Below are positions 1 through 64,000 of a stretch of 64,000 bases of DNA, in pieces (the first letter of the stretch is position 1; each line of letters opens with the position of its first letter). Location of the stretch: NCBI GenBank assembly GCA_024226555.1, contig JAAELO010000702.1, forward strand, positions 1 to 64,000, read 5' to 3'. Below the pieces are notes generated by a model. That model worked only from the letters and a program-made list of their open reading frames with translations. It did not search any database and was not told where the DNA came from. Both the position numbers and the translations under genes were made by a program. Source of the DNA: Desulfobacterales bacterium (lineage in GTDB: Bacteria; Desulfobacterota; Desulfobacteria; Desulfobacterales; JAAELO01).

Positions 1-66
1 TGTTTAATAGTTTCTTTTTCTCAAGCAGTATTTCAATAAGGTTTATCATATTAAAGGGTTAACAGA

Positions 67-255
67 TGTAATTTGGAATCGGTAAAAACCTGATAAGATT
101 CAAAGAATAGTTATAAAAAAAAGTTACTGAAGAATTTTTTCATGTATAACACTGATTCTGCGTGATTGAGGCTTGGCTACGATTATAAACAATACATAAC
201 ATTTGCTATTTTGGATACTTGAAATATTTTGTTACCTGCCCACAATATTTTTTAT
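67..255 (+). ncRNA. Candidate structured non-coding RNA, copy A
   Basis: This non-coding stretch is repeated at 62950-63234. A first block of ~37 nt differs at one position between copies, and a second block with the core GTTACTGAAG is almost identical. The 3' end is a hairpin with loop GTTACCTGCC followed by a T-run. The terminal stem is AT-rich here and GC-rich in copy B, so the sequence changed while pairing was kept. GAATC/GATTC can enclose a small GGT-AAAA-ACC hairpin near the 5' end. No open frame is conserved. I infer a transcribed small RNA with its own terminator; a mobile non-coding element is the alternative. No known family recognised. Confidence 0.5.
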
Positions 256-302
256 AGTCCTTAATAGCAGATCGGCGTAAAAAGGCGCTTCTGTAGAAGA
301 GA

Positions 303-333
303 AGGAGTGGTTGGATTTAATATCCAGCCACTC
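303..333. terminator. Strong hairpin, terminator-like
   Basis: Arms GGAGTGGTTGGAT and ATCCAGCCACTCC pair over 13 positions with one G-T wobble around a 5-nt loop. The GGAGTGG arm also occurs in the hairpins at 722-745 and 7700-7723. No T-run as clear as in those two follows, so termination here is uncertain. Confidence 0.4.
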
Positions 334-410
334 CAACAAAACTTTAATATTTAACAAAAAAAATGTATTCTTTGATTATCTCCTAAAATTCCAATTTTAT
401 CTCTGTTTAA

Positions 411-524
411 TGTTAACCTCTAAAATTATTGAAGTAGATCAATCTTCAAAAACAAAATTAAACCGTTTTTGTTTTCTCAATCTATATCAATTTAATGATA
501 CCGTTTTAGAGGTTACCAGACCTG
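411..524. repeat. MITE-like element, variant ends
   Basis: Inverted ends (GTTAACCTCTAAAA on the left, TTTTAGAGGTTACC on the right) bound ~110 bp without a credible gene. The ends are a variant of the GGGAAYCTCTAATAA ends found throughout the window. An open frame crosses it (311-595) but has no ribosome-binding site and is built from the repeat, so I do not call it a gene. The sequence just right of it (531-600) recurs at 7921-7985. Confidence 0.5.
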
Positions 525-721
525 ATACTCCAAAAAGCAAGTTTCTTGTAGCGTTCTGGAATGACGGTCGATCGTTTATACATCCTGTTTGTTAAACTTT
601 TTCAAAAGTTTACCTCTCGGGAGAGCCACCGGAGGTGCTTTGATTTTTTAGATCTCTTAAAGATTTTTTTAGTTTGTAAGATTCATTTTTGATGAAGTAA
701 AAAAGACGATTCTATAAAAAA

Positions 722-745
722 GGAGTGGTTCGAAACAACCACTCC
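722..745 (-). terminator. Intrinsic terminator of the first chemoreceptor gene
   Basis: Perfect 9-bp stem GGAGTGGTT / AACCACTCC with a 6-nt loop. Read on the minus strand it is followed by a T-run and lies about 30 nt past the stop codon at 777. The same hairpin follows the paralogous receptor at 7700-7723. Confidence 0.8.
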
Positions 746-776
746 TTATCCAAGTATGTTAGACTTTATAAAGAAA

Positions 777-2768
777 TCAGACTTTAAAACTACCAACAAG
801 ACCTGTAAGCTCTTCTGCCATTTTACGCAGATCAACAGCACTTTGTTTAACATTTGTACTACTTGATGATATGTCTGAAACTGCTGTTGTTACAACAGAT
901 ATATCTTTTGCTATTTCATTTGAAACCACAGAACTTTGATTTATATTCTCATTTACCTCTTGAATTCCTGAACTTGCTTGTGAAATATTATCTGCGATCT
1001 CTTTTGTTGCTGTTGATTGTTCTTCAATAGCAGAAGCTATACTAACTATAATTTCATCCATACTACCGATAACAACAGATATTTCATTAATTTCACTTAC
1101 TGCTGAAGATGTATTTATTTGAATATCATCGATCTGCCCTTTAATATTTTTTGTGGCATTTGCAGTTTGCTGAGCAAGTTCCTTTATTTCATTTGCGACA
1201 ACGGCAAAACCTTTTCCGGATTCTCCAGCGCGGGCAGCTTCTATTGTTGCATTTAGTGCAAGAAGGTTTGTCTGATCTGAGATCTCATTAATTGTTTCTG
1301 TCACTTCATTTATTTTATGTGATGCGGTTTCGAGTTTATTAACTTTTTCTGAAACCTCATCTGCGTACTTCACAGCTTTTGCTGAAATATTTCTTGCATT
1401 TTCAGTATTATTTGCAATTTCACCAATAGTTGAAGTCATTTCCTCTGCTGCTGCTGATACAATATTAAGATTTGACGATGACTGTTCCATTGCTGCTGCC
1501 ACATTGCAAATGTTTGCATTCATCTGAGTCGTCGAAACAGCAACATTATCTGACCTTTTTGATGTTTCATCAGTCTTAAGTGACATTTCACTTGATATAG
1601 AAGATAGCTCATTAGCATAAGAGCTTACTTCTACTGAATTATTTGCTACTTTTTTAATAATATTCTGAAGGGTCACTATAAAATTATTAAACCAGATCGC
1701 CAGATCACCAACTTCATCTTTGGAATTAACACCAAGCCTCATAGTAAGATTGCCGTCACCATTTGCTATATCTTTCAAACCTAAAACGGCAGCATTAATT
1801 GGTTTGACAATCTTTTGAGCACCAAAAAGTATAAATAATATTATAATTGTTAAGGTAATAAGAGTAACAACTATCGAAAAATTTCGTATTGATCTGGAAG
1901 CTTCAAAAAATTCATCATTATTTTGCGTTGTAACTATATACCAATCTGCAACGTTTACCTTAGCATAACCTGAAGTTTTATCAGTTCCTTTAAATGTATA
2001 TCCTACAACATCATTATTGCCGGAAACCATTACCTTTGCAGCTTCTGACAGGCCTTCTGTATTAAGGATATTAAGATTCAGAATCAATTCCTTTTTTGGG
2101 TGCGCAAGAATAATTCCTTTTTTATTAACCATAAAAGGATAACCGGTTTTGCCAATTTTTTTTCTTGATATAAGGTTAAGAAGAAAATCTACTTTAAGAA
2201 CCAGACCAAGAGATCCAATAAATTCATTTGAATCAGAATAAACAGGAACCAGTATTACTGAAATAAGTTCTTTAGTTATTTTATGTCTTACAATATCACT
2301 TATAGTAACTTTACCGGTCGATACTGCTTTCCTAAAGTAGCTACGATCTCTAATATCAGTTCCTTTATATTCTTTTCCGTTATTCATAACACCTGTAAAA
2401 AAGAGCCCTTCTTTGTTTGTTACAAATATTCCTTCATGATTAGGCCCCATATTTCTAAACTTTTTTTTCAGATCCTTATAAAGTTCTTCAACCTCTTCAC
2501 TTCGCTCACCGGATTCATTTACTTTTAATATTGCACTTGAAACTCTACTATCTGAGGCCAAAGTATTAGCTAATATAATTTCACTTGTCATAACATTATC
2601 TGTTAAAACAGTCATATCCTGTGCAAGATCTTTCAATTGATTTAATGACATCTGTTTATAGGCACTTGAAGACTTGGTAACAGACATTGTACTTATGATT
2701 ATGATTGGAACCAGCACTGCTAACAAACCGCTTAATATTAATTTTGATTTAATTGTAAATCGCTTCAT
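777..2768 (-). CDS. Methyl-accepting chemotaxis protein, Cache sensor (copy 1)
   Basis: Transmembrane chemoreceptor of 663 aa that senses a small ligand outside the membrane and controls the CheA kinase. The start is the ATG at 2768, preceded by GGAG and matching the paralogue at 10013; an upstream in-frame extension of 33 codons lacks support. TM1 is at about residues 10-32, a periplasmic double-Cache-type domain follows to about 285, then TM2 at about 290-312, HAMP, and the cytoplasmic coiled coil. The hairpin tip reads [19 protein letters not shown], the kinase-contacting signature. It is roughly 85 percent identical to the protein at 8022-10013; differences concentrate in the Cache region, which suggests recent duplication and ligand divergence. 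Ligand unknown. Confidence 0.93.
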
Positions 2769-2927
2769 ACTTTTTCTCCATTTATAATTATTCATTTTAT
2801 ATTTTATAACAGTGCTTTTAAGTCGCAAATTGCATCGATTTTTCTCATATCTAAATATCATAAGCATATTTGTATATGCTATGGATTATACTTTAAGAGG
2901 ATTGCCCAAATAATAATTTTTATATTG

Positions 2928-3085
2928 GGGAATCTCTTATAGCCACCTTTAATCGAACTACTTATTACTAAAAAAAACTGTTTTTAAAATCAGCTTGTTA
3001 TTTTTTGTCATGCAGAGATTTTATAAAACTAAAAGCTTTTATAAACGCTGTATTTCATCAAAAATTCTAATTATTAGAGGTTCCC
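2928..3085. repeat. MITE-family repeat with internal insertion
   Basis: Left end GGGAATCTCT, right end ATTATTAGAGGTTCCC. The right arm that normally reads ATGCCTTGTATTTC is interrupted after ATGC by a ~34-nt hairpin-forming stretch (AGATTTTATAAAACT ... AGCTTTTATAAAC). The copies at 12963-13123 and 34563-34727 carry the same insertion. Confidence 0.75.
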
Positions 3086-3124
3086 TTTATTTAATTACTA
3101 TTCAAATCATTTAAAAAAACATTC

Positions 3125-3213
3125 TTATACTCAGATTACCGTTAATTCTGTCAGGTGATTCGGATTGTTAGGAATCTGCTTGATTAAATCATTGTCAAAA
3201 TGCATTTTGATAG
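3125..3213 (-). pseudogene. Relic of a sigma54 activator gene (C-terminal coding part)
   Basis: These 89 bases match 10321-10409, inside the sigma54 activator gene, with about half a dozen mismatches and a one-base indel that breaks the frame. The intact activator lies just upstream of the second chemoreceptor, and this fragment lies just upstream of the first, so the duplicated unit once contained both genes. The rest of the duplicate activator is gone, and a repeat element (2928-3085) sits between relic and receptor. Confidence 0.75.
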
Positions 3214-3344
3214 TTTTTCTCTTTTGTAACACCACTCTCTTTTAATCTCTTCATTTTAACTTTGATTGTGACTAAGTTATTTGAACCTTAATCATTCTAA
3301 AACAATCATTCACCTCTAAAACTAACTTTTTTTGTTATATCCAA

Positions 3345-3535
3345 TAGATTCCCCCGGGCAAGCCTGGGGTTCTATTTTATTACACCGGTCCAAGCCTGAT
3401 GCAGGAAAAGCACTTGAAAGGGCTCATTCATCCACGGGTAAACCCGTGGTGTTCTGCCTTCGACCGCATAAATATACATATTTTATCTATAGCTGTTTTT
3501 TTTCTGAATTCTATCTTTTCCCCCAAGGGGAATGT
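3345..3535. repeat. GC-rich cluster of short palindromes (REP-like)
   Basis: Three short hairpins stand out from AT-rich surroundings: CCCCGGGC/GCCTGGGG at 3352-3369, a perfect CCACGGGT/ACCCGTGG at 3432-3449, and a CCCC/GGGG stem with AA loop at 3518-3532. They resemble REP-type palindromes associated with REP tyrosine transposases, but no such gene is in the window. A 76-codon open frame across them has no ribosome-binding site. Confidence 0.45.
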
Positions 3536-3684
3536 CAATGCAATTATTTCAAAATAATTTAAGTTTATTATAAATATTCGCATATTTTTTTTGAGAAAAT
3601 TAGTGTAGTTACTGAATTACAAAGAGATTATATGTATTTGATATTATTACCTTAATTTATTTAATATTTCTGTTTTTTATTTAT

Positions 3685-3792
3685 GGGAATCTCTAATAAC
3701 TGATATTTTGACGAAATACTACGTTATTTCAAAAATAAACTGTAATAAAATCGGCTCATTATTTTTTGTCATGATTTGGCCTAGAGGTTACC
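3685..3792. repeat. MITE-family repeat, degenerate right end
   Basis: Begins GGGAATCTCTAATAACTG and contains the GAAATACTACGTTATTTC segment and the CGGCTCATTATTTTTTGTCATG segment of the family. The right end is AGAGGTTACC instead of AGAGGTTCCC and the GCCTTG arm is missing. Confidence 0.65.
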
Positions 3793-3881
3793 AGATAAAA
3801 ATCTCTTTTTTCTTGAATAATAATTATTAAAGCTTATTATTCGAAAGTTGAAAATAAAGTAAAAAAGGGAGCCAGGTTTTA

Positions 3882-5213
3882 ATGAAGAGTTTATGGAAAA
3901 AATTCAGTCAGAAAGCGAAACAACACGAACGTCCAAAAAACAAATTCATGTCAATTATAGAATCAGATGATTTTGATCAAATAGAAAGTACCCGGGATAT
4001 TGTTCAGACTGATGATATACCTCTTCTTATTGATACATACTGGAAATTAAAAAAGTGGGACCATAAATGGGCTGTAGTAGAAATTTTGCAGGATCAGCAC
4101 CATCCAGATATGAAACCTATGATGATCGATTTTTTAAGGGTTCCAAGTGAGCCATTCAACGATAGTTATGAATTAGCCCAGGCTATAGCACTTTCATTTG
4201 TTGATGAAAAATACGACAGGTTTATGAAATATTATAATGACAGGGACCTGCTTCATAAAGATGTAAGTATTGTTTTAAAAGAAAATAATCTCAAAAAAGA
4301 TGTATCTTCAGAACCAGTCAGGGAAGAAAAACCTGTTCAGGAAAACAAAACTGAAAAAATTCCAAACCAGCAACTTATGGATGGTGCGGTAACTGGAGAT
4401 ATTAAAGAAGTTAAAGAAGCTATAAACAGAGGTGCAAACATAAATGTTACCTTTGGTAGCGGAGACTATTTTGGATGTTCAGCTCTTTTAATGTCTCTTA
4501 TGAGACTTCATTACAATGTTTCTGAGTATATTATTGATAATGGCGCTGATATAAACCAAATACGTTATGATCAACACAAACCTGAAGATAAAAATGGACA
4601 AACAGCTCTTTGGTGGGTGGCAAATCGTGGGCATATTGAACTTGCACAAAAACTTATTTCTTTAGGAGCTGATATTAACAAGCCTGATTCACACGGTTCA
4701 ACCCCTGTTAAAGCGGCTGCAAGTTCAGGACATATCGAGGTTTTAAAGCTTTTTGTTGAAAATGGTGGTGATATTAATGCCAGTATATACGATGGACGAA
4801 CAGGATTCGATCTTGCTGTCAGTAATGGTCATTTTGATACTGTTCAATATCTCCTTAGCGTTGGTATGGATCCAAACCATACAAAAAGTAGTGGTTATAC
4901 TTCTCTAATGACTGCAGTAGAGGAAAATCATTATGACATTGTTGAATTACTTCTGCAAAACAAAGCTGATGTTAATGCTTCTTTTGATGGTGGGGAAAAC
5001 AACATGTCTTTAAAAGGCTGGACACCTCTTGTTTTCTCTGTAAAAAGAGGATTAATCAAGATGACTAAGTTATTGATTAAGCATGGTGCAGATATTAATG
5101 TGACGACTCCTCAGGTAGTTAACTATAAAGGAGAATTAATACCAGAAAAAAACATTCTTGAGTATATTAAAGGAAAAAATGCTGAGGGTTTAACAAAACT
5201 ATTGAAGTTTTAA
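3882..5213 (+). CDS. Ankyrin-repeat protein
   Basis: A 443-aa protein of two halves. Residues 1-150 are charged and helical with no recognised family; a Lys/Glu-rich linker covers about 143-162. From about 165 onward come seven or so ankyrin repeats with the usual G-A-D-I-N turns (for example GADINQIRYD, GADINKPDSHGSTPVKAAASSG, GADINVTTPQ). No signal peptide is visible, so it is probably cytoplasmic and binds a protein partner. The start at 3882 follows GGGAG. It stands alone between two repeat elements, with no partner gene to suggest a role. Confidence 0.85.
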   Translation: MKSLWKKFSQKAKQHERPKNKFMSIIESDDFDQIESTRDIVQTDDIPLLIDTYWKLKKWDHKWAVVEILQDQHHPDMKPMMIDFLRVPSEPFNDSYELAQAIALSFVDEKYDRFMKYYNDRDLLHKDVSIVLKENNLKKDVSSEPVREEKPVQENKTEKIPNQQLMDGAVTGDIKEVKEAINRGANINVTFGSGDYFGCSALLMSLMRLHYNVSEYIIDNGADINQIRYDQHKPEDKNGQTALWWVANRGHIELAQKLISLGADINKPDSHGSTPVKAAASSGHIEVLKLFVENGGDINASIYDGRTGFDLAVSNGHFDTVQYLLSVGMDPNHTKSSGYTSLMTAVEENHYDIVELLLQNKADVNASFDGGENNMSLKGWTPLVFSVKRGLIKMTKLLIKHGADINVTTPQVVNYKGELIPEKNILEYIKGKNAEGLTKLLKF

Positions 5214-5240
5214 TGATCACATTTTGATTAATTTATTATA

Positions 5241-5322
5241 GGGAACCTCTAGAAGAAATAAGGAGTTTATCTTAATTCCTCAAAGTATAGTGATTGTAAA
5301 TGCATCGGTTTAGAGGTTATCA
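5241..5322. repeat. Short MITE-family remnant
   Basis: GGGAACCTCTAGAAG on the left and CGGTTTAGAGGTTATC on the right bound ~80 bp. It sits between convergent genes (ankyrin stop 5213, solute-binding stop 5326). The interior lacks the family loop motif, so this is a deleted or diverged member. Confidence 0.5.
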
Positions 5323-5325
5323 GAC

Positions 5326-6165
5326 CTAATTCTGATGCCAATATTTTTTGGGAATTGCATTAGTTTCACTACTTAAAAAAGGGTTATCAATTTCTATTTT
5401 TATTCTCTTTTTCAGATTTGCATGTTTCAATGAACTCTTAATATAGGGGTGATTATAGAAAAAACGGATATAACTTCCATCTTTATATCCGTTGATAAAT
5501 CCAGTTTTTATCATTTCAGCCAACTCAGTATTTGAGGGATTTACAAAATATAAAACAGCATATTTATATACCAGTAGAATTTTTTTTTCGATTACCAAAT
5601 TGGGCATTTTTGCTTTTCTATTGTTATATTCTGAAAACACCTCTGTTACTGCTCTTGGAAAATAACTATGATTTCCGGCGTTAATACTTCTAAATATATC
5701 ATCATACACTTTTTCAACTTGTTTTAGTCCCGAGTATTCTAAAATTTGTTTATTTCCCCATCCTAATCCTTGAACCCCCGTGTGATTTTTAAGAGCATTT
5801 AAATTATTTACCATATTATAATCAACCTGATAATTCTTATTGATGATAAAGATTCTTCGTCCATTAAATCCACGCGTAACTGGAAATCGAATAGGAAGTA
5901 ATTCTTTTTCCAGTTCTATAGAAGTTCCAGCGTAAATAATATCAATTTCTCCATTTTTTACTAAAACTATTTTTCTCTTTTGAGATGATACCGGGTGTTT
6001 TGTGGTTATAATTTTATATTCCCTACCAGATTTTTTCAAAATCCATTTTAATGATTCCATAAAAAAATTATTTTTTCTTGAATCATTTATTTTTATATTT
6101 ATCGCCCATGCGGGATCAATAACAGTAAAGAAAAATAACCAGAAAATAATCAATTTTATTTTCAT
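5326..6165 (-). CDS. Periplasmic solute-binding-like protein
   Basis: 279 aa from the ATG at 6165, chosen because GGAGG lies just upstream and a signal peptide follows directly (positive MKIK, a hydrophobic stretch, then DPAWA cleavage). The mature part has the general look of a type-2 periplasmic binding fold (segments KNGEIDIIYAGTS and the FFYNHPYIKSS tail). No transporter genes are adjacent, so it may act as a sensor or scavenger rather than as an ABC transporter subunit. Family assignment is by overall pattern only; substrate unknown. Confidence 0.65.
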   Translation of the reverse strand: MKIKLIIFWLFFFTVIDPAWAINIKINDSRKNNFFMESLKWILKKSGREYKIITTKHPVSSQKRKIVLVKNGEIDIIYAGTSIELEKELLPIRFPVTRGFNGRRIFIINKNYQVDYNMVNNLNALKNHTGVQGLGWGNKQILEYSGLKQVEKVYDDIFRSINAGNHSYFPRAVTEVFSEYNNRKAKMPNLVIEKKILLVYKYAVLYFVNPSNTELAEMIKTGFINGYKDGSYIRFFYNHPYIKSSLKHANLKKRIKIEIDNPFLSSETNAIPKKYWHQN

Positions 6166-6398
6166 TTTGACCTCCATTCTAAACCAGAATCTATATATTT
6201 CTGAAAAAATACTTGGCATAACAAACAATTAGAAGTTTTTCATTATAACATATTACAGAAAAAGAACAATTATCAGATGTGAATCTCAATAATATCTTAT
6301 ACAAACATGCAATCTCATGAAATCAGAGTTTCTCTTTTTAAGCGTTGATTGTAAAAGTTGGTATTCTAAACAGGCTTCTCAGGATTATTTTATATTAA

Positions 6399-6528
6399 GG
6401 GAACCTCTAATAACTGATCTTTTTGCGAAACACATCGTTATATCAAAAATAAAACTGTAGTAAAATCAACCCGTTATTTTTTGTTATGCCTTGTTTTTCA
6501 TCAAATATTCTAATTATTAGAGGTTCCC
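6399..6528. repeat. MITE-family repeat, near-complete
   Basis: TIRs GGGAACCTCTAATAA and TTATTAGAGGTTCCC at the two ends of 130 bp, extending by TTAA on each side. The interior has GCGAAACACATCGTTAT on the left and TTATGCCTTGTTTTTC on the right. It lies in the intergenic space before the gene at 6667. Confidence 0.8.
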
Positions 6529-6666
6529 TTAAACCAGTTTTATGTTATTATAAATCTAATATCACTCAATAGTATTCACGATCTACTATTTTTTCTATAA
6601 AAAAGACAACTTTAATTTTTTTAGAATGTATTAGAAATAATCAACAGTTGATTAAAAGGAAATAAA

Positions 6667-7449
6667 ATGAAATCTTTTTTGTTAATTCTTATTTTTTCAT
6701 TAATCTGTTTCACAGTTGATGCTAAAGAAAAAATAGTTACAGTTGCAACTTTGAATGATTATGCTCCATACTGTTTCGCTGACCAACATTACAAGGTAAA
6801 CCAGATAATTCCTAAGGAAAGTGATGCTAAAAGCTTTAAAGGATACAGCTGGGAAGTATTAAGAGAAAGCTTCCATGAAATGGGATACACAATAAATATA
6901 TCGATTACACCCTGGGCCAGAGCAATGAGTAATTTTAAAGGAGGAAGTGTTGATATTCTATTTCCAACAGGGAAAAACTCTGAAAGACAAAAGATTTTTG
7001 ATTACTCAGAAGAATCTGTGAATGAAGCTGTTTTTCTTGTTTATTTGCTAAAAGGTAATGAATTTAAATGGAATGGTTTAAAGTCATTAAAAAATCTAAG
7101 AATAGGTGTTAAAAGAGGATTTAATTATGGAAATAAATGGAATTCTGAGACCTCTATTATAAAATATGAAGTAACAACAATTTTGCAGGGAATCAAGATG
7201 TTAAGCTTAAGAAGATTAGATGGTTTTCTTGGATATGAAGATAGCTGGGATTACATTTTAAAAAAGAAAAAATGGAGTTATAAATTTGTAAAGTTTCCTT
7301 CTTTTGATTCCTCATCAGAATATTTAGTAACCCTTAAGAAAAATCTAAATGGGAAAGAATTATTAAAAGCTTTTGATACAGGAAAAAAACGAATAATTAA
7401 AAATGGAAAATTAAATAAAATAAAAGTTAAATGGTTTTCTTCAAAATAA
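6667..7449 (+). CDS. Extracellular solute-binding protein, family 3 type
   Basis: 260 aa with a cleavable signal peptide (MKSFLLILIFSLICFTVDA). The mature protein shows family-3 features: VTVATLNDYAPYCF near the N terminus, then GYSWEVLRESFHEMGY, ITPWARAMSNFKGGSVDILFP and LRIGVKRGFNYG. Family 3 members usually bind amino acids or similar small polar ligands. Start at 6667 follows AAGGAAA. No permease or ATPase is nearby; the flanking chemoreceptors make a ligand-presenting role conceivable, which is speculation. Confidence 0.78.
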   Translation: MKSFLLILIFSLICFTVDAKEKIVTVATLNDYAPYCFADQHYKVNQIIPKESDAKSFKGYSWEVLRESFHEMGYTINISITPWARAMSNFKGGSVDILFPTGKNSERQKIFDYSEESVNEAVFLVYLLKGNEFKWNGLKSLKNLRIGVKRGFNYGNKWNSETSIIKYEVTTILQGIKMLSLRRLDGFLGYEDSWDYILKKKKWSYKFVKFPSFDSSSEYLVTLKKNLNGKELLKAFDTGKKRIIKNGKLNKIKVKWFSSK

Positions 7450-7585
7450 ACTTAAAAAGTATGATGTGTTATTTAGCTTTATCCTATATTGTCTTCTAAT
7501 CACTATTTAATGTAAAAAAAAAATAAGAATTGATAAATAATTAAATAATCTGTATTTATTAAAGTTTTTATAAATAAAAAATATT

Positions 7586-7775
7586 TGTTAAACTTTTTCA
7601 AAAGTTTACCTCAGGAGAGCCACCGGAGGTTCTTTGTTTTCTTGATATTTCTTAAAGAATTTTCTAGTTTGTAATACTTATTTTTGAAGAAGTAAAAAAG
7701 GAGTGGTTCGAAACAACCACTCCTTGATAAACTATTTTGTACAAAACCTATTTGTTAAACTTTTTAAAAGTTTAC
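7586..7775. repeat. Dispersed palindromic segment (GTTAAACTTTTTCAAAAG type)
   Basis: The inverted repeat GTTAAAC-TTTTTCAAAA-GTTTACC, followed by GAGCCACCGGAGG, occurs at 7586-7636 and in part at 7750-7775. It also occurs at 587-640 and 34371-34415. It belongs to the 3' flank shared by the two chemoreceptor loci, plus one distant copy. Function unknown. Confidence 0.55.
7700..7723 (-). terminator. Terminator-type hairpin downstream of the second chemoreceptor
   Basis: Same GGAGTGGTT/AACCACTCC hairpin with T-run on the minus strand as at 722-745. Here it is about 300 bp past the receptor stop because repeat material (7852-8014) and a copy of the TTTGTTAAACTTTTT palindrome lie between. Confidence 0.65.
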
Positions 7776-7851
7776 CCGCAACGAACAAAGGTAAATCTTT
7801 TTTGTTCTATAGGATGCGGTTTTACAAATATTAAAGTAATAGATTTATTAA

Positions 7852-8014
7852 GGGAATCTCTATTTTATTAGAATCTTTAAAATGTGCATAAAATGCCCTA
7901 CAATATTAAAACCTCTGGATTCCTGATACGCTCCAAAAAAGCAAGTTTCTTGTAGCGTTCTGGAATGACGACCATTCGTTTATCAATTTATTTGTGCAGT
8001 TTTAGAGGTTAACA
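7852..8014. repeat. MITE-like element with foreign interior
   Basis: Begins GGGAATCTCTATTTTATTAG and ends CAGTTTTAGAGGTTAACAG. Its interior at 7921-7985 (core GCGTTCTGGAATGACGACC) matches 531-590 next to the first chemoreceptor. It lies just past the chemoreceptor stop codon. Confidence 0.5.
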
Positions 8015-8021
8015 GAGATTA

Positions 8022-10013
8022 TCAGACTTTAAAACTACCAACTAACCCCGTAAGTTCTTCTGCCATTTCACGTAGATCAACAGCACTTTGCTTAACATTG
8101 GTACTGCTTGAAGATATATCTGAAACAGCAACCGTTACAGCAGAAATATCCTTTGCAATTTCATTTGATACAACAGAGCTTTGATTAATATTTTCATTTA
8201 CTTCCTGTATACCAGAGCTTGCCTGGGATATATTATCTGCTATCTCTTTTGTTGCAGTTGATTGTTCTTCAATGGCGGATGCTATACTAACTATTATATC
8301 ATCCATACTACCAATAACATCAGAGATTTCATTTATTTCAGATACAGCTGAAGAGGTATTTGATTGAATATCATTGATCTGACCTTTAATATTTTTTGTG
8401 GCATTTGCTGTTTGCTGAGCAAGTTCCTTTATTTCATTTGCTACCACAGCAAAACCTTTACCGGATTCTCCGGCCCGGGCAGCTTCTATTGTTGCGTTTA
8501 GTGCAAGTAGATTTGTCTGTTCTGAAATATCATTAATTGTTTCAGTAACTTCACTTATCTTATGTGATGCAGTTTCCAGTTGAGTGACCTTATCTGAAAC
8601 CTCATCTGCATACTTCACAGCTTTTGCTGAAATATTCCTCGCATTTTCAGTATTATTCGCTATCTCACCAATAGTTGAAGTCATCTCCTCTGCGGCCGCT
8701 GATACCATATTTAGATTTGATGATGACTGCTCCATAGCAGCTGCCACATTGTTAATATTTGCATTCATTTGGGTAGTAGAAGCTGCAACATTATCTGACC
8801 TTTGTGATGTTTCATCGGTTTTGAGTGACATATCACTGGAAATAGAAGATAGCTCATTAGCATAGGAACTAACTTCTATTGAGTTATTTGCTACCTTTTT
8901 AATAATTTTCTGAAGGGTCACTATGAAATTATTAAACCAGATGGCCAGATCACCTACTTCATCTTTAGAAATGACATCAAGCCTCATTGTAAGATTACCT
9001 TCACCATTTGCGATATCCTGCAAACCTAAAACGGCAGCATTAATAGGTTTGACAATCTTTTGTGCTCCAAAAAGTATAAATAATATTATAATTGTTAAGG
9101 CAATAAGGGTTACAACTATCGAGAAATTCCTTATTGATCTGGATGCTTCAAAAAACTCATCATTATTCTGTGTTGCAACTATAAACCAGTCCGCAACGTT
9201 TACTTTAGCAAAGCCGGAAGTTTTATCTGTTCCTTTATATGTGTATTCAGCAACACCATTTCTACCGGAAACTATCTCTTTTGCTGCTTCTGAAACTCCT
9301 TCTGTTTTGAAGATATTTAGATTCAGAATAAAACTACTTTTTGGGTGGGCAAGAATAATTCCTTTTTTATTAACCATAAAAGGATAGCCAGATTTACCGA
9401 TTTTCTTGGTTGATATTAGGTTAACAAGAAAGTCTACTTTTATAACCAGACAAAGAGATCCTATAAATTCATTTGAATCAGAATATACAGGAACAAGTAT
9501 TGCTGAAACAAGTTCTTTAGATATTTTGTTCCTTATAATGTCACTTATAGCAACATCGCCAGTTGATATTGCCTTCTTAAAATAATTCCGATCGCCAATA
9601 TTAGCACCTTTATATTCTTTTCCACTACTCATAATACCTGTAAAAAGCAACCCTTCTTTGTTTGTTACAAATATTCCTTCATGATTAGGTCCCATATTTC
9701 TGAACTTATTTTTAAGATCTTTAAAAAGTGCTTCTACTTCTTCGCCACGCTCACCGGATTCATTTACTTTTAATATAGCACTTGCAACTCTGCTATCTGA
9801 AGCCAAAGATTTTGCTAATATTACTTCCCCTGTCATAACCTTATCAGTCAGAACAGTCATATCCTTAGCTATACCTTTCAATTGTTTTAATGACATCTCT
9901 TTATTAGCACTTGATGACTTGCTCACAGACATTGTACTTATGATTACGATTGGTACTAATACTGCTAATAATCCACCTACTATTAATTTAAATTTAATTG
10001 TTAATCTCTTCAT
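8022..10013 (-). CDS. Methyl-accepting chemotaxis protein, Cache sensor (copy 2)
   Basis: 663 aa, same architecture as the receptor at 777-2768: TM1 about 10-32, double-Cache-type periplasmic domain, TM2 about 290-312, HAMP and a methyl-accepting coiled coil with the [19 protein letters not shown] tip (here SEQTNLL). The start at 10013 follows ATGGAGAATAAGT. It lies 170 bp downstream of the sigma54 activator gene on the same strand. The conserved upstream segment with core TTAAAGYATAATCCATAGC (minus strand, near 10120-10140 here and 2883-2900 at copy 1) could be a shared promoter; I cannot assign its sigma factor. Confidence 0.94.
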
Positions 10014-10183
10014 ACTTATTCTCCATTTATAATTTTGTTTTTATTGTAAAATAGTTTGATATAACAGCTCTATCAATGCTTAATTAGCTCTTATTGGTAT
10101 ATTTTATCACTTTAGATATAGCTATGGATTATGCTTTAAAAGCATTATAAAAATTACTTTTTAATTATTGGGAATTTTATTTT

Positions 10184-12493
10184 TTATATCATATTATACT
10201 TCTTCATTTTCGAAAAAAGTGTTTTTCTGTGAATCCCCAAAATAGAAGAAGCTTCATTTCTATTCCATTGGCACTTTTGCAGGGCATTTGTAATAATTTT
10301 CTTTTCATATTCAGACATTGTTATACCCAGATTACCGTTAATTCTATCAGGTGATTCGGATTGTAAGGAATCTGTTTGATTAATCATTGGCGAAAATGCA
10401 TTTTGATAATCTACTTCTTTAAGTGAAATATATCTAAGAATAAAATTTTGTAGTTCTCTTATATTGCCAGGCCAGTCGTGAGTCATTATGGATTCAAGTA
10501 GTTTCCCTGTTACAGCAGGATTCTTTTTACCATTACTGTATTTTTTCATAAAGTGATCTACAAGTAGTGGTAAATCTTCTTTTCGTTCTCTTAATGGAGG
10601 CAGATTAATAGGTATAATATGAATTCTGTAGAAAAAATCCTCACGCATCTCTTTTCTTTTAACCAGATCAACAAGATTGCGATTTGTTGCTGCAATTATT
10701 CTTAAATCAGGATTTACTGGTTTATTTCCACCAACAGGAGTATAGCCACCATCGCTTAATACTCTTAAGAGTTTAACCTGCATATTAAGACCGATTTCAC
10801 CAATTTCATCAAGAAACAGTGTGCCTTTATCTGCATGATTAAGAAATCCGGGTTTATCTTCCAAAGCTCCTGTAAATGCACCTTTCTTATATCCAAAAAA
10901 TTCACTCTCAATTATGTTTTCATTAATCGCTCCGCAATTTACAGGAACAAAGTTGTTATTACTTCTACTTCCTGTGTCGTGAATTGCTTTAGCAACCAGT
11001 TCTTTTCCAGTTCCTGATTCTCCATAAATAATGATATTGGCATCATCTTCAGCTGCTTTTATTATTAATTCATACACCTCCTGCATAGCCTGACATTTAC
11101 CAATCAAATCACCAAATTTATATCTATCCTTAATTGCTGATCTCAACCTCTTGTTTTCCTGTATAAGATTTTTTTCTCTGTGAATAAGATCTATTTCATT
11201 TCTTTTTTGATTAGTAATATCTCTGACTATGGACTGTATTTTTGTAACAGTTCCATCGGTTCCAATTATTGGCGAAATAATTGAATGATACCAATTGTTA
11301 TATTTTTGAAAATCAAAATTAACAGATTTTCCTTTTAACAAAGATTTTCTTTCACAGGATGTACAGGGTTTGTCCCGATCATGAAAAACCTTGTAGCAAA
11401 GACCTCCTTTTTTATCACCACCTTTTATTTTTATTAAGTGTTTATTCATGAATTCAATATGATAATCCATATCACAAACATAAATCATTCCATCAAAATT
11501 CTCTATTATTGTACCCAATTGGGACTCACTTTGCCTAAGCCTGTCTTCTGCAAGTTTTGCAAATGTAATATCCATAAAAGATGCTATGCTGATTTTCGTA
11601 TCGGAAATCATTCCAACTTTCATCAGCATATTTTTCACACTGCCATCCTTTGTCACCATTCTACATTCGTAAATATCGGGTGCTCGGCCTGGCTCTTTCC
11701 TTCTCCATTGATGATAGTTCCACATTTTGATTTTATCCTCATCATGAATAAAATCAGCCCATAGCATTTTATCTGTTATTTCCTGTTTGGAATAACCTGT
11801 ATAATTGCTGAATGTTGAATTTGAAAAAGAAACGACACCACTATCTTCAATCAGTATTGTTCCTGTTCCGGTATTTTCAAATAATCCGCTGTATCTTGCT
11901 TCAGTATCCTTCAAAGCTTCACGAATTTTCAACTCTTCAGTCTGACCTCTTAATTTAAGAACACCTGCTGAGACATCATTTGCAAGTTCTGAAAACAGTT
12001 CTGTTTTTTGTGGACCAAAAGCATTTGGAGTTCCTGCATAAATTGTAATGACTCCAATGGTTTTTTCTTTCTGTTTTAATGGAAATGTGATTACGGAGTA
12101 TAAACCATTCATAATGGCTTCGTTCTGCCATGAATTAAGATCTTTACCTGCCTGAATTTCAGAGATGTTCTGTATTTCACCGGATTTTAATGTAAGATTT
12201 GATGGCAGAGATGAATCATTATGACCTTCCTCTATTAGTTTCGATTTGTAATCATCATTATATCCCCATTTTGCTTTTAGAACGATTTTTTTTAATTCAG
12301 GGTCCTCAAAACCAATCCAAACAAAAGGAAATCTTCCCACTTCACCTATAATTTTGCAAATTCTGTCTAAAAAATCACCTTCCTGTTCTTCCTGAATTAT
12401 AGCACTCTTGCATCGGCTTAAAATCTTAATCGACCTGTTTAATTTACCAAGCTCTTTGATAAGTTGATTATTGTTCTTTTTTTCACGTTCCAT
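10184..12493 (-). CDS. Sigma54-dependent activator with GAF and two PAS domains
   Basis: 769 aa. The start is the ATG at 12493, with GGAG 5 nt upstream; a TTG 21 nt earlier is less likely because GGAG would then lie inside the gene. A GAF-like domain (about 30-180) is followed by two PAS domains (about 200-315 and 325-435; the second has the Cys pair of CTSCERKS). The AAA+ domain spans about 455-690, with GESGTGKE (Walker A), the sigma54-contacting GAFTGA, and GTLFLDEIGE (Walker B). A Fis-type helix-turn-helix closes the protein (NRNEASSILGIHRKTLFSKM). No receiver domain, so it senses its own signal. It sits upstream of the second chemoreceptor, which it may regulate; part of it was duplicated to 3125-3213. 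Confidence 0.93.
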   Translation of the reverse strand: MEREKKNNNQLIKELGKLNRSIKILSRCKSAIIQEEQEGDFLDRICKIIGEVGRFPFVWIGFEDPELKKIVLKAKWGYNDDYKSKLIEEGHNDSSLPSNLTLKSGEIQNISEIQAGKDLNSWQNEAIMNGLYSVITFPLKQKEKTIGVITIYAGTPNAFGPQKTELFSELANDVSAGVLKLRGQTEELKIREALKDTEARYSGLFENTGTGTILIEDSGVVSFSNSTFSNYTGYSKQEITDKMLWADFIHDEDKIKMWNYHQWRRKEPGRAPDIYECRMVTKDGSVKNMLMKVGMISDTKISIASFMDITFAKLAEDRLRQSESQLGTIIENFDGMIYVCDMDYHIEFMNKHLIKIKGGDKKGGLCYKVFHDRDKPCTSCERKSLLKGKSVNFDFQKYNNWYHSIISPIIGTDGTVTKIQSIVRDITNQKRNEIDLIHREKNLIQENKRLRSAIKDRYKFGDLIGKCQAMQEVYELIIKAAEDDANIIIYGESGTGKELVAKAIHDTGSRSNNNFVPVNCGAINENIIESEFFGYKKGAFTGALEDKPGFLNHADKGTLFLDEIGEIGLNMQVKLLRVLSDGGYTPVGGNKPVNPDLRIIAATNRNLVDLVKRKEMREDFFYRIHIIPINLPPLRERKEDLPLLVDHFMKKYSNGKKNPAVTGKLLESIMTHDWPGNIRELQNFILRYISLKEVDYQNAFSPMINQTDSLQSESPDRINGNLGITMSEYEKKIITNALQKCQWNRNEASSILGIHRKTLFSKMKKYNMI

Positions 12494-12884
12494 TTTATCT
12501 CCGATATAATTCAAAAAGCTAAATCAAACTGACTCCCGAATCACATGATATTATGAGTTTTAGGGAATCTCTAATTAAACATCAAACAAAGATATAAATT
12601 CAAATTTTTAATTTAGATATAGGTTGAGCAATATCCGTACCATAATAATAAAAACGTTTATTATCCGCACCTATTAATTATCTGAATACATATCGACATA
12701 TTAATACATATATTATATATGTGCATACATCGCCACATTTAACAATCAAATTATTAGCAGCTCTTTGTATATTGCAGACCTTAAGCATATGTTACCTTTT
12801 CACCCCTTTACGTAACCATACAGTTACATAATGAGGAGCAAATCTAAATTTTCATGGATTTTATTGAGAAAAGGATTTGTTTTT

Positions 12885-12950
12885 TACCGTTACAGCATGG
12901 GAATTGTTAATTCATAAGGAGGTTAATTTTGTCCCATACTTGTAACGGTA
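12885..12950 (+). promoter_or_regulatory. Long hairpin with a ribosome-binding site in its loop
   Basis: TACCGTTACA at 12885 pairs with TGTAACGGTA at 12941, and the stem continues with ATGGG/CCCAT. The loop holds TAAGGAGGTTAA followed by a TTG. A T-rich run (TTTATTTTTTT) follows, so on the plus strand this could be a terminator or attenuator. No gene follows; a repeat element starts at 12963, so the element may have lost its gene. Confidence 0.4.
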
Positions 12951-12962
12951 TTTATTTTTTTA

Positions 12963-13123
12963 GGGAATCTCTAATAACCGATCTTTTAGCGAAATACTGC
13001 GTTATTTCAAAAAAAACTGTAATAAAACCGGCTCGTTATTTTTTGTCATGCAGAGATTTTATAAAACTAAAAGCTTTTATAAACGCTATATTTCATCCAA
13101 AATTCTAATTATTAGAGGTTCCC
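12963..13123. repeat. MITE-family repeat with internal hairpin insertion
   Basis: Ends GGGAATCTCTAATAACC and AATTATTAGAGGTTCCC. The left arm GCGAAATACTGCGTTATTTC is intact. The right arm is interrupted after ATGC by the same hairpin stretch as at 2928-3085. It lies 44 bp past the CoA-transferase stop codon. Confidence 0.8.
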
Positions 13124-13166
13124 TTTAGATACCAATGCGGGAGGTATCTAAAAAAATATTATTGAA

Positions 13167-13976
13167 TTACCCGAGAAAAAGGCCCTCAGGGTCAATTTCT
13201 TTATAAAGAAGATCTATTTCTTCATATGTAGGAAGTTCAGTTTCACCCTTGCACCTTGAAACATTGAGCTCAAATCCACAGTTTTCCTGAATCTGCTCTG
13301 GACTTGAACCTGGATGATAAGTATCAAGATACATTATACCATCTTCATCAAATCTGAATACACCCATATTTGAAATAACGGCAGAAGGACCTCCTCTAAA
13401 AGCTTTATTATACACATCTTTTTTATGAACCATTTCACCTGAAGGCCATTTAGGTATTTTCCAACCTGGAGATGTTATGAAATCAACATTTTCCTTAAAT
13501 CTTCTTTTTTCCTGAACCATTATAAAAACCGTCTTTTGAGCAAGACCATTAATATCTGAATTACCACCACTTCCAGTAAGTCTTTTATCAGGTGCAAGGC
13601 CATAGTGCCCCATACCTGTTGTATTAACATTACCATATTTATCAATTTCAGCACCTCCAAGAAATGCAAGGTCAACAACACCTCTTTGAAGTTGTGAAAA
13701 AACATCGAACAATCCTGAAGCTATCGAAGCCTGATACATACACCTTGCATCACCAACTGAAATTGGAAGTGAAATGGGTCTTCCATCAATACTACCTGCT
13801 TCATAAATACATACCGAATCTTCTGAACCATTTTTCTGAGCAAGCATGATTGCCAGCATTGGAAGACCAGTTCCTGCAAAAACTATATCTCCATTATTTA
13901 CTTCCCTTGCTGCAGCAACAGCTAAAAGATCAATAGGTCTAAAATCACCATCTTTTGTATAGTTTTTAGATGCCAT
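13167..13976 (-). CDS. CoA-transferase beta subunit (glutaconate CoA-transferase type)
   Basis: 269 aa, beta subunit of a class I (family I) heterodimeric CoA-transferase that moves CoA between a short acyl-CoA and a carboxylate, usually acetate. The catalytic glutamate is most likely E59 in CIYEAGSIDGRP, and SGGNSDIN is the family glycine-rich segment. The start codon shares its A with the stop of the alpha gene (TAATG), implying translational coupling and equal synthesis. Next to acyl-CoA dehydrogenase, hydroxyacyl-CoA dehydrogenase and thiolase, it probably activates or releases a short-chain or branched acid. Substrate not decidable from sequence. Confidence 0.88.
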   Translation of the reverse strand: MASKNYTKDGDFRPIDLLAVAAAREVNNGDIVFAGTGLPMLAIMLAQKNGSEDSVCIYEAGSIDGRPISLPISVGDARCMYQASIASGLFDVFSQLQRGVVDLAFLGGAEIDKYGNVNTTGMGHYGLAPDKRLTGSGGNSDINGLAQKTVFIMVQEKRRFKENVDFITSPGWKIPKWPSGEMVHKKDVYNKAFRGGPSAVISNMGVFRFDEDGIMYLDTYHPGSSPEQIQENCGFELNVSRCKGETELPTYEEIDLLYKEIDPEGLFLG

Positions 13977-14950
13977 TATTTTGTCCCCCTTTTAATCTTT
14001 GTTGAATACCCAAAAGCTGGATTTGCACGTAGTGTCTCAAGTTTTTCAATACCAATTTTACTTAAATATCCGTTGAAATCATCTACTCCAAGAACCCATT
14101 CATCAACCCATGCATCAAGTCCTTCCTGGGTTTTTGTTCTGGAATAATAATCCTTAATAAAATCACCATCAGCTTCATATTCTCCAAAACAACCTGTTGG
14201 GTGCCCTGCCATTGGTAACTCTACAAGATAATCAATTTCATGTCCTGCAACTAAATTTTTTGTTGGTTCTCTTCTAATGTATTCTTCAGTTACAATCTTT
14301 TCTGCTATAACAATTACTTTATCAGATGCTTTAATTACTTCCGAATCAGAATAGTTTTGTCCTTCAACCCGAATAGTTCCACGCTCTCCAGCCATCTGAA
14401 CATGAGCAATACAAATATCCGGATTACAGGCCGGAACATGCAAAAGCTGACTATCATAAAAAGGATCATCAACAATTTCATATTTCTTTTTTGGAATTTT
14501 AGGATGACTACCATCTCTTAATCCAATCTTTTCCAAATGATCGTACTTTGGATTTAGCATATCTGTACCCATGCTGGCATAAGTTGGCATATATGGAATC
14601 CCCATAGCTCCTGCTACCATTCTGCATAGAATCTGAACATGGGAATAATCTTCGATTACTACCTCTCCACATTCAGCTTTTCTGGCCAGGTTAGCCCCAA
14701 TTTTTCCATATAGTTCGTGTCCAATCCAGCAGGATTCCCAGATCTTCACACATCCGGCACCAATTAGCAGATCACTGTGTGTTCCACCATTTACTTCAAC
14801 CAGATGTAGATCCTTTTTTTTCTGACGTATCATTTCATAAATAGCAGCCATTGGACGTCGCCATATTGTAAAGCCACTAAATGTAAGCATATCGCCATCA
14901 TTAATTTTTGAAATTGCTTCTTTTAGATCTATTCTTTTCGGAAAACCCAT
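13976..14950 (-). CDS. CoA-transferase alpha subunit (glutaconate CoA-transferase type)
   Basis: 324 aa, alpha subunit partner of the gene at 13167-13976, with the family opening KINDGDMLTFSGFTIWRRPMAAIYEM and the segment SHVQILCRMVAGAMGIPYMPT. The length agrees with glutaconate CoA-transferase subunit A. The start at 14950 follows GGAGAT. It is the first gene of the pair. A repeat element (15000-15111) separates it from the upstream transporter gene, so a separate promoter is possible. Confidence 0.88.
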   Translation of the reverse strand: MGFPKRIDLKEAISKINDGDMLTFSGFTIWRRPMAAIYEMIRQKKKDLHLVEVNGGTHSDLLIGAGCVKIWESCWIGHELYGKIGANLARKAECGEVVIEDYSHVQILCRMVAGAMGIPYMPTYASMGTDMLNPKYDHLEKIGLRDGSHPKIPKKKYEIVDDPFYDSQLLHVPACNPDICIAHVQMAGERGTIRVEGQNYSDSEVIKASDKVIVIAEKIVTEEYIRREPTKNLVAGHEIDYLVELPMAGHPTGCFGEYEADGDFIKDYYSRTKTQEGLDAWVDEWVLGVDDFNGYLSKIGIEKLETLRANPAFGYSTKIKRGTK

Positions 14951-14999
14951 TTTAAATATCTCCTAAAACATTTTACTATTGTAATATTGTTATAGCAAA

Positions 15000-15111
15000 G
15001 GGAACCTCTAATAATTAGAATTTACTACTGTTTTTTTTTGAAACTCTGTTGTTCAGCTTTTTTGAACAATTCAAGTATTTCGCAAAAAGAGCAGTTATAT
15101 TAGAGATTCCC
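15000..15111. repeat. MITE-family repeat, reversed and diverged
   Basis: Ends GGGAACCTCTAATAATTAG and TATTAGAGATTCCC. On the minus strand it has GCGAAATACTTG, but the GCCTTG arm is lost. It fills most of the gap between the transporter stop (15123) and the CoA-transferase start (14950). Confidence 0.7.
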
Positions 15112-15122
15112 TTAAGAAACTG

Positions 15123-15722
15123 TTAAGATTTTACAAAAGGCTCGGGTATAGGTAAAATTTGCCTTTCAAATGCAGCATTGTTTACAATTGCTCCAATTGT
15201 ATATATTGCGATCAAACCTGCTGCAATCAGAGAATAAGCAACATATGGTTTGAATGATCCTGAAAGCACCCCAAGATCCATTGCAGTAATAATCCAAAGA
15301 GCTATATCAATAAATACCACTATTGCAAAAAGTAGCTTTGTTGCTTTTAAGTATGCAGGAGTTACTATTGTAAGAAAAAGTGCACCGGCAAGCCAGCAAC
15401 ATCCTTCAACAAAAGGCATAGGAGTAATTCCAAATTTTATCATGAAAAATTTTGCTATAACGCTTAGTGATGCTGCAAACATGAAAAAAGCTGCAAAAAA
15501 AAGAAATACATTTCCTCCTGTCAGGTTATTATCCTTAAGTTCCATTACTGCAACTGTATATTGGATAATACCACCACCTACAAGCCAGGCTGCCAGAAGC
15601 GGTAAACCACCCATACCAACTTTTCCAAGAAAAACACCTGCAAAACCAAAACAGGCAACTGCAAGAGCACCTAAACCTGCTGGACCGGGAGTAGCAAAAG
15701 AATGATCAACGTTTGAAGACAT
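15123..15722 (-). CDS. Acetate uptake transporter, GPR1/FUN34/YaaH family
   Basis: 199 aa with six hydrophobic helices and a charged C-terminal tail. The N-terminal ATPGPAGLGALAVACFGFAG is the place of the family NPxPxGL signature, and WLVGGGIIQYTVAVMELKDNN is a typical loop of the family. Members carry acetate or succinate across the inner membrane. Its location between CoA-transferase and acyl-CoA dehydrogenase genes fits acetate exchange during fatty-acid or CoA-ester metabolism. Start at 15722 follows AGGAGG. Confidence 0.85.
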   Translation of the reverse strand: MSSNVDHSFATPGPAGLGALAVACFGFAGVFLGKVGMGGLPLLAAWLVGGGIIQYTVAVMELKDNNLTGGNVFLFFAAFFMFAASLSVIAKFFMIKFGITPMPFVEGCCWLAGALFLTIVTPAYLKATKLLFAIVVFIDIALWIITAMDLGVLSGSFKPYVAYSLIAAGLIAIYTIGAIVNNAAFERQILPIPEPFVKS

Positions 15723-15857
15723 AGTACCTCCTAAAAAAATTAAAATTTATTAGTGGGAAGCTATAAAAAAAATTCTTATAGCTTCCCTGTGATTATTTTC
15801 TTCACAAAAAATTTGTGAAAATATAAACACTTAACTTCTTTTTTTTAAATTCGATAT

Positions 15858-17021
15858 TTACTTTCTTTTCTTACCTTTTTTTCCATTTTTAAGGATATTG
15901 TTCGCAATAACAATTCTTTGAATCTGATTAGTTCCTTCATAAATTGTTGTAATTCTTGCATCACGATAAAATCTTTCAACTGGATATTCCTTGGTATACC
16001 CATACCCACCATGAAGCTGAATTGCCTGTCCTGTTACATTTTGAGCCATATCAGATGCATAACATTTCGCCATAGAAGCCTGAACAGAGCAATTTTCTCC
16101 CCTGTCTTTAGTGTTTGCTGCATTTAATATCAGAAGTTTTGCAGCTTCAATTTCCATTGCCATATCAGCAATCATCCATCTAATCCCCTGATTATCTGTT
16201 ATCGAACTTCCAAACTGTTTTCTTTGTTTTGAATATTTCACTGATTCATCAAAAGCAGCATTTGCTATTCCAAGTGACAATGATGCAATACCAATTCTTC
16301 CTGCGTCTAATCCTGACATTGCAATGTAGAAACCATCGCCTTCTTTACCAAGCATTCTTGAAGCTGGTACACGGCAGTTATCAAAAAGCAGATCTGTTGT
16401 GTCTGATGCACATTGACCCATTTTATCTTCTATTCTTCCAACTTCAAACCCTTCCATATCATGGGTAATTAGAAAAGCACTTATTCCTGAAGTACCTTCC
16501 GGTGAAGTTCTTGCGATCAGTATTGTAACTCCTGAATTTTTACCGGTAGTAATAAACCTTTTAGTACCGTTAATAACATAGTGATCTCCATCCTTTTCAG
16601 CAGTACATGTCATTCCCTGTGGATCTGAACCGGCTTCGGGTTCAGATAGAGCAAAAGCACCTATAAATTTACCCTCTGCCATTGGCTTTAAAAACTCTTC
16701 CTTTTGTTCTTCAGTTCCAAATTTCTCAATACTTCCGTTACAGATCGAATTATGTACGGACATGATAACAGCTGTAGATGCACAGGAATATGCAACTTCA
16801 CTAAGAGCAAGTGAATATTCAAGGGTTCCCATTCCCTCACCACCATATTTTTCCGAAACCATCATCCCAAGTAGTCCTAATTCACCCATATGTTTTAAGT
16901 TTTCTGCCGGGTATTCATGGGTTTTATCTCGTTCAGCAGCTGTGTCTGCCAATACTTTTCTTGAAAATTCTCTTGCCATTTTCTGAATCATTTTCTGTTC
17001 TTTTGTTAGCTGGAAACTCAT
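15858..17021 (-). CDS. Acyl-CoA dehydrogenase (short-chain/butyryl-CoA type)
   Basis: 387 aa FAD enzyme that introduces the alpha-beta double bond in acyl-CoA. Visible motifs are FALSEPEAGSDPQG (FAD site), KRFITTGKNSG, and RDARITTIYEGTNQIQR, which contains the likely catalytic glutamate in YEGT, placed as in butyryl- and short-chain acyl-CoA dehydrogenases. The length is typical, with a short Lys-rich tail (KKGKKRK). Start at 17021 follows AAGGAGC. It works with the thiolase and hydroxyacyl-CoA dehydrogenase to its right; no enoyl-CoA hydratase or ETF genes are in the window. Confidence 0.93.
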   Translation of the reverse strand: MSFQLTKEQKMIQKMAREFSRKVLADTAAERDKTHEYPAENLKHMGELGLLGMMVSEKYGGEGMGTLEYSLALSEVAYSCASTAVIMSVHNSICNGSIEKFGTEEQKEEFLKPMAEGKFIGAFALSEPEAGSDPQGMTCTAEKDGDHYVINGTKRFITTGKNSGVTILIARTSPEGTSGISAFLITHDMEGFEVGRIEDKMGQCASDTTDLLFDNCRVPASRMLGKEGDGFYIAMSGLDAGRIGIASLSLGIANAAFDESVKYSKQRKQFGSSITDNQGIRWMIADMAMEIEAAKLLILNAANTKDRGENCSVQASMAKCYASDMAQNVTGQAIQLHGGYGYTKEYPVERFYRDARITTIYEGTNQIQRIVIANNILKNGKKGKKRK

Positions 17022-17095
17022 ATTTGCTCCTTAATCCTGATTGTTTTTTTAATTATTTTTACGATAAATTTTAGAACGAATTTGCACTTTAAAAT

Positions 17096-17246
17096 TATGG
17101 CTAAGTAAAAAACCTTGTCCCTGAGTTATTCAGGGATCTAAACAACAAGGCGTTTCTGAAGTTATCATCCAGAGGCGTATTTCCAATACGTCGAGGAATG
17201 ATGTTTTCAGAACAACACAGCATATTAAGAAATTTTACGATGCCTT
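17096..17246. repeat. Structured repeat (terminator-like family), tandem copy 1
   Basis: First of two tandem units with a 176-nt period. It contains GGCTAAGTAAAAAACC, then an extra hairpin (TCCCTGA/TCAGGGA) not seen in the other copies, then ACAAGGCG. A long imperfect stem (CTGAAGTTATCATCC / GGAATGATGTTTTCAG) is capped by GAGGCGTAT-loop-ATACGTCGAGG, and the unit ends in AATTTTACGATGCC. The left outer arm no longer matches the right arm. Confidence 0.75.
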
Positions 17247-17252
17247 TAGACC

Positions 17253-17398
17253 CGAATTTGCACTTTAAAATTATGGTTAAGTAAAAAACTTTATATACAA
17301 GGCGCTATGAAGTTATCATCCGGAGGTGTATTTCCAATACATCGAGGAATGATGTTTTCATAACAACACAGTATATGAAGGAATTTTACGAAGCCATT
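17253..17398 (-). repeat. Structured repeat (terminator-like family), tandem copy 2, at the hbd stop
   Basis: Read on the minus strand it begins at the stop codon of the 3-hydroxyacyl-CoA dehydrogenase gene (17397-17399): TAATGGCTTCGTAAAATTCC. Next come the outer arm CTTCATATAC, an inner stem with conserved CCTC loops, GCCTTG, and the second outer arm GTATATAAAG followed by TTTTTTAC. A stem followed by T's is the layout of an intrinsic terminator with a very large structured loop. Confidence 0.7.
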
Positions 17399-18245
17399 AG
17401 TACTTATAGATTCCTCTACCTGATTTCCTCCCCAACCATCCTGCATTTACATATTGCTTCAGAAGAGGAGAAGGTCTGTATTTTGGATCTCCATATCCAT
17501 CCATAAGAACGTTTAATATTGCAAGAACAGTATCAAGTCCTATTAAATCAGCAAGTTCAAGGGGACCCATTGGATGGTTCATTCCGTATTTCATGATATT
17601 GTCAATTCCTTCAGCGGAAGCAACTCCTTCATACAGTTCCCACAAAGCTTCATTAATCATAACCTGGAGTACACGATTTGAGACAAAACCCGGAACATCC
17701 TTACATTCAACAGGAATCTTATTCATGGTTTTCGATAAAGCTTCAATGGTTTGATATACTTCATCTGTTGTTGCAAGACCTCTGATGATTTCCACAAGCT
17801 TCATGACAGGTACCGGATTCATAAAGTGCATTCCAATTACTTTCTCTGGACGATCCGTTTCCTTAGCTATTTGAGTAATTGGAAGTGACGATGTATTTGT
17901 TGCCAGAATAGCATGCTCGGGTGCTATTTTATCCAGTTCGCTGAACAGCTTTGCTTTAATATCAAAATTTTCAATTATTGCTTCAATTATTAGGTCACAA
18001 TCAGCAGCGTCTTCTAAACTAATAGAGGGTTTAATCCTTTTTAATATATCAGTTTTATTCTCTTCTGTTATTCTTCCTTTCCCAACACTTCTTTCAAGAT
18101 TTTTCGTAATAATACTTATCCCTTTATCAACAAACTCCTGACTAATATCGTTTAAAACTGTTTCAAAGCCCGACTGTGATGAGACCTGAGCAATTCCAGC
18201 TCCCATTTGTCCTGCTCCAACAACCATTATCTTTTTTATTTCCAT
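17397..18245 (-). CDS. hbd: 3-hydroxybutyryl-CoA (3-hydroxyacyl-CoA) dehydrogenase
   Basis: 282 aa, single-function enzyme oxidising 3-hydroxyacyl-CoA to 3-ketoacyl-CoA with NAD(P). The N terminus has the Rossmann motif VVGAGQMGAGIAQVSSQSG. The catalytic His lies in IGMHFMNPVPVMKLVE and the catalytic Asn/Glu region is NTSSLPITQIA. The C-terminal domain includes DVPGFVSNRVL and the end GLGRKSGRGIYKY-like sequence. The length matches stand-alone bacterial Hbd. It lies 35 bp downstream of the thiolase gene, probably in one operon. Its stop codon coincides with the edge of a structured repeat. Confidence 0.93.
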   Translation of the reverse strand: MEIKKIMVVGAGQMGAGIAQVSSQSGFETVLNDISQEFVDKGISIITKNLERSVGKGRITEENKTDILKRIKPSISLEDAADCDLIIEAIIENFDIKAKLFSELDKIAPEHAILATNTSSLPITQIAKETDRPEKVIGMHFMNPVPVMKLVEIIRGLATTDEVYQTIEALSKTMNKIPVECKDVPGFVSNRVLQVMINEALWELYEGVASAEGIDNIMKYGMNHPMGPLELADLIGLDTVLAILNVLMDGYGDPKYRPSPLLKQYVNAGWLGRKSGRGIYKY

Positions 18246-18279
18246 GCTATAAATCTCCTGATATTTTATTGTTTAAATC

Positions 18280-19641
18280 TTAAGGCTCAACACGAATCAA
18301 CATTGCATCACCCTGTGCATGACCTGAACAAATTCCACACACACCAAGGCCACCACCTCTTCTTTTAAGTTCATATGCAAGAGTCATTGCGATTCTTGCT
18401 CCGGTGGCTCCAATAGGGTGGCCATATGCTATTGCACCTCCATTAACATTAACTTTCTTCTCCATATCTTCTTTTGACATTCCCAATATTTTTCTTGCAC
18501 TGATAAGAGAAACAGCAGCAAAAGCTTCATTTATTTCAATTAGATCCATTTCATCTATCGTAAGTTGATTTTGCTCAAGAATTTTCTTAATGGAAAGACC
18601 TGGTACTGTTGCAATATCTTTTGTAGGTTGTGAAACTTCTGCATAATCCAGAATAGTAAATAAAGGCTTTAATCCAAGTTCATCAGCTTTTTGCCTGCTC
18701 ATCATAAGACAAACACTACTTCCATCGTTTACACCAGGAGCATTTCCAGCAGTTATACTTCCGGGCTCTCCAGTAACAGTACTCTTATGATTAAAAACAG
18801 GAGGTAGCTTTGAAAGTCCTTCTATTGTGGTATTTGATCTCGGCCCTTCATCTTTTGATAAAATGTCAGTTCCTTTTCTTGTTCTTATCTCAACAGGAAA
18901 AGTTTCTTCATCAAGCTTTCCACTTTCAAGAGCCTTACAAGCAGTCATTTGTGAATGTAATGCCCATTCATCATTGTCTTCTCTTGTGAACCCAAACTCA
19001 TCACTTGTTTCTGAACCATGAATTGCCATATGCCGATTATAGAAAGCATCCCATAATCCATCTTTCACCATAAGGTCAGTGACTTTACCATCAGGAAACC
19101 CCATCTTTTGACCAAAACGTAAGTCAGGTAATGAATAGGGACAATTGGACATACTTTCCTGTCCACCAGCTATACAAATTTCTGCCCTTCCAATTTTTAT
19201 CAATTGAAAAGCAAGATCCATTGTTTTTATCCCGGAAGAACAAACCTTATTTACTGTAATTGATGGAACAGATTCAGGAAGTCCTGCCAGGAGTGAAGCC
19301 TGTCGACCCGGTACTTGACCGTTTCCAGCCTGTACAACATGTCCCATAAAAACATAATCAATATCAATGGGTTTAACTTTTCCTTCAGTTCTTCTTATTA
19401 CTTCTGATATTGATAATGCTCCAAGCTCGGCTGCATCATATTGTTTTAATTTGCCACCAAACACACCATAGGGAGTTCTGCATGCTTCAACTACAACAAC
19501 ATCCCTTAAGCTATTATGAACATTATTATTCTTTCTACCCATCCCTTTAAAATCAGGCTCTCTTTCACCAAAAGATGCTATTTTAGCATTTTCATAATAA
19601 CTTTTTCTTTGAATATTAAGTTTCTGAACATAGTTAGACAT
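18280..19641 (-). CDS. Acetyl-CoA acetyltransferase (thiolase) with N-terminal extension
   Basis: 453 aa from the ATG at 19641 (GGAGAG upstream; the earlier ATG at 19656 contains that site). Thiolases split 3-ketoacyl-CoA with CoA. Catalytic elements are VNKVCSSGIKTMD (acylated Cys), NEAFA, GHPIGATGAR (His) and CGICSGHAQGDA (second Cys; most thiolases have GGGxG after it, here SGHAQG). About 50 residues precede the usual start region (RDVVVVEACRTPYG), rich in charged residues and not recognised. First gene of the thiolase-hbd pair, serving the last step of acyl-CoA oxidation or, in reverse, acetoacetyl-CoA formation. Confidence 0.9.
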   Translation of the reverse strand: MSNYVQKLNIQRKSYYENAKIASFGEREPDFKGMGRKNNNVHNSLRDVVVVEACRTPYGVFGGKLKQYDAAELGALSISEVIRRTEGKVKPIDIDYVFMGHVVQAGNGQVPGRQASLLAGLPESVPSITVNKVCSSGIKTMDLAFQLIKIGRAEICIAGGQESMSNCPYSLPDLRFGQKMGFPDGKVTDLMVKDGLWDAFYNRHMAIHGSETSDEFGFTREDNDEWALHSQMTACKALESGKLDEETFPVEIRTRKGTDILSKDEGPRSNTTIEGLSKLPPVFNHKSTVTGEPGSITAGNAPGVNDGSSVCLMMSRQKADELGLKPLFTILDYAEVSQPTKDIATVPGLSIKKILEQNQLTIDEMDLIEINEAFAAVSLISARKILGMSKEDMEKKVNVNGGAIAYGHPIGATGARIAMTLAYELKRRGGGLGVCGICSGHAQGDAMLIRVEP

Positions 19642-19695
19642 TTTAATTCTCTCCATATTACTATTGAATTCGGGAATCTCTAAAAACTGTCTTTT

Positions 19696-19823
19696 GGGAA
19701 TCTCTAATAACCGCCTTTTAACCGAACTACTGCGTTATTACGAAAAAAAACTGTTGTTAAATAAGCTCGTTATTTTTCCTAATGCCTTGTATTTCAATCA
19801 AATTACAGTTATTAGAGGTTCCC
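19696..19823. repeat. MITE-family repeat
   Basis: GGGAATCTCTAATAACC to GTTATTAGAGGTTCCC, with GAACTACTGCGTTATTAC on the left and AATGCCTTGTATTTC on the right. A second, solitary left end (GGGAATCTCT) sits 24 bp upstream at 19672 and a reversed end at 19861-19873, so elements may be nested here. Confidence 0.8.
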
Positions 19824-20209
19824 TTTTGATAGAAACTTTTGTAAGTTTGAAACCAGTTTATTAGGGATTCCCATTATACTGACTGAAATTTAAGCAGGTA
19901 AAAGAGCAATCATCATGCCATACAAATAACTACAACTTGTATACATCGGATATTATTGACAATAAAATAGGGGCAAGGCGGTTATGTGGCGAAGTATATC
20001 CATATCGGTTTGTGGATTATTTGCCACAGAATTAAAGACTGAAAGCGTTAAAAAGCGTTGATATATAGGAGAGTACTGCTGATAATAAAATTAATTAACA
20101 AATGTGGTTAATGATATCCATTTTGTGCGAGTAAGAGTATAAAGTTAGAGTTATAGTTTTTTATAGGAACCTCTAATAATTTAGAGGTTCCAATTAATTT
20201 ATTATTCTT
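19824..20209. other. Intergenic region, no gene recognised
   Basis: Between the thiolase promoter side and the RND gene stop. Apart from repeat ends and the collapsed palindrome at 20166-20191 I see no gene. Short open stretches around 19970-20070 do not form a recognisable protein. Confidence 0.5.
20166..20191. repeat. Collapsed MITE: two fused terminal repeats
   Basis: GGAACCTCTAA joined almost directly to TTAGAGGTTCC gives a 26-bp palindrome with no interior. It looks like a deletion footprint of the same repeat family and lies about 20 bp past the RND stop codon. Confidence 0.6.
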
Positions 20210-23200
20210 CTATGAAGTCTGAATTGCGGGTTGTTCTTCACTAAGAGAATCATCTTCCTTTTTCCCAAAGGAACCCTGAACTTTCTCACTCATTCTCTGA
20301 ATAAGACTGTAAAAAGCAGGTACAAAGAAAACAAGTAAAATAGTAGCCGAAAGCATTCCGCTAAATACTGCTGTTCCGAGTGCCTGTCTGCTGTTTGCCC
20401 CTGCACCGCTCGCAAATACAAGTGGTAACATTCCAAGAATAAAAGTTGCAGCAGTCATAAGAATTGGTCTAAACCTTAATTTTGCGGCAGTTAAAGCAGC
20501 ATCAAAAATGCTCATACCTTCATCACGGTTTGACTTTGCAAATTCAGTTATAAGAATTGCTGTTTTGCATGAAAGTGCCACAAGAAGAACGAGTCCAATC
20601 TGTGTGTAAACATTAATATCCATTCCGCGTATTGCAACAGCAGTCACAGTACCTAGAACCGCAAGTGGAACAGAAAGAATTACAGATAATGGAAGTGTCC
20701 AGCTTTCGTACTGGGCAGAAAGAACGAGATAAACAAAGACAATAGCCATAATTAATATTATCAAAGTCTTTCCACGGGATGACATCTCCTGAAAAGACAT
20801 ATCGGTCCATTCAAAGTCCATTCCATGTGGTAGATTTTCTTTGGCAAGTTTCTCCATCATATCCATTGCTTCACCTGAACTTATTCCTGGTATCCCCTGT
20901 CCATTTAGCATTGCAGCCGGAAACATATTATATCGTGTTATGGTTTGAGGTCCAAGGGTATCAGAAACTTTTATCATGGCTCCCAGGGGAATCATATCGC
21001 CATTTCGGCTTCTTACCTCTAATCTTTTAATATCTTCAGGTGTTGACCTGAATTTTGAGTCAGCCTGAACCCGCACCTGGTAATTCTTTCCAAAGGAAGT
21101 AAAATCATTTACATAAACAGAACCCAGATTTGACTGAAGTGTACTGAATACATCTGAAAGAGGTACATCAAGTGACTTGGTTCTGATCCGATCCACATCT
21201 GCTTTAAGCTGAGGAACGTTAGCCCTGAAAGTAGAAAATACTCTTGTTAGCCTATTGTCCCCATTTGCTGCCATCATAAGTTTCTGGGTCTCCTGCTGAA
21301 GAGCATCAAGACCTGCGTTTGATCTATCCTGAATCTGCATTGTAAAACCTCCTGCTGATCCAAGTCCTAATATCGGAGGTGGTGGAAATGCAAAAATCAT
21401 CGCTTCCTGAATGTCTGAAACCGCTCCCCAGATCTGACCAAGCATCGCATCAATTGTCAGTCCCTTGGGAAGTCTTTTTTCCCATGGTTCGAACACTACC
21501 CAGATAACTGCTGTATTTGATGCAGTTGAGTTATCCATAATGCTATATCCGGGTATTGATGCGTAATCTTTAATACCAGGCATCTTGGCAAGTTTTTCGT
21601 CAATCATGTCAGTAACTGCCTTAGTTCTATCAAGGGAAGCGGCATCTGGAAGCTGAACTGCTATAAGTGCCCAACCCTGATCTTCATTTGGTACAAACCC
21701 CTTGGGAAGTTCGATAAAACCAAATGTTGCTGCTGCTGTAAGACCTGCAAAAAGAAAAAGCATAAGAGCAGTTCTTCTTATCAGACCACTGACAATAAGG
21801 CCATAGGTAGACTGAACCCGATCGAAAAAGCTGTTAAACAGACGTGCAAATAAATTTGGTTTAGATTTACCTGTGGGTCTTAGAAGAATTGCTGAAAGTG
21901 CAGGGCTAAGTGTCAAAGCATTTATTGTGGAAAAAACTGTTGCAGTTGCAATGGTTAAGGCAAACTGACGATAAAGCTGCCCCGTTGTACCTCCCATAAA
22001 AGCTGTGGGAACAAATACAGAAAGAAGTACAAGTGTTGTTGCAACAACAGGCCCGGTAACTTCTTTCATGGTAAGGATAGTTGCATCGATTGGTTTCATC
22101 CCGTTTACATCTATGTGGCGAATTACATTTTCAACAACCACAATTGAATCATCCACAACAATACCTATGGCAAGGACTATACCAAAAAGAGAAAGCATGT
22201 TAATACTGACTCCCATGCCGTACATTACAGCTAAGGTTCCAACCATGGAAACCGGTATTGTGATTAGTGGAATAAGACTTGCCCTTATGTTCTGAAGAAA
22301 TGCCAGAATGACAAGCACCACAAGAATAATTGTGATAAAAAGTGATTCTATTACTTCATCAATTGCAATTTTAACAAACGTTGTGGCATCAAACGGAATA
22401 GTATATTCCATACCCTTTGGAAAGCTTTGAGACAACTCTTCCATGCGGGCTTTTACTCGTTTTGCAAGGTCAAGAGCATTTGCTCCGGGTTTAAGATTTA
22501 CGCCTATTGAAGCGGAATCCATGCCGTTCGATTTACTCGCTATTTCATAAGATTGGGCATCAAGTGCCACTCTTGCCACCTCTTTCAGGCGAATAAATTT
22601 TCCACCAGGAAGAGTTCTGACTATAATCTCCTCAAATTGTGATACCTCAGAAAGTTTTCCCTCTACATTAACTGAATACTGATAAGCCGGTCTGTTTTCC
22701 GATGGAAGCTGGCCAATTTGCCCTGCGGCAACCTGAACATTCTGTTCTCTCAAAGCATCAATAACATCAGTTGTTGTAAGCTTCCTTGCTTTCAGTTTAC
22801 CAGGATCGAGCCATATACGCATGCTGTAATCACCGGATCCAAAGTTCATAACAGCTCCTATTCCTTCAAGACGCTTGAGCTGATTAATTATATGCAGGCT
22901 TGAATAGTTACTCATATACAAAGAATCGTAACTACTATCAGGTGATACAAGGGATATAAGCATCACAAAATTTGATGTTTGTTTGGCAACAGTAAGACCC
23001 AGACGTTGCACCTCCTGGGGAAGTTTGGATTGTACCTGAGCGACTTTGTTCTGAACAAGAACCTGCGCCATGTCCATATCTGTTCCCACATCAAAAGTAA
23101 CAGTAAGGGAATATGATCCATTGTTAGTACTGGTGCTGGACATATAAAGCATATTCTCAACGCCGTTTACCTGTTCTTCAATGGGCTGGGCAACAGTTTC

Positions 23201-23377
23201 TGCAATAACTTTTGCACTTGCACCCGGGTAGACAGCGTTTACCTGAACCTTTGGTGGAGCAATTTGTGGATATTGTTCAACAGGAATAGACTTGAAAGTA
23301 ATAATTCCTGCCATTACTATTATAATAGAGACGACCAGTGCAAATATCGGACGTTCAATAAAAAAGCGACTAAACAT
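20210..23377 (-). CDS. RND efflux pump, inner-membrane transporter (HAE1 family)
   Basis: 1055 aa, the proton-driven pump of a tripartite efflux system (AcrB/MexB type). It opens with MFSRFFIERPIFALVVSIIIVMAG, the family signature. Two large periplasmic loops separate TM helix groups. The TM4 motif GIVVDDSIVVVENVIRH contains the paired Asp residues of the proton relay. The full length agrees with the HAE1 family. It is the last gene of the outer membrane factor - adaptor - pump operon, 164 bp after the adaptor gene; a structured repeat fills that gap. Substrate unknown; family members export drugs, bile salts or solvents. Confidence 0.95.
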   Translation of the reverse strand: MFSRFFIERPIFALVVSIIIVMAGIITFKSIPVEQYPQIAPPKVQVNAVYPGASAKVIAETVAQPIEEQVNGVENMLYMSSTSTNNGSYSLTVTFDVGTDMDMAQVLVQNKVAQVQSKLPQEVQRLGLTVAKQTSNFVMLISLVSPDSSYDSLYMSNYSSLHIINQLKRLEGIGAVMNFGSGDYSMRIWLDPGKLKARKLTTTDVIDALREQNVQVAAGQIGQLPSENRPAYQYSVNVEGKLSEVSQFEEIIVRTLPGGKFIRLKEVARVALDAQSYEIASKSNGMDSASIGVNLKPGANALDLAKRVKARMEELSQSFPKGMEYTIPFDATTFVKIAIDEVIESLFITIILVVLVILAFLQNIRASLIPLITIPVSMVGTLAVMYGMGVSINMLSLFGIVLAIGIVVDDSIVVVENVIRHIDVNGMKPIDATILTMKEVTGPVVATTLVLLSVFVPTAFMGGTTGQLYRQFALTIATATVFSTINALTLSPALSAILLRPTGKSKPNLFARLFNSFFDRVQSTYGLIVSGLIRRTALMLFLFAGLTAAATFGFIELPKGFVPNEDQGWALIAVQLPDAASLDRTKAVTDMIDEKLAKMPGIKDYASIPGYSIMDNSTASNTAVIWVVFEPWEKRLPKGLTIDAMLGQIWGAVSDIQEAMIFAFPPPPILGLGSAGGFTMQIQDRSNAGLDALQQETQKLMMAANGDNRLTRVFSTFRANVPQLKADVDRIRTKSLDVPLSDVFSTLQSNLGSVYVNDFTSFGKNYQVRVQADSKFRSTPEDIKRLEVRSRNGDMIPLGAMIKVSDTLGPQTITRYNMFPAAMLNGQGIPGISSGEAMDMMEKLAKENLPHGMDFEWTDMSFQEMSSRGKTLIILIMAIVFVYLVLSAQYESWTLPLSVILSVPLAVLGTVTAVAIRGMDINVYTQIGLVLLVALSCKTAILITEFAKSNRDEGMSIFDAALTAAKLRFRPILMTAATFILGMLPLVFASGAGANSRQALGTAVFSGMLSATILLVFFVPAFYSLIQRMSEKVQGSFGKKEDDSLSEEQPAIQTS

Positions 23378-23415
23378 TATATTATTCTCCTAATCAGATG
23401 GCGTCTATTAATTGT

Positions 23416-23544
23416 TTTTGGCTGAATCACTGCGTTATGTTCAAATTTTTATCCTCAAAAAATACTCAATGTATTCCTTTGGTTAAAATTTACACATGCC
23501 TTGTAAAGATTTTATAAACTTTACAACCAAAATCCTAATTATTA
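23416..23544. repeat. Structured repeat inside the efflux operon
   Basis: TTTTGG (23416) pairs with CCAAAA (23527). Inside are CACTGCGTTATG and CATGCCTTGTAAAG, the loop motif of the family. An inner stem (CAAATTTTTA/TTAAAATTT) is capped by TCCTC-ATAC-loop-GTAT-TCC. The right end CTAATTATTAG abuts the adaptor stop codon (23542-23544) exactly. It lacks the GGTTCCC terminal bases. Confidence 0.65.
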
Positions 23545-24702
23545 GTTGTTCGCATCTGTTATTTTTACTGTTTTATCTTCAACAGGAGTAACTTTTGCTC
23601 CTGGTCTTGCTTTCTGAAGACCGTTAATTATAACTCTGTCTTCATGTGCAATTCCCACTTTAATGACACGCATTCCTTCAACAAGAATACCTGTAGTAAC
23701 TGGCTGATATCGAACTTTATTATCACTGCCTGCCACAAGAAGGAATTTTCCCTGCAAATCTCTACCCAGTGCAATATCCGGAACAAGGAGCCTTTCTTTT
23801 GGACTACCTAAAGGAACCTTGATTCTTGCAAACATCCCTGGCATAAGTTTCTTATCTTTATTTGAGAAAAGTCCCCTAAGATTAATTGTTCCTGTTCGGG
23901 CATCCAGCCTGCTTTCTATAAAGTCAATTACACCTGTGGAAAGATTCCCGGAAACATCGAGATTAACATATGTTCCTTCAATTCTTTCAGATTTTTCTTT
24001 TAACTCTTTATTGAATTCATGAAGGTCCTGTTCACTCATTGCAAAATATACATACACTGAGTCTGCCTGAGTAATAGATGTTAGAAGAGTTCTTTCTACT
24101 GCACCCACAAGGTTTCCTGAATTTACAAGGCTCCTCCCGATTCTACCTGAGATTGGAGCTTTAATTTTTGTGTAGGACAGATCTAATTTTGCTCTTTTTA
24201 CTGCTGCTTTTGCTGCAATAACCGAAGCCTTAGCTGTTGATAAATTTGCTTTTGCTTCAAGAACAGCAACCTCACTAACGGCTCTTTTTTTAAATGCTTT
24301 TTCCCTTCGAAAACTTGTTGTTTCAGCAAGTTCAAGTTCAGCTTTTCGGATAGCAAGATCTGCCATGGTTTCCTCAAATTTTGCCCTGAATGTGTTTTCA
24401 TTTATAGAAAAAAGAAGATCTCCTTTTTTTACTTCTGCTCCTGGCATGAAATGTATTTTCTCAAGTATACCTTCGACTCTTGCTCGAATATCTACACTTT
24501 CAAGAGCTTCAGTTGTTCCTGTGTACTCCTTGTAATGAGTAACAGACTTCTTAAGAGGTTTTTTCACAGTTACTGATGGAGGAGGAGTTGTATATTGTGA
24601 TGCAGTTGCATCATCTCCTGAACATCCTGAAAGTAATGATATTGATATGATAAGGGCGATAAATAAAGCCCCGATTTTGTAATTATTTTTTTTAGTCTTC
24701 AT
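23542..24702 (-). CDS. RND efflux periplasmic adaptor (membrane fusion protein), lipoprotein
   Basis: 386 aa. The N-terminal signal ends in LLSGCSGDD, a lipobox with Cys27 or so, so it is lipid-anchored in the periplasm. The order of parts is a beta-barrel/lipoyl segment (VEGILEKIHFMPGAEVKKGDLLF), an alpha-hairpin rich in Ala/Lys/Glu (about 110-175), the second lipoyl half (LDLSYTKIKAPISGRIG), a beta-barrel and the membrane-proximal domain. This is the usual AcrA/MexA layout. It begins directly after the outer membrane factor stop codon (TAA then ATG), so the two are coupled. Confidence 0.93.
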   Translation of the reverse strand: MKTKKNNYKIGALFIALIISISLLSGCSGDDATASQYTTPPPSVTVKKPLKKSVTHYKEYTGTTEALESVDIRARVEGILEKIHFMPGAEVKKGDLLFSINENTFRAKFEETMADLAIRKAELELAETTSFRREKAFKKRAVSEVAVLEAKANLSTAKASVIAAKAAVKRAKLDLSYTKIKAPISGRIGRSLVNSGNLVGAVERTLLTSITQADSVYVYFAMSEQDLHEFNKELKEKSERIEGTYVNLDVSGNLSTGVIDFIESRLDARTGTINLRGLFSNKDKKLMPGMFARIKVPLGSPKERLLVPDIALGRDLQGKFLLVAGSDNKVRYQPVTTGILVEGMRVIKVGIAHEDRVIINGLQKARPGAKVTPVEDKTVKITDANN

Positions 24703-26217
24703 TTACAGACCCTCCTTACGAGGTTTAATTGAGTTTTTTGCAATTGCCTTTTTCGGTTGTTTAGGGTCCCATCCTCCACCAAGTGAAGCATAAAGACGAA
24801 CAAAATTTGCTGCACTGTCACCTTTTGCAACAGCCATCTGGTTTTCAAAATTAAACTGATCACGCTGGGCATCAAGAACAGGTTGAAAGTTTACCAGCCC
24901 TTGCTTGTAAAGATCTCTTGCAAGACGGACTGTGTGTTTAGCAGCTTTAACGGCTCTTTCAAGCGCAGCCAGTCGAATGCGGTCTTCAACATATGCCTTT
25001 AGGTTGTTTTCAACTTCCCGAAGACCATTCAGAACAGTTTGTTCATATTTAAAAAGTGACTGCCTTGTTACAGCATCCTGAGCTTTTATAAGATTCCGGA
25101 TTTTTCCCCTTGAAAATATGTTCCACCTTAGTGAAGGCCCAAATGAAAACACCTGGCTTCCGGCATCAAAAAGATCTCCGGCATCTATGGATTCAAAACC
25201 AAAAGAACCGGTTAGTGAAAAGCTTGGATATAATGCTGATTTTTCTACACCAATCCTTGCAGTCTGTGCAGCAAGAATACGTTCTGCCTTTCTGATATCC
25301 GGCCTTTGACGAAGTAAATCAGCAGGAACACCAACTGTTACCTTTGATGGGGGAAGGGGAATCAATTTATGATTGAGCAACTCTTCATGAAGTGTTCCCG
25401 GTCTTTTTCCAAGTAAAACAGCAAGGTTATTTATTCCCCTGGAAATGCCAAGTCTTAAAGGAGGAACCCCAGCTTCTGCAATAGCAAGCAGACTTTTAGC
25501 CTGAGCCAGATCAAGTTCTGTTGCAAGACCATGTTCAAGTCTCGATTTTGTAAGAACAAGCAAACCCTTCCTTGACTCAATATTTGATTTTGCAGCCTTA
25601 AGTCTTGCCTGATTTGTTCGTATTTCAAGGTAAGTAAGCGAAACACTAGAATATAAACTGATCATTACATCTGTTCGGTCCTCTTCACTTGCCTGATACT
25701 GTGCCTTTGCAGCTTCAACAGAACGTCTTATGCGCCCGAAAAGGTCGATTTCCCAACTTGCACCAATTCCATTTGCATAAAATGTATCTGTATTTCCAGT
25801 TCCATAATTATTTTCACTTGACTGGCCACGCATGGCACTGCCCGAAACATCTACAGAAGGAAGATAGTCACCTGTCACAACTCCAAGCCTTGCACGGGTT
25901 TCTTCTACCCTTGCAATAACACTAAGTAAATCGAGATTACTTTTGGATGCCGTTTCTATAAGTCTGTTAAGAAGTGGATCATTAAAAAGTGTCCACCATT
26001 TCCGGACAGTAACAGCTCTCGGAAGTATTGCCGGATCTGCTACTAATTGCCAGTCAAAATCCATTTTAATATCTGGTGACCTGTAATCCTGACCAACAGC
26101 TGAACAACCAACAAATGTAAACAAAAGTCCTATTATAATGAATTTTTGCAATTTTTGTTTTGTTATTATTTTTATTTTCATAATCTTAATCTTTCTCAAA
26201 TCCTTATTAGTGCTCAT
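24703..26217 (-). CDS. Outer membrane efflux channel (OprM/NodT-type)
   Basis: 504 aa outer membrane factor forming the exit duct of the efflux pump. A signal peptide with lipobox (FTFVGCSAVGQDY) is visible; the translation start may be this ATG (26217) or one 12 codons in (before KIKIITKQKL), neither with a strong ribosome-binding site. Two repeated OEP halves carry the typical RWWTLFNDPLLNRLIETA and SWEIDLFGRIRRSVEAAKAQYQA segments, then LRQRPDIRKAERILAAQTARIGVEKSALYPSFSL. First gene of the operon. Confidence 0.92.
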   Translation of the reverse strand: MSTNKDLRKIKIMKIKIITKQKLQKFIIIGLLFTFVGCSAVGQDYRSPDIKMDFDWQLVADPAILPRAVTVRKWWTLFNDPLLNRLIETASKSNLDLLSVIARVEETRARLGVVTGDYLPSVDVSGSAMRGQSSENNYGTGNTDTFYANGIGASWEIDLFGRIRRSVEAAKAQYQASEEDRTDVMISLYSSVSLTYLEIRTNQARLKAAKSNIESRKGLLVLTKSRLEHGLATELDLAQAKSLLAIAEAGVPPLRLGISRGINNLAVLLGKRPGTLHEELLNHKLIPLPPSKVTVGVPADLLRQRPDIRKAERILAAQTARIGVEKSALYPSFSLTGSFGFESIDAGDLFDAGSQVFSFGPSLRWNIFSRGKIRNLIKAQDAVTRQSLFKYEQTVLNGLREVENNLKAYVEDRIRLAALERAVKAAKHTVRLARDLYKQGLVNFQPVLDAQRDQFNFENQMAVAKGDSAANFVRLYASLGGGWDPKQPKKAIAKNSIKPRKEGL

Positions 26218-26758
26218 TTAAAAGAATACCAAAGAGCTAATACTATAGTTTTGAAACCCATCCTTATTAAGCATTTCTTATTCTTCGATAATAAAGTTAT
26301 AATTTGAATGTATATGGTAACTTACAGAGGTTGCAGATCTATCAGACTGAATTTACAAAAATAGTATAGAAAAATGTTCGATTTCATCTTATTCAAACAG
26401 GTTTCAAACTGCAAACTAAATGCAAGTTTTCTTAACCGGTGCTATTTTCATTATTATTTTCATAAATCCTTTTAAACTATGAGTTGTTTTTTTATTTTAA
26501 CGAGAATCACCAATAATATTTTTTTTATAAATATGCAATTATTTTTTTGGTTCTTTACTACAAAAAGCGCATAAAATAAAATTTAAGATTCAAAAAAACA
26601 TGTAACTCCCAGTGGTTAAAGTTTACTGATAAAAACTTAAATTGTAATATCTATATACATTTGAGAAACTGAAACTTCTTTCAAACCATCGCTAACTTAT
26701 TCACAATCTTTGCTTTGTTCTTTTCAATCCTTGCTAAATGCACAACAAAATGTCTTAA
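26218..26758. other. Intergenic region, nothing recognised
   Basis: About 540 AT-rich bases upstream of the efflux operon. No gene, terminator or clear operator found; it should hold the operon promoter. Confidence 0.5.
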
Positions 26759-26888
26759 GGGAATCTCTAATAACTGCCCTTTGACCGAAATTCTGCGTTC
26801 TTCAAAAAAAAGAACTGTAGTAAAATCGGCTCATTATTTTTTTATCAGCCTTGTATTTCAATCAAAAAACAAGTTATTAGAGGTTCCC
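26759..26888. repeat. MITE-family repeat
   Basis: GGGAATCTCTAATAACTG to AAGTTATTAGAGGTTCCC, 130 bp, with GAAATTCTGCGTTC and CAGCCTTGTATTTC as the interior arms. Flanked by TTAA on the left. Confidence 0.8.
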
Positions 26889-27056
26889 TTGAGTTTGAAT
26901 AAAAATAGTCTTCTTTCCTTCAGAAAATCTGCCTGGACAAGTCTCATAATGTTTCCCTTTCAAAAAAAGATTTACCGGGAACCTCTCAAAACAACCTTTT
27001 GAATATTGAAAATTCCCTGATTTATTTTTTATAATTTAATTCATACAGTCCTGAAA

Positions 27057-27284
27057 CTAATCTGGAACTAATTTTTCATTCATATAATCAGCTTTTAGAT
27101 CATCCTTTAAAACAAAAACGTCCCTTTCCTTTTTACAAGCGTAACAACCTTTATAATCCATCTTGTTCATAATATGCGTACTATAATTTCTCTCGTTTTG
27201 ATCTATTGTATCGCAAAAATTTGAAAATATTTTAGCGCCGTTACTTTTAATTCTTGGACTTCCAACAATATTAGCTACTTTCAT
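27057..27284 (-). pseudogene. Truncated NAD(P)H-dependent FMN reductase / iron-sulfur flavoprotein
   Basis: 75 codons from the ATG at 27284 (GGAAA upstream) to a TAG. The N terminus MKVANIVGSPR is the flavin-phosphate loop of flavodoxin-like reductases, and KGCYACKKERDVFVLKDDL corresponds to the Cys-rich stretch before the substrate site. The protein breaks off there; family members are about 180-200 aa. Together with the interrupted MarR-like gene upstream it looks like a dead stress-response operon. Confidence 0.75.
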
Positions 27285-27305
27285 TTTGTTTCCTTTTTTA
27301 TATAG

Positions 27306-27415
27306 AGGGAACATCTAATAATTAGAGTTTTAGATGAAATACAAGGCATTTCAAAAAATAACGAGCCGATTTTATTACAGTTTTTTTTGCGAAATACTTC
27401 TTTATTATCCCAAAA
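27306..27415. mobile_element. MITE-family element inserted in a MarR-like gene
   Basis: Reversed copy: AGGGAACATCTAATAATTAG at the left, then GAAATACAAGGCATTTC, ACGAGCCGATTTTATTACAG and GCGAAATACTTC. The right terminal repeat is missing or diverged. On its right side begins the 5' coding part of a MarR-like gene (ATG at 27474), which never resumes on the left, so the element coincides with the gene's break point. Confidence 0.65.
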
Positions 27416-27474
27416 AGAAGGTTGACTCTGTACAAGTTAAATCCAAGTGCATTGTTTAATGTTTTCGGAATCAT
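27400..27474 (-). pseudogene. 5' fragment of a MarR-family regulator gene
   Basis: AAGGAG lies 9 nt before the ATG at 27474. Translation gives MIPKTLNNALGFNLYRVNLLFG, which resembles the first helix of MarR regulators; about 20 residues on, the frame runs into repeat sequence (27306-27415). An 18-bp perfect palindrome of MarR-operator type lies 41 bp upstream. Family call rests on a short stretch plus context. Confidence 0.5.
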
Positions 27475-27514
27475 TTTTTAAAACTCCTTAAGGTAAATTT
27501 TCAACTACAGATTT

Positions 27515-27532
27515 TAGTTGCACGTGCAACTA
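27515..27532. promoter_or_regulatory. 18-bp perfect palindrome, MarR-type operator
   Basis: TAGTTGCACGTGCAACTA. Size and perfect symmetry fit a winged-helix dimer site. It lies just upstream of the MarR-like fragment that probably once used it for autoregulation. Confidence 0.6.
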
Positions 27533-27556
27533 TATGTGTCAAGTAAAATGTTCAGT

Positions 27557-27676
27557 TTATGAATGATTAGTCCTCTTTGTTTTATCGTAAGACTGAAGAT
27601 TCTGCATCCAATCTTTTAGCAGATCTTCAGGAATTTCCTCAGCGGACCGAAGCATTATTGTTTCGTTTATTTTCAT
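27557..27676 (-). CDS. Small open frame, 39 aa, unknown
   Basis: MKINETIMLRSAEEIPEDLLKDWMQNLQ... to 39 aa, acidic and helical, with coding-like composition but only a weak ribosome-binding site. It lies upstream of the MarR-like fragment on the same strand. It could be a remnant of a longer gene or a genuine small protein. Confidence 0.3.
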   Translation of the reverse strand: MKINETIMLRSAEEIPEDLLKDWMQNLQSYDKTKRTNHS

Positions 27677-27857
27677 AAATTACTCTTGCTCATTCATAAT
27701 TTAGCCTACAAGTAATTTTTTATAACATTTCAATATGTCAGATAAGGACACACCCTAATATTTAAAAAAATTAGTTTTATGAGATGGTATAGCTATAAGT
27801 ATGCCAAGAATATAGATGCCTTATTTTAAAGACTTTCATATATCTTAAATTTATAAT

Positions 27858-27919
27858 TTACCCTATGGAGAAATCTGTGTTACCCTATAGGGTATTTCAA
27901 TTTTGTTTTACCCTATAGG
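27858..27919 (+). promoter_or_regulatory. Three TTACCCTATRGG repeats before the sigma54 activator gene
   Basis: Copies at 27858-27868, 27880-27895 and 27906-27919. The middle one is a full palindrome (TACCCTATAGGGTA). The last overlaps the ribosome-binding AGGAG of the gene starting at 27932. Starts are spaced 22 and about 27 nt. This is the pattern of a repeated operator, probably for autoregulation, and binding at the third copy could block translation initiation or transcription. Confidence 0.6.
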
Positions 27920-27931
27920 AGAAATAAGGCC

Positions 27932-29467
27932 ATGCAGATAGATCAAAATGATTTTTTCAGACAGGCAACAATCAGGTTATGCAGCAGTCTTAACATAAAA
28001 ACTGCCCTTCATAGTTGTTATGATTATATAAAACAATATATTCCAATGAGAAGCATGGGACTTTATCAGTTTTATCCCGATGAAGGATTATTCAAAGCGG
28101 TAGTTGCTGTTACTGAGGAAGGAGGTCCACAAATTGAAGGGGTCTATCTTTTGCCAGAAGCATTTAGAGAGGACGTAATACAGCACTGGGAAACAATGCC
28201 TCCTATTGAAATTGTAAATCGTCCTGCCGAAGATAGCTATTTCCGTAGAGTCATGGAACCAGAAGACTTTAATACTTCAAAGATTAGCATGAGACTGCAA
28301 CTTGAAGGAACCCGTGTTGGCGGTGTTTGTGCTAAATTTCCCGAAATTGACCAGTATACAGATACTCATAAAGAACTTTTACAAATGCTACACGAACCTC
28401 TTTCAATTGCCATGTCAAATGCTCTGAAGCATCAGGAAGTCCTTAAGCTCAAAGATATGCTTGCTGATGATAACCGATTTCTCCACAATCAACTCAGGGA
28501 GATTTCAGGTACAGAAATTGTAGGTGCTGATTTTGGACTAAAGGGTGTACTGGAACAAGTTCGGCAGGTAGCTCAAATGGATAGCCCTGTTCTTGTTCTT
28601 GGTGAAACAGGTACCGGAAAAGATTTAATTGCCAATGCACTTCACTCCCTTTCTTCACGCAAGGATGGTCCATTTATTCGGGTCAATTGTGGAGCTATTC
28701 CTGACAGCATCATTGACAGTGAGCTTTTCGGTCATGAAAAAGGTGCTTTTACAGGAGCCATTTCACAAAAAAGAGGTCGATTTGAGAGAGCCGACGGAGG
28801 TACAATCTTTCTTGATGAAGTAGGAGAACTTCCTCCACAGGCTCAGGTCAGGCTCCTGCACGTGATCCAGAACGGTGAAATTGAGCGTGTCGGTGGCACT
28901 AAACCAATTTCTGTTAATATACGAATCATCTCAGCGACACACAGAAAACTTCAGGATATGGTATCAGATGGTCAGTTCCGTGAAGATCTCTGGTTCAGGC
29001 TCAACGTGTTCCCTATAACTATGCCACCCCTTAGGCTAAGAAAAGAAGATATCCCGGCTCTTGTTCATCATTTCATAGAGAGAAAAAGAATATCCCTGAA
29101 AATAAAAGTTAACCCTACTCTTGCCCCCAACGCCATTAACTCTCTAATAGATTACAACTGGCCCGGAAATGTTCGTGAACTTGAAAATGTTGTGGAGCGT
29201 GCACTGATTCGGTGCAGAGATGGAAAAATTAATTTCATAAATCAGATTAGTAATACTTCAAAGATAGAATCCTCTGTTGAAATCAATCCGCCTGAAGTAA
29301 CTCTATTAGATGATATAGTAACAAGACACATTAGTCAGATAATGAAGGCATCCAATGGAAAAATCAACGGCCCGGGAGGTGCGGGAGAACTTCTTGGTGT
29401 TAATCCCAATACCCTTAGAAAAAGGATGAATAAACTGGGAATCCCCTATGGACGAAATTATCAATAG
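27932..29467 (+). CDS. Sigma54-dependent activator with N-terminal GAF-like domain
   Basis: 511 aa. Residues 1-175 form a GAF-like sensory domain (NIKTALHSCYDYIKQYIPMRSMGLYQF). The AAA+ domain (about 195-430) has GETGTGKDLIANA (Walker A), GAFTGA (sigma54 contact), GGTIFLDEVGELP (Walker B) and WPGNVRELENVVERAL. The Fis-type helix-turn-helix is at 475-507 (GAGELLGVNPNTLRKRMNKLG). The layout resembles NorR-like activators, but the diiron/NO ligands cannot be judged. No obvious target gene is adjacent: upstream is the decayed flavoprotein locus, downstream is convergent. Confidence 0.9.
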   Translation: MQIDQNDFFRQATIRLCSSLNIKTALHSCYDYIKQYIPMRSMGLYQFYPDEGLFKAVVAVTEEGGPQIEGVYLLPEAFREDVIQHWETMPPIEIVNRPAEDSYFRRVMEPEDFNTSKISMRLQLEGTRVGGVCAKFPEIDQYTDTHKELLQMLHEPLSIAMSNALKHQEVLKLKDMLADDNRFLHNQLREISGTEIVGADFGLKGVLEQVRQVAQMDSPVLVLGETGTGKDLIANALHSLSSRKDGPFIRVNCGAIPDSIIDSELFGHEKGAFTGAISQKRGRFERADGGTIFLDEVGELPPQAQVRLLHVIQNGEIERVGGTKPISVNIRIISATHRKLQDMVSDGQFREDLWFRLNVFPITMPPLRLRKEDIPALVHHFIERKRISLKIKVNPTLAPNAINSLIDYNWPGNVRELENVVERALIRCRDGKINFINQISNTSKIESSVEINPPEVTLLDDIVTRHISQIMKASNGKINGPGGAGELLGVNPNTLRKRMNKLGIPYGRNYQ

Positions 29468-29564
29468 CAAATTTGCTAATTGAAAAGGTAAAAATCAAAA
29501 CATACTTTTTATAAAATATTTGCTCAGAAAATTTATGGCTTTGAATAGATATTATTAAAAACAG

Positions 29565-29598
29565 TAAGGGGCAAATGAAGACGCCCCTTATTTTTTTT
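29565..29598 (+). terminator. Intrinsic terminator between convergent genes
   Basis: TAAGGGGC pairs with GCCCCTTA, followed by TTTTTTTT on the plus strand. It lies about 100 bp past the activator stop (29467) and can also serve the minus-strand gene ending at 29605. Confidence 0.85.
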
Positions 29599-29604
29599 AT
29601 AAGG

Positions 29605-30291
29605 TCAAGCTGATCCAGGCCATTTTAACAACCAGGGTTCCTTGAAATTTTCCAGTGCAGAAACAAACCGTTCTTCATTAAATAAAATTCCTTTATCAGG
29701 TACGCTTACAAAACAATATGAAGTACTGAGATAATCAAACCTTAATGCATATGAGTGCAGGTACCCCCTATCGTATTTGTTACTCTCACCCCTGTAATAC
29801 AATGGATCTCCAAGAGCAGGTGACCCGATACTTTTTAACGCCACACGAAGCTGGTGTGTTTTTCCTGTCAGAGGTTTTAAAATGAACAGCCTGAGCCCGC
29901 CGCCACATGATTTGCTAAAAAAGCGGGTCTGCGCAGGATTATCTTTAGTTCTTAACAATTTCCATGCACCGCGACGCCCTCTCTCCATATCTCCGGAAAT
30001 CAACCCCTGACTCTTTTTAGGTTTTTTGTCGGACAAAGCCAGATAATATTTCTCTATTTTCCTGTCTTGAAATAACAAAGATAACCCACTTGCTGCTTCC
30101 TTACTCTTTGCAAACAAAATCAGACCTGATGTCATACGGTCCAAACGGTGTACCGGGAACAGGTTTTTTTTTTTTTCCTTCTCTCTGACATAGTTGATGA
30201 GTGATTCACTGTCAGCCGATGTATGAAAGTCCACTCCCTGGTTTTTATCAATTACAATAAAGTCGTCATTTTCACTTATTAAGGTATACAT
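29605..30291 (-). CDS. RluA-family pseudouridine synthase
   Basis: 228 aa, isomerises uridine to pseudouridine in rRNA or tRNA. The catalytic Asp is in HRLDRMTSGLILFAKS (motif II), and LKPLTGKTHQLRVALKSIGSPALGDPLY is the C-terminal family motif. No S4 domain is present; the length fits the short RluA/YciL-like branch. The ribosome-binding site is weak (AGGAC). Target base not decidable from sequence. Confidence 0.9.
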   Translation of the reverse strand: MYTLISENDDFIVIDKNQGVDFHTSADSESLINYVREKEKKKNLFPVHRLDRMTSGLILFAKSKEAASGLSLLFQDRKIEKYYLALSDKKPKKSQGLISGDMERGRRGAWKLLRTKDNPAQTRFFSKSCGGGLRLFILKPLTGKTHQLRVALKSIGSPALGDPLYYRGESNKYDRGYLHSYALRFDYLSTSYCFVSVPDKGILFNEERFVSALENFKEPWLLKWPGSA

Positions 30292-30394
30292 AAAAGTCCT
30301 GATTTTTTATTTATAAACATATTTTACTTATAGAATAAAATTTAATCCAAAATATCATGGTTCCACATTTGGGTTTCACTTTGCTTTTCCAAAG

Positions 30395-30640
30395 CCTACA
30401 TAACTTGAGATGCATGAACTTGTCAAACAAGCATCCAAACTAACAACCAGTCAAAGTAAGATACATCTCCAGAGAACAAAAAGCCTCTGTTTTTCTCATA
30501 ATAAACTGTATGATCTTTGCTATGCCCTGGTACCAAAATCATCACTTTTTAAATTCTTCTGATTTATTAACAGCTTTTTTATATTCATTATCTTCACGCT
30601 TCCAGTATTTTCTGGTTAATCGCTTGTTTTCAATACTATT
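30395..30640 (-). pseudogene. Metallo-beta-lactamase-fold relic
   Basis: On the minus strand from about 30545 the codons read VMILVPGHSKDHTVYYEKNRG and then FLFSGDVSYFDW before a stop. PGHSxDHT...LFSGD is the metal-binding motif of metallo-hydrolases of the glyoxalase II type. A different frame just upstream (30550-30640) reads a coding-like Lys/Glu-rich stretch (RLTRKYWKREDNEYKKA), so at least one frameshift separates the pieces. The start and C-terminal part are missing. Confidence 0.6.
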
Positions 30641-30676
30641 AAATGGTAGACAAAGTTATGGTTAAAATTACATGCT

Positions 30677-30825
30677 GGGAACCTCTAATAATTGAAATAA
30701 CGAGCTGATTCGTTTATATTTTTTTTGTTTATAAAGTTTACAGTTCTTTTTTTAGAATATACCCTGTTGTTTTGTTTCTTAAAACAACTTAAGTAGTTCG
30801 TGTCAAAAGGCAATTAGAGGTCCCC
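30677..30825. repeat. MITE-family repeat, diverged
   Basis: GGGAACCTCTAATAATTG at the left and CAATTAGAGGTCCCC at the right; the interior keeps AACGAGCTGATTC but little else of the family. It ends 36 bp before the gene at 30861. Confidence 0.6.
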
Positions 30826-30860
30826 TATTAATATTTTTTTTCTCTTAGAGGTGATTATTA

Positions 30861-32006
30861 ATGAATAGGAAACTGTTTAGGAAAGTATTAAATAATTTTG
30901 AAAAAGGAAAATGGGTAGACAATGTAACAATTGCAGATCTATTTGATAGGGATGTAAGAAGTGTTGCTGAACGAATTTTGAAAATTAGATGTTCAGATAA
31001 TTTCAGAAAGAAATATTTAAAACCTATAAAATATAAAACCCACAACAATATAACATATTATAATTATGAATTATCACCAGAATATTTCATGTGGTATTTA
31101 ATGTACACTAAAGGAGAAATTTCAGATAAATTAAAAGAGAAATATATAGAATACTTTTTTGATAAGGTAAGGTTCAAATCCTCTTTAAAAAATCACGAGA
31201 AGCCTACGTTTTCAACAATTTTAGATAATTTTAAAGAAGGTAGGAAAGTTAATAATCTACTAATTCACAAAGTTTTCAAAAGAACAAAATATGATGTTAT
31301 AAAATCTTTCCATAAAATTCAGTGCTCAAAAAAATTTAAGAAAAAAAACTTAACTCTATCTGGTGAAATATATGAATTAACACCTTCCTACTTTATATGG
31401 TTTTTCTTTCAATCAACTCAATATATGAGTAAATTAAGAGAAGAATATATTGAATATCTGTTTGGTAATAAAACTAAAATCGATGAGAAAGTTATCATAA
31501 GTGATTTTTCTACCAGACCAATTATTACAACAAGGGCAAAAAATATCTTCAATGAAAGACTCCTTGAATTAGGTGATAAAACAAAAAATTTGACGGCTAA
31601 AGAAATTCGAAAGGAAATTGGTTTACCTGATAAAGATATTTATCATTATCTTAGAGCAAATAATACTGTTTATAAACCCGGAGACTATATACAAACAAAA
31701 AAGAGAACGAAAAAAGATCCTGATAAAGCTGAAAAGGTTATTAGAAGGAAGAAGATAAAGACAACAGAACCTGAGAAACCTGCAAAAAAACAAGCTGAAA
31801 AGGTTATTAGGAGAAGGAAGATAAAAACAATAGAGCCTGAGAAACCTGCAAAAAAACAAACTGAAAAGGTTATTAGGAGAAAAAAGATAAGAAGAAAAGC
31901 TGTTTGGGATGCTATTCAATTAACTAATGATGATAATGACGCTGCTAAAATACTTGGTATTAGTCCTACGAAGTTTAAAACATTAAAACAAGAGTATAAA
32001 TTATAG
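30861..32006 (+). CDS. Unusual protein with two Rha-like domains, Lys-rich repeats and C-terminal HTH
   Basis: 381 aa, very basic. Residues 1-105 and 113-208 are two copies of one domain; each has a CS-x-x-F segment (RCSDNFRKKYL; QCSKKFKKKNL), a Y-E-L-(S/T)-P-x-Y-F motif and a final (K/R)EKYIEYxF-type helix. This order resembles the phage Rha regulatory domain; that match is from memory of the family. A middle helical region (about 220-285) follows, then three copies of a ~23-residue basic repeat (AEKVIRRRKIKT-EPEKPAKKQ), then a Fis-like helix-turn-helix (DAAKILGISPTKFKTLKQEYK). Probably DNA-binding. Start follows AGAGGT. No phage genes nearby. Confidence 0.6.
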   Translation: MNRKLFRKVLNNFEKGKWVDNVTIADLFDRDVRSVAERILKIRCSDNFRKKYLKPIKYKTHNNITYYNYELSPEYFMWYLMYTKGEISDKLKEKYIEYFFDKVRFKSSLKNHEKPTFSTILDNFKEGRKVNNLLIHKVFKRTKYDVIKSFHKIQCSKKFKKKNLTLSGEIYELTPSYFIWFFFQSTQYMSKLREEYIEYLFGNKTKIDEKVIISDFSTRPIITTRAKNIFNERLLELGDKTKNLTAKEIRKEIGLPDKDIYHYLRANNTVYKPGDYIQTKKRTKKDPDKAEKVIRRKKIKTTEPEKPAKKQAEKVIRRRKIKTIEPEKPAKKQTEKVIRRKKIRRKAVWDAIQLTNDDNDAAKILGISPTKFKTLKQEYKL

Positions 32007-32470
32007 AAATAGGGAATTAATATTAAATTTGCATTAATTAGAATTTAGGTCAGGATTTCTCTTCCTGCCTTTTAATTCTTTAGTCTCTGTAAAGGTATAG
32101 AATGCAACAAAATTAATACTGGAAAAATTTTTTCCGGTTTAGGAATTATTCTGGGAAAAATATTACTGCCTTCTGGTTTCTTGTAACAGCCTATCAACAC
32201 CCTTGTGGTACTGGAAAACAACAAGCTGGGATAAATTGTTAGAATGTTTTCTTCACAATCCAACAATATTTTTAAATGTTTAATGAGAGATTAGAATTAG
32301 GAGCTCACAAAAAGCTTTAAGATCATGAAAAATTCCCACTTGTCACATCTTGAAATGACCTTTGTAAATCTGATAAAACTCTTAACCCACATGCGTAGAT
32401 GAAAACAACATCAAATTAGTAATTACACCGCTTCCCATTTTTTATGAGTTAGAATCCCTCAAACACTTGG
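32007..32470. other. Intergenic region, nothing recognised
   Basis: About 460 bases between convergent genes. A 64-codon minus-strand frame (32072-32266) has no ribosome-binding site or recognisable content. No terminator with a clear T-run found. Confidence 0.45.
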
Positions 32471-33358
32471 CTAAGCCTCAATATTTGCTGATCCAGCGAC
32501 TATTATTGTCTGTCTTTCACCTTTTGTTAGTTTTTTGTCTTTAAGACTATTAAAATATTCTCGACTTTTTATGATTTTTGATGGATCTGAACTATTATGT
32601 ATTACTTCGAGAGTTACAACATATGGAAAATCTTTTATGAAATCCATTATGTCAGAATAATCGGTATTTCCATCTCCAATCTGAAGATGATCATCGTTCA
32701 CACCTTTGTTATCGGTAAAATGAATGTGTCTAATATTATCCTTCAGCAAACTTAATCCTTTTTTTATTCCATTCTCTTCTTTTAACCGGGCATGGCCAAT
32801 ATCAAATGTGTATTTCAAGGATTCGCCCACAGCATCTCTTATTTCTATCAGGTCTTCAAAAGACTTATCAATAGAACGTCCAAACATGTTTTCTAAACAT
32901 ACTGTAATTCCTTTTTGTTCAGCATATCCGTTTATTTTCTTTAACGACTCTATATTATTATCCCATTGAGTTTTTAACCTACCATTATTGTGTCGTGTAA
33001 CACCTTCTGGATGACTATATGTATAAGCCCCTGAATGAACAATAATTACATTCCCCCCAATTTTTGAACAAAAATCAATAGATTTACTTACATAATTTAC
33101 AGATTCATCTCTGAGTCCTTGATAAAATGCCCCAATATTGATCTCAAAAGGTGGAGAATGAACACAAATCTCAAGATCAGCTTTTTCTGCTTTTACTCTT
33201 GCTTTTTCGATTTCCATTGGGTTTATACAATCTAGATTTACAGATGGGTAGAACATATTGATTTCAAAAGCATCAAAACGGTTTTTTATGGCAATATCAA
33301 GTGAATCGGACCATAAGAGCGATGCAACCGAGCAATTGGGCATTCCAATCTTTGCCAT
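32471..33358 (-). CDS. Sugar phosphate isomerase/epimerase-like TIM-barrel protein
   Basis: 295 aa of the xylose-isomerase-like TIM-barrel superfamily (AP-endonuclease 2 fold). Metal-ligand segments are visible: VCLENMFGR (Glu), YTFDIGHARL (Asp/His), IRHIHFTDNKG (His), and VVTLEVIH (Glu). VHSGAYTYSHPEG supplies a further His. Reactions in the family range from sugar isomerisation to endonuclease IV activity; the context does not choose between them. Start at 33358 follows GGAGAT. It probably shares a transcript with the methyltransferase gene to its right (98 bp apart). Confidence 0.8.
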   Translation of the reverse strand: MAKIGMPNCSVASLLWSDSLDIAIKNRFDAFEINMFYPSVNLDCINPMEIEKARVKAEKADLEICVHSPPFEINIGAFYQGLRDESVNYVSKSIDFCSKIGGNVIIVHSGAYTYSHPEGVTRHNNGRLKTQWDNNIESLKKINGYAEQKGITVCLENMFGRSIDKSFEDLIEIRDAVGESLKYTFDIGHARLKEENGIKKGLSLLKDNIRHIHFTDNKGVNDDHLQIGDGNTDYSDIMDFIKDFPYVVTLEVIHNSSDPSKIIKSREYFNSLKDKKLTKGERQTIIVAGSANIEA

Positions 33359-33456
33359 TAAATAGATCTCCTTTTTAATATATATTACGAATAATAATAA
33401 TTACCCCAACGTTGATTTTAATCGGTCAGTCAGGACCATGCGAATCAATTTTACTG

Positions 33457-34098
33457 TTATGCCTTTGTAGCAACAGCGCAATATGAAATAAATGGTATTC
33501 CTTCCTTTTCCACAATATGAGCATCTGAAAAGCCTGCATCCAATAGTATTTTAACTACATCATCTTGTGAATAAGTGTTAAAAGTGTCTAAATTCAGAGG
33601 TAGATTATTCAACTGATTACGGTCTCGAAAGCCGATAACAATCTTTCCGCCATGGTTAATTACCCGAAACAGTTCATTAAAGTATTTTTTGGGCTCTTTC
33701 CAGAAATACAAAGTATTTACTGAGCATAATTTATCAAATGTTTCACTATCAAATGGAAGGTTACTGCATTCTACATTTTTCAAACTTACTTTGCCTTTTG
33801 CAATATGTACTTTATTAGCTTTGATTGCATGCTTTAACATTGTCTCCGAAAAATCAATCCCTTCCACAACTCCCTCTGTTATATTATCTGCCATCTCATT
33901 TATTAGTTTTCCTGTGCCGAATCCAATTTCCAGAATTCTATCCTTCCCTTGTATGTTAAGTGTCTCCTTCACAAAGTAATTTAGATCAACATTTCCAGTG
34001 TTAAAAGCTTTGGTCATAAGATAGCGACCAATGATGCCAGAAGGCTTTCTAGATTGTAAGGATAGAATTTTTGCTGGTATAAATTTTATTAAAAACAT
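33457..34098 (-). CDS. Class I SAM-dependent methyltransferase
   Basis: 213 aa. ILEIGFGTGKLINEMA is motif I (SAM binding), VEGIDFSETMLKHA motif II, and LPFDSETFDKLCSVNTLYFW the post-II region typical of the Methyltransf_11 group. The N terminus (KPSGIIGRYLMTKAFNTGN) resembles membrane-lipid or small-molecule methyltransferases. Substrate unknown. Start follows AAGGAAA. Confidence 0.85.
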   Translation of the reverse strand: MFLIKFIPAKILSLQSRKPSGIIGRYLMTKAFNTGNVDLNYFVKETLNIQGKDRILEIGFGTGKLINEMADNITEGVVEGIDFSETMLKHAIKANKVHIAKGKVSLKNVECSNLPFDSETFDKLCSVNTLYFWKEPKKYFNELFRVINHGGKIVIGFRDRNQLNNLPLNLDTFNTYSQDDVVKILLDAGFSDAHIVEKEGIPFISYCAVATKA

Positions 34099-34562
34099 GA
34101 TTGATTTCCTTATTCTGGCATAGTTGTAATAAGTGAAAATTTTTCCTTATTAGACTGTAAAGATGGAAAATTAAATTTCTGAAATTAATAGTTAGTGTAA
34201 AAAAACAATAAAGACAAGAACAATTAAATAAACTGTCTGTAAATTTTATTTCTAAGAACAACAAATTGATTTTTGAGTTTTGATCATGGGATTTTGGTTT
34301 TTAAAAGTAGAGATCTTAATGTGGGATATGAATGAAATTAGAGCCTTTTCATTTATATTTTTTAATAACCTGTTTATTAAACTTTTCAAAAGATTACCAC
34401 CCGGAGGTCTTTGTTTTAATCCCTTGCAGGTTAATTCTACATTCTTGAAGTCGCGCGATTTTGCATCTACCCTATTTTTGTTTTAATAAAATGACTGATA
34501 ATGAATAAATTTATTAAAATTTAAAAAGAGAAATGGATCTGAATTCTGTTATTCATGTATTT
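34099..34562. other. Intergenic region with one palindromic repeat copy
   Basis: At 34371-34415 it contains TTATTAAACTTTTCAAAAG...ACCCGGAGG, a distant copy of the segment at 587-640 and 7586-7636. A 68-codon plus-strand frame crosses the repeat and is not supported as a gene. Confidence 0.45.
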
Positions 34563-34727
34563 GGGAACCTCTAATAACAGATCTTTTTGCGAAACACATC
34601 GTTATAACAAAAATAAAACTGTAGTAAAATCAACCCGTTATTTTTTGTGTAGATTTTATAAAACTGAAAGCTTTTATAAACGTTATGCCTTGTTTTTCAT
34701 CAAAAATTCTAATTATTAGAGGTTCCC
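34563..34727. repeat. MITE-family repeat with internal hairpin insertion
   Basis: GGGAACCTCTAATAACAG to AATTATTAGAGGTTCCC, 165 bp. It contains GCGAAACACATCGTTATAAC, the AGATTTTATAAAACT hairpin insertion, and afterwards an intact TTATGCCTTGTTTTTC arm. The left half matches the copy at 6399-6528 closely. Confidence 0.8.
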
Positions 34728-34844
34728 TATTATCAAAAAGATTCTCTTGATAAATCAAAGATAAATTCTAAAAATATAAAGCACATCAATATCATTATTA
34801 ACAAAGGTCCAATTGTTATCAGATGCAAGTAATTGTTAGAAAAC

Positions 34845-34876
34845 AAAAAAGCACCTGTTAAATTAGGTGCTTTTCA
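34845..34876 (-). terminator. Intrinsic terminator after the metF-response regulator unit
   Basis: AAAAGCACCT / AGGTGCTTTT with an 8-nt loop. On the minus strand T's follow. It lies about 40 nt past the response-regulator stop (34918). Confidence 0.85.
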
Positions 34877-34917
34877 TATTTTTGAATCACTTTAGTAAAA
34901 GAATGAATTCACTGAAT

Positions 34918-35304
34918 TTAGTTCACAAGCCTTTTTACGCTTTCAGTGATCTCTTCAGGGGAAGCTGGCTTTGGCAGATAATCATCTGCTTCCATACTCA
35001 TACCATCAAAGTGTGAATATTTTGTTGAACCCACATGATCTGCAACTGCTGTTAGCATAACTATTGGGATATCCAGAAATTTTTCATCGGCCTTTAGTTC
35101 TGCACATACCTCAAAACCATCTTTTTCAGGCATCATTACATCAAGAACTATTGCATCTGGAGGATTTGCAGTAACTTTTTCCATGGCTTCAACACCATTG
35201 TAAGCTACTTCCACTTCAAATCCTTCTCCCTCAAGGTTTCTTTTGACAATTTCGGTTAGATCCGGCTCGTCATCAACTACAAGAATCCTTTTTTTCTCGC
35301 TCAT
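34918..35304 (-). CDS. Stand-alone response regulator (CheY-like receiver)
   Basis: 128 aa from the ATG at 35304 (AAGGAG 6 nt upstream; an earlier in-frame ATG is unsupported). A single receiver domain: acidic pocket ILVVDDEPD, phosphoryl Asp in AIVLDVMMPEKDG, conserved Thr/Ser in IPIVMLTAVAD and Lys in YLPKPASPEEI. No output domain. It follows metF by about 70 bp on the same strand and precedes a terminator, so it may be the last gene of the metF transcript. Its kinase partner is not in the window; similar stand-alone receivers near Hdr/Met genes are possible but I cannot name one. Confidence 0.9.
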   Translation of the reverse strand: MSEKKRILVVDDEPDLTEIVKRNLEGEGFEVEVAYNGVEAMEKVTANPPDAIVLDVMMPEKDGFEVCAELKADEKFLDIPIVMLTAVADHVGSTKYSHFDGMSMEADDYLPKPASPEEITESVKRLVN

Positions 35305-35376
35305 AGACACTCCTTTCACAAACCCCTTAAAATTCAAAATAATACTACTGCGGAATAAATCAATTTAGTAAAAATA

Positions 35377-36303
35377 TTATATCGACGGTCTTGGATAAAG
35401 ACCAGCTTTTTCTACAATTTCCGGAACCTTTTCTTCCCATTCAATAGCCATTATGTGGAATCCATGTAAACCGTCAATCTCTTTCAATCTCTGGATATCC
35501 TCTATACAAATATCGATTCCCTTTTGTGCCTGTTCTTCTTTAGGTGTATCTGAAAGCCTTTTAACAAGCTCATCAGGAACATCCATTCCCGGAACTCTGT
35601 TCTTCATGTACTTTGCCATACCTGCTGATTTCATTGGGGTCATACCAGCAAGAATATGCACTTTTTCATGAAGACCTCTATCCACAACACGTTTCATCCA
35701 GTCTTCGAACTTGTCTAAGTTATAGATACACTGAGTTTGAATAAATTCAGCACCGGAAGCTACTTTCTTAGCCAAACGAGGAATTCTTATTTCATAGGGA
35801 TCTGCAAAAGGGTTTGCTGCTGCTCCTACAAACATTTGTGGTGGAACTTTAATATCATCACCACCAAGGAATTTTCCTTCATCCCTCATATAACGAATTG
35901 TCTGAACAAGCTGCATGGAATCAATATCATGAACGTTCTGACCAGATTTACAGTCACCAAAACTCTGGTGGTCACCTGAAAGGCAAAGAACATTTTTAAT
36001 TCCGTGTGAAGCAGCTCCTAAAACATCACTTTGAAGAGCTATTCTGTTTCTATCCCTTGTAACCATCTGAAGAACCGGCTCTAAACCAAGTTGCTTTACA
36101 TGAATACAGGCTGCAAGACTGCTCATTCTTGTCATTGCTGTCTGATTATCAGTAATATTGATAGCATCCACATGATCTTTTAATAATTCTGCTTTTTCAA
36201 TAATTTCAGAAGGATCTGATCCTCTGGGAGGTCCACACTCAGAAGTAACAGCGAGAAAATTTTTTTCCAGTACTTTTTCTAATCGGCTTTTTTCTGTCTT
36301 CAT
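35377..36303 (-). CDS. metF: Methylenetetrahydrofolate reductase, catalytic subunit
   Basis: 308 aa flavoprotein TIM barrel reducing methylene-THF to methyl-THF, the last methyl-branch step of the Wood-Ljungdahl pathway. Family segments: AVTSECGPPRGSDPSE, ITDNQTAMTRMSSL, VTRDRNRIALQSDVLGA, NVLCLSGDHQSFGD and GAEFIQTQCIYNLDKF. Its ATG overlaps the metV stop (ATGA), so MetV and MetF are made together. The upstream order hdrA-mvhD-metV-metF resembles the electron-bifurcation-associated MetFV complexes known from acetogens such as Moorella. Confidence 0.95.
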   Translation of the reverse strand: MKTEKSRLEKVLEKNFLAVTSECGPPRGSDPSEIIEKAELLKDHVDAINITDNQTAMTRMSSLAACIHVKQLGLEPVLQMVTRDRNRIALQSDVLGAASHGIKNVLCLSGDHQSFGDCKSGQNVHDIDSMQLVQTIRYMRDEGKFLGGDDIKVPPQMFVGAAANPFADPYEIRIPRLAKKVASGAEFIQTQCIYNLDKFEDWMKRVVDRGLHEKVHILAGMTPMKSAGMAKYMKNRVPGMDVPDELVKRLSDTPKEEQAQKGIDICIEDIQRLKEIDGLHGFHIMAIEWEEKVPEIVEKAGLYPRPSI

Positions 36304-36968
36304 GATTGGATGTCCTCCCTTTCAACTGTTCTAGGTCCGCCAGCTCTGTCCGTAGCCCAATCTTTAAGTGGCGACAATTTTTCATATTCGTCCATTTTCC
36401 CCATCGCTTCAAGACGATTAATGATCAACTGCCATGCACAATCTGTATCAGGTCCTAATTCACATTTTCCATTTGTAGATCCACCGCAAGGTCCATTCAT
36501 AACTCTTTTTGCACATCTGGATACTGGGCAAATTCCACCAGTACTTGCAAGGATGCATTTTCCACATGCCTGACATCTTTCTGTCCAAACACCTCTTTTT
36601 TCTGTAGCTCCAAGAAAACATGTATTAACTCCCGGAAGAACAGGTGTTGAAAGATATTTATCAGCTGTAAACTGGACACCAACACCACATGCAAGAGATA
36701 GAACAGCATCATACTGATCTATTACGTCCCTTATCTCTTCGAGATATTCATGATCACATTGTCTTTCAAGTGTTTTTTCTTCAATTGATACTTTTTTTCC
36801 ATTATTTAAGAAATACATACGAAGTGCTGAGGCCAGAACCTCAACCTCTTTTTTTCCACCAGCTTCACAAACTGTTACGCATTCATTACAACCAAGAAGT
36901 AATATTTTTTCATAATCTTTTATTGTTTCGATAACTTCATCTATCGGTTTTTTATCTGCAACTATCAT
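36300..36968 (-). CDS. metV: MetV, iron-sulfur partner of MetF
   Basis: 222 aa. The N-terminal half has a GCNECVTVCEAGG cluster and a C-x-G-V motif (SLACGVGVQ); the C-terminal half is the MTHFR C-terminal zinc/iron-sulfur domain with CQACGKCILASTGGICPVSRCAKRVMNGPCGG. MetV bridges electrons from an Hdr-type unit to the FMN of MetF. It begins 42 bp after mvhD and overlaps metF by the ATGA junction. The cysteine set looks complete. Confidence 0.93.
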   Translation of the reverse strand: MIVADKKPIDEVIETIKDYEKILLLGCNECVTVCEAGGKKEVEVLASALRMYFLNNGKKVSIEEKTLERQCDHEYLEEIRDVIDQYDAVLSLACGVGVQFTADKYLSTPVLPGVNTCFLGATEKRGVWTERCQACGKCILASTGGICPVSRCAKRVMNGPCGGSTNGKCELGPDTDCAWQLIINRLEAMGKMDEYEKLSPLKDWATDRAGGPRTVEREDIQS

Positions 36969-37009
36969 AAAAAGACCCCTCTAATTGGAATTTTATTATT
37001 TTAATCATA

Positions 37010-37444
37010 TTAAGCCGCATCCATTTTCCTCTTGGCTTTTTTCACAGGATTTTCACCAAGTTCCCGGATAATCTTATCCATCTCTCTGGCATACTCGGCA
37101 AATAGTGTACCTTCACCTGATGAGAGGTTATACATTCTAACTCTCTCTTTTTCGATACCGATAGATTCCAGAACTTCCCCAGCCTGTTCAACTCTTTTTC
37201 GTGCACGAAAATTCCCGTTGTTATACTGGCAACTTCCCTCTAAGCAGCCAACAACATAGGCTCCATCAGCACCTTTTTCAAAGGATCGAAGTAAATGAAT
37301 CACATCTACCTTGCCTGTACAGGGAACTCTAACTATTTTTATATTGGTTGGATATTCAAGTCTCATCGAACCTGCCAGGTCCGCAGCTGAGTACCCTCAG
37401 AAATTGCAGCAAAATGCAATTATAATTGGCTCAAATTTCTCCAT
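37010..37444 (-). CDS. mvhD: Selenocysteine-containing MvhD/HdrD-like electron-transfer subunit
   Basis: 144 aa if the TGA at 37399-37397 is read as selenocysteine (residue 16). The start at 37444 overlaps the hdrA stop (TAATG). Translation gives [25 protein letters not shown], then PTNIKIVRVPCTGKVDVIHLLRSFEKGADGAYVVGC. The family expects Cys at the U position (CxWC-type 2Fe-2S ligand), and the DGAYVVGCLEGSCQYNNGN block supplies the other Cys ligands. MvhD passes electrons into HdrA. A SECIS-like hairpin lies at 37383-37367. Starting at the later ATG (37366) would delete the conserved iron-sulfur motif, so I reject that reading. Confidence 0.9.
37367..37383 (-). promoter_or_regulatory. SECIS-like hairpin of mvhD
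   Basis: CGGACCTGGCAGGTTCG folds into a 7-bp stem (CGGACCT/AGGTTCG, one G-U) with a GGC loop, starting 13 nt after the TGA. Position and size fit a bacterial selenocysteine insertion element. Confidence 0.75.
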
Positions 37445-40400
37445 TATAATACCCCCTCAAGTAAGGATTCTATTTTACTTAGTAGTTGTACATCTTCATA
37501 CCAGTTGAGATTTATCGTCTTAGCCGGACACTCAGATGCGCAGATACCGCAACCCTGACAAAGTGCCACATCTATTACACTCTTACCTGTTTCATCAATC
37601 TTTGGAACACCATATGGGCAGGATCTCACGCAAATTAAGCAGGATGCACAATGCTCCTGAATAACTTCTGCTGTAACTGCAGATAAGGTGAGAGATTCCT
37701 GTGAAAGGAAAGTTGTTGCTCTTGATGCAGCACCCATGGATTGAGCTATCGTTTCTGAGATAAGCTTTGGACTATGAGCTGTACCGCAAACAAATATACC
37801 TTCCTGAGGCATATCCACTGGTCTAAGTTTAACGTGAGCTTCTATGAAATGTCCTTCCTCATTTCGGCCAAGCTTCATGATTGAAGCAAGTTCATCTGTA
37901 TCTTCAGCAACCATTCCTGCACTTAGGGCAACAAGATCAACATCCATACTTATATCCATTCCCAGGATATGATCTTTAAATGTAACTGTTGCACCTTTTC
38001 CATTATTTTCAACAACCGGAGGATTGTCAGCATCAAATCTTGAAAATATTACTCCAAGTTCCCTTGCTTCTTTGTAGTAATCCTCAAGTAGTCCATATGT
38101 TCTTATATCTCTGTAAAGAATGAAAACATTCGCTTCAGGATTTCCTTTCTTAATTGAAATCGCATTTTTTACTGCACCCTGGCAGCATATTCTGGAGCAA
38201 TTTACATTCTCTTCATTTCTTGAACCAACACACTGAATCATCACAGCACTACTAATGTGGGAAGCACCCTTCTCATTGATAGTATCTGCAAGTTCAACCT
38301 GTGTCATTACACTTTCATTTTCGCCATACAGGAACTCTTTTGGCTTATATTCATTTGCTCCTGTGGCAAGTATCACAACACCGTGTTCTATTTTTCTTTC
38401 ATACATCCCTGGTCCTACTAAAACTTCAGTCACAAAGTTTCCTTTAAAACCGGAATGTCCAACAATAAGAGCCTGTTTTAGAACCTGAATATTTTTATTT
38501 TCTTCAACATTCTCGGAAAGATCTGAAATATACTGTTTTACATCAGCCCCTTCAATTGTCTTAACAAGCTTATTTGCAAATCCTCCAAGTTTATCTTCTT
38601 TTTCAATAAGAACAACTTCAAATCCCTGATTTGCAAGACCAAGTGAAGCGTTCATTCCAGCAATACCACCACCTATAACAAGAGCACGTTTTGTTACACC
38701 AATAACTTTCTCATGAAGTGGATGAAGTTGAACTACCCTGGATATAGCCATTCTAACAAGATCAATCGCTTTTTGGGTAGCAAGTTCAGGTTCATTTGAA
38801 TGAACCCAGGAGTTCTGGTTTCTTATATTTGCCATCTCAAACAGATACTTGTTAAGACCAACAGACTGCATTGTATCCATAAAGATTGGTTCATGTGTTT
38901 TTGGAGAGCAGGAAGCAACAACAATTCTGTTCAGTTTCTCTTCAATAATAATCTCTTTAATACTGTCCTGTGCATCCTGAGAACATGTAAAAAGATTTTC
39001 TCCTGTGTAAACAACATTTGGTAGCTTTGATGCATAATCGGCAACTTTTGGAACATCTACTGTACCTGAAATATTTATTCCACAGTTACAAACAAAAACA
39101 CCAACTCTTGGTTCCTGACCAATCACATCGATCTCTTCAGGAACTTCAATACTCTTTGTTGTTGTATGTCTTGCTTCTGCTAAATCCATACCGGCTGCAC
39201 AAGCTGCAGCACTCGCTTCCGTAACAGAACTTGGTATATCCTTTGGTCCCTGCAAGGCTCCACTAACGAAAACACCTTTTCTTGAAGTTTCAAGGGGACT
39301 AAATGGCTGGGTTTCAGCAAAATTATATTTGTTAAGATTAACATCAAGTCTTTTCGCTAGATCCTGAGTCTCTTCTGGTATTTGCAGACCAACAGAAAGA
39401 ACAACAATGTCATATTTATCTTCTACTATCTCACCATGCTCTGTAACATACCTTAAAGTTAGAGTATCATCCTCTCTATTTTCATTAATAGTATGTATTC
39501 TTGTTTTTACAAACTGTACACCCTCTTCATTTTTTGCCCTGTGGTAATACTTCTCATAGTCTTTTCCAAAGGTTCTAATATCCATATTGAAGATTGTGCA
39601 ATCAAGAGGATAGTCTGCATGTTCTTTTGCTATCATTGCATCTTTTACTGCATACATACAGCAAACGGATGAACAATATCCGTTACCACATCTGTTGTTA
39701 TCTCTTGATCCTACACACTGGAGCCATGCGATTCTTTTAGGATCAGAACCATCAGAAGGTTTCTGCAGGTGACCCATTGTTGGTCCAGAAGCACTAAGGA
39801 TTCTCTCAAACTCTATACTGGTCATAACATTTGGATTTTTTCCATAATGGTAGAACTCTTTCAGATGTGTTGGGTCATAAACCTGACTACCTGCTGTAAG
39901 AATTACTGACCCAACATCAAGTTCCAGGGTTTTTGCATGTTCTTCATGATTAATAGCACCGGCAAGACATGCATCAACACATTGGTAACACTCTGAGCAG
40001 ACACCACATTTTAAACATCTTTCTGCTTCTAATATTACCTGCTCTTCTGTAAGGGTTTTGTGAACCTCTTTAAAATTTCCTTCACGTTCTTCGATTGACA
40101 GAGCCTGAACATTTACTCTCTCTTTTATACTCTCATCTTTTACATCCGGTCTGTACAGATCCCAGATTTTATCTCTACCATCAATCAGATTTTCGCCATT
40201 AATAAATCTGTCTATACTTATTGCAGCTTCTTTACCACATGCAACAGCATCTACAACAGATTTAGGGCCATAAACAACATCACCACCTGCAAAAACCCAA
40301 TCAAGTGGAGTTTGCAAAGTTAGAGGATCAGCGCTTAAACCACCCTGTCTTGTAACCTCAATATTCTGTTTATCAGTGAATTCCAGTTCTGCAGACTGAC

Positions 40401-41868
40401 CAATTGCAATAATTACGTCATCTGCTTCATAAGCTTTTATATCTGATTCGTCATACTGTGGGTTGAATGAACCATTTACATCGAATACTGATTTACATTT
40501 CTTAAACTCAACACCCTCAATAGTCCCATTACCAGAGAATTTCTTTGGTCCTAAACTATTAACTATTTTTACACCTTCATCAAGGGCATCCTGTATTTCA
40601 TAATCCCATGCTGGCATCTCTTCACGGGTTTCAAGACATACAAGAGAAACATCCTGCGCTCCGTGTCTTCTTGCAGTGAGAGCAACATCAACAGCAACAT
40701 TACCACCACCAATTACTACTACTTTATTCCCTATCTCAACTTTTCCTTCAATAGCAGAATTTCTTAGAAATTCAACTCCCTGATGAACTCGCTGCTTATC
40801 TTCACCCTCTATTCCAAGACCACGACTTCCGTGTAAACCTGTTGCTAAAAACACTGCGCTACAACCATCTGATTTAAGGTCATTAAGAGTTACATCTACT
40901 CCGAAGTTTACTCCTGTTTTTATCTCAATTCCCATCTTTTCAATGAGATCTATCTCTTTATCAAGTTCACTTTGAGGAAGTCTGTATTCAGGAATACCAA
41001 CTGCCATCATCCCACCTTTAACAGGTAGTTTTTCAAAAATGGTTACTTTATAGCCTTTTTTAGCAAGAAAGAAACCAGCGCTCATTCCAGCAGGGCCTGA
41101 TCCAACTATCGCTATTTTCTCTTTTCTTTCTTCTTCAATAACAGGAATGAAAGGCTCTTCTGAATCTAAATCATGATCAGCTAGAAATCTGTGCATATGC
41201 TGAACAGCAAGAGCATAATCTACTTCATTTCTTGTACACTCAGATTCACATGGATGGTGACAAACCCGCCCGCAAGCTCCGGGAAAAGGGTGGTCTTCTT
41301 TAAATAGTTCTAATGCTTCTCTGTGTTTTCCTTCACGTGCTAAAGCAACAAAACCCTGGATACTAACATGTGCAGGACAGGTTGCTTTACAAGGAGCTGT
41401 CCCTTTTTTAGTTATTCCATATGCTCCTGGAATTGCCTGTGCATATTGCTTAAAAATAGCTTTTCTGGTGTTCAGAGATTTGTTGTACTCATCTTCTATC
41501 TCAATCGGGCAAACCTTTGCACACTCACCACAACTTGTACACTTTGCAAGATCTACATATCTTGCTTCCTGTTTAATTCTTGCTTTGAAGTTACCAGGTT
41601 CACCTGTTAACTGAAGAATATCTGAATTTGTAATCAACTCTATGTTTAAATGCCGGCCGACCTCGACCAGTTTAGGTGAAATAACTCACATCGCACAATC
41701 ATTTGTTGGAAATGTTTTATCAAGTTGAGACATCATTCCACCAATTGCAGATGATTTTTCAACCAGATAAACATAGTATCCGGAGTTAGCAAGATCTATT
41801 GCTGACTGCATCCCGGCAATTCCACCACCTAAAACAAGAACTGATCCTATTTTATTTGTATTTCCCAT
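37444..41868 (-). CDS. hdrA: Selenocysteine-containing HdrA-type flavoprotein, HdrA-GltD/NfnB-HdrA fusion
   Basis: 1474 aa when the TGA at 41688-41686 is read as selenocysteine 61, in [28 protein letters not shown]. Order: HdrA N-terminal FAD motif (LGGGIAGMQ); 4Fe-4[13 protein letters not shown] at about 110; a GltD/NfnB-like insertion from about 155 with its Cys set, FAD motif [12 protein letters not shown] (~254) and NAD(P)H motif [14 protein letters not shown] (~375); further FeS ([13 protein letters not shown], ~600); the rest of the first HdrA ([11 protein letters not shown], ~720); a second HdrA unit ([12 protein letters not shown] ~940, [11 protein letters not shown] ~1087); and two C-terminal 4Fe-4S motifs. 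Start follows AGAGGTG. No HdrB or HdrC gene is nearby. Probably the bifurcating or confurcating module feeding MetVF, with NAD(P)H as a further partner. Confidence 0.92.
41653..41670 (-). promoter_or_regulatory. SECIS-like hairpin of hdrA
   Basis: CTGGTCGAGGTCGGCCGG folds into a 7-bp stem (CUGGUCG/CGGCCGG with G-U pairs) and an AGGU loop, beginning 15 nt after the TGA. UAAA and UUUA outside can extend it. This matches the place and GU-bearing loop of bacterial SECIS elements. Confidence 0.8.
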
Positions 41869-41925
41869 TACGACACCTCTTGGTTTGTTTTAAAATAAGG
41901 ATTCGGACTGAAAATACTTCTGTTA

Positions 41926-42801
41926 CTAATCTGCAAAGACACCTAAAATCTCAGGCAATTTATTTTCCCATCCTATTGTAGAAACATTTACTCCGCTAAA
42001 TCCTTCGCTTTTTAATGTCTCAATCATGTCCATGGAAATTCTCGTACACTCTCTTGCCTTATCAGGTGCTTCCTGCAAACGCTTAATAACACTGTCTGGT
42101 ATTTTAACATGCGGCATAACCTTAGATATATATCTTGCCATACCCAGAGATTTAAGTAATAGAACAGTAGGTATAATATGTGTTTTGGATAGATCTACTT
42201 TCTTAAGAAATGAATTAACAGATTGCATATCAAAAACAGGTGGGGTTACAAAATAGTCGGTACCAGAATCAACTTTTGATCTCAACTCTTCAAGTTCTTT
42301 ATCAAGTAAGCTTCCTGTGGCAGTCATTGTAATATTTGATCCAACAAATATTTCAGGTGAACCTTTTAGATTAATACCTGCCATGTCTTTACCTTCCTGA
42401 AACAGTTGCATAGTATTTAACAACTCAGAAAGAGATATATCATAAACAGCTCTTGTCTGATGATGGTCACCATTTCCAGGATCTACACCTTTAACTGCAA
42501 TTATGTTTTTTACACCAGAAGCGCAGGCTGCAAGAATATCACCCTGTAGGGCAAGTCTGTTTCTGTCACGACAACATACCTGCATTACGGATTCCATTCC
42601 TTTTGAGTTTAGAAGAAGAGATCCACCAAGGGAACTCATTCTCATCACAGCATTACTCATTTCGGGAACTATGAAAGCATCAACAACGCCCTTTACTCTT
42701 TGGGCATTTTCAACCATTACGGTTGTATCGACACCTTTGGGGGGTTCAATTTCGGCGAGGATGGCAAATTCACCAGATTCTACTTTATTCTTAAACTGCA
42801 T
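41926..42801 (-). CDS. Methylenetetrahydrofolate reductase-like protein (MetF paralogue)
   Basis: 291 aa from the ATG at 42801, which has GGGAG upstream; a longer in-frame version to 42834 is not supported. It aligns with the MetF at 35377-36303 throughout: LAEIEPPKGVDTTVM, VPEMSNAVMRMSSLG, VCCRDRNRLALQGDILAA, IIAVKGVDPGNGDH, SGTDYFVTPPVFDM. The family residues for FAD/FMN and folate seem kept. It lies 57 bp upstream of hdrA, same strand, so it is probably in the same operon. Two MetF-like subunits in one complex, or a different C1 carrier, are both possible. Confidence 0.88.
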   Translation of the reverse strand: MQFKNKVESGEFAILAEIEPPKGVDTTVMVENAQRVKGVVDAFIVPEMSNAVMRMSSLGGSLLLNSKGMESVMQVCCRDRNRLALQGDILAACASGVKNIIAVKGVDPGNGDHHQTRAVYDISLSELLNTMQLFQEGKDMAGINLKGSPEIFVGSNITMTATGSLLDKELEELRSKVDSGTDYFVTPPVFDMQSVNSFLKKVDLSKTHIIPTVLLLKSLGMARYISKVMPHVKIPDSVIKRLQEAPDKARECTRISMDMIETLKSEGFSGVNVSTIGWENKLPEILGVFAD

Positions 42802-43153
42802 ATAGATCACTCCCACTACTAGATTAATTAACAAAAATCAAAACCAATACAAATGGAGCAAAACCTACTACTATCAGAATCAAAAAAACCAGAATTCTAT
42901 CAGATGCTAATATCAGAAAAACTATAGGAAATATCAAATTTCATGTCAATAAAGATATGTGCAAACACTGTATATATATACGTTTATATAATGAACCTAT
43001 TTACTAAATAGAATCCACATTATGATGAATATTCATATTATATGGGTTAAGTTGTAAATATATTTGGATTTTATGCAAAGAAGTGGCTTAATTGTAGATA
43101 AAATTCTACCTGATTACTATAAAAAGGTAGAATTTTTCTGATTTTTTCTTTTT
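42802..43153. other. Intergenic region between cooC and the metF paralogue
   Basis: Holds the terminator at 43099-43137 and, on the rest, AT-rich DNA that must carry the promoter of the metF2-hdrA-mvhD-metV-metF unit. No gene seen. Confidence 0.5.
43099..43137 (-). terminator. Intrinsic terminator after cooC
   Basis: AAAATTCTACC / GGTAGAATTTT with a 15-nt loop, T's on either side; 17 nt past the cooC stop codon (43154). It divides the acs-side genes from the metF-hdrA operon. Confidence 0.75.
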
Positions 43154-43936
43154 TTAGGAATTGGATAATTTGATAATATTATCACATATTTCAATAATAC
43201 TCTGTGGTACTTCATCAATATTGTCGAATGGTCTGGTCCCTAATCTGTCTGAACTTACAACTTCATCTAATTCGGGAATAAAACCTAAGATCTCGAAATC
43301 CTTAAGGTTCTCACGGATAAGTTTTTCATCCTCAGGCCCCTTGGTTCTGTTGCCCACAACAAGAATCTTTGAAATTCCAACATCCTCTCCAAGTTTCTTA
43401 ATGTGATGAGCTGCCGCCTGACTTCTAAATCCAGGATTAACAACAACTAAAAGAGCATCAACAGATCCTGTGGTTGCACGTCCAAGGTGTTCAACGCCAG
43501 CCTCCATATCCATTAATACAATTTCATCTCTGTAAAGAACCAGATGTGTCATTAAAGCTTTGAGCATTGTACTCTCAGGGCAGATACAACCACCACCGCC
43601 TTTTTGCACAGTACCCATTACAAGGAGTTTTACACCATCTTTTTCATATGAAAAGCGTTCAGGAATATCATCAACTTTTGGATTGATAGAAAAAAATCCA
43701 CCCATTGTTCCGGGTTTAGCTCCTGTTCTTTCCTCTATAAGACTTGAAAGTTCTGAAATTGGTGTGATTTTTGTTTCTTCCGGTATTCCTAAACCAGCTG
43801 CAAGGTTAGTTACAGGATCAGCATCAATTGCAATAACATTACCACTGTTTTTTTTTGCGAGAACTCTTGCTATAAGTGCAGAAAGTGTTGTTTTACCAAC
43901 GCCTCCTTTTCCTCCCAATGCTATTTTTAAACTCAA
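43154..43936 (-). CDS. cooC: CO dehydrogenase nickel-insertion ATPase CooC/AcsF
   Basis: 260 aa P-loop ATPase of the MinD/ParA type. GKGGVGKTTLSALIAR is the deviant Walker A, VIAIDADPVTNLAAGLG the A' motif, and CICPE the C-x-C metal-binding motif of CooC proteins. It helps place nickel in CODH or in the ACS A-cluster. The start is TTG at 43936 with AAGGAG upstream. A second CooC is encoded at 57565-58323, so one may serve CooS and the other AcsB. Confidence 0.92.
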   Translation of the reverse strand: MSLKIALGGKGGVGKTTLSALIARVLAKKNSGNVIAIDADPVTNLAAGLGIPEETKITPISELSSLIEERTGAKPGTMGGFFSINPKVDDIPERFSYEKDGVKLLVMGTVQKGGGGCICPESTMLKALMTHLVLYRDEIVLMDMEAGVEHLGRATTGSVDALLVVVNPGFRSQAAAHHIKKLGEDVGISKILVVGNRTKGPEDEKLIRENLKDFEILGFIPELDEVVSSDRLGTRPFDNIDEVPQSIIEICDNIIKLSNS

Positions 43937-43958
43937 TAGATTATCTCCTTAAAAGAAA

Positions 43959-44222
43959 TTATTTAATAACCAACTCATATCCACTTTCCTTGACCTGATC
44001 TCTCAAGAAATCATAATAAATTGCCTGGACTTCATATTTACCATCGTTTTTAGATGAAAAATTATATAGCCACCCAAGAGCTGCATCTTTATCTAAAAAT
44101 GCAGGAACATATTGACCTTTTTCTGTTTCATCATCAGAAAATGCCAGATATGATTCATTTCCAGCTCCAGGGTTTTGAACTACTACATAGATCCAAGTGT
44201 CGTCTTTTATATTTTCTGTCAT
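43959..44222 (-). CDS. Small acidic protein of unknown function in the acs cluster
   Basis: 87 aa, no signal peptide or TM helix. Opens MTENIKDDTWIYVVVQNPG and contains YVPAFLDKDAALGWLYNF; the pattern of strands and one helix suggests a small alpha/beta domain. It lies 22 bp before cooC and is probably cotranscribed with it. Family not recognised. A CODH/ACS accessory role would be guilt by association. Confidence 0.7.
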   Translation of the reverse strand: MTENIKDDTWIYVVVQNPGAGNESYLAFSDDETEKGQYVPAFLDKDAALGWLYNFSSKNDGKYEVQAIYYDFLRDQVKESGYELVIK

Positions 44223-44326
44223 ATCAATTACCTGTTTTATGTTTTTTATTTTAAAAATTCTTCTACTAAAATTAAATACTAATTGGGAAAAAGCAATTCT
44301 TAAATAACAAAAGCTTATTTATTTCT

Positions 44327-44935
44327 CTACCTTAATGCATATGGAGCTTGTGCAGGATGAATTATATCCTTCCATCTATTAAAAGCAATAACTGCAAATG
44401 CTGTCAGCATTTGCTCTGCTGCATCTTTCGGATCTACACCACCAACACCACAACCCAAAGCCGGGCATACAATATGTTCAAAATTATTTTGAATTGCCAC
44501 AATTAGAGCTGTGCGTAGTGCCAAATATGGATTTATTGTATTTGAAAGTTGACCAGGAATACGCATGCTTGGAGCATATATAAGAGCAGGTCTTTTTTCT
44601 TCAGGAAAAACATAAAATGAACTACCCACTGGCAATTCACCAAAAAAGTCTTCTGCTATTATACTTTGAACAATCTTTTGAGCTTCGCCACCAAAGCTAT
44701 CATCTATAGCTTTATCAACACCTCCACCCATATCACCGAAACTGTTTCCTGCTGTAATGATAGCATCACATTTAAACTTTGTAATATCTCCCTGAACTAT
44801 CGAAACCTCATTTATCTCTTTAAACTGTTCAAAAAAACTATCAAGAGTCGTTGAATGATAATCACATATTGTAAGTTTTACAGGACTTTTTATTGGTCCA
44901 AACTTTTTTATTATTTTATGTCGTTTAAAAAACAT
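44327..44935 (-). CDS. Macro-domain protein
   Basis: 202 aa from the ATG at 44935; a TTG 9 nt earlier is an alternative. The macro fold is shown by VSIVQGDITKFKCDAIITAGNS, then DMGGGVDKAIDD (the loop that holds ADP-ribose), and CPALGCGVGGVDPKDAAEQM. Such domains bind or hydrolyse ADP-ribose derivatives. N-terminal basic stretch (FFKRHKIIKKFG) is extra. It lies between acsE and cooC on the same strand, 104 bp from the small unknown gene; a link to C1 metabolism is not established. Confidence 0.83.
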   Translation of the reverse strand: MFFKRHKIIKKFGPIKSPVKLTICDYHSTTLDSFFEQFKEINEVSIVQGDITKFKCDAIITAGNSFGDMGGGVDKAIDDSFGGEAQKIVQSIIAEDFFGELPVGSSFYVFPEEKRPALIYAPSMRIPGQLSNTINPYLALRTALIVAIQNNFEHIVCPALGCGVGGVDPKDAAEQMLTAFAVIAFNRWKDIIHPAQAPYALR

Positions 44936-44957
44936 TTCTACCAATTCTAATTATGAG

Positions 44958-44979
44958 ATTCCCGATCGGGGTCGGGAAT
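44958..44979. repeat. Short inverted repeat
   Basis: ATTCCCGA-TCGGGG-TCGGGAAT, 8-bp perfect stem, followed by GACACGTG. A GC-rich REP-like palindrome in AT-rich DNA upstream of the macro-domain gene. Confidence 0.4.
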
Positions 44980-45040
44980 GACACGTGATCAGATTTTTAA
45001 ATAAAATACTATTTTATTTCATAACTTTTTAAGTTTGAGT

Positions 45041-45154
45041 TTGCTGCAAATACAAGGCATCACGAGAATAAAAGGCACTATTTTTTATTCGCTTTATATG
45101 AAGCTGTATGTTTTTTATACCGCGAATATTTTGTAACGCGGGATTTGCTGTAAA
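45041..45154. repeat. Structured repeat of the TGCGTTA/GCCTTG family, distinct ends
   Basis: On the minus strand: GCAAATCCCGCGTTAC ... GATGCCTTGTATTTGC, so the loop motif is flanked by a GCAAAT/ATTTGC stem. The inner stem is GAATAAAA/TTTTTATTC. The ends lack GGTTCCC. It lies downstream of acsE beyond its terminator. Confidence 0.6.
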
Positions 45155-45227
45155 ATCAATCTTAAAAATGTTTTTTATACTGTGAATAGTTTCTAACGAT
45201 GTATTTGTATTAAAATCAGAATTAAAA
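45108..45227. repeat. 60-bp tandem direct repeat (two copies)
   Basis: ATGTTTTTTATAC recurs at 45109 and 45169; the following ~47 bases are about three-quarters identical (CGCGAATATTTTGTAACG versus TGTGAATAGTTTCTAACG; TAAAATCA near both ends). The first unit overlaps the structured repeat at 45041-45154, so part of that element has been duplicated. Confidence 0.6.
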
Positions 45228-45232
45228 AAAAT

Positions 45233-45269
45233 AAAAAAGCCCCGGAGTAGAGAACTCGGGGCTTTTTTT
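45233..45269 (-). terminator. Intrinsic terminator after acsE
   Basis: AAAAAAGCCCCG / CGGGGCTTTTTT with a 12-nt loop and T-runs in both directions, 18 nt past the acsE stop (45287). Confidence 0.9.
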
Positions 45270-45286
45270 ATAATTCTTAAAATATA

Positions 45287-46177
45287 TTAAACTTCAAGAT
45301 AAGAATCAGAGAAAAGAATATCTCCCATAATTACCTGATAAGTTTTATAACTATCAAGAAGCTCACCTGAAAGACTTGCAGGATCAGGAGCATTTCCGTC
45401 CATCATTCCGTAGATAAGATCAACAAGATCCTGTCTTTCACCTTTAGCAACTGCTGTCAGGTTAACATCTAAAGGATCTGCAATTACAGATTCCATACCA
45501 TAATACTGAAGCATAATCATATATGTAGTATTAATGATAGGTCTTAGGTGCTCGGGTGGTCCATTAGATATATTTGAAAGACCACATGTACTTCTTGAAC
45601 CAGGAGCTATGTCCTGAAGCATTGCCTGGAAGTTAAGAAGACTGATAGCCTGCTGCTGCTGAATATTTACAGGAGTAACAATTCCATCAACCCAGATTCT
45701 CTCATTTTCAATACCTGCTTCATTTGCAGCATAAAGAAGTTCAACAGCAAGTGCTGCTCTCTCATTTTCGTCTCTTGGAAGACCTTCAGGTCCCCACATT
45801 AGAGCAACAAAATCTGCATTATACTCAGCTGCAAGAGGGATCATTTTCTCATATCTCTCAGGACGAGCCATGATAGAGTTAATTATATGAGGCTGATCAC
45901 TTGGCTGTAGCACCTTTAAAGAAGCTTCAATAGCTGCAATATTAGATGTATCAAGAAGAAGTGGCATTTCCGGTACAACTTCCTGAACTACCTGACAAAC
46001 CCAAGGCATCAATTCAACACCATCTTTTTTTGCAGGTCCAAGATTTATATCAACATAATCCATGCCAGCTTCTTTCTGAGCTAAAGCTTCAGCTTTAATC
46101 GGCTCTGGATCTCTTTCTTTGAACGCTCTACCAATTTTAGTAGATATAACGTTTAAACTTTCACCAAATAGTATCAT
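45287..46177 (-). CDS. acsE: Methyl-THF:corrinoid/iron-sulfur protein methyltransferase
   Basis: 296 aa, pterin-binding TIM barrel moving the methyl group from methyl-THF to the cobalt of the corrinoid protein AcsCD. The start is the ATG at 46177 directly behind GGAGG (an upstream GTG would put this site inside the gene). Motifs: IGRAFKERDPEPIKAEALAQKEAGMDYVDINLGPA, LLLDTSNIAAIEASL, STCGLSNISNGPPEHLRP. It begins 25 bp past the acsC terminator, so either readthrough or an own promoter expresses it. Confidence 0.94.
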   Translation of the reverse strand: MILFGESLNVISTKIGRAFKERDPEPIKAEALAQKEAGMDYVDINLGPAKKDGVELMPWVCQVVQEVVPEMPLLLDTSNIAAIEASLKVLQPSDQPHIINSIMARPERYEKMIPLAAEYNADFVALMWGPEGLPRDENERAALAVELLYAANEAGIENERIWVDGIVTPVNIQQQQAISLLNFQAMLQDIAPGSRSTCGLSNISNGPPEHLRPIINTTYMIMLQYYGMESVIADPLDVNLTAVAKGERQDLVDLIYGMMDGNAPDPASLSGELLDSYKTYQVIMGDILFSDSYLEV

Positions 46178-46202
46178 TACTACCTCCACAAAATAATGTA
46201 AT

Positions 46203-46230
46203 AAAAAAAAGCCGAAGAATCGGCTTTTTT
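46203..46230 (-). terminator. Intrinsic terminator directly after acsC
   Basis: AAAAAAGCCGA / TCGGCTTTTTT with an AGAA loop, beginning 3 nt past the acsC stop codon. Placed inside the acs gene run, it could lower acsE expression relative to acsCB. Confidence 0.85.
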
Positions 46231-46232
46231 AT

Positions 46233-47576
46233 TTATACTTTTGTTTTAAGAAAAGCAGGTAAATGTGCTGCTTCTCTAGGACCAACTGTAATAGTCCAAC
46301 CTGCAAGTTCCTCTTCAACGTCACCTGCAATTGCTGCTGCAAAACCTGGAATAATAAGCTCTGTATGCTTAACTTTATCCATGATTCCAGACTTTTTAAT
46401 AAACATTCCAACATCATCTCCACTGAATTTTCCAGCAGCCCATGCTGTAAGAACTGAAAGCCCTTCACACTCTTTAATTAGTAACCATGTTGGAACCTTA
46501 CTGGCTTCGATCTCACCACATACGATGAAATAGGTCAGAGCAAAGTTTGTAGTTACAAGAACAGGTGAGTTCTCATCCGGGTTACCAACTGGGAAGATTC
46601 CCTCATCAACTGTCATTGGTCTCTGAGGATCTGTAAATATGTTCAATCTTTCAAGAAGAAGCGGGAATAGTGATTCAGCTGTAAAATCTGAAAGAACAAC
46701 AACACCGCCGTATTTTGCAACAAACATACCTGCAATAAGAGCTTCCATATCAACATTAGTAGCCATTTCACATGGAAACGTAATTGTTGGAAAACCAAGA
46801 GCTTTATTATTTTCTTTAAGAGCTGCACGTCTTATAACGATCTGATCTTCAATTGCCTGCTTCATATCTCTTGAACCAGTATCAATTACAAGATCTTTTA
46901 GCCCCATTCCAGTAAGTTTTTCAGTAAGTGCTACAACGCCTTCAACTGAATCTGACTTAACTGCAAGTGGTAGATCATTATCAAGAGCAATTGCTCCATA
47001 AGCATCTGCTGTTGCTTCAGTTGCTGCATATATTAATGGACGTTTGAAACCACAAGCTTCAACACCAGCTTTCATAACTTCGATATCTTCAGTCATTAAG
47101 ATAATATTAAATTCTGAAGTTTCTGCTACAGTTTTTGCAACTGTTGCAAAAGTGTCTTTATCTCCATCAACATCTTTAATTGCTGCAAGTTCAGGTCTTA
47201 AGTTTAAACCAACTCTTTCATACTGGAATGCATTCCAAACCTTTAGCTTTTTCTCAAGATCATCTTTAGTAATATCTGATTCTATAATAGCTGAAAGAAG
47301 TGTTGGGTTAAAAAATGTTTTCTCATGTCTGTAAAGAACAGTTTCTCCACCAGTTGTTGCTTTTCTTACACCTTTACCTACTACAACAGGTCTGATTGGA
47401 GGTGCTGATGCTGCATCTAATTGTTCTCTTGCTTCATCCGAAACATAAGGACAAGCATCCAGCTCTGCTTTACCAGAAGCCAAATTCATTGCAAATGCAA
47501 GACATGTTGGAACACCGCATTCTTTACAGTTTGTTCCCGGCAGTAATTTAAATATCTGTATTCCGGTTAATGCCAT
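46233..47576 (-). CDS. acsC: Corrinoid/iron-sulfur protein, large (gamma) subunit
   Basis: 447 aa. The N-terminal 4Fe-4S motif CKECGVPTCLAFAMNLASGKAELDACP reduces the corrinoid; a TIM barrel and C-terminal cobalamin-binding domain follow (NFALTYFIVCGEIEASKVPTWLLI, then the tail GFAAAIAGDVEEELAGW). It forms the heterodimer with AcsD and carries the methyl group from AcsE to AcsB. Start follows AAGGAG. Length is typical. Confidence 0.95.
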   Translation of the reverse strand: MALTGIQIFKLLPGTNCKECGVPTCLAFAMNLASGKAELDACPYVSDEAREQLDAASAPPIRPVVVGKGVRKATTGGETVLYRHEKTFFNPTLLSAIIESDITKDDLEKKLKVWNAFQYERVGLNLRPELAAIKDVDGDKDTFATVAKTVAETSEFNIILMTEDIEVMKAGVEACGFKRPLIYAATEATADAYGAIALDNDLPLAVKSDSVEGVVALTEKLTGMGLKDLVIDTGSRDMKQAIEDQIVIRRAALKENNKALGFPTITFPCEMATNVDMEALIAGMFVAKYGGVVVLSDFTAESLFPLLLERLNIFTDPQRPMTVDEGIFPVGNPDENSPVLVTTNFALTYFIVCGEIEASKVPTWLLIKECEGLSVLTAWAAGKFSGDDVGMFIKKSGIMDKVKHTELIIPGFAAAIAGDVEEELAGWTITVGPREAAHLPAFLKTKV

Positions 47577-47610
47577 TATTGTCTCTCCTTATAAAAAGAA
47601 TGATATTTCA

Positions 47611-47646
47611 GATTGTACAACAATCTTAAAAAACTGTTGTACAATC
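47611..47646. repeat. 12-bp perfect inverted repeat between acsB and acsC
   Basis: GATTGTACAACA / TGTTGTACAATC with a 12-nt loop. There is no T-run after the stem, so it is more likely an mRNA processing or stabilising hairpin than a terminator; a protein site is the alternative. Confidence 0.6.
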
Positions 47647-47663
47647 AATCATTCATTTAATTA

Positions 47664-49877
47664 TTATCCAATTAAAGGATCCATTGAAAGAGCAGGATGA
47701 CCTTTTTCCTGAAGGAATGGAAGAATTTCGTCTTCAGTAATTCCAACAGTTTCATCGGCTATCATATCATACAAGCCAGGTACACCCATCTCTTCTCCAC
47801 GAGCTATAATTCTGTCTTTTAGCTCTTCTTTCATCATTTTAGGCATCCAAACCATTCTCAAAATACCACCATCTCCTAAGATGAATTTCTTTTGAGTTAC
47901 ATTAAATTTGGAGTGTCCAATGAAACCTGGAGAAGAAGCACCACCACCCATAACACCGGCAAGTGTTGTAAACTTCATACCACAAGGTGTTTCACCCATA
48001 TATTCTCTGTTAACAGTCATAACACCGTTACAAGCTGGAAGCATTGCTGCAATAGCTTCACAACAACCGCAGGTTGTCATTGGCTCTGTTACCATTGAAT
48101 AGAAGTTGTACTGTTTGATTGCTCCTCTTGATGCTTTAGCTATGAAATCGTTAACACCTTTCCACATACCAAGTACTGGATCAAGGCATTCACCTTTTTC
48201 AATTGGCTGATTTGGTCCGGTTGGATTGATTTCAAAAGAAGCTTTACAGTCCATCCAGTTGTAAGCACCGCAAAGACCTGTTCTTTCAGGACTAACTGTA
48301 CAAACATGACTTGGAGCAAAAGACTGACATAGAGAACATGAGTAGTAGATTTCAACGTCTTCATCTGTCATTGAATCAACTCTTGAGTCTCTTACTGTGT
48401 AGTCACTTTTAGCTTGCTTAGTCATCTTAGCAACTTCTTTTTCATCTGTGAAAAGAGTTACTTCAACTTTATCAACTATTTTTGTGAAATCCTGATGAAA
48501 CTTAGCATGAAGAGCAACACCAATGTGTTCAAGAGTAAAGCCCTTATCAACAGCAGACTTACTAACTCTAACCCATGCAATATCTCTCTGTCCAATGTGC
48601 TGGATTCCCTGAATATAGTTAACAAGGTGGTGAATCTGGCGTTCCATGATTGGTTCGAAATCTTCCTGGAACTCACGTCCGGCGATTTTCACATAAATAC
48701 CAAGTGCAAAAGTCTCACCTTCTTTGATCTCTCCAAGATTTGGACCAACAACAGTAACTTTACCATCTTCTATATCGCCTAACTGAGCCATTTTAACAAA
48801 CTCAGTACATTGTGTTCTACCGCCACCACACTGTGCGTAAAGGTCGTCTTTTCTAACTCTCTCACCTTCAAATGCAGGACCGAATGCACAAGGAATCTTA
48901 ATTTCAGAAACTGAAACTTTAAGTCCTCTTACCTCAACTGACTTCTGACACATGTCTTCATGTGCAACAGGAGCAACAACGTGCTCATAAGTACAAATAC
49001 CAGTTGGTAGAATTTCAGGAATCGGAGTATCTGCAAGTGTTGGGAATCCCCAGTTAACACACCCAGCTGCTGCAACACCCCACTCGGTTCCAACATCACC
49101 AAGTGCGTTAACAAAAGCAAAGATTCTCTCTTTGTTGTACATAAGCATTTTTCTGTAATCACCAGGCTGTACACCACCAAATGCCATAGCTGCTCTGTTG
49201 GCAAAACCAAGAGCAAAAACAGCCGATGAGATATCCGGACCAAATGGAACGATACGGGTATTCCAACCAACCTGCATTCCAGCTTCAAGACACTGCTCAA
49301 TAAGAGTAGTACCGTTATGACTGGCAGCACAGAAAATATAAAGACTCTTTTTCTGGTAATCTTCAACTAACATCTTTGCAATTTCAGGACTTGGAGCTGC
49401 ACCAACCATAGCTGCAAAACCAGGAGCTGAACCATCAACAAATTCAACACCACGCTTTCTAAGGATAGTATCATCTGCTGCACCAACCCAAAGCTTACCA
49501 TTTTCTATATCTGGATCTTCCTGAGCAATGTAAAAATCAGGTTCATTTAAATATCTTAGAGCTTCTTTTATTTCATAAGCGATGATACCAGCCATACCAG
49601 CATCTAATAATGGTCCCAAATAGGGAAGCCAGTTTTTAAGCTTAATATGAGGTGGTAAAAGGCCTCTTGCAAACTCTAAAGGCTTCTTTAGGTCTTCAAG
49701 TGTTTCTACTTTAATTCCAAGTAGTGAGTAGATTACTGGAAGATAGTAAGCCGTATTTGGAAATCCAACTTTAGTAGAGGCATCAAATGATGCAAGGGCT
49801 CTAGTAAGTTGCCCTTCAACCTCTGCAACGACTTTGTAACCACCCTGGATGGCGGCAAATGCGATCAACTTCGACAT
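47664..49877 (-). CDS. acsB: Acetyl-CoA synthase (CODH/ACS alpha subunit)
   Basis: 737 aa, forms acetyl-CoA from CO, methyl and CoA at a nickel-nickel-4Fe-4S A-cluster. The N-terminal domain (about 1-310) that docks to CODH is present, so this is the full bacterial form. A-cluster ligands are visible in CSLCQSFAPSHVC and GLCGAYNWMDCKA, and the CxC of MTTCGCCEAIAAMLP. Start follows AAGGAGG. It lies 75 bp after the CODH gene. Confidence 0.96.
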   Translation of the reverse strand: MSKLIAFAAIQGGYKVVAEVEGQLTRALASFDASTKVGFPNTAYYLPVIYSLLGIKVETLEDLKKPLEFARGLLPPHIKLKNWLPYLGPLLDAGMAGIIAYEIKEALRYLNEPDFYIAQEDPDIENGKLWVGAADDTILRKRGVEFVDGSAPGFAAMVGAAPSPEIAKMLVEDYQKKSLYIFCAASHNGTTLIEQCLEAGMQVGWNTRIVPFGPDISSAVFALGFANRAAMAFGGVQPGDYRKMLMYNKERIFAFVNALGDVGTEWGVAAAGCVNWGFPTLADTPIPEILPTGICTYEHVVAPVAHEDMCQKSVEVRGLKVSVSEIKIPCAFGPAFEGERVRKDDLYAQCGGGRTQCTEFVKMAQLGDIEDGKVTVVGPNLGEIKEGETFALGIYVKIAGREFQEDFEPIMERQIHHLVNYIQGIQHIGQRDIAWVRVSKSAVDKGFTLEHIGVALHAKFHQDFTKIVDKVEVTLFTDEKEVAKMTKQAKSDYTVRDSRVDSMTDEDVEIYYSCSLCQSFAPSHVCTVSPERTGLCGAYNWMDCKASFEINPTGPNQPIEKGECLDPVLGMWKGVNDFIAKASRGAIKQYNFYSMVTEPMTTCGCCEAIAAMLPACNGVMTVNREYMGETPCGMKFTTLAGVMGGGASSPGFIGHSKFNVTQKKFILGDGGILRMVWMPKMMKEELKDRIIARGEEMGVPGLYDMIADETVGITEDEILPFLQEKGHPALSMDPLIG

Positions 49878-49952
49878 ATCTTTTCCTCCTTCTTTGAGGA
49901 TTTTCTTAATCCTATTTTAATAAGGATGATATTTATAAATTAAAACATTTTA

Positions 49953-51971
49953 CTATGCGTCAATTGCCTGTCTTGCTTCCATATCCATAAGAACTCTTTC
50001 TCTGGCTTTATCAATTCCAAGCTCTTTACGTTTTTTATCGATATGTGCAATCATTTTGTGTGCATGCTTTAATGGATCTGGCTCTACATCCCACATTCCA
50101 CCATATATTTTTTCCATATCTTTACATAGGTGATCATGGAAAACAGGAGCTCCTGATGTTGGTAGAGTACCGCCAAATATTGTATAGATACCTGAAGAAA
50201 CTACATATTGACCGATAGCTATAGCTTTTTCACTCATCCATTCAGGTGCACTACCTGCAACTGGCCAGTCACAAATATCTTTACCTAAACCACCTGCATT
50301 AACAACCTCTGTTGCTGCAAGAAGAATACGGCTATTATCAACACAAGAACCCATGTGAAGTACTGGTGGAATACCAACTGTTTCACAAACCTCAGCAAGA
50401 CCAGGTCCACAGAAAGCAGCTGCAGATTCAGGAGCAAGAAGCCCTTCCATTGCGCAAGCTATCGCATTACATCCGGTTGTAAGTACAAGAACATCATTTT
50501 TTATAAGTTCTTTAACAACTTCAATGTGAGCATTATTCATTTTCGATCTAACATTGTTACACCCAACAACACCAGCTACACCACGGATTCTACCATTAAT
50601 TATATTATCATTTAGTGTGTAATATGTACCTCTAAAGGTTCCACCTAAGTGATACTGAATAGATTCCACACTAAAACCTGCTATCTGAGTTGCTTTATAA
50701 TTAGGGATCATTACCTCAGATCCACGGTTTTTAAAGTTCTCAATAGCCATTGTAAGTATTTTTTTTGCATCTTCCATTGCATGGTGTTCATCAAACTCAA
50801 TATGGATAACATTTTTCTGTTCCATTTTTGCGATTGGGTGAGTCGTAATCAGATGTGTGTGGAAACATTTTGCAACGTTTGCAAGACTCTGAAAAACACA
50901 CTGAACATCAACAACCATAGCATCACAAGCACCTGTGATAATCGCAAGTTCCTGCTGAAGGAATGTTCCTGCTGGTGGAACTCCATGTCTTTGTAACATT
51001 TCATTCGCTGTACAGCATATTCCACCAAGCTGAATGCCTTTAGCACCATGTTTTTGAGCAAGCGCAATCATTTCAGGGGATTGGGAAGCAGCAACTATCA
51101 TCTCGGAAAGAACAGGTTCATGACCATGTACAATAACATTTACATGATCCTCTTTCATAACACCCAGGTTAGCTTCTGATTCAAGTGGTGAAGGAGTACC
51201 AAACATTATGTCCTGAAGATCAGTTGCAAGCATTGCTCCGCCCCAACCATCAGCAAGAGCAGCTCTTGTACCCTGCTTCATAAGGTTTTTATAATCCTGG
51301 TCAACGCCCATGTGGGTTCTGTGCATTATTTCAACTATTTCACGATCTATGTTTCTTGGCTTTACACCTTCTTTAGTCCATTTATCATAAAGGGGCTTTG
51401 GAGCACGCTTAAGATAAAGAAGCTCTCCTTCATCTTTACCCCACTCTTTAAGAGCTGCTTCACCAACTTCTAAAGCTATCTCATAAACATCCCTATCCTG
51501 CATTTCGCCATCAACTTCAACCTGTGTTTCAACACCCAGATGTGGAGCTGTTGCCATTAGCTTAGGAATATCTTTTATCTGGTAATCGCCTTCTTTTCTT
51601 GCTGCTGAAAGGAAAACTTCTGCAACTGCTCTACCATGATCTGAGTGAGCCGCAGCACCACCAGCAATCATTCTTACAAAGTTTCTTGCAGCAATAGTAT
51701 TTGCAGTTGCTCCGCAAATACCTTTTCTTTCATCTTCACCTTCTATACCATTTTTAGGTAGTGGAAGACGACATGGTCCCATGGCACAGTTTTTACAACA
51801 TGTACCCTGAACACCGATATTACACTGTTTCATATTTTCAGCTCTGTCAAAAACTGTTTCAATTCCGAGTTTTTGAGCATGAGCAACCATTTGTCTTGTT
51901 GCCGGATCTATAGACACTGTAGCTGCATCAGCTAATTTGGGAGCTTTTTTAGCTTTTTTTTCATCTGCCAT
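49953..51971 (-). CDS. cooS: Carbon monoxide dehydrogenase catalytic subunit
   Basis: 672 aa (equivalent to AcsA), reduces CO2 to CO at the Ni-Fe-S C-cluster. CNIGVQGTCCKNCAMGPCRLP contains the ligands of the D and B clusters. GGICCTANEML, TGCNAIACAMEGLL, HMGSCVDNSRI and GIYTIFGGTLPTSG carry C-cluster Cys/His and a catalytic lysine region. It is followed by acsB. The start at 51971 has GAGGAGG upstream. The next bases (GGAACCTCTAATGG) equal the terminal repeat of the window's MITE family. Confidence 0.96.
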   Translation of the reverse strand: MADEKKAKKAPKLADAATVSIDPATRQMVAHAQKLGIETVFDRAENMKQCNIGVQGTCCKNCAMGPCRLPLPKNGIEGEDERKGICGATANTIAARNFVRMIAGGAAAHSDHGRAVAEVFLSAARKEGDYQIKDIPKLMATAPHLGVETQVEVDGEMQDRDVYEIALEVGEAALKEWGKDEGELLYLKRAPKPLYDKWTKEGVKPRNIDREIVEIMHRTHMGVDQDYKNLMKQGTRAALADGWGGAMLATDLQDIMFGTPSPLESEANLGVMKEDHVNVIVHGHEPVLSEMIVAASQSPEMIALAQKHGAKGIQLGGICCTANEMLQRHGVPPAGTFLQQELAIITGACDAMVVDVQCVFQSLANVAKCFHTHLITTHPIAKMEQKNVIHIEFDEHHAMEDAKKILTMAIENFKNRGSEVMIPNYKATQIAGFSVESIQYHLGGTFRGTYYTLNDNIINGRIRGVAGVVGCNNVRSKMNNAHIEVVKELIKNDVLVLTTGCNAIACAMEGLLAPESAAAFCGPGLAEVCETVGIPPVLHMGSCVDNSRILLAATEVVNAGGLGKDICDWPVAGSAPEWMSEKAIAIGQYVVSSGIYTIFGGTLPTSGAPVFHDHLCKDMEKIYGGMWDVEPDPLKHAHKMIAHIDKKRKELGIDKARERVLMDMEARQAIDA

Positions 51972-52041
51972 TAGAGGTTCCTCCTCATATTAGTAGTATC
52001 TGATGAATCTAAATTTCAGATACTTTTCCTTTATTAAGCAA

Positions 52042-53577
52042 TTAGACTCTTTTGTGAATCCTGTCTAATGAGTAGAGTATTTTACCAAGCATATCTTTTT
52101 GATCAGCATTTGCTGTCATAGCTGCCTTACTCTTAGACGTAGCTTCAGCACGTTTTACCTGAGAATCAGCTTTTGCTTTCTCACGCTTTAATCTAAGCTC
52201 AGCTGCTTCCTGCTCTCTCTTCTCATGAGCATCAGCTTCAGCTTTTTCAGCGTTATCTTTCTTAGCCTGTGCTACTGCTGCTGCATCTGCCTTAGCTTTT
52301 GCTTCAGCATCTGCTTTAGCCTTTGCATCTGCTTCGGCCTGAGCTTTAGCATTTGCTGCTGCCTGAGCCTGAGCTGCTGCTTCATCTACAACCGGAGCGG
52401 CTGCAACTGGAGCTGCTTTCTTAGCTGCGGCTTTTTTAGGAGCTGCTTTTTTAGCTACTGCTTTTTTAGGAGCGGCTTTCTTAGCTGCTGCTGCTTTTTT
52501 AGGAGCTGCTTTCTTAGCTGCTGGTTTCTTTTCCTCTTCTATTGTTAGATCTGGTTTTGCTGCAAGAGCTGCAAAATCAACATCTACTTCAGCCATCAAT
52601 TTGGAGATAGGATCAACTGAACCAGCCGTACCGCCATCACAAATGCAATCAATGAATGCTTTTGTAAGTCTGATAGCTTCAGGGTGTCTCATAATAAGAA
52701 CATCACCACCGGAAACTAAATATGAAACAGCACCAACTGCTTCCATTAGAATTCCACGTTTTTCAGGGTCACCTAATTCAGGAGCTTCTTCAACAGTTTG
52801 CTTAGCTTCTTTACATTTCCAAACTTCATTTCCAAGGTTATTTATAATAGGATATTGAAGTTTATCATCTCCCTGAGCCATTGCTGCCATTAGAAGTCTT
52901 TCCATTACAGAATATGAATATTCCATTCCGTAACCAAGACCACCAGTAGTAGGATCAATTAGAACCCTATCCATTGGCATACCAAGGTTTTCAAGAAGTA
53001 TGTTTATCTGTTTTGCTAAGTTTACATCGATCGGAGAGGAGGAGATTATTGTATGACCATAACCCATTGCACTTGCTGCAATACCTTTATGGTTTTTCTC
53101 TTCAACCGGTCCTAAGATTAACTGCTCACCTTCACAATCTTCAGATATTTTTTTAAGAACATCTTCGTCTTTTTGAGGTGCACCTGTTCCCCATATAATA
53201 AGTGGAACATCAACAGCGCCTAAAATTTTCTTCACTGTTTTTACAGAATCTTCTGGTGAGACATCCTGATCGTTTGGATCAGTACTTTTTAGTTGTAGAA
53301 CAAGAATATCTGCGCCATATTCTTCTACACATTTTTTTGCCCACGCAGCTGTGTCACTAACAACGTCCTTAAATGGAGCAAGAGCAGCTTCCGGCCAATC
53401 TGTAGGTTCCATATCCCAAATTTCCATAGCAATTTTGGGCTTGTTAGGAATGTCTCCTTCGAATTGATAAAATGGATAGCTAGTTCTTCCACCAACGGTA
53501 ACAGCTTTATCACCTTTTCCAATGGAGATTGATCTGATGCTACCGGCATAGGATTCTTTAGTAATGTCAAATCCCAC
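52042..53577 (-). CDS. acsD: Corrinoid/iron-sulfur protein, small (delta) subunit with Ala/Lys-rich tail
   Basis: 511 aa; the family is usually about 310-320 aa. Residues 1-345 or so are the TIM barrel (VKTVKKILGAVDVPLIIWGTG, LIDPTTGGLGYGMEYSYSVMERL, ISSSPIDVNLAKQINILL). Residues about 346-470 are low complexity: first histone-H1-like repeats of KKAAPKKAA type, then an Ala/Lys/Glu-rich segment likely to form a long helix. A final segment (DQKDMLGKILYSLDRIHKR) looks ordered. The start is GTG at 53577 after AAGGAGG. It is the first gene of the acs operon. The tail might bind nucleic acid, tether the complex, or act as a spacer. Confidence 0.92.
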   Translation of the reverse strand: MGFDITKESYAGSIRSISIGKGDKAVTVGGRTSYPFYQFEGDIPNKPKIAMEIWDMEPTDWPEAALAPFKDVVSDTAAWAKKCVEEYGADILVLQLKSTDPNDQDVSPEDSVKTVKKILGAVDVPLIIWGTGAPQKDEDVLKKISEDCEGEQLILGPVEEKNHKGIAASAMGYGHTIISSSPIDVNLAKQINILLENLGMPMDRVLIDPTTGGLGYGMEYSYSVMERLLMAAMAQGDDKLQYPIINNLGNEVWKCKEAKQTVEEAPELGDPEKRGILMEAVGAVSYLVSGGDVLIMRHPEAIRLTKAFIDCICDGGTAGSVDPISKLMAEVDVDFAALAAKPDLTIEEEKKPAAKKAAPKKAAAAKKAAPKKAVAKKAAPKKAAAKKAAPVAAAPVVDEAAAQAQAAANAKAQAEADAKAKADAEAKAKADAAAVAQAKKDNAEKAEADAHEKREQEAAELRLKREKAKADSQVKRAEATSKSKAAMTANADQKDMLGKILYSLDRIHKRV

Positions 53578-54571
53578 AATTACCTCCTTGTCGATGAAAT
53601 TAAATTTATTTCAGGATAGAATTTGTTTATTGCCAAAACACCTTTGGTATTAATAAATTCCCCTGTCTTCAATATTTTCACTTCTTTTCTCATCTACGTT
53701 CGGTAGATGTTATAAACTTTTGCACCGTTCGTAATCACAACATAAAATAAACCACATTAAAAATATTAATCCATTCATTTTAAAAATACTTACTCGGTAA
53801 GGAGGAATAGTATGTAGATTGTAGCTTAATTCCATTTACACTTCAGCTGTTGCAATCTTAAACAAATGTTAAAGAGCACTAAAAATTGAAACTTATGTAA
53901 TTAAACAAAACAACAAGGCTGAAAAAGCCTTTTTTTCGAAAAAATCTAAAGGAAGACAGTTTTACCTGTCCTTGCTAAAAGCAACAATATCAATAATCTA
54001 TATAATAAAAGAATTCATTTATTATTTATAATTAACTAATATTGTGAATATGCTGTTAGTTTGTTTAACAAGTGGCCCCGGCACTGTCAACCCAAAATCC
54101 AAACGAACATTGGTTCTGATAAATAATTCAGCGTATCCGTCATTGCATCAACTTAAATAAAATGAATAAGTATTCATAAATTCAATGCATTAGGATTTAT
54201 TTTATTTGTTAACCTTTTTATAAAATAAACACATTCTTTTTTATATATCAAAATCTAAAAAAAATTCTTGACTGACAACGTTCTTTGAGACAAAATCCAA
54301 AAAATATCTAAAGGATGCAGCTAAACAAATTACTCCACAATTTATGTTTTTTTTTAAATTGTATATATTGAATTGTTAGAGATTTGATTCAATAGAAAAA
54401 GATTTACAGTTCTTCAAAGAAAAACGTTCCATATTTTATTTTACATTTTTAGAGGTTTTGAGTGTTCAAAACTTCTACAGAATAGATGTATCAGTTTGCA
54501 AATTGTAAAAGTAAGGTTAATGAACCCCTTTTACAAAAATCCATTACTTTAAAATAAAGGGATAATTTATT
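53578..54571. other. Divergent regulatory region between acs and fhs operons
   Basis: About 1 kb without a gene. It holds a perfect hairpin CATCTAC-GTTCG-GTAGATG at 53691-53709, and at 53801 a strong ribosome-binding site followed by ATG-TAG, a start directly followed by a stop. It also holds an intrinsic terminator at 53915-53936. It must contain the promoters of both operons; I could not fix a -24/-12 or -35/-10 pair with confidence. Confidence 0.55.
53915..53936 (+). terminator. Small intrinsic terminator in the divergent region
   Basis: AAGGCT-GAAA-AAGCC(T) followed by TTTTTTT on the plus strand. No plus-strand gene precedes it, so it may end a leader or small RNA that begins near 53800. 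Confidence 0.6.
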
Positions 54572-56347
54572 ATGGCATTAGATCCTACTAAACACGCGGA
54601 TTGGGAAATTGCTGAAGATGCTGAAAAAACAATGCTCACTATTTATGAAATAGGAGAGAAGCTTGGTCTTACTAAGGAAGAGCTTTTACCTCAGGGGCAT
54701 TACATTGCAAAAATCGATTACAAAAGAGTTCTTGAACGCTTAAAAGACAAGCCAGACGGAAAGTACATCGATGTTACTGCAATTACACCAACTCCTCTTG
54801 GTGAAGGTAAATCAACATCATCTATGGGACTCGTTCAGGGCCTTGGTAAATTGGGTAAAAATGTTTGTGCAGCTATTCGTCAGCCTTCAGGTGGGCCTAC
54901 AATGAATATCAAGGGTTCTGCTGCTGGTGGTGGACTTGCTCAGTGTATTCCTCTGACACCTTTCTCTCTTGGATTTACTGGTGATATCAACGCAATTATG
55001 AATGCTCATAACCTTGCAATGGTTGCTTTAACTTCAAGAATGCAGCACGAAAGAAACTATAATGATGAGCAGTTAGACAGACTAACTAAGATGAGAAGAT
55101 TAGACATCGATCCAACTAACGTTGAGATGGGATGGATAATGGACTTCTGCTGCCAGTCACTTCGAAATATAATTATTGGTATAGATGGTGTTAACGGTAA
55201 ACGTGATGGTTTCTTAATGAAATCAAAATTCGGTATTGCTGTTTCATCTGAAGTTATGGCTATCCTTTCTATAGCAACAGACCTAAAAGATATGCGTGAG
55301 CGTATGGGTAAAATTGTTGTTGCTTATGATAAAAAAGGTAACCCTGTTACAACTGAAGATCTTGAAGTTGCAGGAGCTATGACAGCATGGATGGTTGATG
55401 CTCTTAACCCAAGTCTAATGCAAACATTAGAAGGACAGCCTGTTATTGTTCACGCAGGACCTTTTGCAAACATCGCTATTGGACAGAGTTCAATTATTGC
55501 TGACCAGATCGGTCTAAAACTTGCTGATTACCACGTAACTGAATCAGGTTTTGGTGCTGACATCGGTTTTGAAAAATTCTGGAACTTAAAATGTCGTTTT
55601 AGTGGACTAAAGCCAGATTGTGCTGTTGTTGTTGCAACTATCCGTGCTCTTAAGTGCCATGGTGGAGCTCCTGTTCCAGTACCTGGTAAAGCAATGCCTA
55701 AAGAGTATGATGGTGAGAACGTAGAGTGGGTTGCAAAGGGTTGTGATAACCTTATCCACCACATCAAAAATGTAAGAAAAGCAGGAATCAGCCCAGTTGT
55801 TTGTATCAATGCTTTCTTTACAGATACAGATGCTGAAATTGCAAAAGTTCGTGAACTTTCAGAAGCAGCAGGAGCAAAGGTTGCTCTTTCAAGACACTGG
55901 GAACAAGGTGGTGAAGGTGCTAAAGAGTTTGCTGAAGTTGTTATGGAAGCATGTGAAGAGAAAACTGAATTCAAATTCCTTTATGAACTTGATATGCCAA
56001 TTAAAGAGCGTATTGATCTTATTGCAAAAGAAGTTTATGGAGCAGATGGTGTTGAGTACTCTCCAGAAGCAAATATAGCTATTGACAGAATTCAGGGAGA
56101 TCCTGAACTTGCTAAGATGGGAATGTGTATGGTTAAAACTCACCTTTCTCTATCTGACAACCCAGCTCTTAAGGGTGTTCCAACAGGTTGGAAACTTAAA
56201 ATACGTGAAGTTCTGACTTACGGTGGAGCAGGATTTATAGTTCCTGTTGCTGGTGCAATCAGTCTTATGCCTGGTACAAGTTCTAACCCGGCTTTCAGAA
56301 GAGTTGATGTTGATGCTGCAACTGGTAAAGTTCAAGGTGTATTCTAA
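54572..56347 (+). CDS. fhs: Formate-tetrahydrofolate ligase
   Basis: 591 aa; ATP-driven ligation of formate to THF, first THF step of the methyl branch. P-loop [41 protein letters not shown] and [17 protein letters not shown] are family signatures. It is somewhat longer than the usual ~557 aa, with an N-terminal lead of about 15-20 residues. Followed by folD 65 bp later. Confidence 0.96.
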
Positions 56348-56362
56348 AATTTAAATAACGCA

Positions 56363-56391
56363 AACTGTGGTATTTTTTTAGTGCCACAGTT
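56363..56391 (+). repeat. Hairpin between fhs and folD
   Basis: AACTGTGG / CCACAGTT, 8-bp perfect stem with a T-rich 13-nt loop. No T-run follows, so probably an RNA-stability hairpin inside the operon; folD begins 22 nt later behind AGAGGTAG. Confidence 0.55.
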
Positions 56392-56412
56392 CATTTATAT
56401 AAAGAGGTAGAA

Positions 56413-57309
56413 ATGTCAGCTGAAATTATTAGCGGAACTAAAATGCGTCAGGAGATCCTTGACGAACTAAAAAAAGAAGTAGATGAGATGAAAGCAAAGA
56501 CTGGAAAAGTTCCTGGTCTTGTTACAATCCTTGTTGGTGAAACACCTGCATCTGTTAGTTATGTAACTTTAAAAATTAAAACTGCTAAATCTCTTGGGTT
56601 CCATGAAATACAGGATACACAGTCTGTAGATATTACTGAAGAAGATCTGCTTGCTTTAATTGAAAAGTACAACACTGATCCTGAAATTCACGGAATTCTT
56701 ATTCAGCTTCCACTTCCAAAGCATATCGATGACAACAAAGTGCTTAATGCAATCAATCCTGACAAAGACGTTGATGGATTCCATCCAGTAAACGTTGGTC
56801 GTATCATGATTGGTGGAGACGAAGCAATCTTCCCTCCATGTACACCTGCTGGTATTCAGGAAATGATCGTTAGATCAGGAACTGAAACTTCTGGTGCTGA
56901 AGTTGTTGTTGTTGGACGTTCAAACATCGTTGGTAAACCAATTGCTATCATGATGGCTCAAAAAGGTGTTGGAGCAAACTCAACAGTTACTATAGTTCAC
57001 ACAAGAACTAAAGATCTTGCTGGTCATTGCAAGAGAGCAGACATCCTAATCGTTGCTGCTGGTGTTCCAGACCTTGTGAAGCCAGAATGGATCAAGCCAG
57101 GATCAACAGTTATCGATGTTGGTGTTAACAGAGTTGGAATGAATGAAAAAACCGGTAAAGCTATCCTTAAAGGTGATGTTGATTTTGAAGCTGCAAAAGA
57201 AATTTGCGGAAAAATCACTCCTGTTCCAGGTGGTGTTGGACCAATGACTATTACAATGCTTATGAAAAATACTGTTAAATCCGCATGGAAACACTTTGGC
57301 GGAAAATAA
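56413..57309 (+). CDS. folD: Bifunctional methylene-THF dehydrogenase / methenyl-THF cyclohydrolase
   Basis: 298 aa, converts formyl-THF to methylene-THF using NAD(P)H. The catalytic Tyr/Lys are in SVSYVTLKIKTAKSLG (Y-x3-K), PLPKHIDDNKVLNAINPDKDVDGFHPVN binds folate, and VVVVGRSNIVGKPIAIMM is the nucleotide site. C-terminal PVPGGVGPMTITMLMKNT. Standard length. Fhs and FolD together supply methylene-THF for MetF. Confidence 0.96.
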   Translation: MSAEIISGTKMRQEILDELKKEVDEMKAKTGKVPGLVTILVGETPASVSYVTLKIKTAKSLGFHEIQDTQSVDITEEDLLALIEKYNTDPEIHGILIQLPLPKHIDDNKVLNAINPDKDVDGFHPVNVGRIMIGGDEAIFPPCTPAGIQEMIVRSGTETSGAEVVVVGRSNIVGKPIAIMMAQKGVGANSTVTIVHTRTKDLAGHCKRADILIVAAGVPDLVKPEWIKPGSTVIDVGVNRVGMNEKTGKAILKGDVDFEAAKEICGKITPVPGGVGPMTITMLMKNTVKSAWKHFGGK

Positions 57310-57367
57310 TATCGATTAAATTCTTTCGTTGAATCGATTTATTTTTTTCAGTAATTTTGTAATTTAT

Positions 57368-57400
57368 AAAAAACCGGAGTAATTATACTCCGGTTTTTTT
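57368..57400 (+). terminator. Intrinsic terminator after folD
   Basis: AAAACCGGAGT / ACTCCGGTTTT with a 6-nt loop and a following T-run, 59 nt past the folD stop. Confidence 0.92.
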
Positions 57401-57564
57401 GTCTTTAACTCTATATTCCTCTCTTTATTTGTAATCTCTTCAATATTTTCCCTTTTAAGCGTTTACTTTTATCCATTAGCCTTTATATTAAAATAGTACT
57501 TTAAATCGATGACTCGATGAAAGATTAAGATCTTAAATATAAAAAATCATACAGGAGTTCTACA

Positions 57565-58323
57565 ATGGCAAAAGTAATTGCAGTTGCCGGAAAAGGCGGC
57601 ACAGGAAAAACCACACTTTCAGCTCTATTAATCCGATCACTGACAAAAAATGGACAAAAACCAATTCTAACAGTTGATGCCGACCCTAACTCTAACCTTG
57701 GAGAAACTCTGGGCCTTACAATAGACAAAACTATTGGTGATATCAGAGAAAATTATATGAGAGATCCTCAGGGAGTTCCATCCGGTATGGATAAAATTAA
57801 CTACCTTGAACTTCTTTTGAACCAGGTTTTAATTGAAGAAAATGATTATGACCTGCTTGTTATGGGAAGACAAGAGGGACAAGGTTGCTACTGTATGGTC
57901 AACAACATCCTTAGAAACTTTACTGACGAACTTGTAAAAAGCTACAAATACCTTGTTTTCGATAACGAAGCAGGAATGGAGCATTTGAGCCGTAGAACAA
58001 ATGGAAAAGTTGATACTCTTTTTCTTGTAACAGATTATGCATTAAGAGGACTCAGAGCCCTTAGAAGAATTAATGATATGATTAAAGAGCTTGGTCTTGA
58101 TATAGAAAATGTTGGAATTGTTGTCAGCCGTGCTCCTGAAAAGCTTGGTGATGCTTTTATGAAAGAGGTTGAAGAGATTGGTCTTCCAATTTATGGAACC
58201 ATTCCAAACGATGATATGCTACTTGAGTTCGACATGGAGAGGAAATCACTCATGGACCTCCCCGATGATAGTGCTTCTGTTGTCGCGGTAGATAAGATAA
58301 ACGCTAAAATTTTGGCGTCGTAA
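57565..58323 (+). CDS. cooC: Second CooC-type nickel-insertion ATPase
   Basis: 252 aa. GKGGTGKTTLSALLIR (deviant Walker A), TVDADPNSNLGETLG (A'), and GCYCMVNNILR giving the C-x-C motif; VFDNEAGMEHLSRRTNG is a CooC hallmark. It differs clearly from the CooC at 43154-43936. Start follows AGGAGT. Independent of folD because a terminator separates them. Its last codons and TAA (58312-58323) lie inside a structured repeat. Confidence 0.92.
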   Translation: MAKVIAVAGKGGTGKTTLSALLIRSLTKNGQKPILTVDADPNSNLGETLGLTIDKTIGDIRENYMRDPQGVPSGMDKINYLELLLNQVLIEENDYDLLVMGRQEGQGCYCMVNNILRNFTDELVKSYKYLVFDNEAGMEHLSRRTNGKVDTLFLVTDYALRGLRALRRINDMIKELGLDIENVGIVVSRAPEKLGDAFMKEVEEIGLPIYGTIPNDDMLLEFDMERKSLMDLPDDSASVVAVDKINAKILAS

Positions 58324-58437
58324 AATTCCTTAATTTGCTGTGTTACAGTAACCGGTCAGATGTTCGCCGTATAAAACCATACAACTCACACCTGACCGAA
58401 CACTGATGCCTTGCAAATTAAGTTTTTTACTTAACCA
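58312..58437 (+). repeat. Structured terminator-like repeat overlapping the cooC stop
   Basis: TTGGCGTCGTAAAATTCC contains the cooC stop. Then comes the outer arm CTTAATTTGC, the loop TGTGTTACAG, the inner stem CGGTCAG/CTGACCG, the apical GCCGTAT-loop-ATACAACTC, GATGCCTT, and the second outer arm GCAAATTAAG followed by TTTTTTAC. The outer stem is a perfect 10 bp followed by T's, so intrinsic termination of cooC is likely. Confidence 0.75.
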
Positions 58438-58514
58438 ATAGAAAATTTTAATGCTTATTCTAATAATAAATATTTTAGTGACAATTTGTTCAAATCTATG
58501 TTTTTGTTATAATT

Positions 58515-59027
58515 ATGAAAAATTTTAAAAATTTATTTTTATTAATCTTTCTAACTTCTTTTTTATTGTTCCTATTTTGCTTCGGTTTATATATTTCATT
58601 AGTAAGCTCTCAAGATATGTATAAAGCATATAAAACTAACAATTGGGAATCTACAAAAGGATTAATAATTAAATCAGAAATTATAATTATTAATGATGAT
58701 GATAAGGAACCTTATAGATCTGTAATTATATATAAATATAAAGTTAATGGAATTAATTATAGATCAGATCAAATAGATACAACTAAAATATATTCTGCTA
58801 ACAAAGAATACCCTCAGGAGTTAATAAAGAAATTTCCAAAGAGCTCAATAACTAAAATCTTCTATAATCCTATAAACCATAAAGAGTCTGTTCTATTACA
58901 AGGAATTAACTTAGATTTGTTATACCCTTTTATAACAGGTATTTTTATAATAATTATTAGTTTTATTTTTTATTTAAATTCAAAAAAAAAACATCTTCCC
59001 TTTTTTTACAAAAAATCAAAAATGTAA
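58515..59027 (+). CDS. DUF3592-type membrane protein
   Basis: 170 aa with a TM helix at each end (about 8-30 and 135-155) and a beta-rich domain between. NWESTKGLIIKSE, YKYKVNGINYRSDQI and KIFYNPINHKESVLL follow the order of DUF3592 (V-x-Y-x-Y-x-V-N-G then VYYNPxNPxxSxL). Function unknown. No clear ribosome-binding site before the ATG. Strongly AT-rich, more than the neighbouring cooC. Confidence 0.7.
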   Translation: MKNFKNLFLLIFLTSFLLFLFCFGLYISLVSSQDMYKAYKTNNWESTKGLIIKSEIIIINDDDKEPYRSVIIYKYKVNGINYRSDQIDTTKIYSANKEYPQELIKKFPKSSITKIFYNPINHKESVLLQGINLDLLYPFITGIFIIIISFIFYLNSKKKHLPFFYKKSKM

Positions 59028-59082
59028 ATATACTCCTATAAAATTTATACTTCCTGAAAATTACATAAAATTAAATTTAGAC

Positions 59083-59441
59083 ATGGATACTTCTAAAAAA
59101 GAATCTATGGATGGCATATTTCAAAAAGAAGAATCAACATTCGTTGTTTTTCGAGAAAATTTGCCACCAATATCATAAAAAGAAAAAAGAATATTCTAAA
59201 ACCTCAAGATAAAAATGATACTGTATCTTTTCTCGATGAAGGAAAAACATTTCTAAATGGTTTTACCATATATTGGGTAATAACTCTTCACCAGAAAAAA
59301 ACTGAAAGTATAAAACAAATTAACTATATATTGAATATTGAAGATAGGAGTATTGAAATTGGTTGTGGGACAACAGAAGATAATTTTGAAAAACACTTAC
59401 CTGATTATGAACAATTAGTAGATTCCATAATGTTAAAGTAA
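59083..59441 (+). pseudogene. Frameshifted gene, family not firmly recognised
   Basis: An upstream frame reads LPENYIKLNLDMDTSKKES...STFVVFRENLPPIS and hits a stop near 59178. A second frame from about 59204 continues coding-like (DTVSFLDEGKTFLNGFTIYW ... NFEKHLPDYEQLVDSIMLK) to the TAA at 59441. Together they look like one small protein of ~125-130 aa, vaguely like DcrB/DUF1795 proteins. The shift falls in an A-rich stretch. The start is uncertain; coding-like sequence extends left of the ATG at 59083. Confidence 0.5.
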
Positions 59442-59753
59442 TAAAAGTTTTTATCTTATATTTGAGATTTCATAACTTGTATAGCTCATTTTCTCAGATC
59501 ACCCTTTTTTATAAAAAATAATTATACATATTTCGTAGCAACCATATAAAAAAATAATTAACTTCGTAGTATGCATTTTATGCATCTTCACAAATTATAA
59601 AGGTTCAAAAGACAGGTAGTAGAAATCCTCACTGCTTTTATTATTTGATTGAATTTTAAACTCACCACAAATGAACAGAGTACGCCCTACAAACTAAGAA
59701 TAGAGATTTAAAACGAAAAAGGCTTATTCTTAAATTTGATAGCTTTTTCTTTA
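59442..59753. other. Intergenic region, nothing recognised
   Basis: About 310 AT-rich bases. No gene, clear hairpin or repeat found before the structured repeat at 59754. Confidence 0.45.
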
Positions 59754-59882
59754 TTGGCTAAGTAAAAAACTTCATTTACAAGGCATAATTATCAGTTCAG
59801 ACCCGAGGCGTATGGTTTTATACGTTGAGGACTGAACTGGATAATTTAACGCAGTAAATGTAGAATTTTTACAACGCCATTA
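59754..59882 (-). repeat. Structured terminator-like repeat after the barrel-protein gene
   Basis: Read on the minus strand: AATGGCGTTGTAAAAATTC, outer arm CTACATTTAC, TGCGTTA, inner stem CAGTTCAG/CTGAACTG, apical CCTCAACGTAT-loop-ATACGCCTCG, ATGCCTT, outer arm GTAAATGAAG, then TTTTTTAC. It begins ~47 nt past the stop at 59929 and has the same orientation to its gene as the copies at 17253 and 58312. Confidence 0.75.
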
Positions 59883-59928
59883 CTTCAATAAAATCTATTT
59901 ATGCCGCAGCTTTAGCTCTCAATATTTT

Positions 59929-60843
59929 TTAAAAACTATAAGTAATACCAACAAGAACAGTTTTTAACTGTAATCCTTTTAGAAACTGATCACCATAAAA
60001 ATCCAAATTACTCATTAAACCGCTTAACCCAATACTTAATGAAAAATTATCAAATCCTAAATATTCAACCTTCATACCTGGTATATACATAAGATCAAAA
60101 GTTGGTTCTTCTCCTGAATTTACAACATTGTTATTCGAATCATAGAGAGTCATCTCAATTGGCGTACCAAACTGGGTATAAATATAAGGTGTGAATTTAA
60201 GATCAATTGCTGAGGCTTTGTAAGATAATGCAAATATTACAGACATTGCGTAAGCATCTCCTTTAGCAATATTTGTAACACTATCATTACGTGAATATAT
60301 TTCATAGTCGTATTGTTTATATATAAAACCTAATGATACAGGCATCGAAAATGATTCTCCTTTAAAGAATTCATATCCTAAACCAATGCTATAATGATAA
60401 TCTGTAGCTTCAATATCCATTAAAACATCTTGTCCGATATTTAGATCTTCATAAGACTGACCATCCATCTCCAGGTTTGTATAAATACCAAACATGTAAA
60501 ATCTATCAGTAACAGCATAATTAAATGTGAAACTTAAAACTCTACCACTCAGATCTCGTCCTTCAACATCATTTCCATCACTCTCTCCACCATCGATTTT
60601 CCCTAAAATTTCCACATCAAAGTAAGAACCATTAAGTGTGAATGTAGCATCACCTTCTTTAAAAAAAGAGAATGGTGAATAGGAATCAGTAATTGCATTA
60701 CTTACAATTCGATTAGTTGCTTCAATTGGATTTTCCATATACTCATAGATTTCTTTATCCCAACCACCAGCAAAGGTATTGTTTACTGAAAACACAAGAA
60801 CAATGAAAACTGCATAAATATAACATTTTTTAAAATTTAACAT
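59929..60843 (-). CDS. Outer-membrane beta-barrel protein, unknown function
   Basis: 304 aa from the ATG at 60843 (GAGG upstream; an ATG four codons earlier would overlap that site). Signal peptide MLNFKKCYIYAVFIVLVFSVNNTFAGG. The remainder consists of alternating amphipathic strands separated by acidic loops and ends in LVGITYSF, with the terminal Phe required by the BAM insertion machinery. About 10-12 strands. No family recognised. Confidence 0.75.
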   Translation of the reverse strand: MLNFKKCYIYAVFIVLVFSVNNTFAGGWDKEIYEYMENPIEATNRIVSNAITDSYSPFSFFKEGDATFTLNGSYFDVEILGKIDGGESDGNDVEGRDLSGRVLSFTFNYAVTDRFYMFGIYTNLEMDGQSYEDLNIGQDVLMDIEATDYHYSIGLGYEFFKGESFSMPVSLGFIYKQYDYEIYSRNDSVTNIAKGDAYAMSVIFALSYKASAIDLKFTPYIYTQFGTPIEMTLYDSNNNVVNSGEEPTFDLMYIPGMKVEYLGFDNFSLSIGLSGLMSNLDFYGDQFLKGLQLKTVLVGITYSF

Positions 60844-61389
60844 ATGGGGCCTCATAAAATAATTTGATAAAAATCACAACTATAGATAATTTTTATCTAT
60901 GAATACTGTTTTTTGGCCTCATATCTTAATAAAAGATCAAAGTATAAGCTCACAAAAAAGTACTCAATTTGTTAATAAAATTGTTAAGTGTTTGGAGAAT
61001 TTTCTATTATAATTTAAATTAAAAAGACTATGAAACTGTTCACACATTAGCTAATAAAAAAAAATATTTTATCCTCAATTTATTGTTCTTAATTTTTAGT
61101 TTGATTTTTTAAAACAGATAACTACTTATATTTTATGACCATTTTACTACTTTATGTATTTTAATACATTGAATATTTAAAGATCTAAATTTCAAATAAG
61201 TTGTATTTTTCTTATATGTCCCTTGTAATATGCTTATTTTTTTCTAATAGAACTTCTTTGGTTGGAAGAATAATCTTAATAGCAAAGTTTTTTTTTATCG
61301 TATGCTAAGAAATAATTACAGGGAATAGGGAATTGAAAGATATTTTTATATAGAAAGTAGTGATATCATTATAAATTACACCTGAGATT
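60844..61389. other. Intergenic region, nothing recognised
   Basis: About 545 AT-rich bases between two minus-strand genes; should contain the barrel-protein promoter. No gene or clear repeat found. Confidence 0.45.
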
Positions 61390-61890
61390 TTATTTTTCAT
61401 CCTTGATCATCTTTGCAATAAAGTGAGCAAAATAATTTTGATAACAATTTTGTAGTTCTTTCTTTTTCCAATCAAATCCAGTTACAGTTCCACGACAGTT
61501 CTTTGAGCCACAATTACATTTCATCTCATAATCAGTATTCATTGCAACTGCATAATCTAAACACAACTCTTCACCAGCTTTTATATCTCTAAATGCGACA
61601 TAATTTACCTGGCCATCCATACCAACATTTGGATCACAGGAATGATTTATATATAAAGCAATTTGTTCAAGTTCTTCTTTATTTTTTGGACATAAGAAAT
61701 GATCTTCAGAAATTTGTAAACTAAAATCCCCAACTTCTTTATCTAATATCATTGCTTCTTCTAATTCCACTATATGACCAGAACGAATTGCTACAATCTC
61801 ATCTTTTTTAATGTCATCAATAGCGAAAAATCCAAATCCTTGTTTTTCACTTTTTCTTATTTCAGTCTTCTTTGATGTATAAGATTTCAT
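61390..61890 (-). CDS. SET-domain protein (putative lysine methyltransferase)
   Basis: 166 aa. The SET core is visible: KSEKQGFGFFAIDDIKKDEIVA (SET-N), YINHSCDPNVG (the NHSCxPN motif binding SAM), AFRDIKAGEELCLDYA (ELxxDY motif with catalytic Tyr), and the post-SET zinc motif CNCGSKNCRGTVTGF. All key residues are present. Bacterial SET proteins methylate lysine in histone-like or other proteins; some are acquired from eukaryotes. Start follows GAGGAAAT. Confidence 0.88.
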   Translation of the reverse strand: MKSYTSKKTEIRKSEKQGFGFFAIDDIKKDEIVAIRSGHIVELEEAMILDKEVGDFSLQISEDHFLCPKNKEELEQIALYINHSCDPNVGMDGQVNYVAFRDIKAGEELCLDYAVAMNTDYEMKCNCGSKNCRGTVTGFDWKKKELQNCYQNYFAHFIAKMIKDEK

Positions 61891-62056
61891 ATTTCCTCAA
61901 GCCAATCTAACAATTATTCAAAATTTCATAATTTTCTTTGTACAAACATTTTCAAAGATTGTACAGGTATTTGATCCAATTTAGATATCCTTGAATATTT
62001 GTGACATTATTTAAAGTTTTGTTATCTTCAAATACTATAAACTAATAAATCCAGTT
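61891..62056. other. Intergenic region, nothing recognised
   Basis: AT-rich sequence upstream of the SET-domain gene; presumably its promoter. No motif assigned. Confidence 0.4.
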
Positions 62057-62142
62057 GTAGGTTGGAGGCGAAATCCAATAAATAGATAAAACTCATTTTC
62101 CGGTTTTGTCTGGTTTCGTTGCACTCTACCAGACCTACAGTT
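62057..62142. repeat. REP-like palindromic repeat
   Basis: TGTAGGTTGGAGGCGAAATCCA and, inverted at the right, GGTTTCGTTGCACTCTACC-type sequence ending ACCTACA. The CGTTGCACTCTACCxGACCTACA pattern is a known type of extragenic palindrome in Proteobacteria. Single copy in the window. Confidence 0.55.
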
Positions 62143-62628
62143 TACATTTATCAAATGTCCCTGATATTTTAATAGTAATTTTTTTCGATCATAATTTTTT
62201 TATATTTTTTTGGTAGCATTTATCTATCTATAAATATTACTCATATTGAATTTAAATGTTTTGAAAAATATTAATTTTATAGATTTACAGCTATGAAATA
62301 TTTGATTAAAAAAAACACATTTAATCAAACTCTGACAAACCGAATCTCTTGTATACCTCATATGGCATAGACCTTTATATAGATATTACCAAATGCCCTC
62401 TATTTTAAGATATTTTTAACATGAAATAAAAAGAGTAAATTATCAAAAAATGAATGGATGTCCGAAAAATATTAAAAATATTTATATTTTATACTTGAAT
62501 TTAAAATGTGATAATAATAAGATTTTTTTAGAAGTAAAAACAACGTTTTATTCGAGCGAGCCGGAAAGAGGATTACGGCCTCAATCCGACTCTAACATCA
62601 ACTCTTCACTTATTAAGGAATAAGAGCT
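62143..62628. other. Intergenic region, little recognised
   Basis: Strongly AT-rich to about 62540, then a less AT-rich patch (62553-62590) with GAGCCGG...CCGAC segments, just before the small open frame. No tRNA-like cloverleaf could be drawn. Confidence 0.4.
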
Positions 62629-62787
62629 ATGTCTAACATATCTTTTACAGAGAAACAGAAGTTCCGTCAACGCCTCTTTCACACCGGGCAGATTTTACAC
62701 CGAAAACAATTAGAATGGAATGAATTTAGTCTGAATTGCTGCATAAGCTTTTATAGTGCAGGATGGTGGACCTTTAGACTGGTTTAA
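62629..62787 (+). CDS. Small open frame, 52 aa, possibly truncated
   Basis: MSNISFTEKQKFRQRLFHTG... to 52 aa, ATG after AAGGAA. Composition and codon use look coding for the first ~33 residues (basic, helix-forming), then drift. It may be the 5' end of a gene truncated before the structured repeat at 62806. No family recognised. Confidence 0.35.
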   Translation: MSNISFTEKQKFRQRLFHTGQILHRKQLEWNEFSLNCCISFYSAGWWTFRLV

Positions 62788-62805
62788 ACCATTCTATATT
62801 TCGCA

Positions 62806-62940
62806 TTTAATAATTGCTCTTTGATACGAAATACCTGCTTTCTTCGAAAAAATGAAGCTAAAACAAAATTAAACCTTTATTGTTTTAGTGTTAAATTTTT
62901 CTCATGCCTTGTATTTCAATCAAATTTCTAATTATTAATA
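62806..62940. repeat. Structured repeat with altered ends
   Basis: TTAATAATT (62808) and AATTATTAA (62930) are the inverted ends. The interior has GAAATACCTGCTTTC and CATGCCTTGTATTTC, with inner palindromic AAACAAAATTAAA / TTTAGTGTTAAATTT. The GGTTCCC part is missing. It adjoins the non-coding RNA candidate at 62950. Confidence 0.65.
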
Positions 62941-62949
62941 AGCAAAAGG

Positions 62950-63234
62950 TGTAATCTGGAATCGGTAAAAACCTGATAAGATTCAAGGAATCGATATAAA
63001 AAAAAGTTACTGAAGAATTTTTTCATGTACAACACTTTTTCTGTGCCAAAACATTCTAAGTCTCCTTTTTAGGTGGAAGATGAGTAATACTTTTTGAATT
63101 CAAGCAAGCTTTGACAGGAATTTTTTCAGTGAACCGGTTCTGCGTGATTGAGGCGAGGCTATTATCACCAATACATAACCTTTGCTATAGTTGTACTTCA
63201 AAGAGGTTGTTACCTGCCCGCAACCTCTTTTTTT
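62950..63234 (+). ncRNA. Candidate structured non-coding RNA, copy B
   Basis: Second copy of the element at 67-255. The two 5' blocks are nearly identical. A ~100-nt insertion (about 63031-63130) sits where copy A is continuous. The 3' block (TTCTGCGTGATTGAGGC ... AATACATAAC) is conserved. It ends in the terminator GAGGTTG-TTACCTGCCCG-CAACCTC-TTTTTTT, GC-richer than in copy A but with the same loop. The insertion shows that the middle tolerates length change, as in RNAs with a variable arm. Confidence 0.55.
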
Positions 63235-63382
63235 ACTTATATAAAAAACACATCAAATCCCTCTAAAGGTGCGTTGATAAAACGTTAACACACCCTATAC
63301 CTAATATTTATTTTTTTACAATTTCTTCAAAATTGTCTGCATTGGGTTTATAAATAGTTTCAAGCTCAATCACACTTAATTT

Positions 63383-63730
63383 TTACCCCCAGAAGCAACC
63401 ACTTGAATCATGTTCTATTACTTTTATAACTTCCTCAAGCGAGTTTGTCGTTGGAAATGGTTCATAACTATGCCACTTCATGTCTGATTTCATATAGTAA
63501 ATATTCCACTCTTTTCTTTTTTTGACATATTTTGCTTTTGCTATAAATCTTTCTGTTTTACTTGATGGATCTCGCCAATAAGACCTGACTTCGAAAATTT
63601 CAAAACCCTGATCAATAATTCTAAATGATAAATCAACTTGATCCCTTATATGGGCTGGTGGACGTTTACTTTCAATATACTGATCAACAAGTTTCTCTAT
63701 TCTTTTTATTTCAAATTCACTAATTGCCAT
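63383..63730 (-). CDS. DUF3024 family protein
   Basis: 115 aa. Starts SEFEIKRIEKLVDQYIESKRPPAHIRDQVDLSFRI and ends VIEHDSSGCFWG; the order, R-P-P-x-x-I-R-D and the terminal GCF(W)G are typical of DUF3024. Function unknown; small soluble protein. Start follows AGGGTT. Confidence 0.8.
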   Translation of the reverse strand: MAISEFEIKRIEKLVDQYIESKRPPAHIRDQVDLSFRIIDQGFEIFEVRSYWRDPSSKTERFIAKAKYVKKRKEWNIYYMKSDMKWHSYEPFPTTNSLEEVIKVIEHDSSGCFWG

Positions 63731-63861
63731 TTTAACCCTAACACCATATTTAATTATTGTAGGTCCACTTGAGCGAATCGAAAGCCGACAGAATAAAATT
63801 AGTAATTTTATCGAAACGTTGTATTTCGCCTTTGGCTCTATTTAACCTATGTGCTTAAAAT

Positions 63862-64000
63862 TTATTTCCTATCAATTTTGATTAATGTACCAACTGCTCC
63901 ATTTTGCATTAACTTCAAATCAATAATTGCATTTCCGCCTTGTTTTGATGCATCATTTTTCATCTTAGCTATTATTTCTTTTAAGTCTATTGCTCCCTGA
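63862..64000 (-). CDS. C-terminal part of a gene cut by the window edge
   Basis: About 45 codons up to the TAA at 63862-63864: GAIDLKEIIAKMKNDASKQG, then GNAIIDLKLMQNGAVGTLIKIDRK. The 'A-x-x-x-G-x-N-A-I-(I/V)-D' phrase is frequent in small lipoproteins and YbjQ-like proteins; family not assigned. Confidence 0.5.
   Translation of the reverse strand, partial: QGAIDLKEIIAKMKNDASKQGGNAIIDLKLMQNGAVGTLIKIDRK

Follow-up and report, generated by a model that had tools for sequence, protein, structure and literature searches.

A probable new family of large structured RNAs dispersed in about 50 copies through one Desulfobacterales genome

Large structured RNAs of bacteria are few, and most are without a known function. 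HEARO, or omega RNA, with IscB (RF02033; PMC9755519) is a structured RNA that lies directly upstream of a nuclease-like ORF and was first found by comparative analysis (PMC9755519); GOLLD, ROOL and OLE (PMC12286853) are bacterial RNAs of large size and ornate fold, with contacts of the kissing or pseudoknot kind. Leader-peptide attenuators combine a promoter, a ribosome-binding site, a short ORF, alternative structure and a terminator-like hairpin ahead of a gene, group I and group II introns are large structured RNAs dispersed in copies with and without an ORF, and REP and MITE repeats are dispersed, intergenic elements with hairpins. The RNA that we describe here is like each of these in the features just named.

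It is also unlike each of them. It has no RF02033 match and no guide region identified in it, and the protein encoded beside it is ~100 aa long with no HNH or RuvC, the downstream ORFs being W or AntA-like (see below) and not of the IscB type. It has no sequence or covariance-model match to GOLLD, ROOL or OLE and, unlike them, occurs in ~50 dispersed copies in one genome and carries a mini-ORF. Compared with leader-peptide attenuators, its predicted closed core is much larger and includes a pseudoknot, its peptide is not conserved and many of its copies are gene-less. Unlike the introns, it has no Rfam match, no reverse transcriptase (RT) or homing-enzyme ORF and no exons (no group II RT ORF was recognised in the flanks read, and a group I P3-P7 core gave no Rfam match at E up to 10 for the window copies). 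The likeness of its P1 stem to group II domain V is superficial, the AGC triad varying to AGA or AGT in several copies. REP and MITE repeats insert into the RNA unit, which differs from them in its putative promoter, ribosome-binding site and long-range covarying helices. In layout, the RNA is nearest to attenuator leaders and HEARO-type RNA-plus-ORF modules, but the HEARO and intron features that we tested for fail.

The window analysed here is the first 64,000 nucleotides of one contig (C701, 1-64000) of a genome of 7.69 Mb in 904 contigs. An earlier note, made from the letters of the window, had proposed a novel non-coding RNA in two copies, at 67-255 (copy A) and 62950-63234 (copy B). The two are indeed related (BLAST E 2e-33 between them, far above chance) and share a 5' block of 93% identity over 94 nt as well as a 3' block; the ~100-nt insertion described in copy B is present and is an extra domain inside P5; and the hairpin loop GTTACCTGCCC is kept while its stem changes (ATATTTTGT/ACAATAT vs GAGGTTG/CAACCTC), as had been seen, apparently because CTGCCC in the loop pairs with GGGCAG in a pseudoknot. 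Real as they are, these two stretches are not the whole feature: both are the 3' half of a larger RNA unit. Flanks of the copies across the genome show conserved sequence reaching ~400 nt farther upstream, beyond the repeat that had been taken to precede the RNA, and by this reading copy B occupies ~62156 to 63234; copy A has no 5' half because the contig begins there. The repeat (GTATTTCAAT) exists, but it lies within the RNA, which continues past it, and we regard it as an insertion because the RNA of five copies (C430, C537, C851, C699 and C795) is otherwise the same but lacks a repeat at this site. A second, related repeat sits at another site in C526 and C805. The absence of coding potential holds to the extent that the RNA signal dominates, but a translatable mini-ORF (62629-62787) overlaps the RNA. 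The earlier note put the length and the copy number too low and missed both the insertion of the repeat and the association with small genes downstream.

Where two copies had been reported, the genome has 50. Copy A as BLAST query had 29 matches across the genome, and a 5'-domain query together with a covariance model gave 50 copies of that domain (49 strong and one decayed); a few further copies, truncated, lie at contig ends, and decayed copies exist (e.g., C198:114700). The units are ~0.55-0.7 kb long (longer where repeats are inserted) and fall into two lineages, A, which includes both window copies, and B. Comparison of these ~50 putative transcription units of a large structured RNA gives good support to their being a new structured RNA family, and the family appears to be new as a thing because no known family's model matches it. 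The Rfam search that the earlier note had proposed found, with covariance models, no family in Rfam 15 at gathering or permissive thresholds, the weak matches being chance-like; with compensatory changes that conserve its fold, the RNA stands as a novel structured non-coding candidate, and neither window copy is a piece of a coding mobile element, the alternative named in that note. A tRNA/tmRNA scan of the window found none.

The RNA also seems to be narrowly distributed. The core, searched for as an exact 27-31-nt pattern (gap 2-6) that would miss very divergent forms, had no occurrence in 84,980 species genomes (from which the window's own genome was possibly left out) and none in IMG/VR viral contigs; DNA searches found no relatives in 57 genomes of the order, and a model of the 5' domain, run on 389 genomes of the class and 395 of the phylum, turned up no convincing relative; none of these genomes belonged to the same family or genus, so that the RNA family could be wider, in unsampled relatives. 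Two borderline matches to the 5' domain were set aside, one (G350) as a phage-integrase leader without the core and the other (G661) on inspection. Searches of the open-access literature turned up no account of this RNA.

From its 5' end, copy B reads TGTCCC, promoter, P0, P1, P2 with AAGGA, the ATG of the mini-ORF, the 5' strand of helix A and GGGCAG, and then P3, the inserted repeat, P3', P5, the ~100-nt domain, P5', the 3' strand of helix A, the CTGCCC hairpin and T7 (Table 1). Where the upstream flank of a lineage-A copy is untruncated, TGTCCC nearly always stands ~470-520 nt before the core. A promoter pattern TTG-N19-21-TANNNT occurs at the place of the copy B promoter in 48 of 49 copies, where shuffles expect 10.9. 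Similarity between copies stops at the last hairpin of copy A, C701:1 and C526 diverging just after it.

Table 1. Positions in the window of the predicted elements of copies B and A
Feature	Position	Strand	Remark
TGTCCC motif	62156-62161	+	Probable upstream limit of lineage-A unit
Copy B promoter, TTGAAT-17-TAAGAT	62495-62523	+	Sequence pattern
P0 hairpin, presumed transcript 5' end	62533-62552	+	By eye; stem kept, sequence differs in other copies
P1 stem-loop, GAGCCGG..CCGACTC	62558-62592	+	Compensatory G-C/A-U exchanges between copies
P2 hairpin, ACTCTT..AAGAGC	62601-62627	+	From sequence; lineage A has 87% of cells paired
AAGGA in P2 loop	62615-62619	+	Ribosome-binding site hairpin
Mini-ORF, 52 codons	62629-62787	+	Open frame; overlaps RNA core
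Helix A 5' strand, CGCCTCTTTCAC	62671-62682	+	Pairs with 63144-63155; 98-100% of cells paired
GGGCAG, pseudoknot 5' side	62686-62691	+	Partner CTGCCC, 63214-63219
P3 5' strand, TTACACC	62695-62701	+	Covarying exchanges with 3' strand
MITE-like repeat in P3 domain (limits approximate)	62805-62945		The GTATTTCAAT repeat of the earlier note
P3 3' strand, GGTGTAA	62948-62954	+	Partner of TTACACC
P5 5' strand, GAATCGGT	62959-62966	+	Covaries with 63133-63140
Extra domain inside P5 (limits approximate)	63036-63132	+	The ~100-nt insertion of the earlier note
P5 3' strand, ACCGGTTC	63133-63140	+	Partner of 62959-62966
Helix A 3' strand, GTGATTGAGGCG	63144-63155	+	Partner of 62671-62682
3' hairpin, GAGGTTG-TTACCTGCCCG-CAACCTC, then T7	63202-63234	+	Stem varies, loop kept across copies; loop contains CTGCCC at 63214-63219
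Copy A, 5' side cut by contig start	65-172	+	Near twin C526 in lineage-A alignment; P3 3' strand 65-71, P5 76-83 with 151-158, helix A 3' strand 162-172
Copy A outer helix, 201-209/264-272	201-272	+	Encloses hairpin with CTGCCC, 236-241
Copy A last hairpin, GGAGTGGTTGG..CCAGCCACTCC	303-334	+	Inter-copy similarity ends here

How well does such a fold stand up among the copies? In alignments that were not fitted to the structure, which was itself read from some of the same copies, the 59 named pairs are 94.6% formed in lineage B (12 copies, MAFFT), compared with 34-50% when the partner is slid by 1-3 columns, and 11 pairs show changes on both sides where shuffles give 3.9, none of 500 shuffles reaching as high. 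In lineage A (nine copies), 94.3% of pairs are formed; double changes are fewer because the copies are more alike, and their count alone gives no excess over shuffles. The exchanges can be read directly: CCGG/CCGA for CCAA/TTGA and GACAG/CTGTC in P1; TTACACC/GGTGTAA, TCACTCA/TGAGTGA and TTAAACC/GGTTTAA in P3; and GAATCGGT/ACTGATTC for GAACCAGT/ACTGGTTC and GAACTGGT/ACCAGTTT in P5. The putative pseudoknot, GGGCAG/CTGCCC, is paired in 100% of cells in the alignments of both lineages, but its compensatory support is thin, as the six core pairs hardly vary; beside them, lineage B has a G-C pair where C574 has A-T, and neither side of the pseudoknot survives in C761. The outer helix around the CTGCCC hairpin is an additional element, frequent in lineage A (100% of cells paired there, with four pairs varying to G-U), the 3' hairpin is often terminator-like, and the extra P5 domain, not present in copy A or the compact copies, has related inserts in C702, C99, C630, C38 and C77.

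The mini-ORF, 30-70 codons long across units, begins behind the ribosome-binding site with an ATG exactly 12 codons before CGTCAACGCC in all copies with sequence there. Codons 19-43 are open in 43 of 45 copies, against means of 2.3 and 1.6 stops there in the other two frames; codons 2-12 have a pS of 0.098 and a pN of 0.084, later codons are under weak constraint at most, and third codon positions are the most conserved in the core. The frame is therefore kept open while most of the constraint on sequence falls on the RNA. A protein-coding origin of the core was rejected, its RQRLFH codons having 0 synonymous vs 665 non-synonymous pairwise differences. With so little selection on the peptide, translation of the mini-ORF may be incidental, which weighs against a leader switch of the kind considered below.

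Downstream, the lineages part company. W, a gene for ~100 aa with an invariant WYVGLT-like core and under strong purifying selection (pN/pS 0.18), is next in 15 of 23 lineage-B copies, those for which 600 nt or more of sequence are available. Wherever there is sequence upstream of a W gene, for those at contig ends too, an RNA copy or remnant precedes the gene, the closest W lying 40 nt past the hairpin. The 19 informative lineage-A copies have W in none, an AntA-like gene in three and no gene in 16; both window copies stand alone, and the next gene is mostly convergent for lineage-A copies. A gene lies directly downstream in the same predicted transcript for the W and AntA copies and not for the 16, yet the gene-less copies have helix A, P5, the pseudoknot and the outer helix fully paired. 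The AntA-like gene matches Pfam AntA at E 9e-5 (23.4 bits, below the cut-off of 27) and a PHROG anti-repressor at E 1e-8. Relatives of W occur in three of 291 genomes of the order, none adjoining this RNA; they match Pfam GIY-YIG at E 0.06-0.1, below the cut-off, and W itself does not match it. By eye, W is without the Arg and Glu of these relatives (Ser41 in place of Arg, Lys in place of Glu), and its predicted model (mean pLDDT 77) matches none of the solved folds, GIY-YIG structures included; we treat GIY-YIG ancestry as a lead only. W was not found in phages, plasmids, viral contigs, PDB sequences or PDB folds. At one locus (L141, C898), a potassium-channel-like gene separates two tandem W genes, the second of which follows an RNA remnant; two W genes are pseudogenes (L071, with stops near its end, and L083, with a disrupted start); and elsewhere in the order, genome G023 has a remote relative of W beside a TIR-like protein gene (L111).

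Other repeats lie in and around the RNA copies. A MITE-like repeat with ends GTTAACCTCTAA..TTAGAGGTTACC occurs inside and near them (window 411-520, L002, L004 and others), a second MITE-like type has ends GGGAACCTCTAATAATTA..TAATTATTAGAGGTTCCC, and a REP-like repeat (GTAGGTTGGAGGCGAAATCCAA..) lies directly upstream of copy B, at window 62053-62140, and likewise of two other copies (L085, L089). REP-type (Y1) transposase genes adjoin RNA copies (C58, C430, C38; L005, L006, L023), one copy is cut at -36 by a REP-type element (C38; L023), and RHS toxin fragments and SMI1-like immunity genes lie beside RNA copies at L015, L021 and L023.

What, then, might such an RNA do? Promoter, fold, open frame and linkage to W or AntA-like genes are what comparison of the sequences shows; from these, we infer mutual exclusion of folding and translation, a resulting gate on the downstream gene and action of stand-alone copies in trans. 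The explanation that we tentatively prefer, as possible but short of probable, is a leader: a promoter-driven RNA whose core would be a translation-sensitive switch setting readthrough into the downstream gene. The transcript would start with two or three stem-loops and present the ribosome-binding site, helix A would close the core around the P3 and P5 domains, and the pseudoknot would join GGGCAG of the mini-ORF to the loop of the 3' hairpin. Ribosomes on the mini-ORF would hold the strands of helix A and the pseudoknot open; without them, the core would close and dock the 3' hairpin, setting readthrough into W (lineage B) or the AntA-like gene (three lineage-A copies). Stand-alone lineage-A copies would act alone, for instance in partnership with the same protein, as its decoys or as derived sRNAs. 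The 40-nt gap between hairpin and W in the closest case leaves no room for a separate W promoter, which favours a leader, but some units have a strong terminator-like hairpin and T6-T8 before W, and some W genes start up to ~900 nt off, behind other repeats, both of which count against it.

The intact fold of the gene-less copies favours a role of the RNA itself, and it is conceivable, if somewhat unlikely, that these are stand-alone structural or regulatory RNA genes whose downstream genes are partners or later captures, with control in cis secondary. The 16 of 19 lineage-A copies that keep the core helices with no gene, the next gene mostly convergent, would be expected of such genes, but random capture would not give W genes that are all RNA-linked, and the kept-open mini-ORF and its ribosome-binding site are left unexplained. 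A mobile RNA-protein module like HEARO/IscB, in which a particle of the RNA and the small protein spreads the element and moves gene-less copies in trans, we consider unlikely. High dispersed copy number, an ORF in only a subset, many ORF-less copies with intact RNA, decayed copies and the marginal GIY-YIG similarity of W relatives elsewhere speak for it; W, at ~100 aa, without the relatives' Arg and Glu and with a model unlike GIY-YIG structures, does not, AntA is a different protein, and the unit has no recombinase. No target duplication or terminal repeat was seen at RNA units, lineage-A units probably starting at TGTCCC and ending near the last hairpin; spread by transposition is possible. 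Least credible, indeed very improbable, is a MITE/REP-like hairpin repeat without RNA function, moved by the genome's REP-type transposases: their genes do lie by C58, C430 and C38, and MITE-like repeats are common in the genome, but such a repeat needs no promoter, ribosome-binding site or compensatory pairing across 100-400 nt, and the REP-type element that truncates the C38 copy is hence separate from the RNA. Close W genes and intact gene-less copies together fit an RNA that was originally a leader and that also works or spreads alone. A broader picture, which we think doubtful, is of a lineage-specific RNA element, its core closed and pseudoknotted, multiplying in its host, its fold switched by translation of a mini-ORF indifferent to the peptide, its small DNA- or RNA-binding proteins exchangeable and its ORF-less copies functional in trans.

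With ~50 divergent copies, this one genome supplies its own comparative alignment, so that covariation can test the fold with no need of other species. As part of a spreading RNA-protein module, the RNA would represent a new type of RNA-based element; as a leader, it would make unusual use of a mini-ORF, one that is translated while its sequence serves the fold of the RNA.
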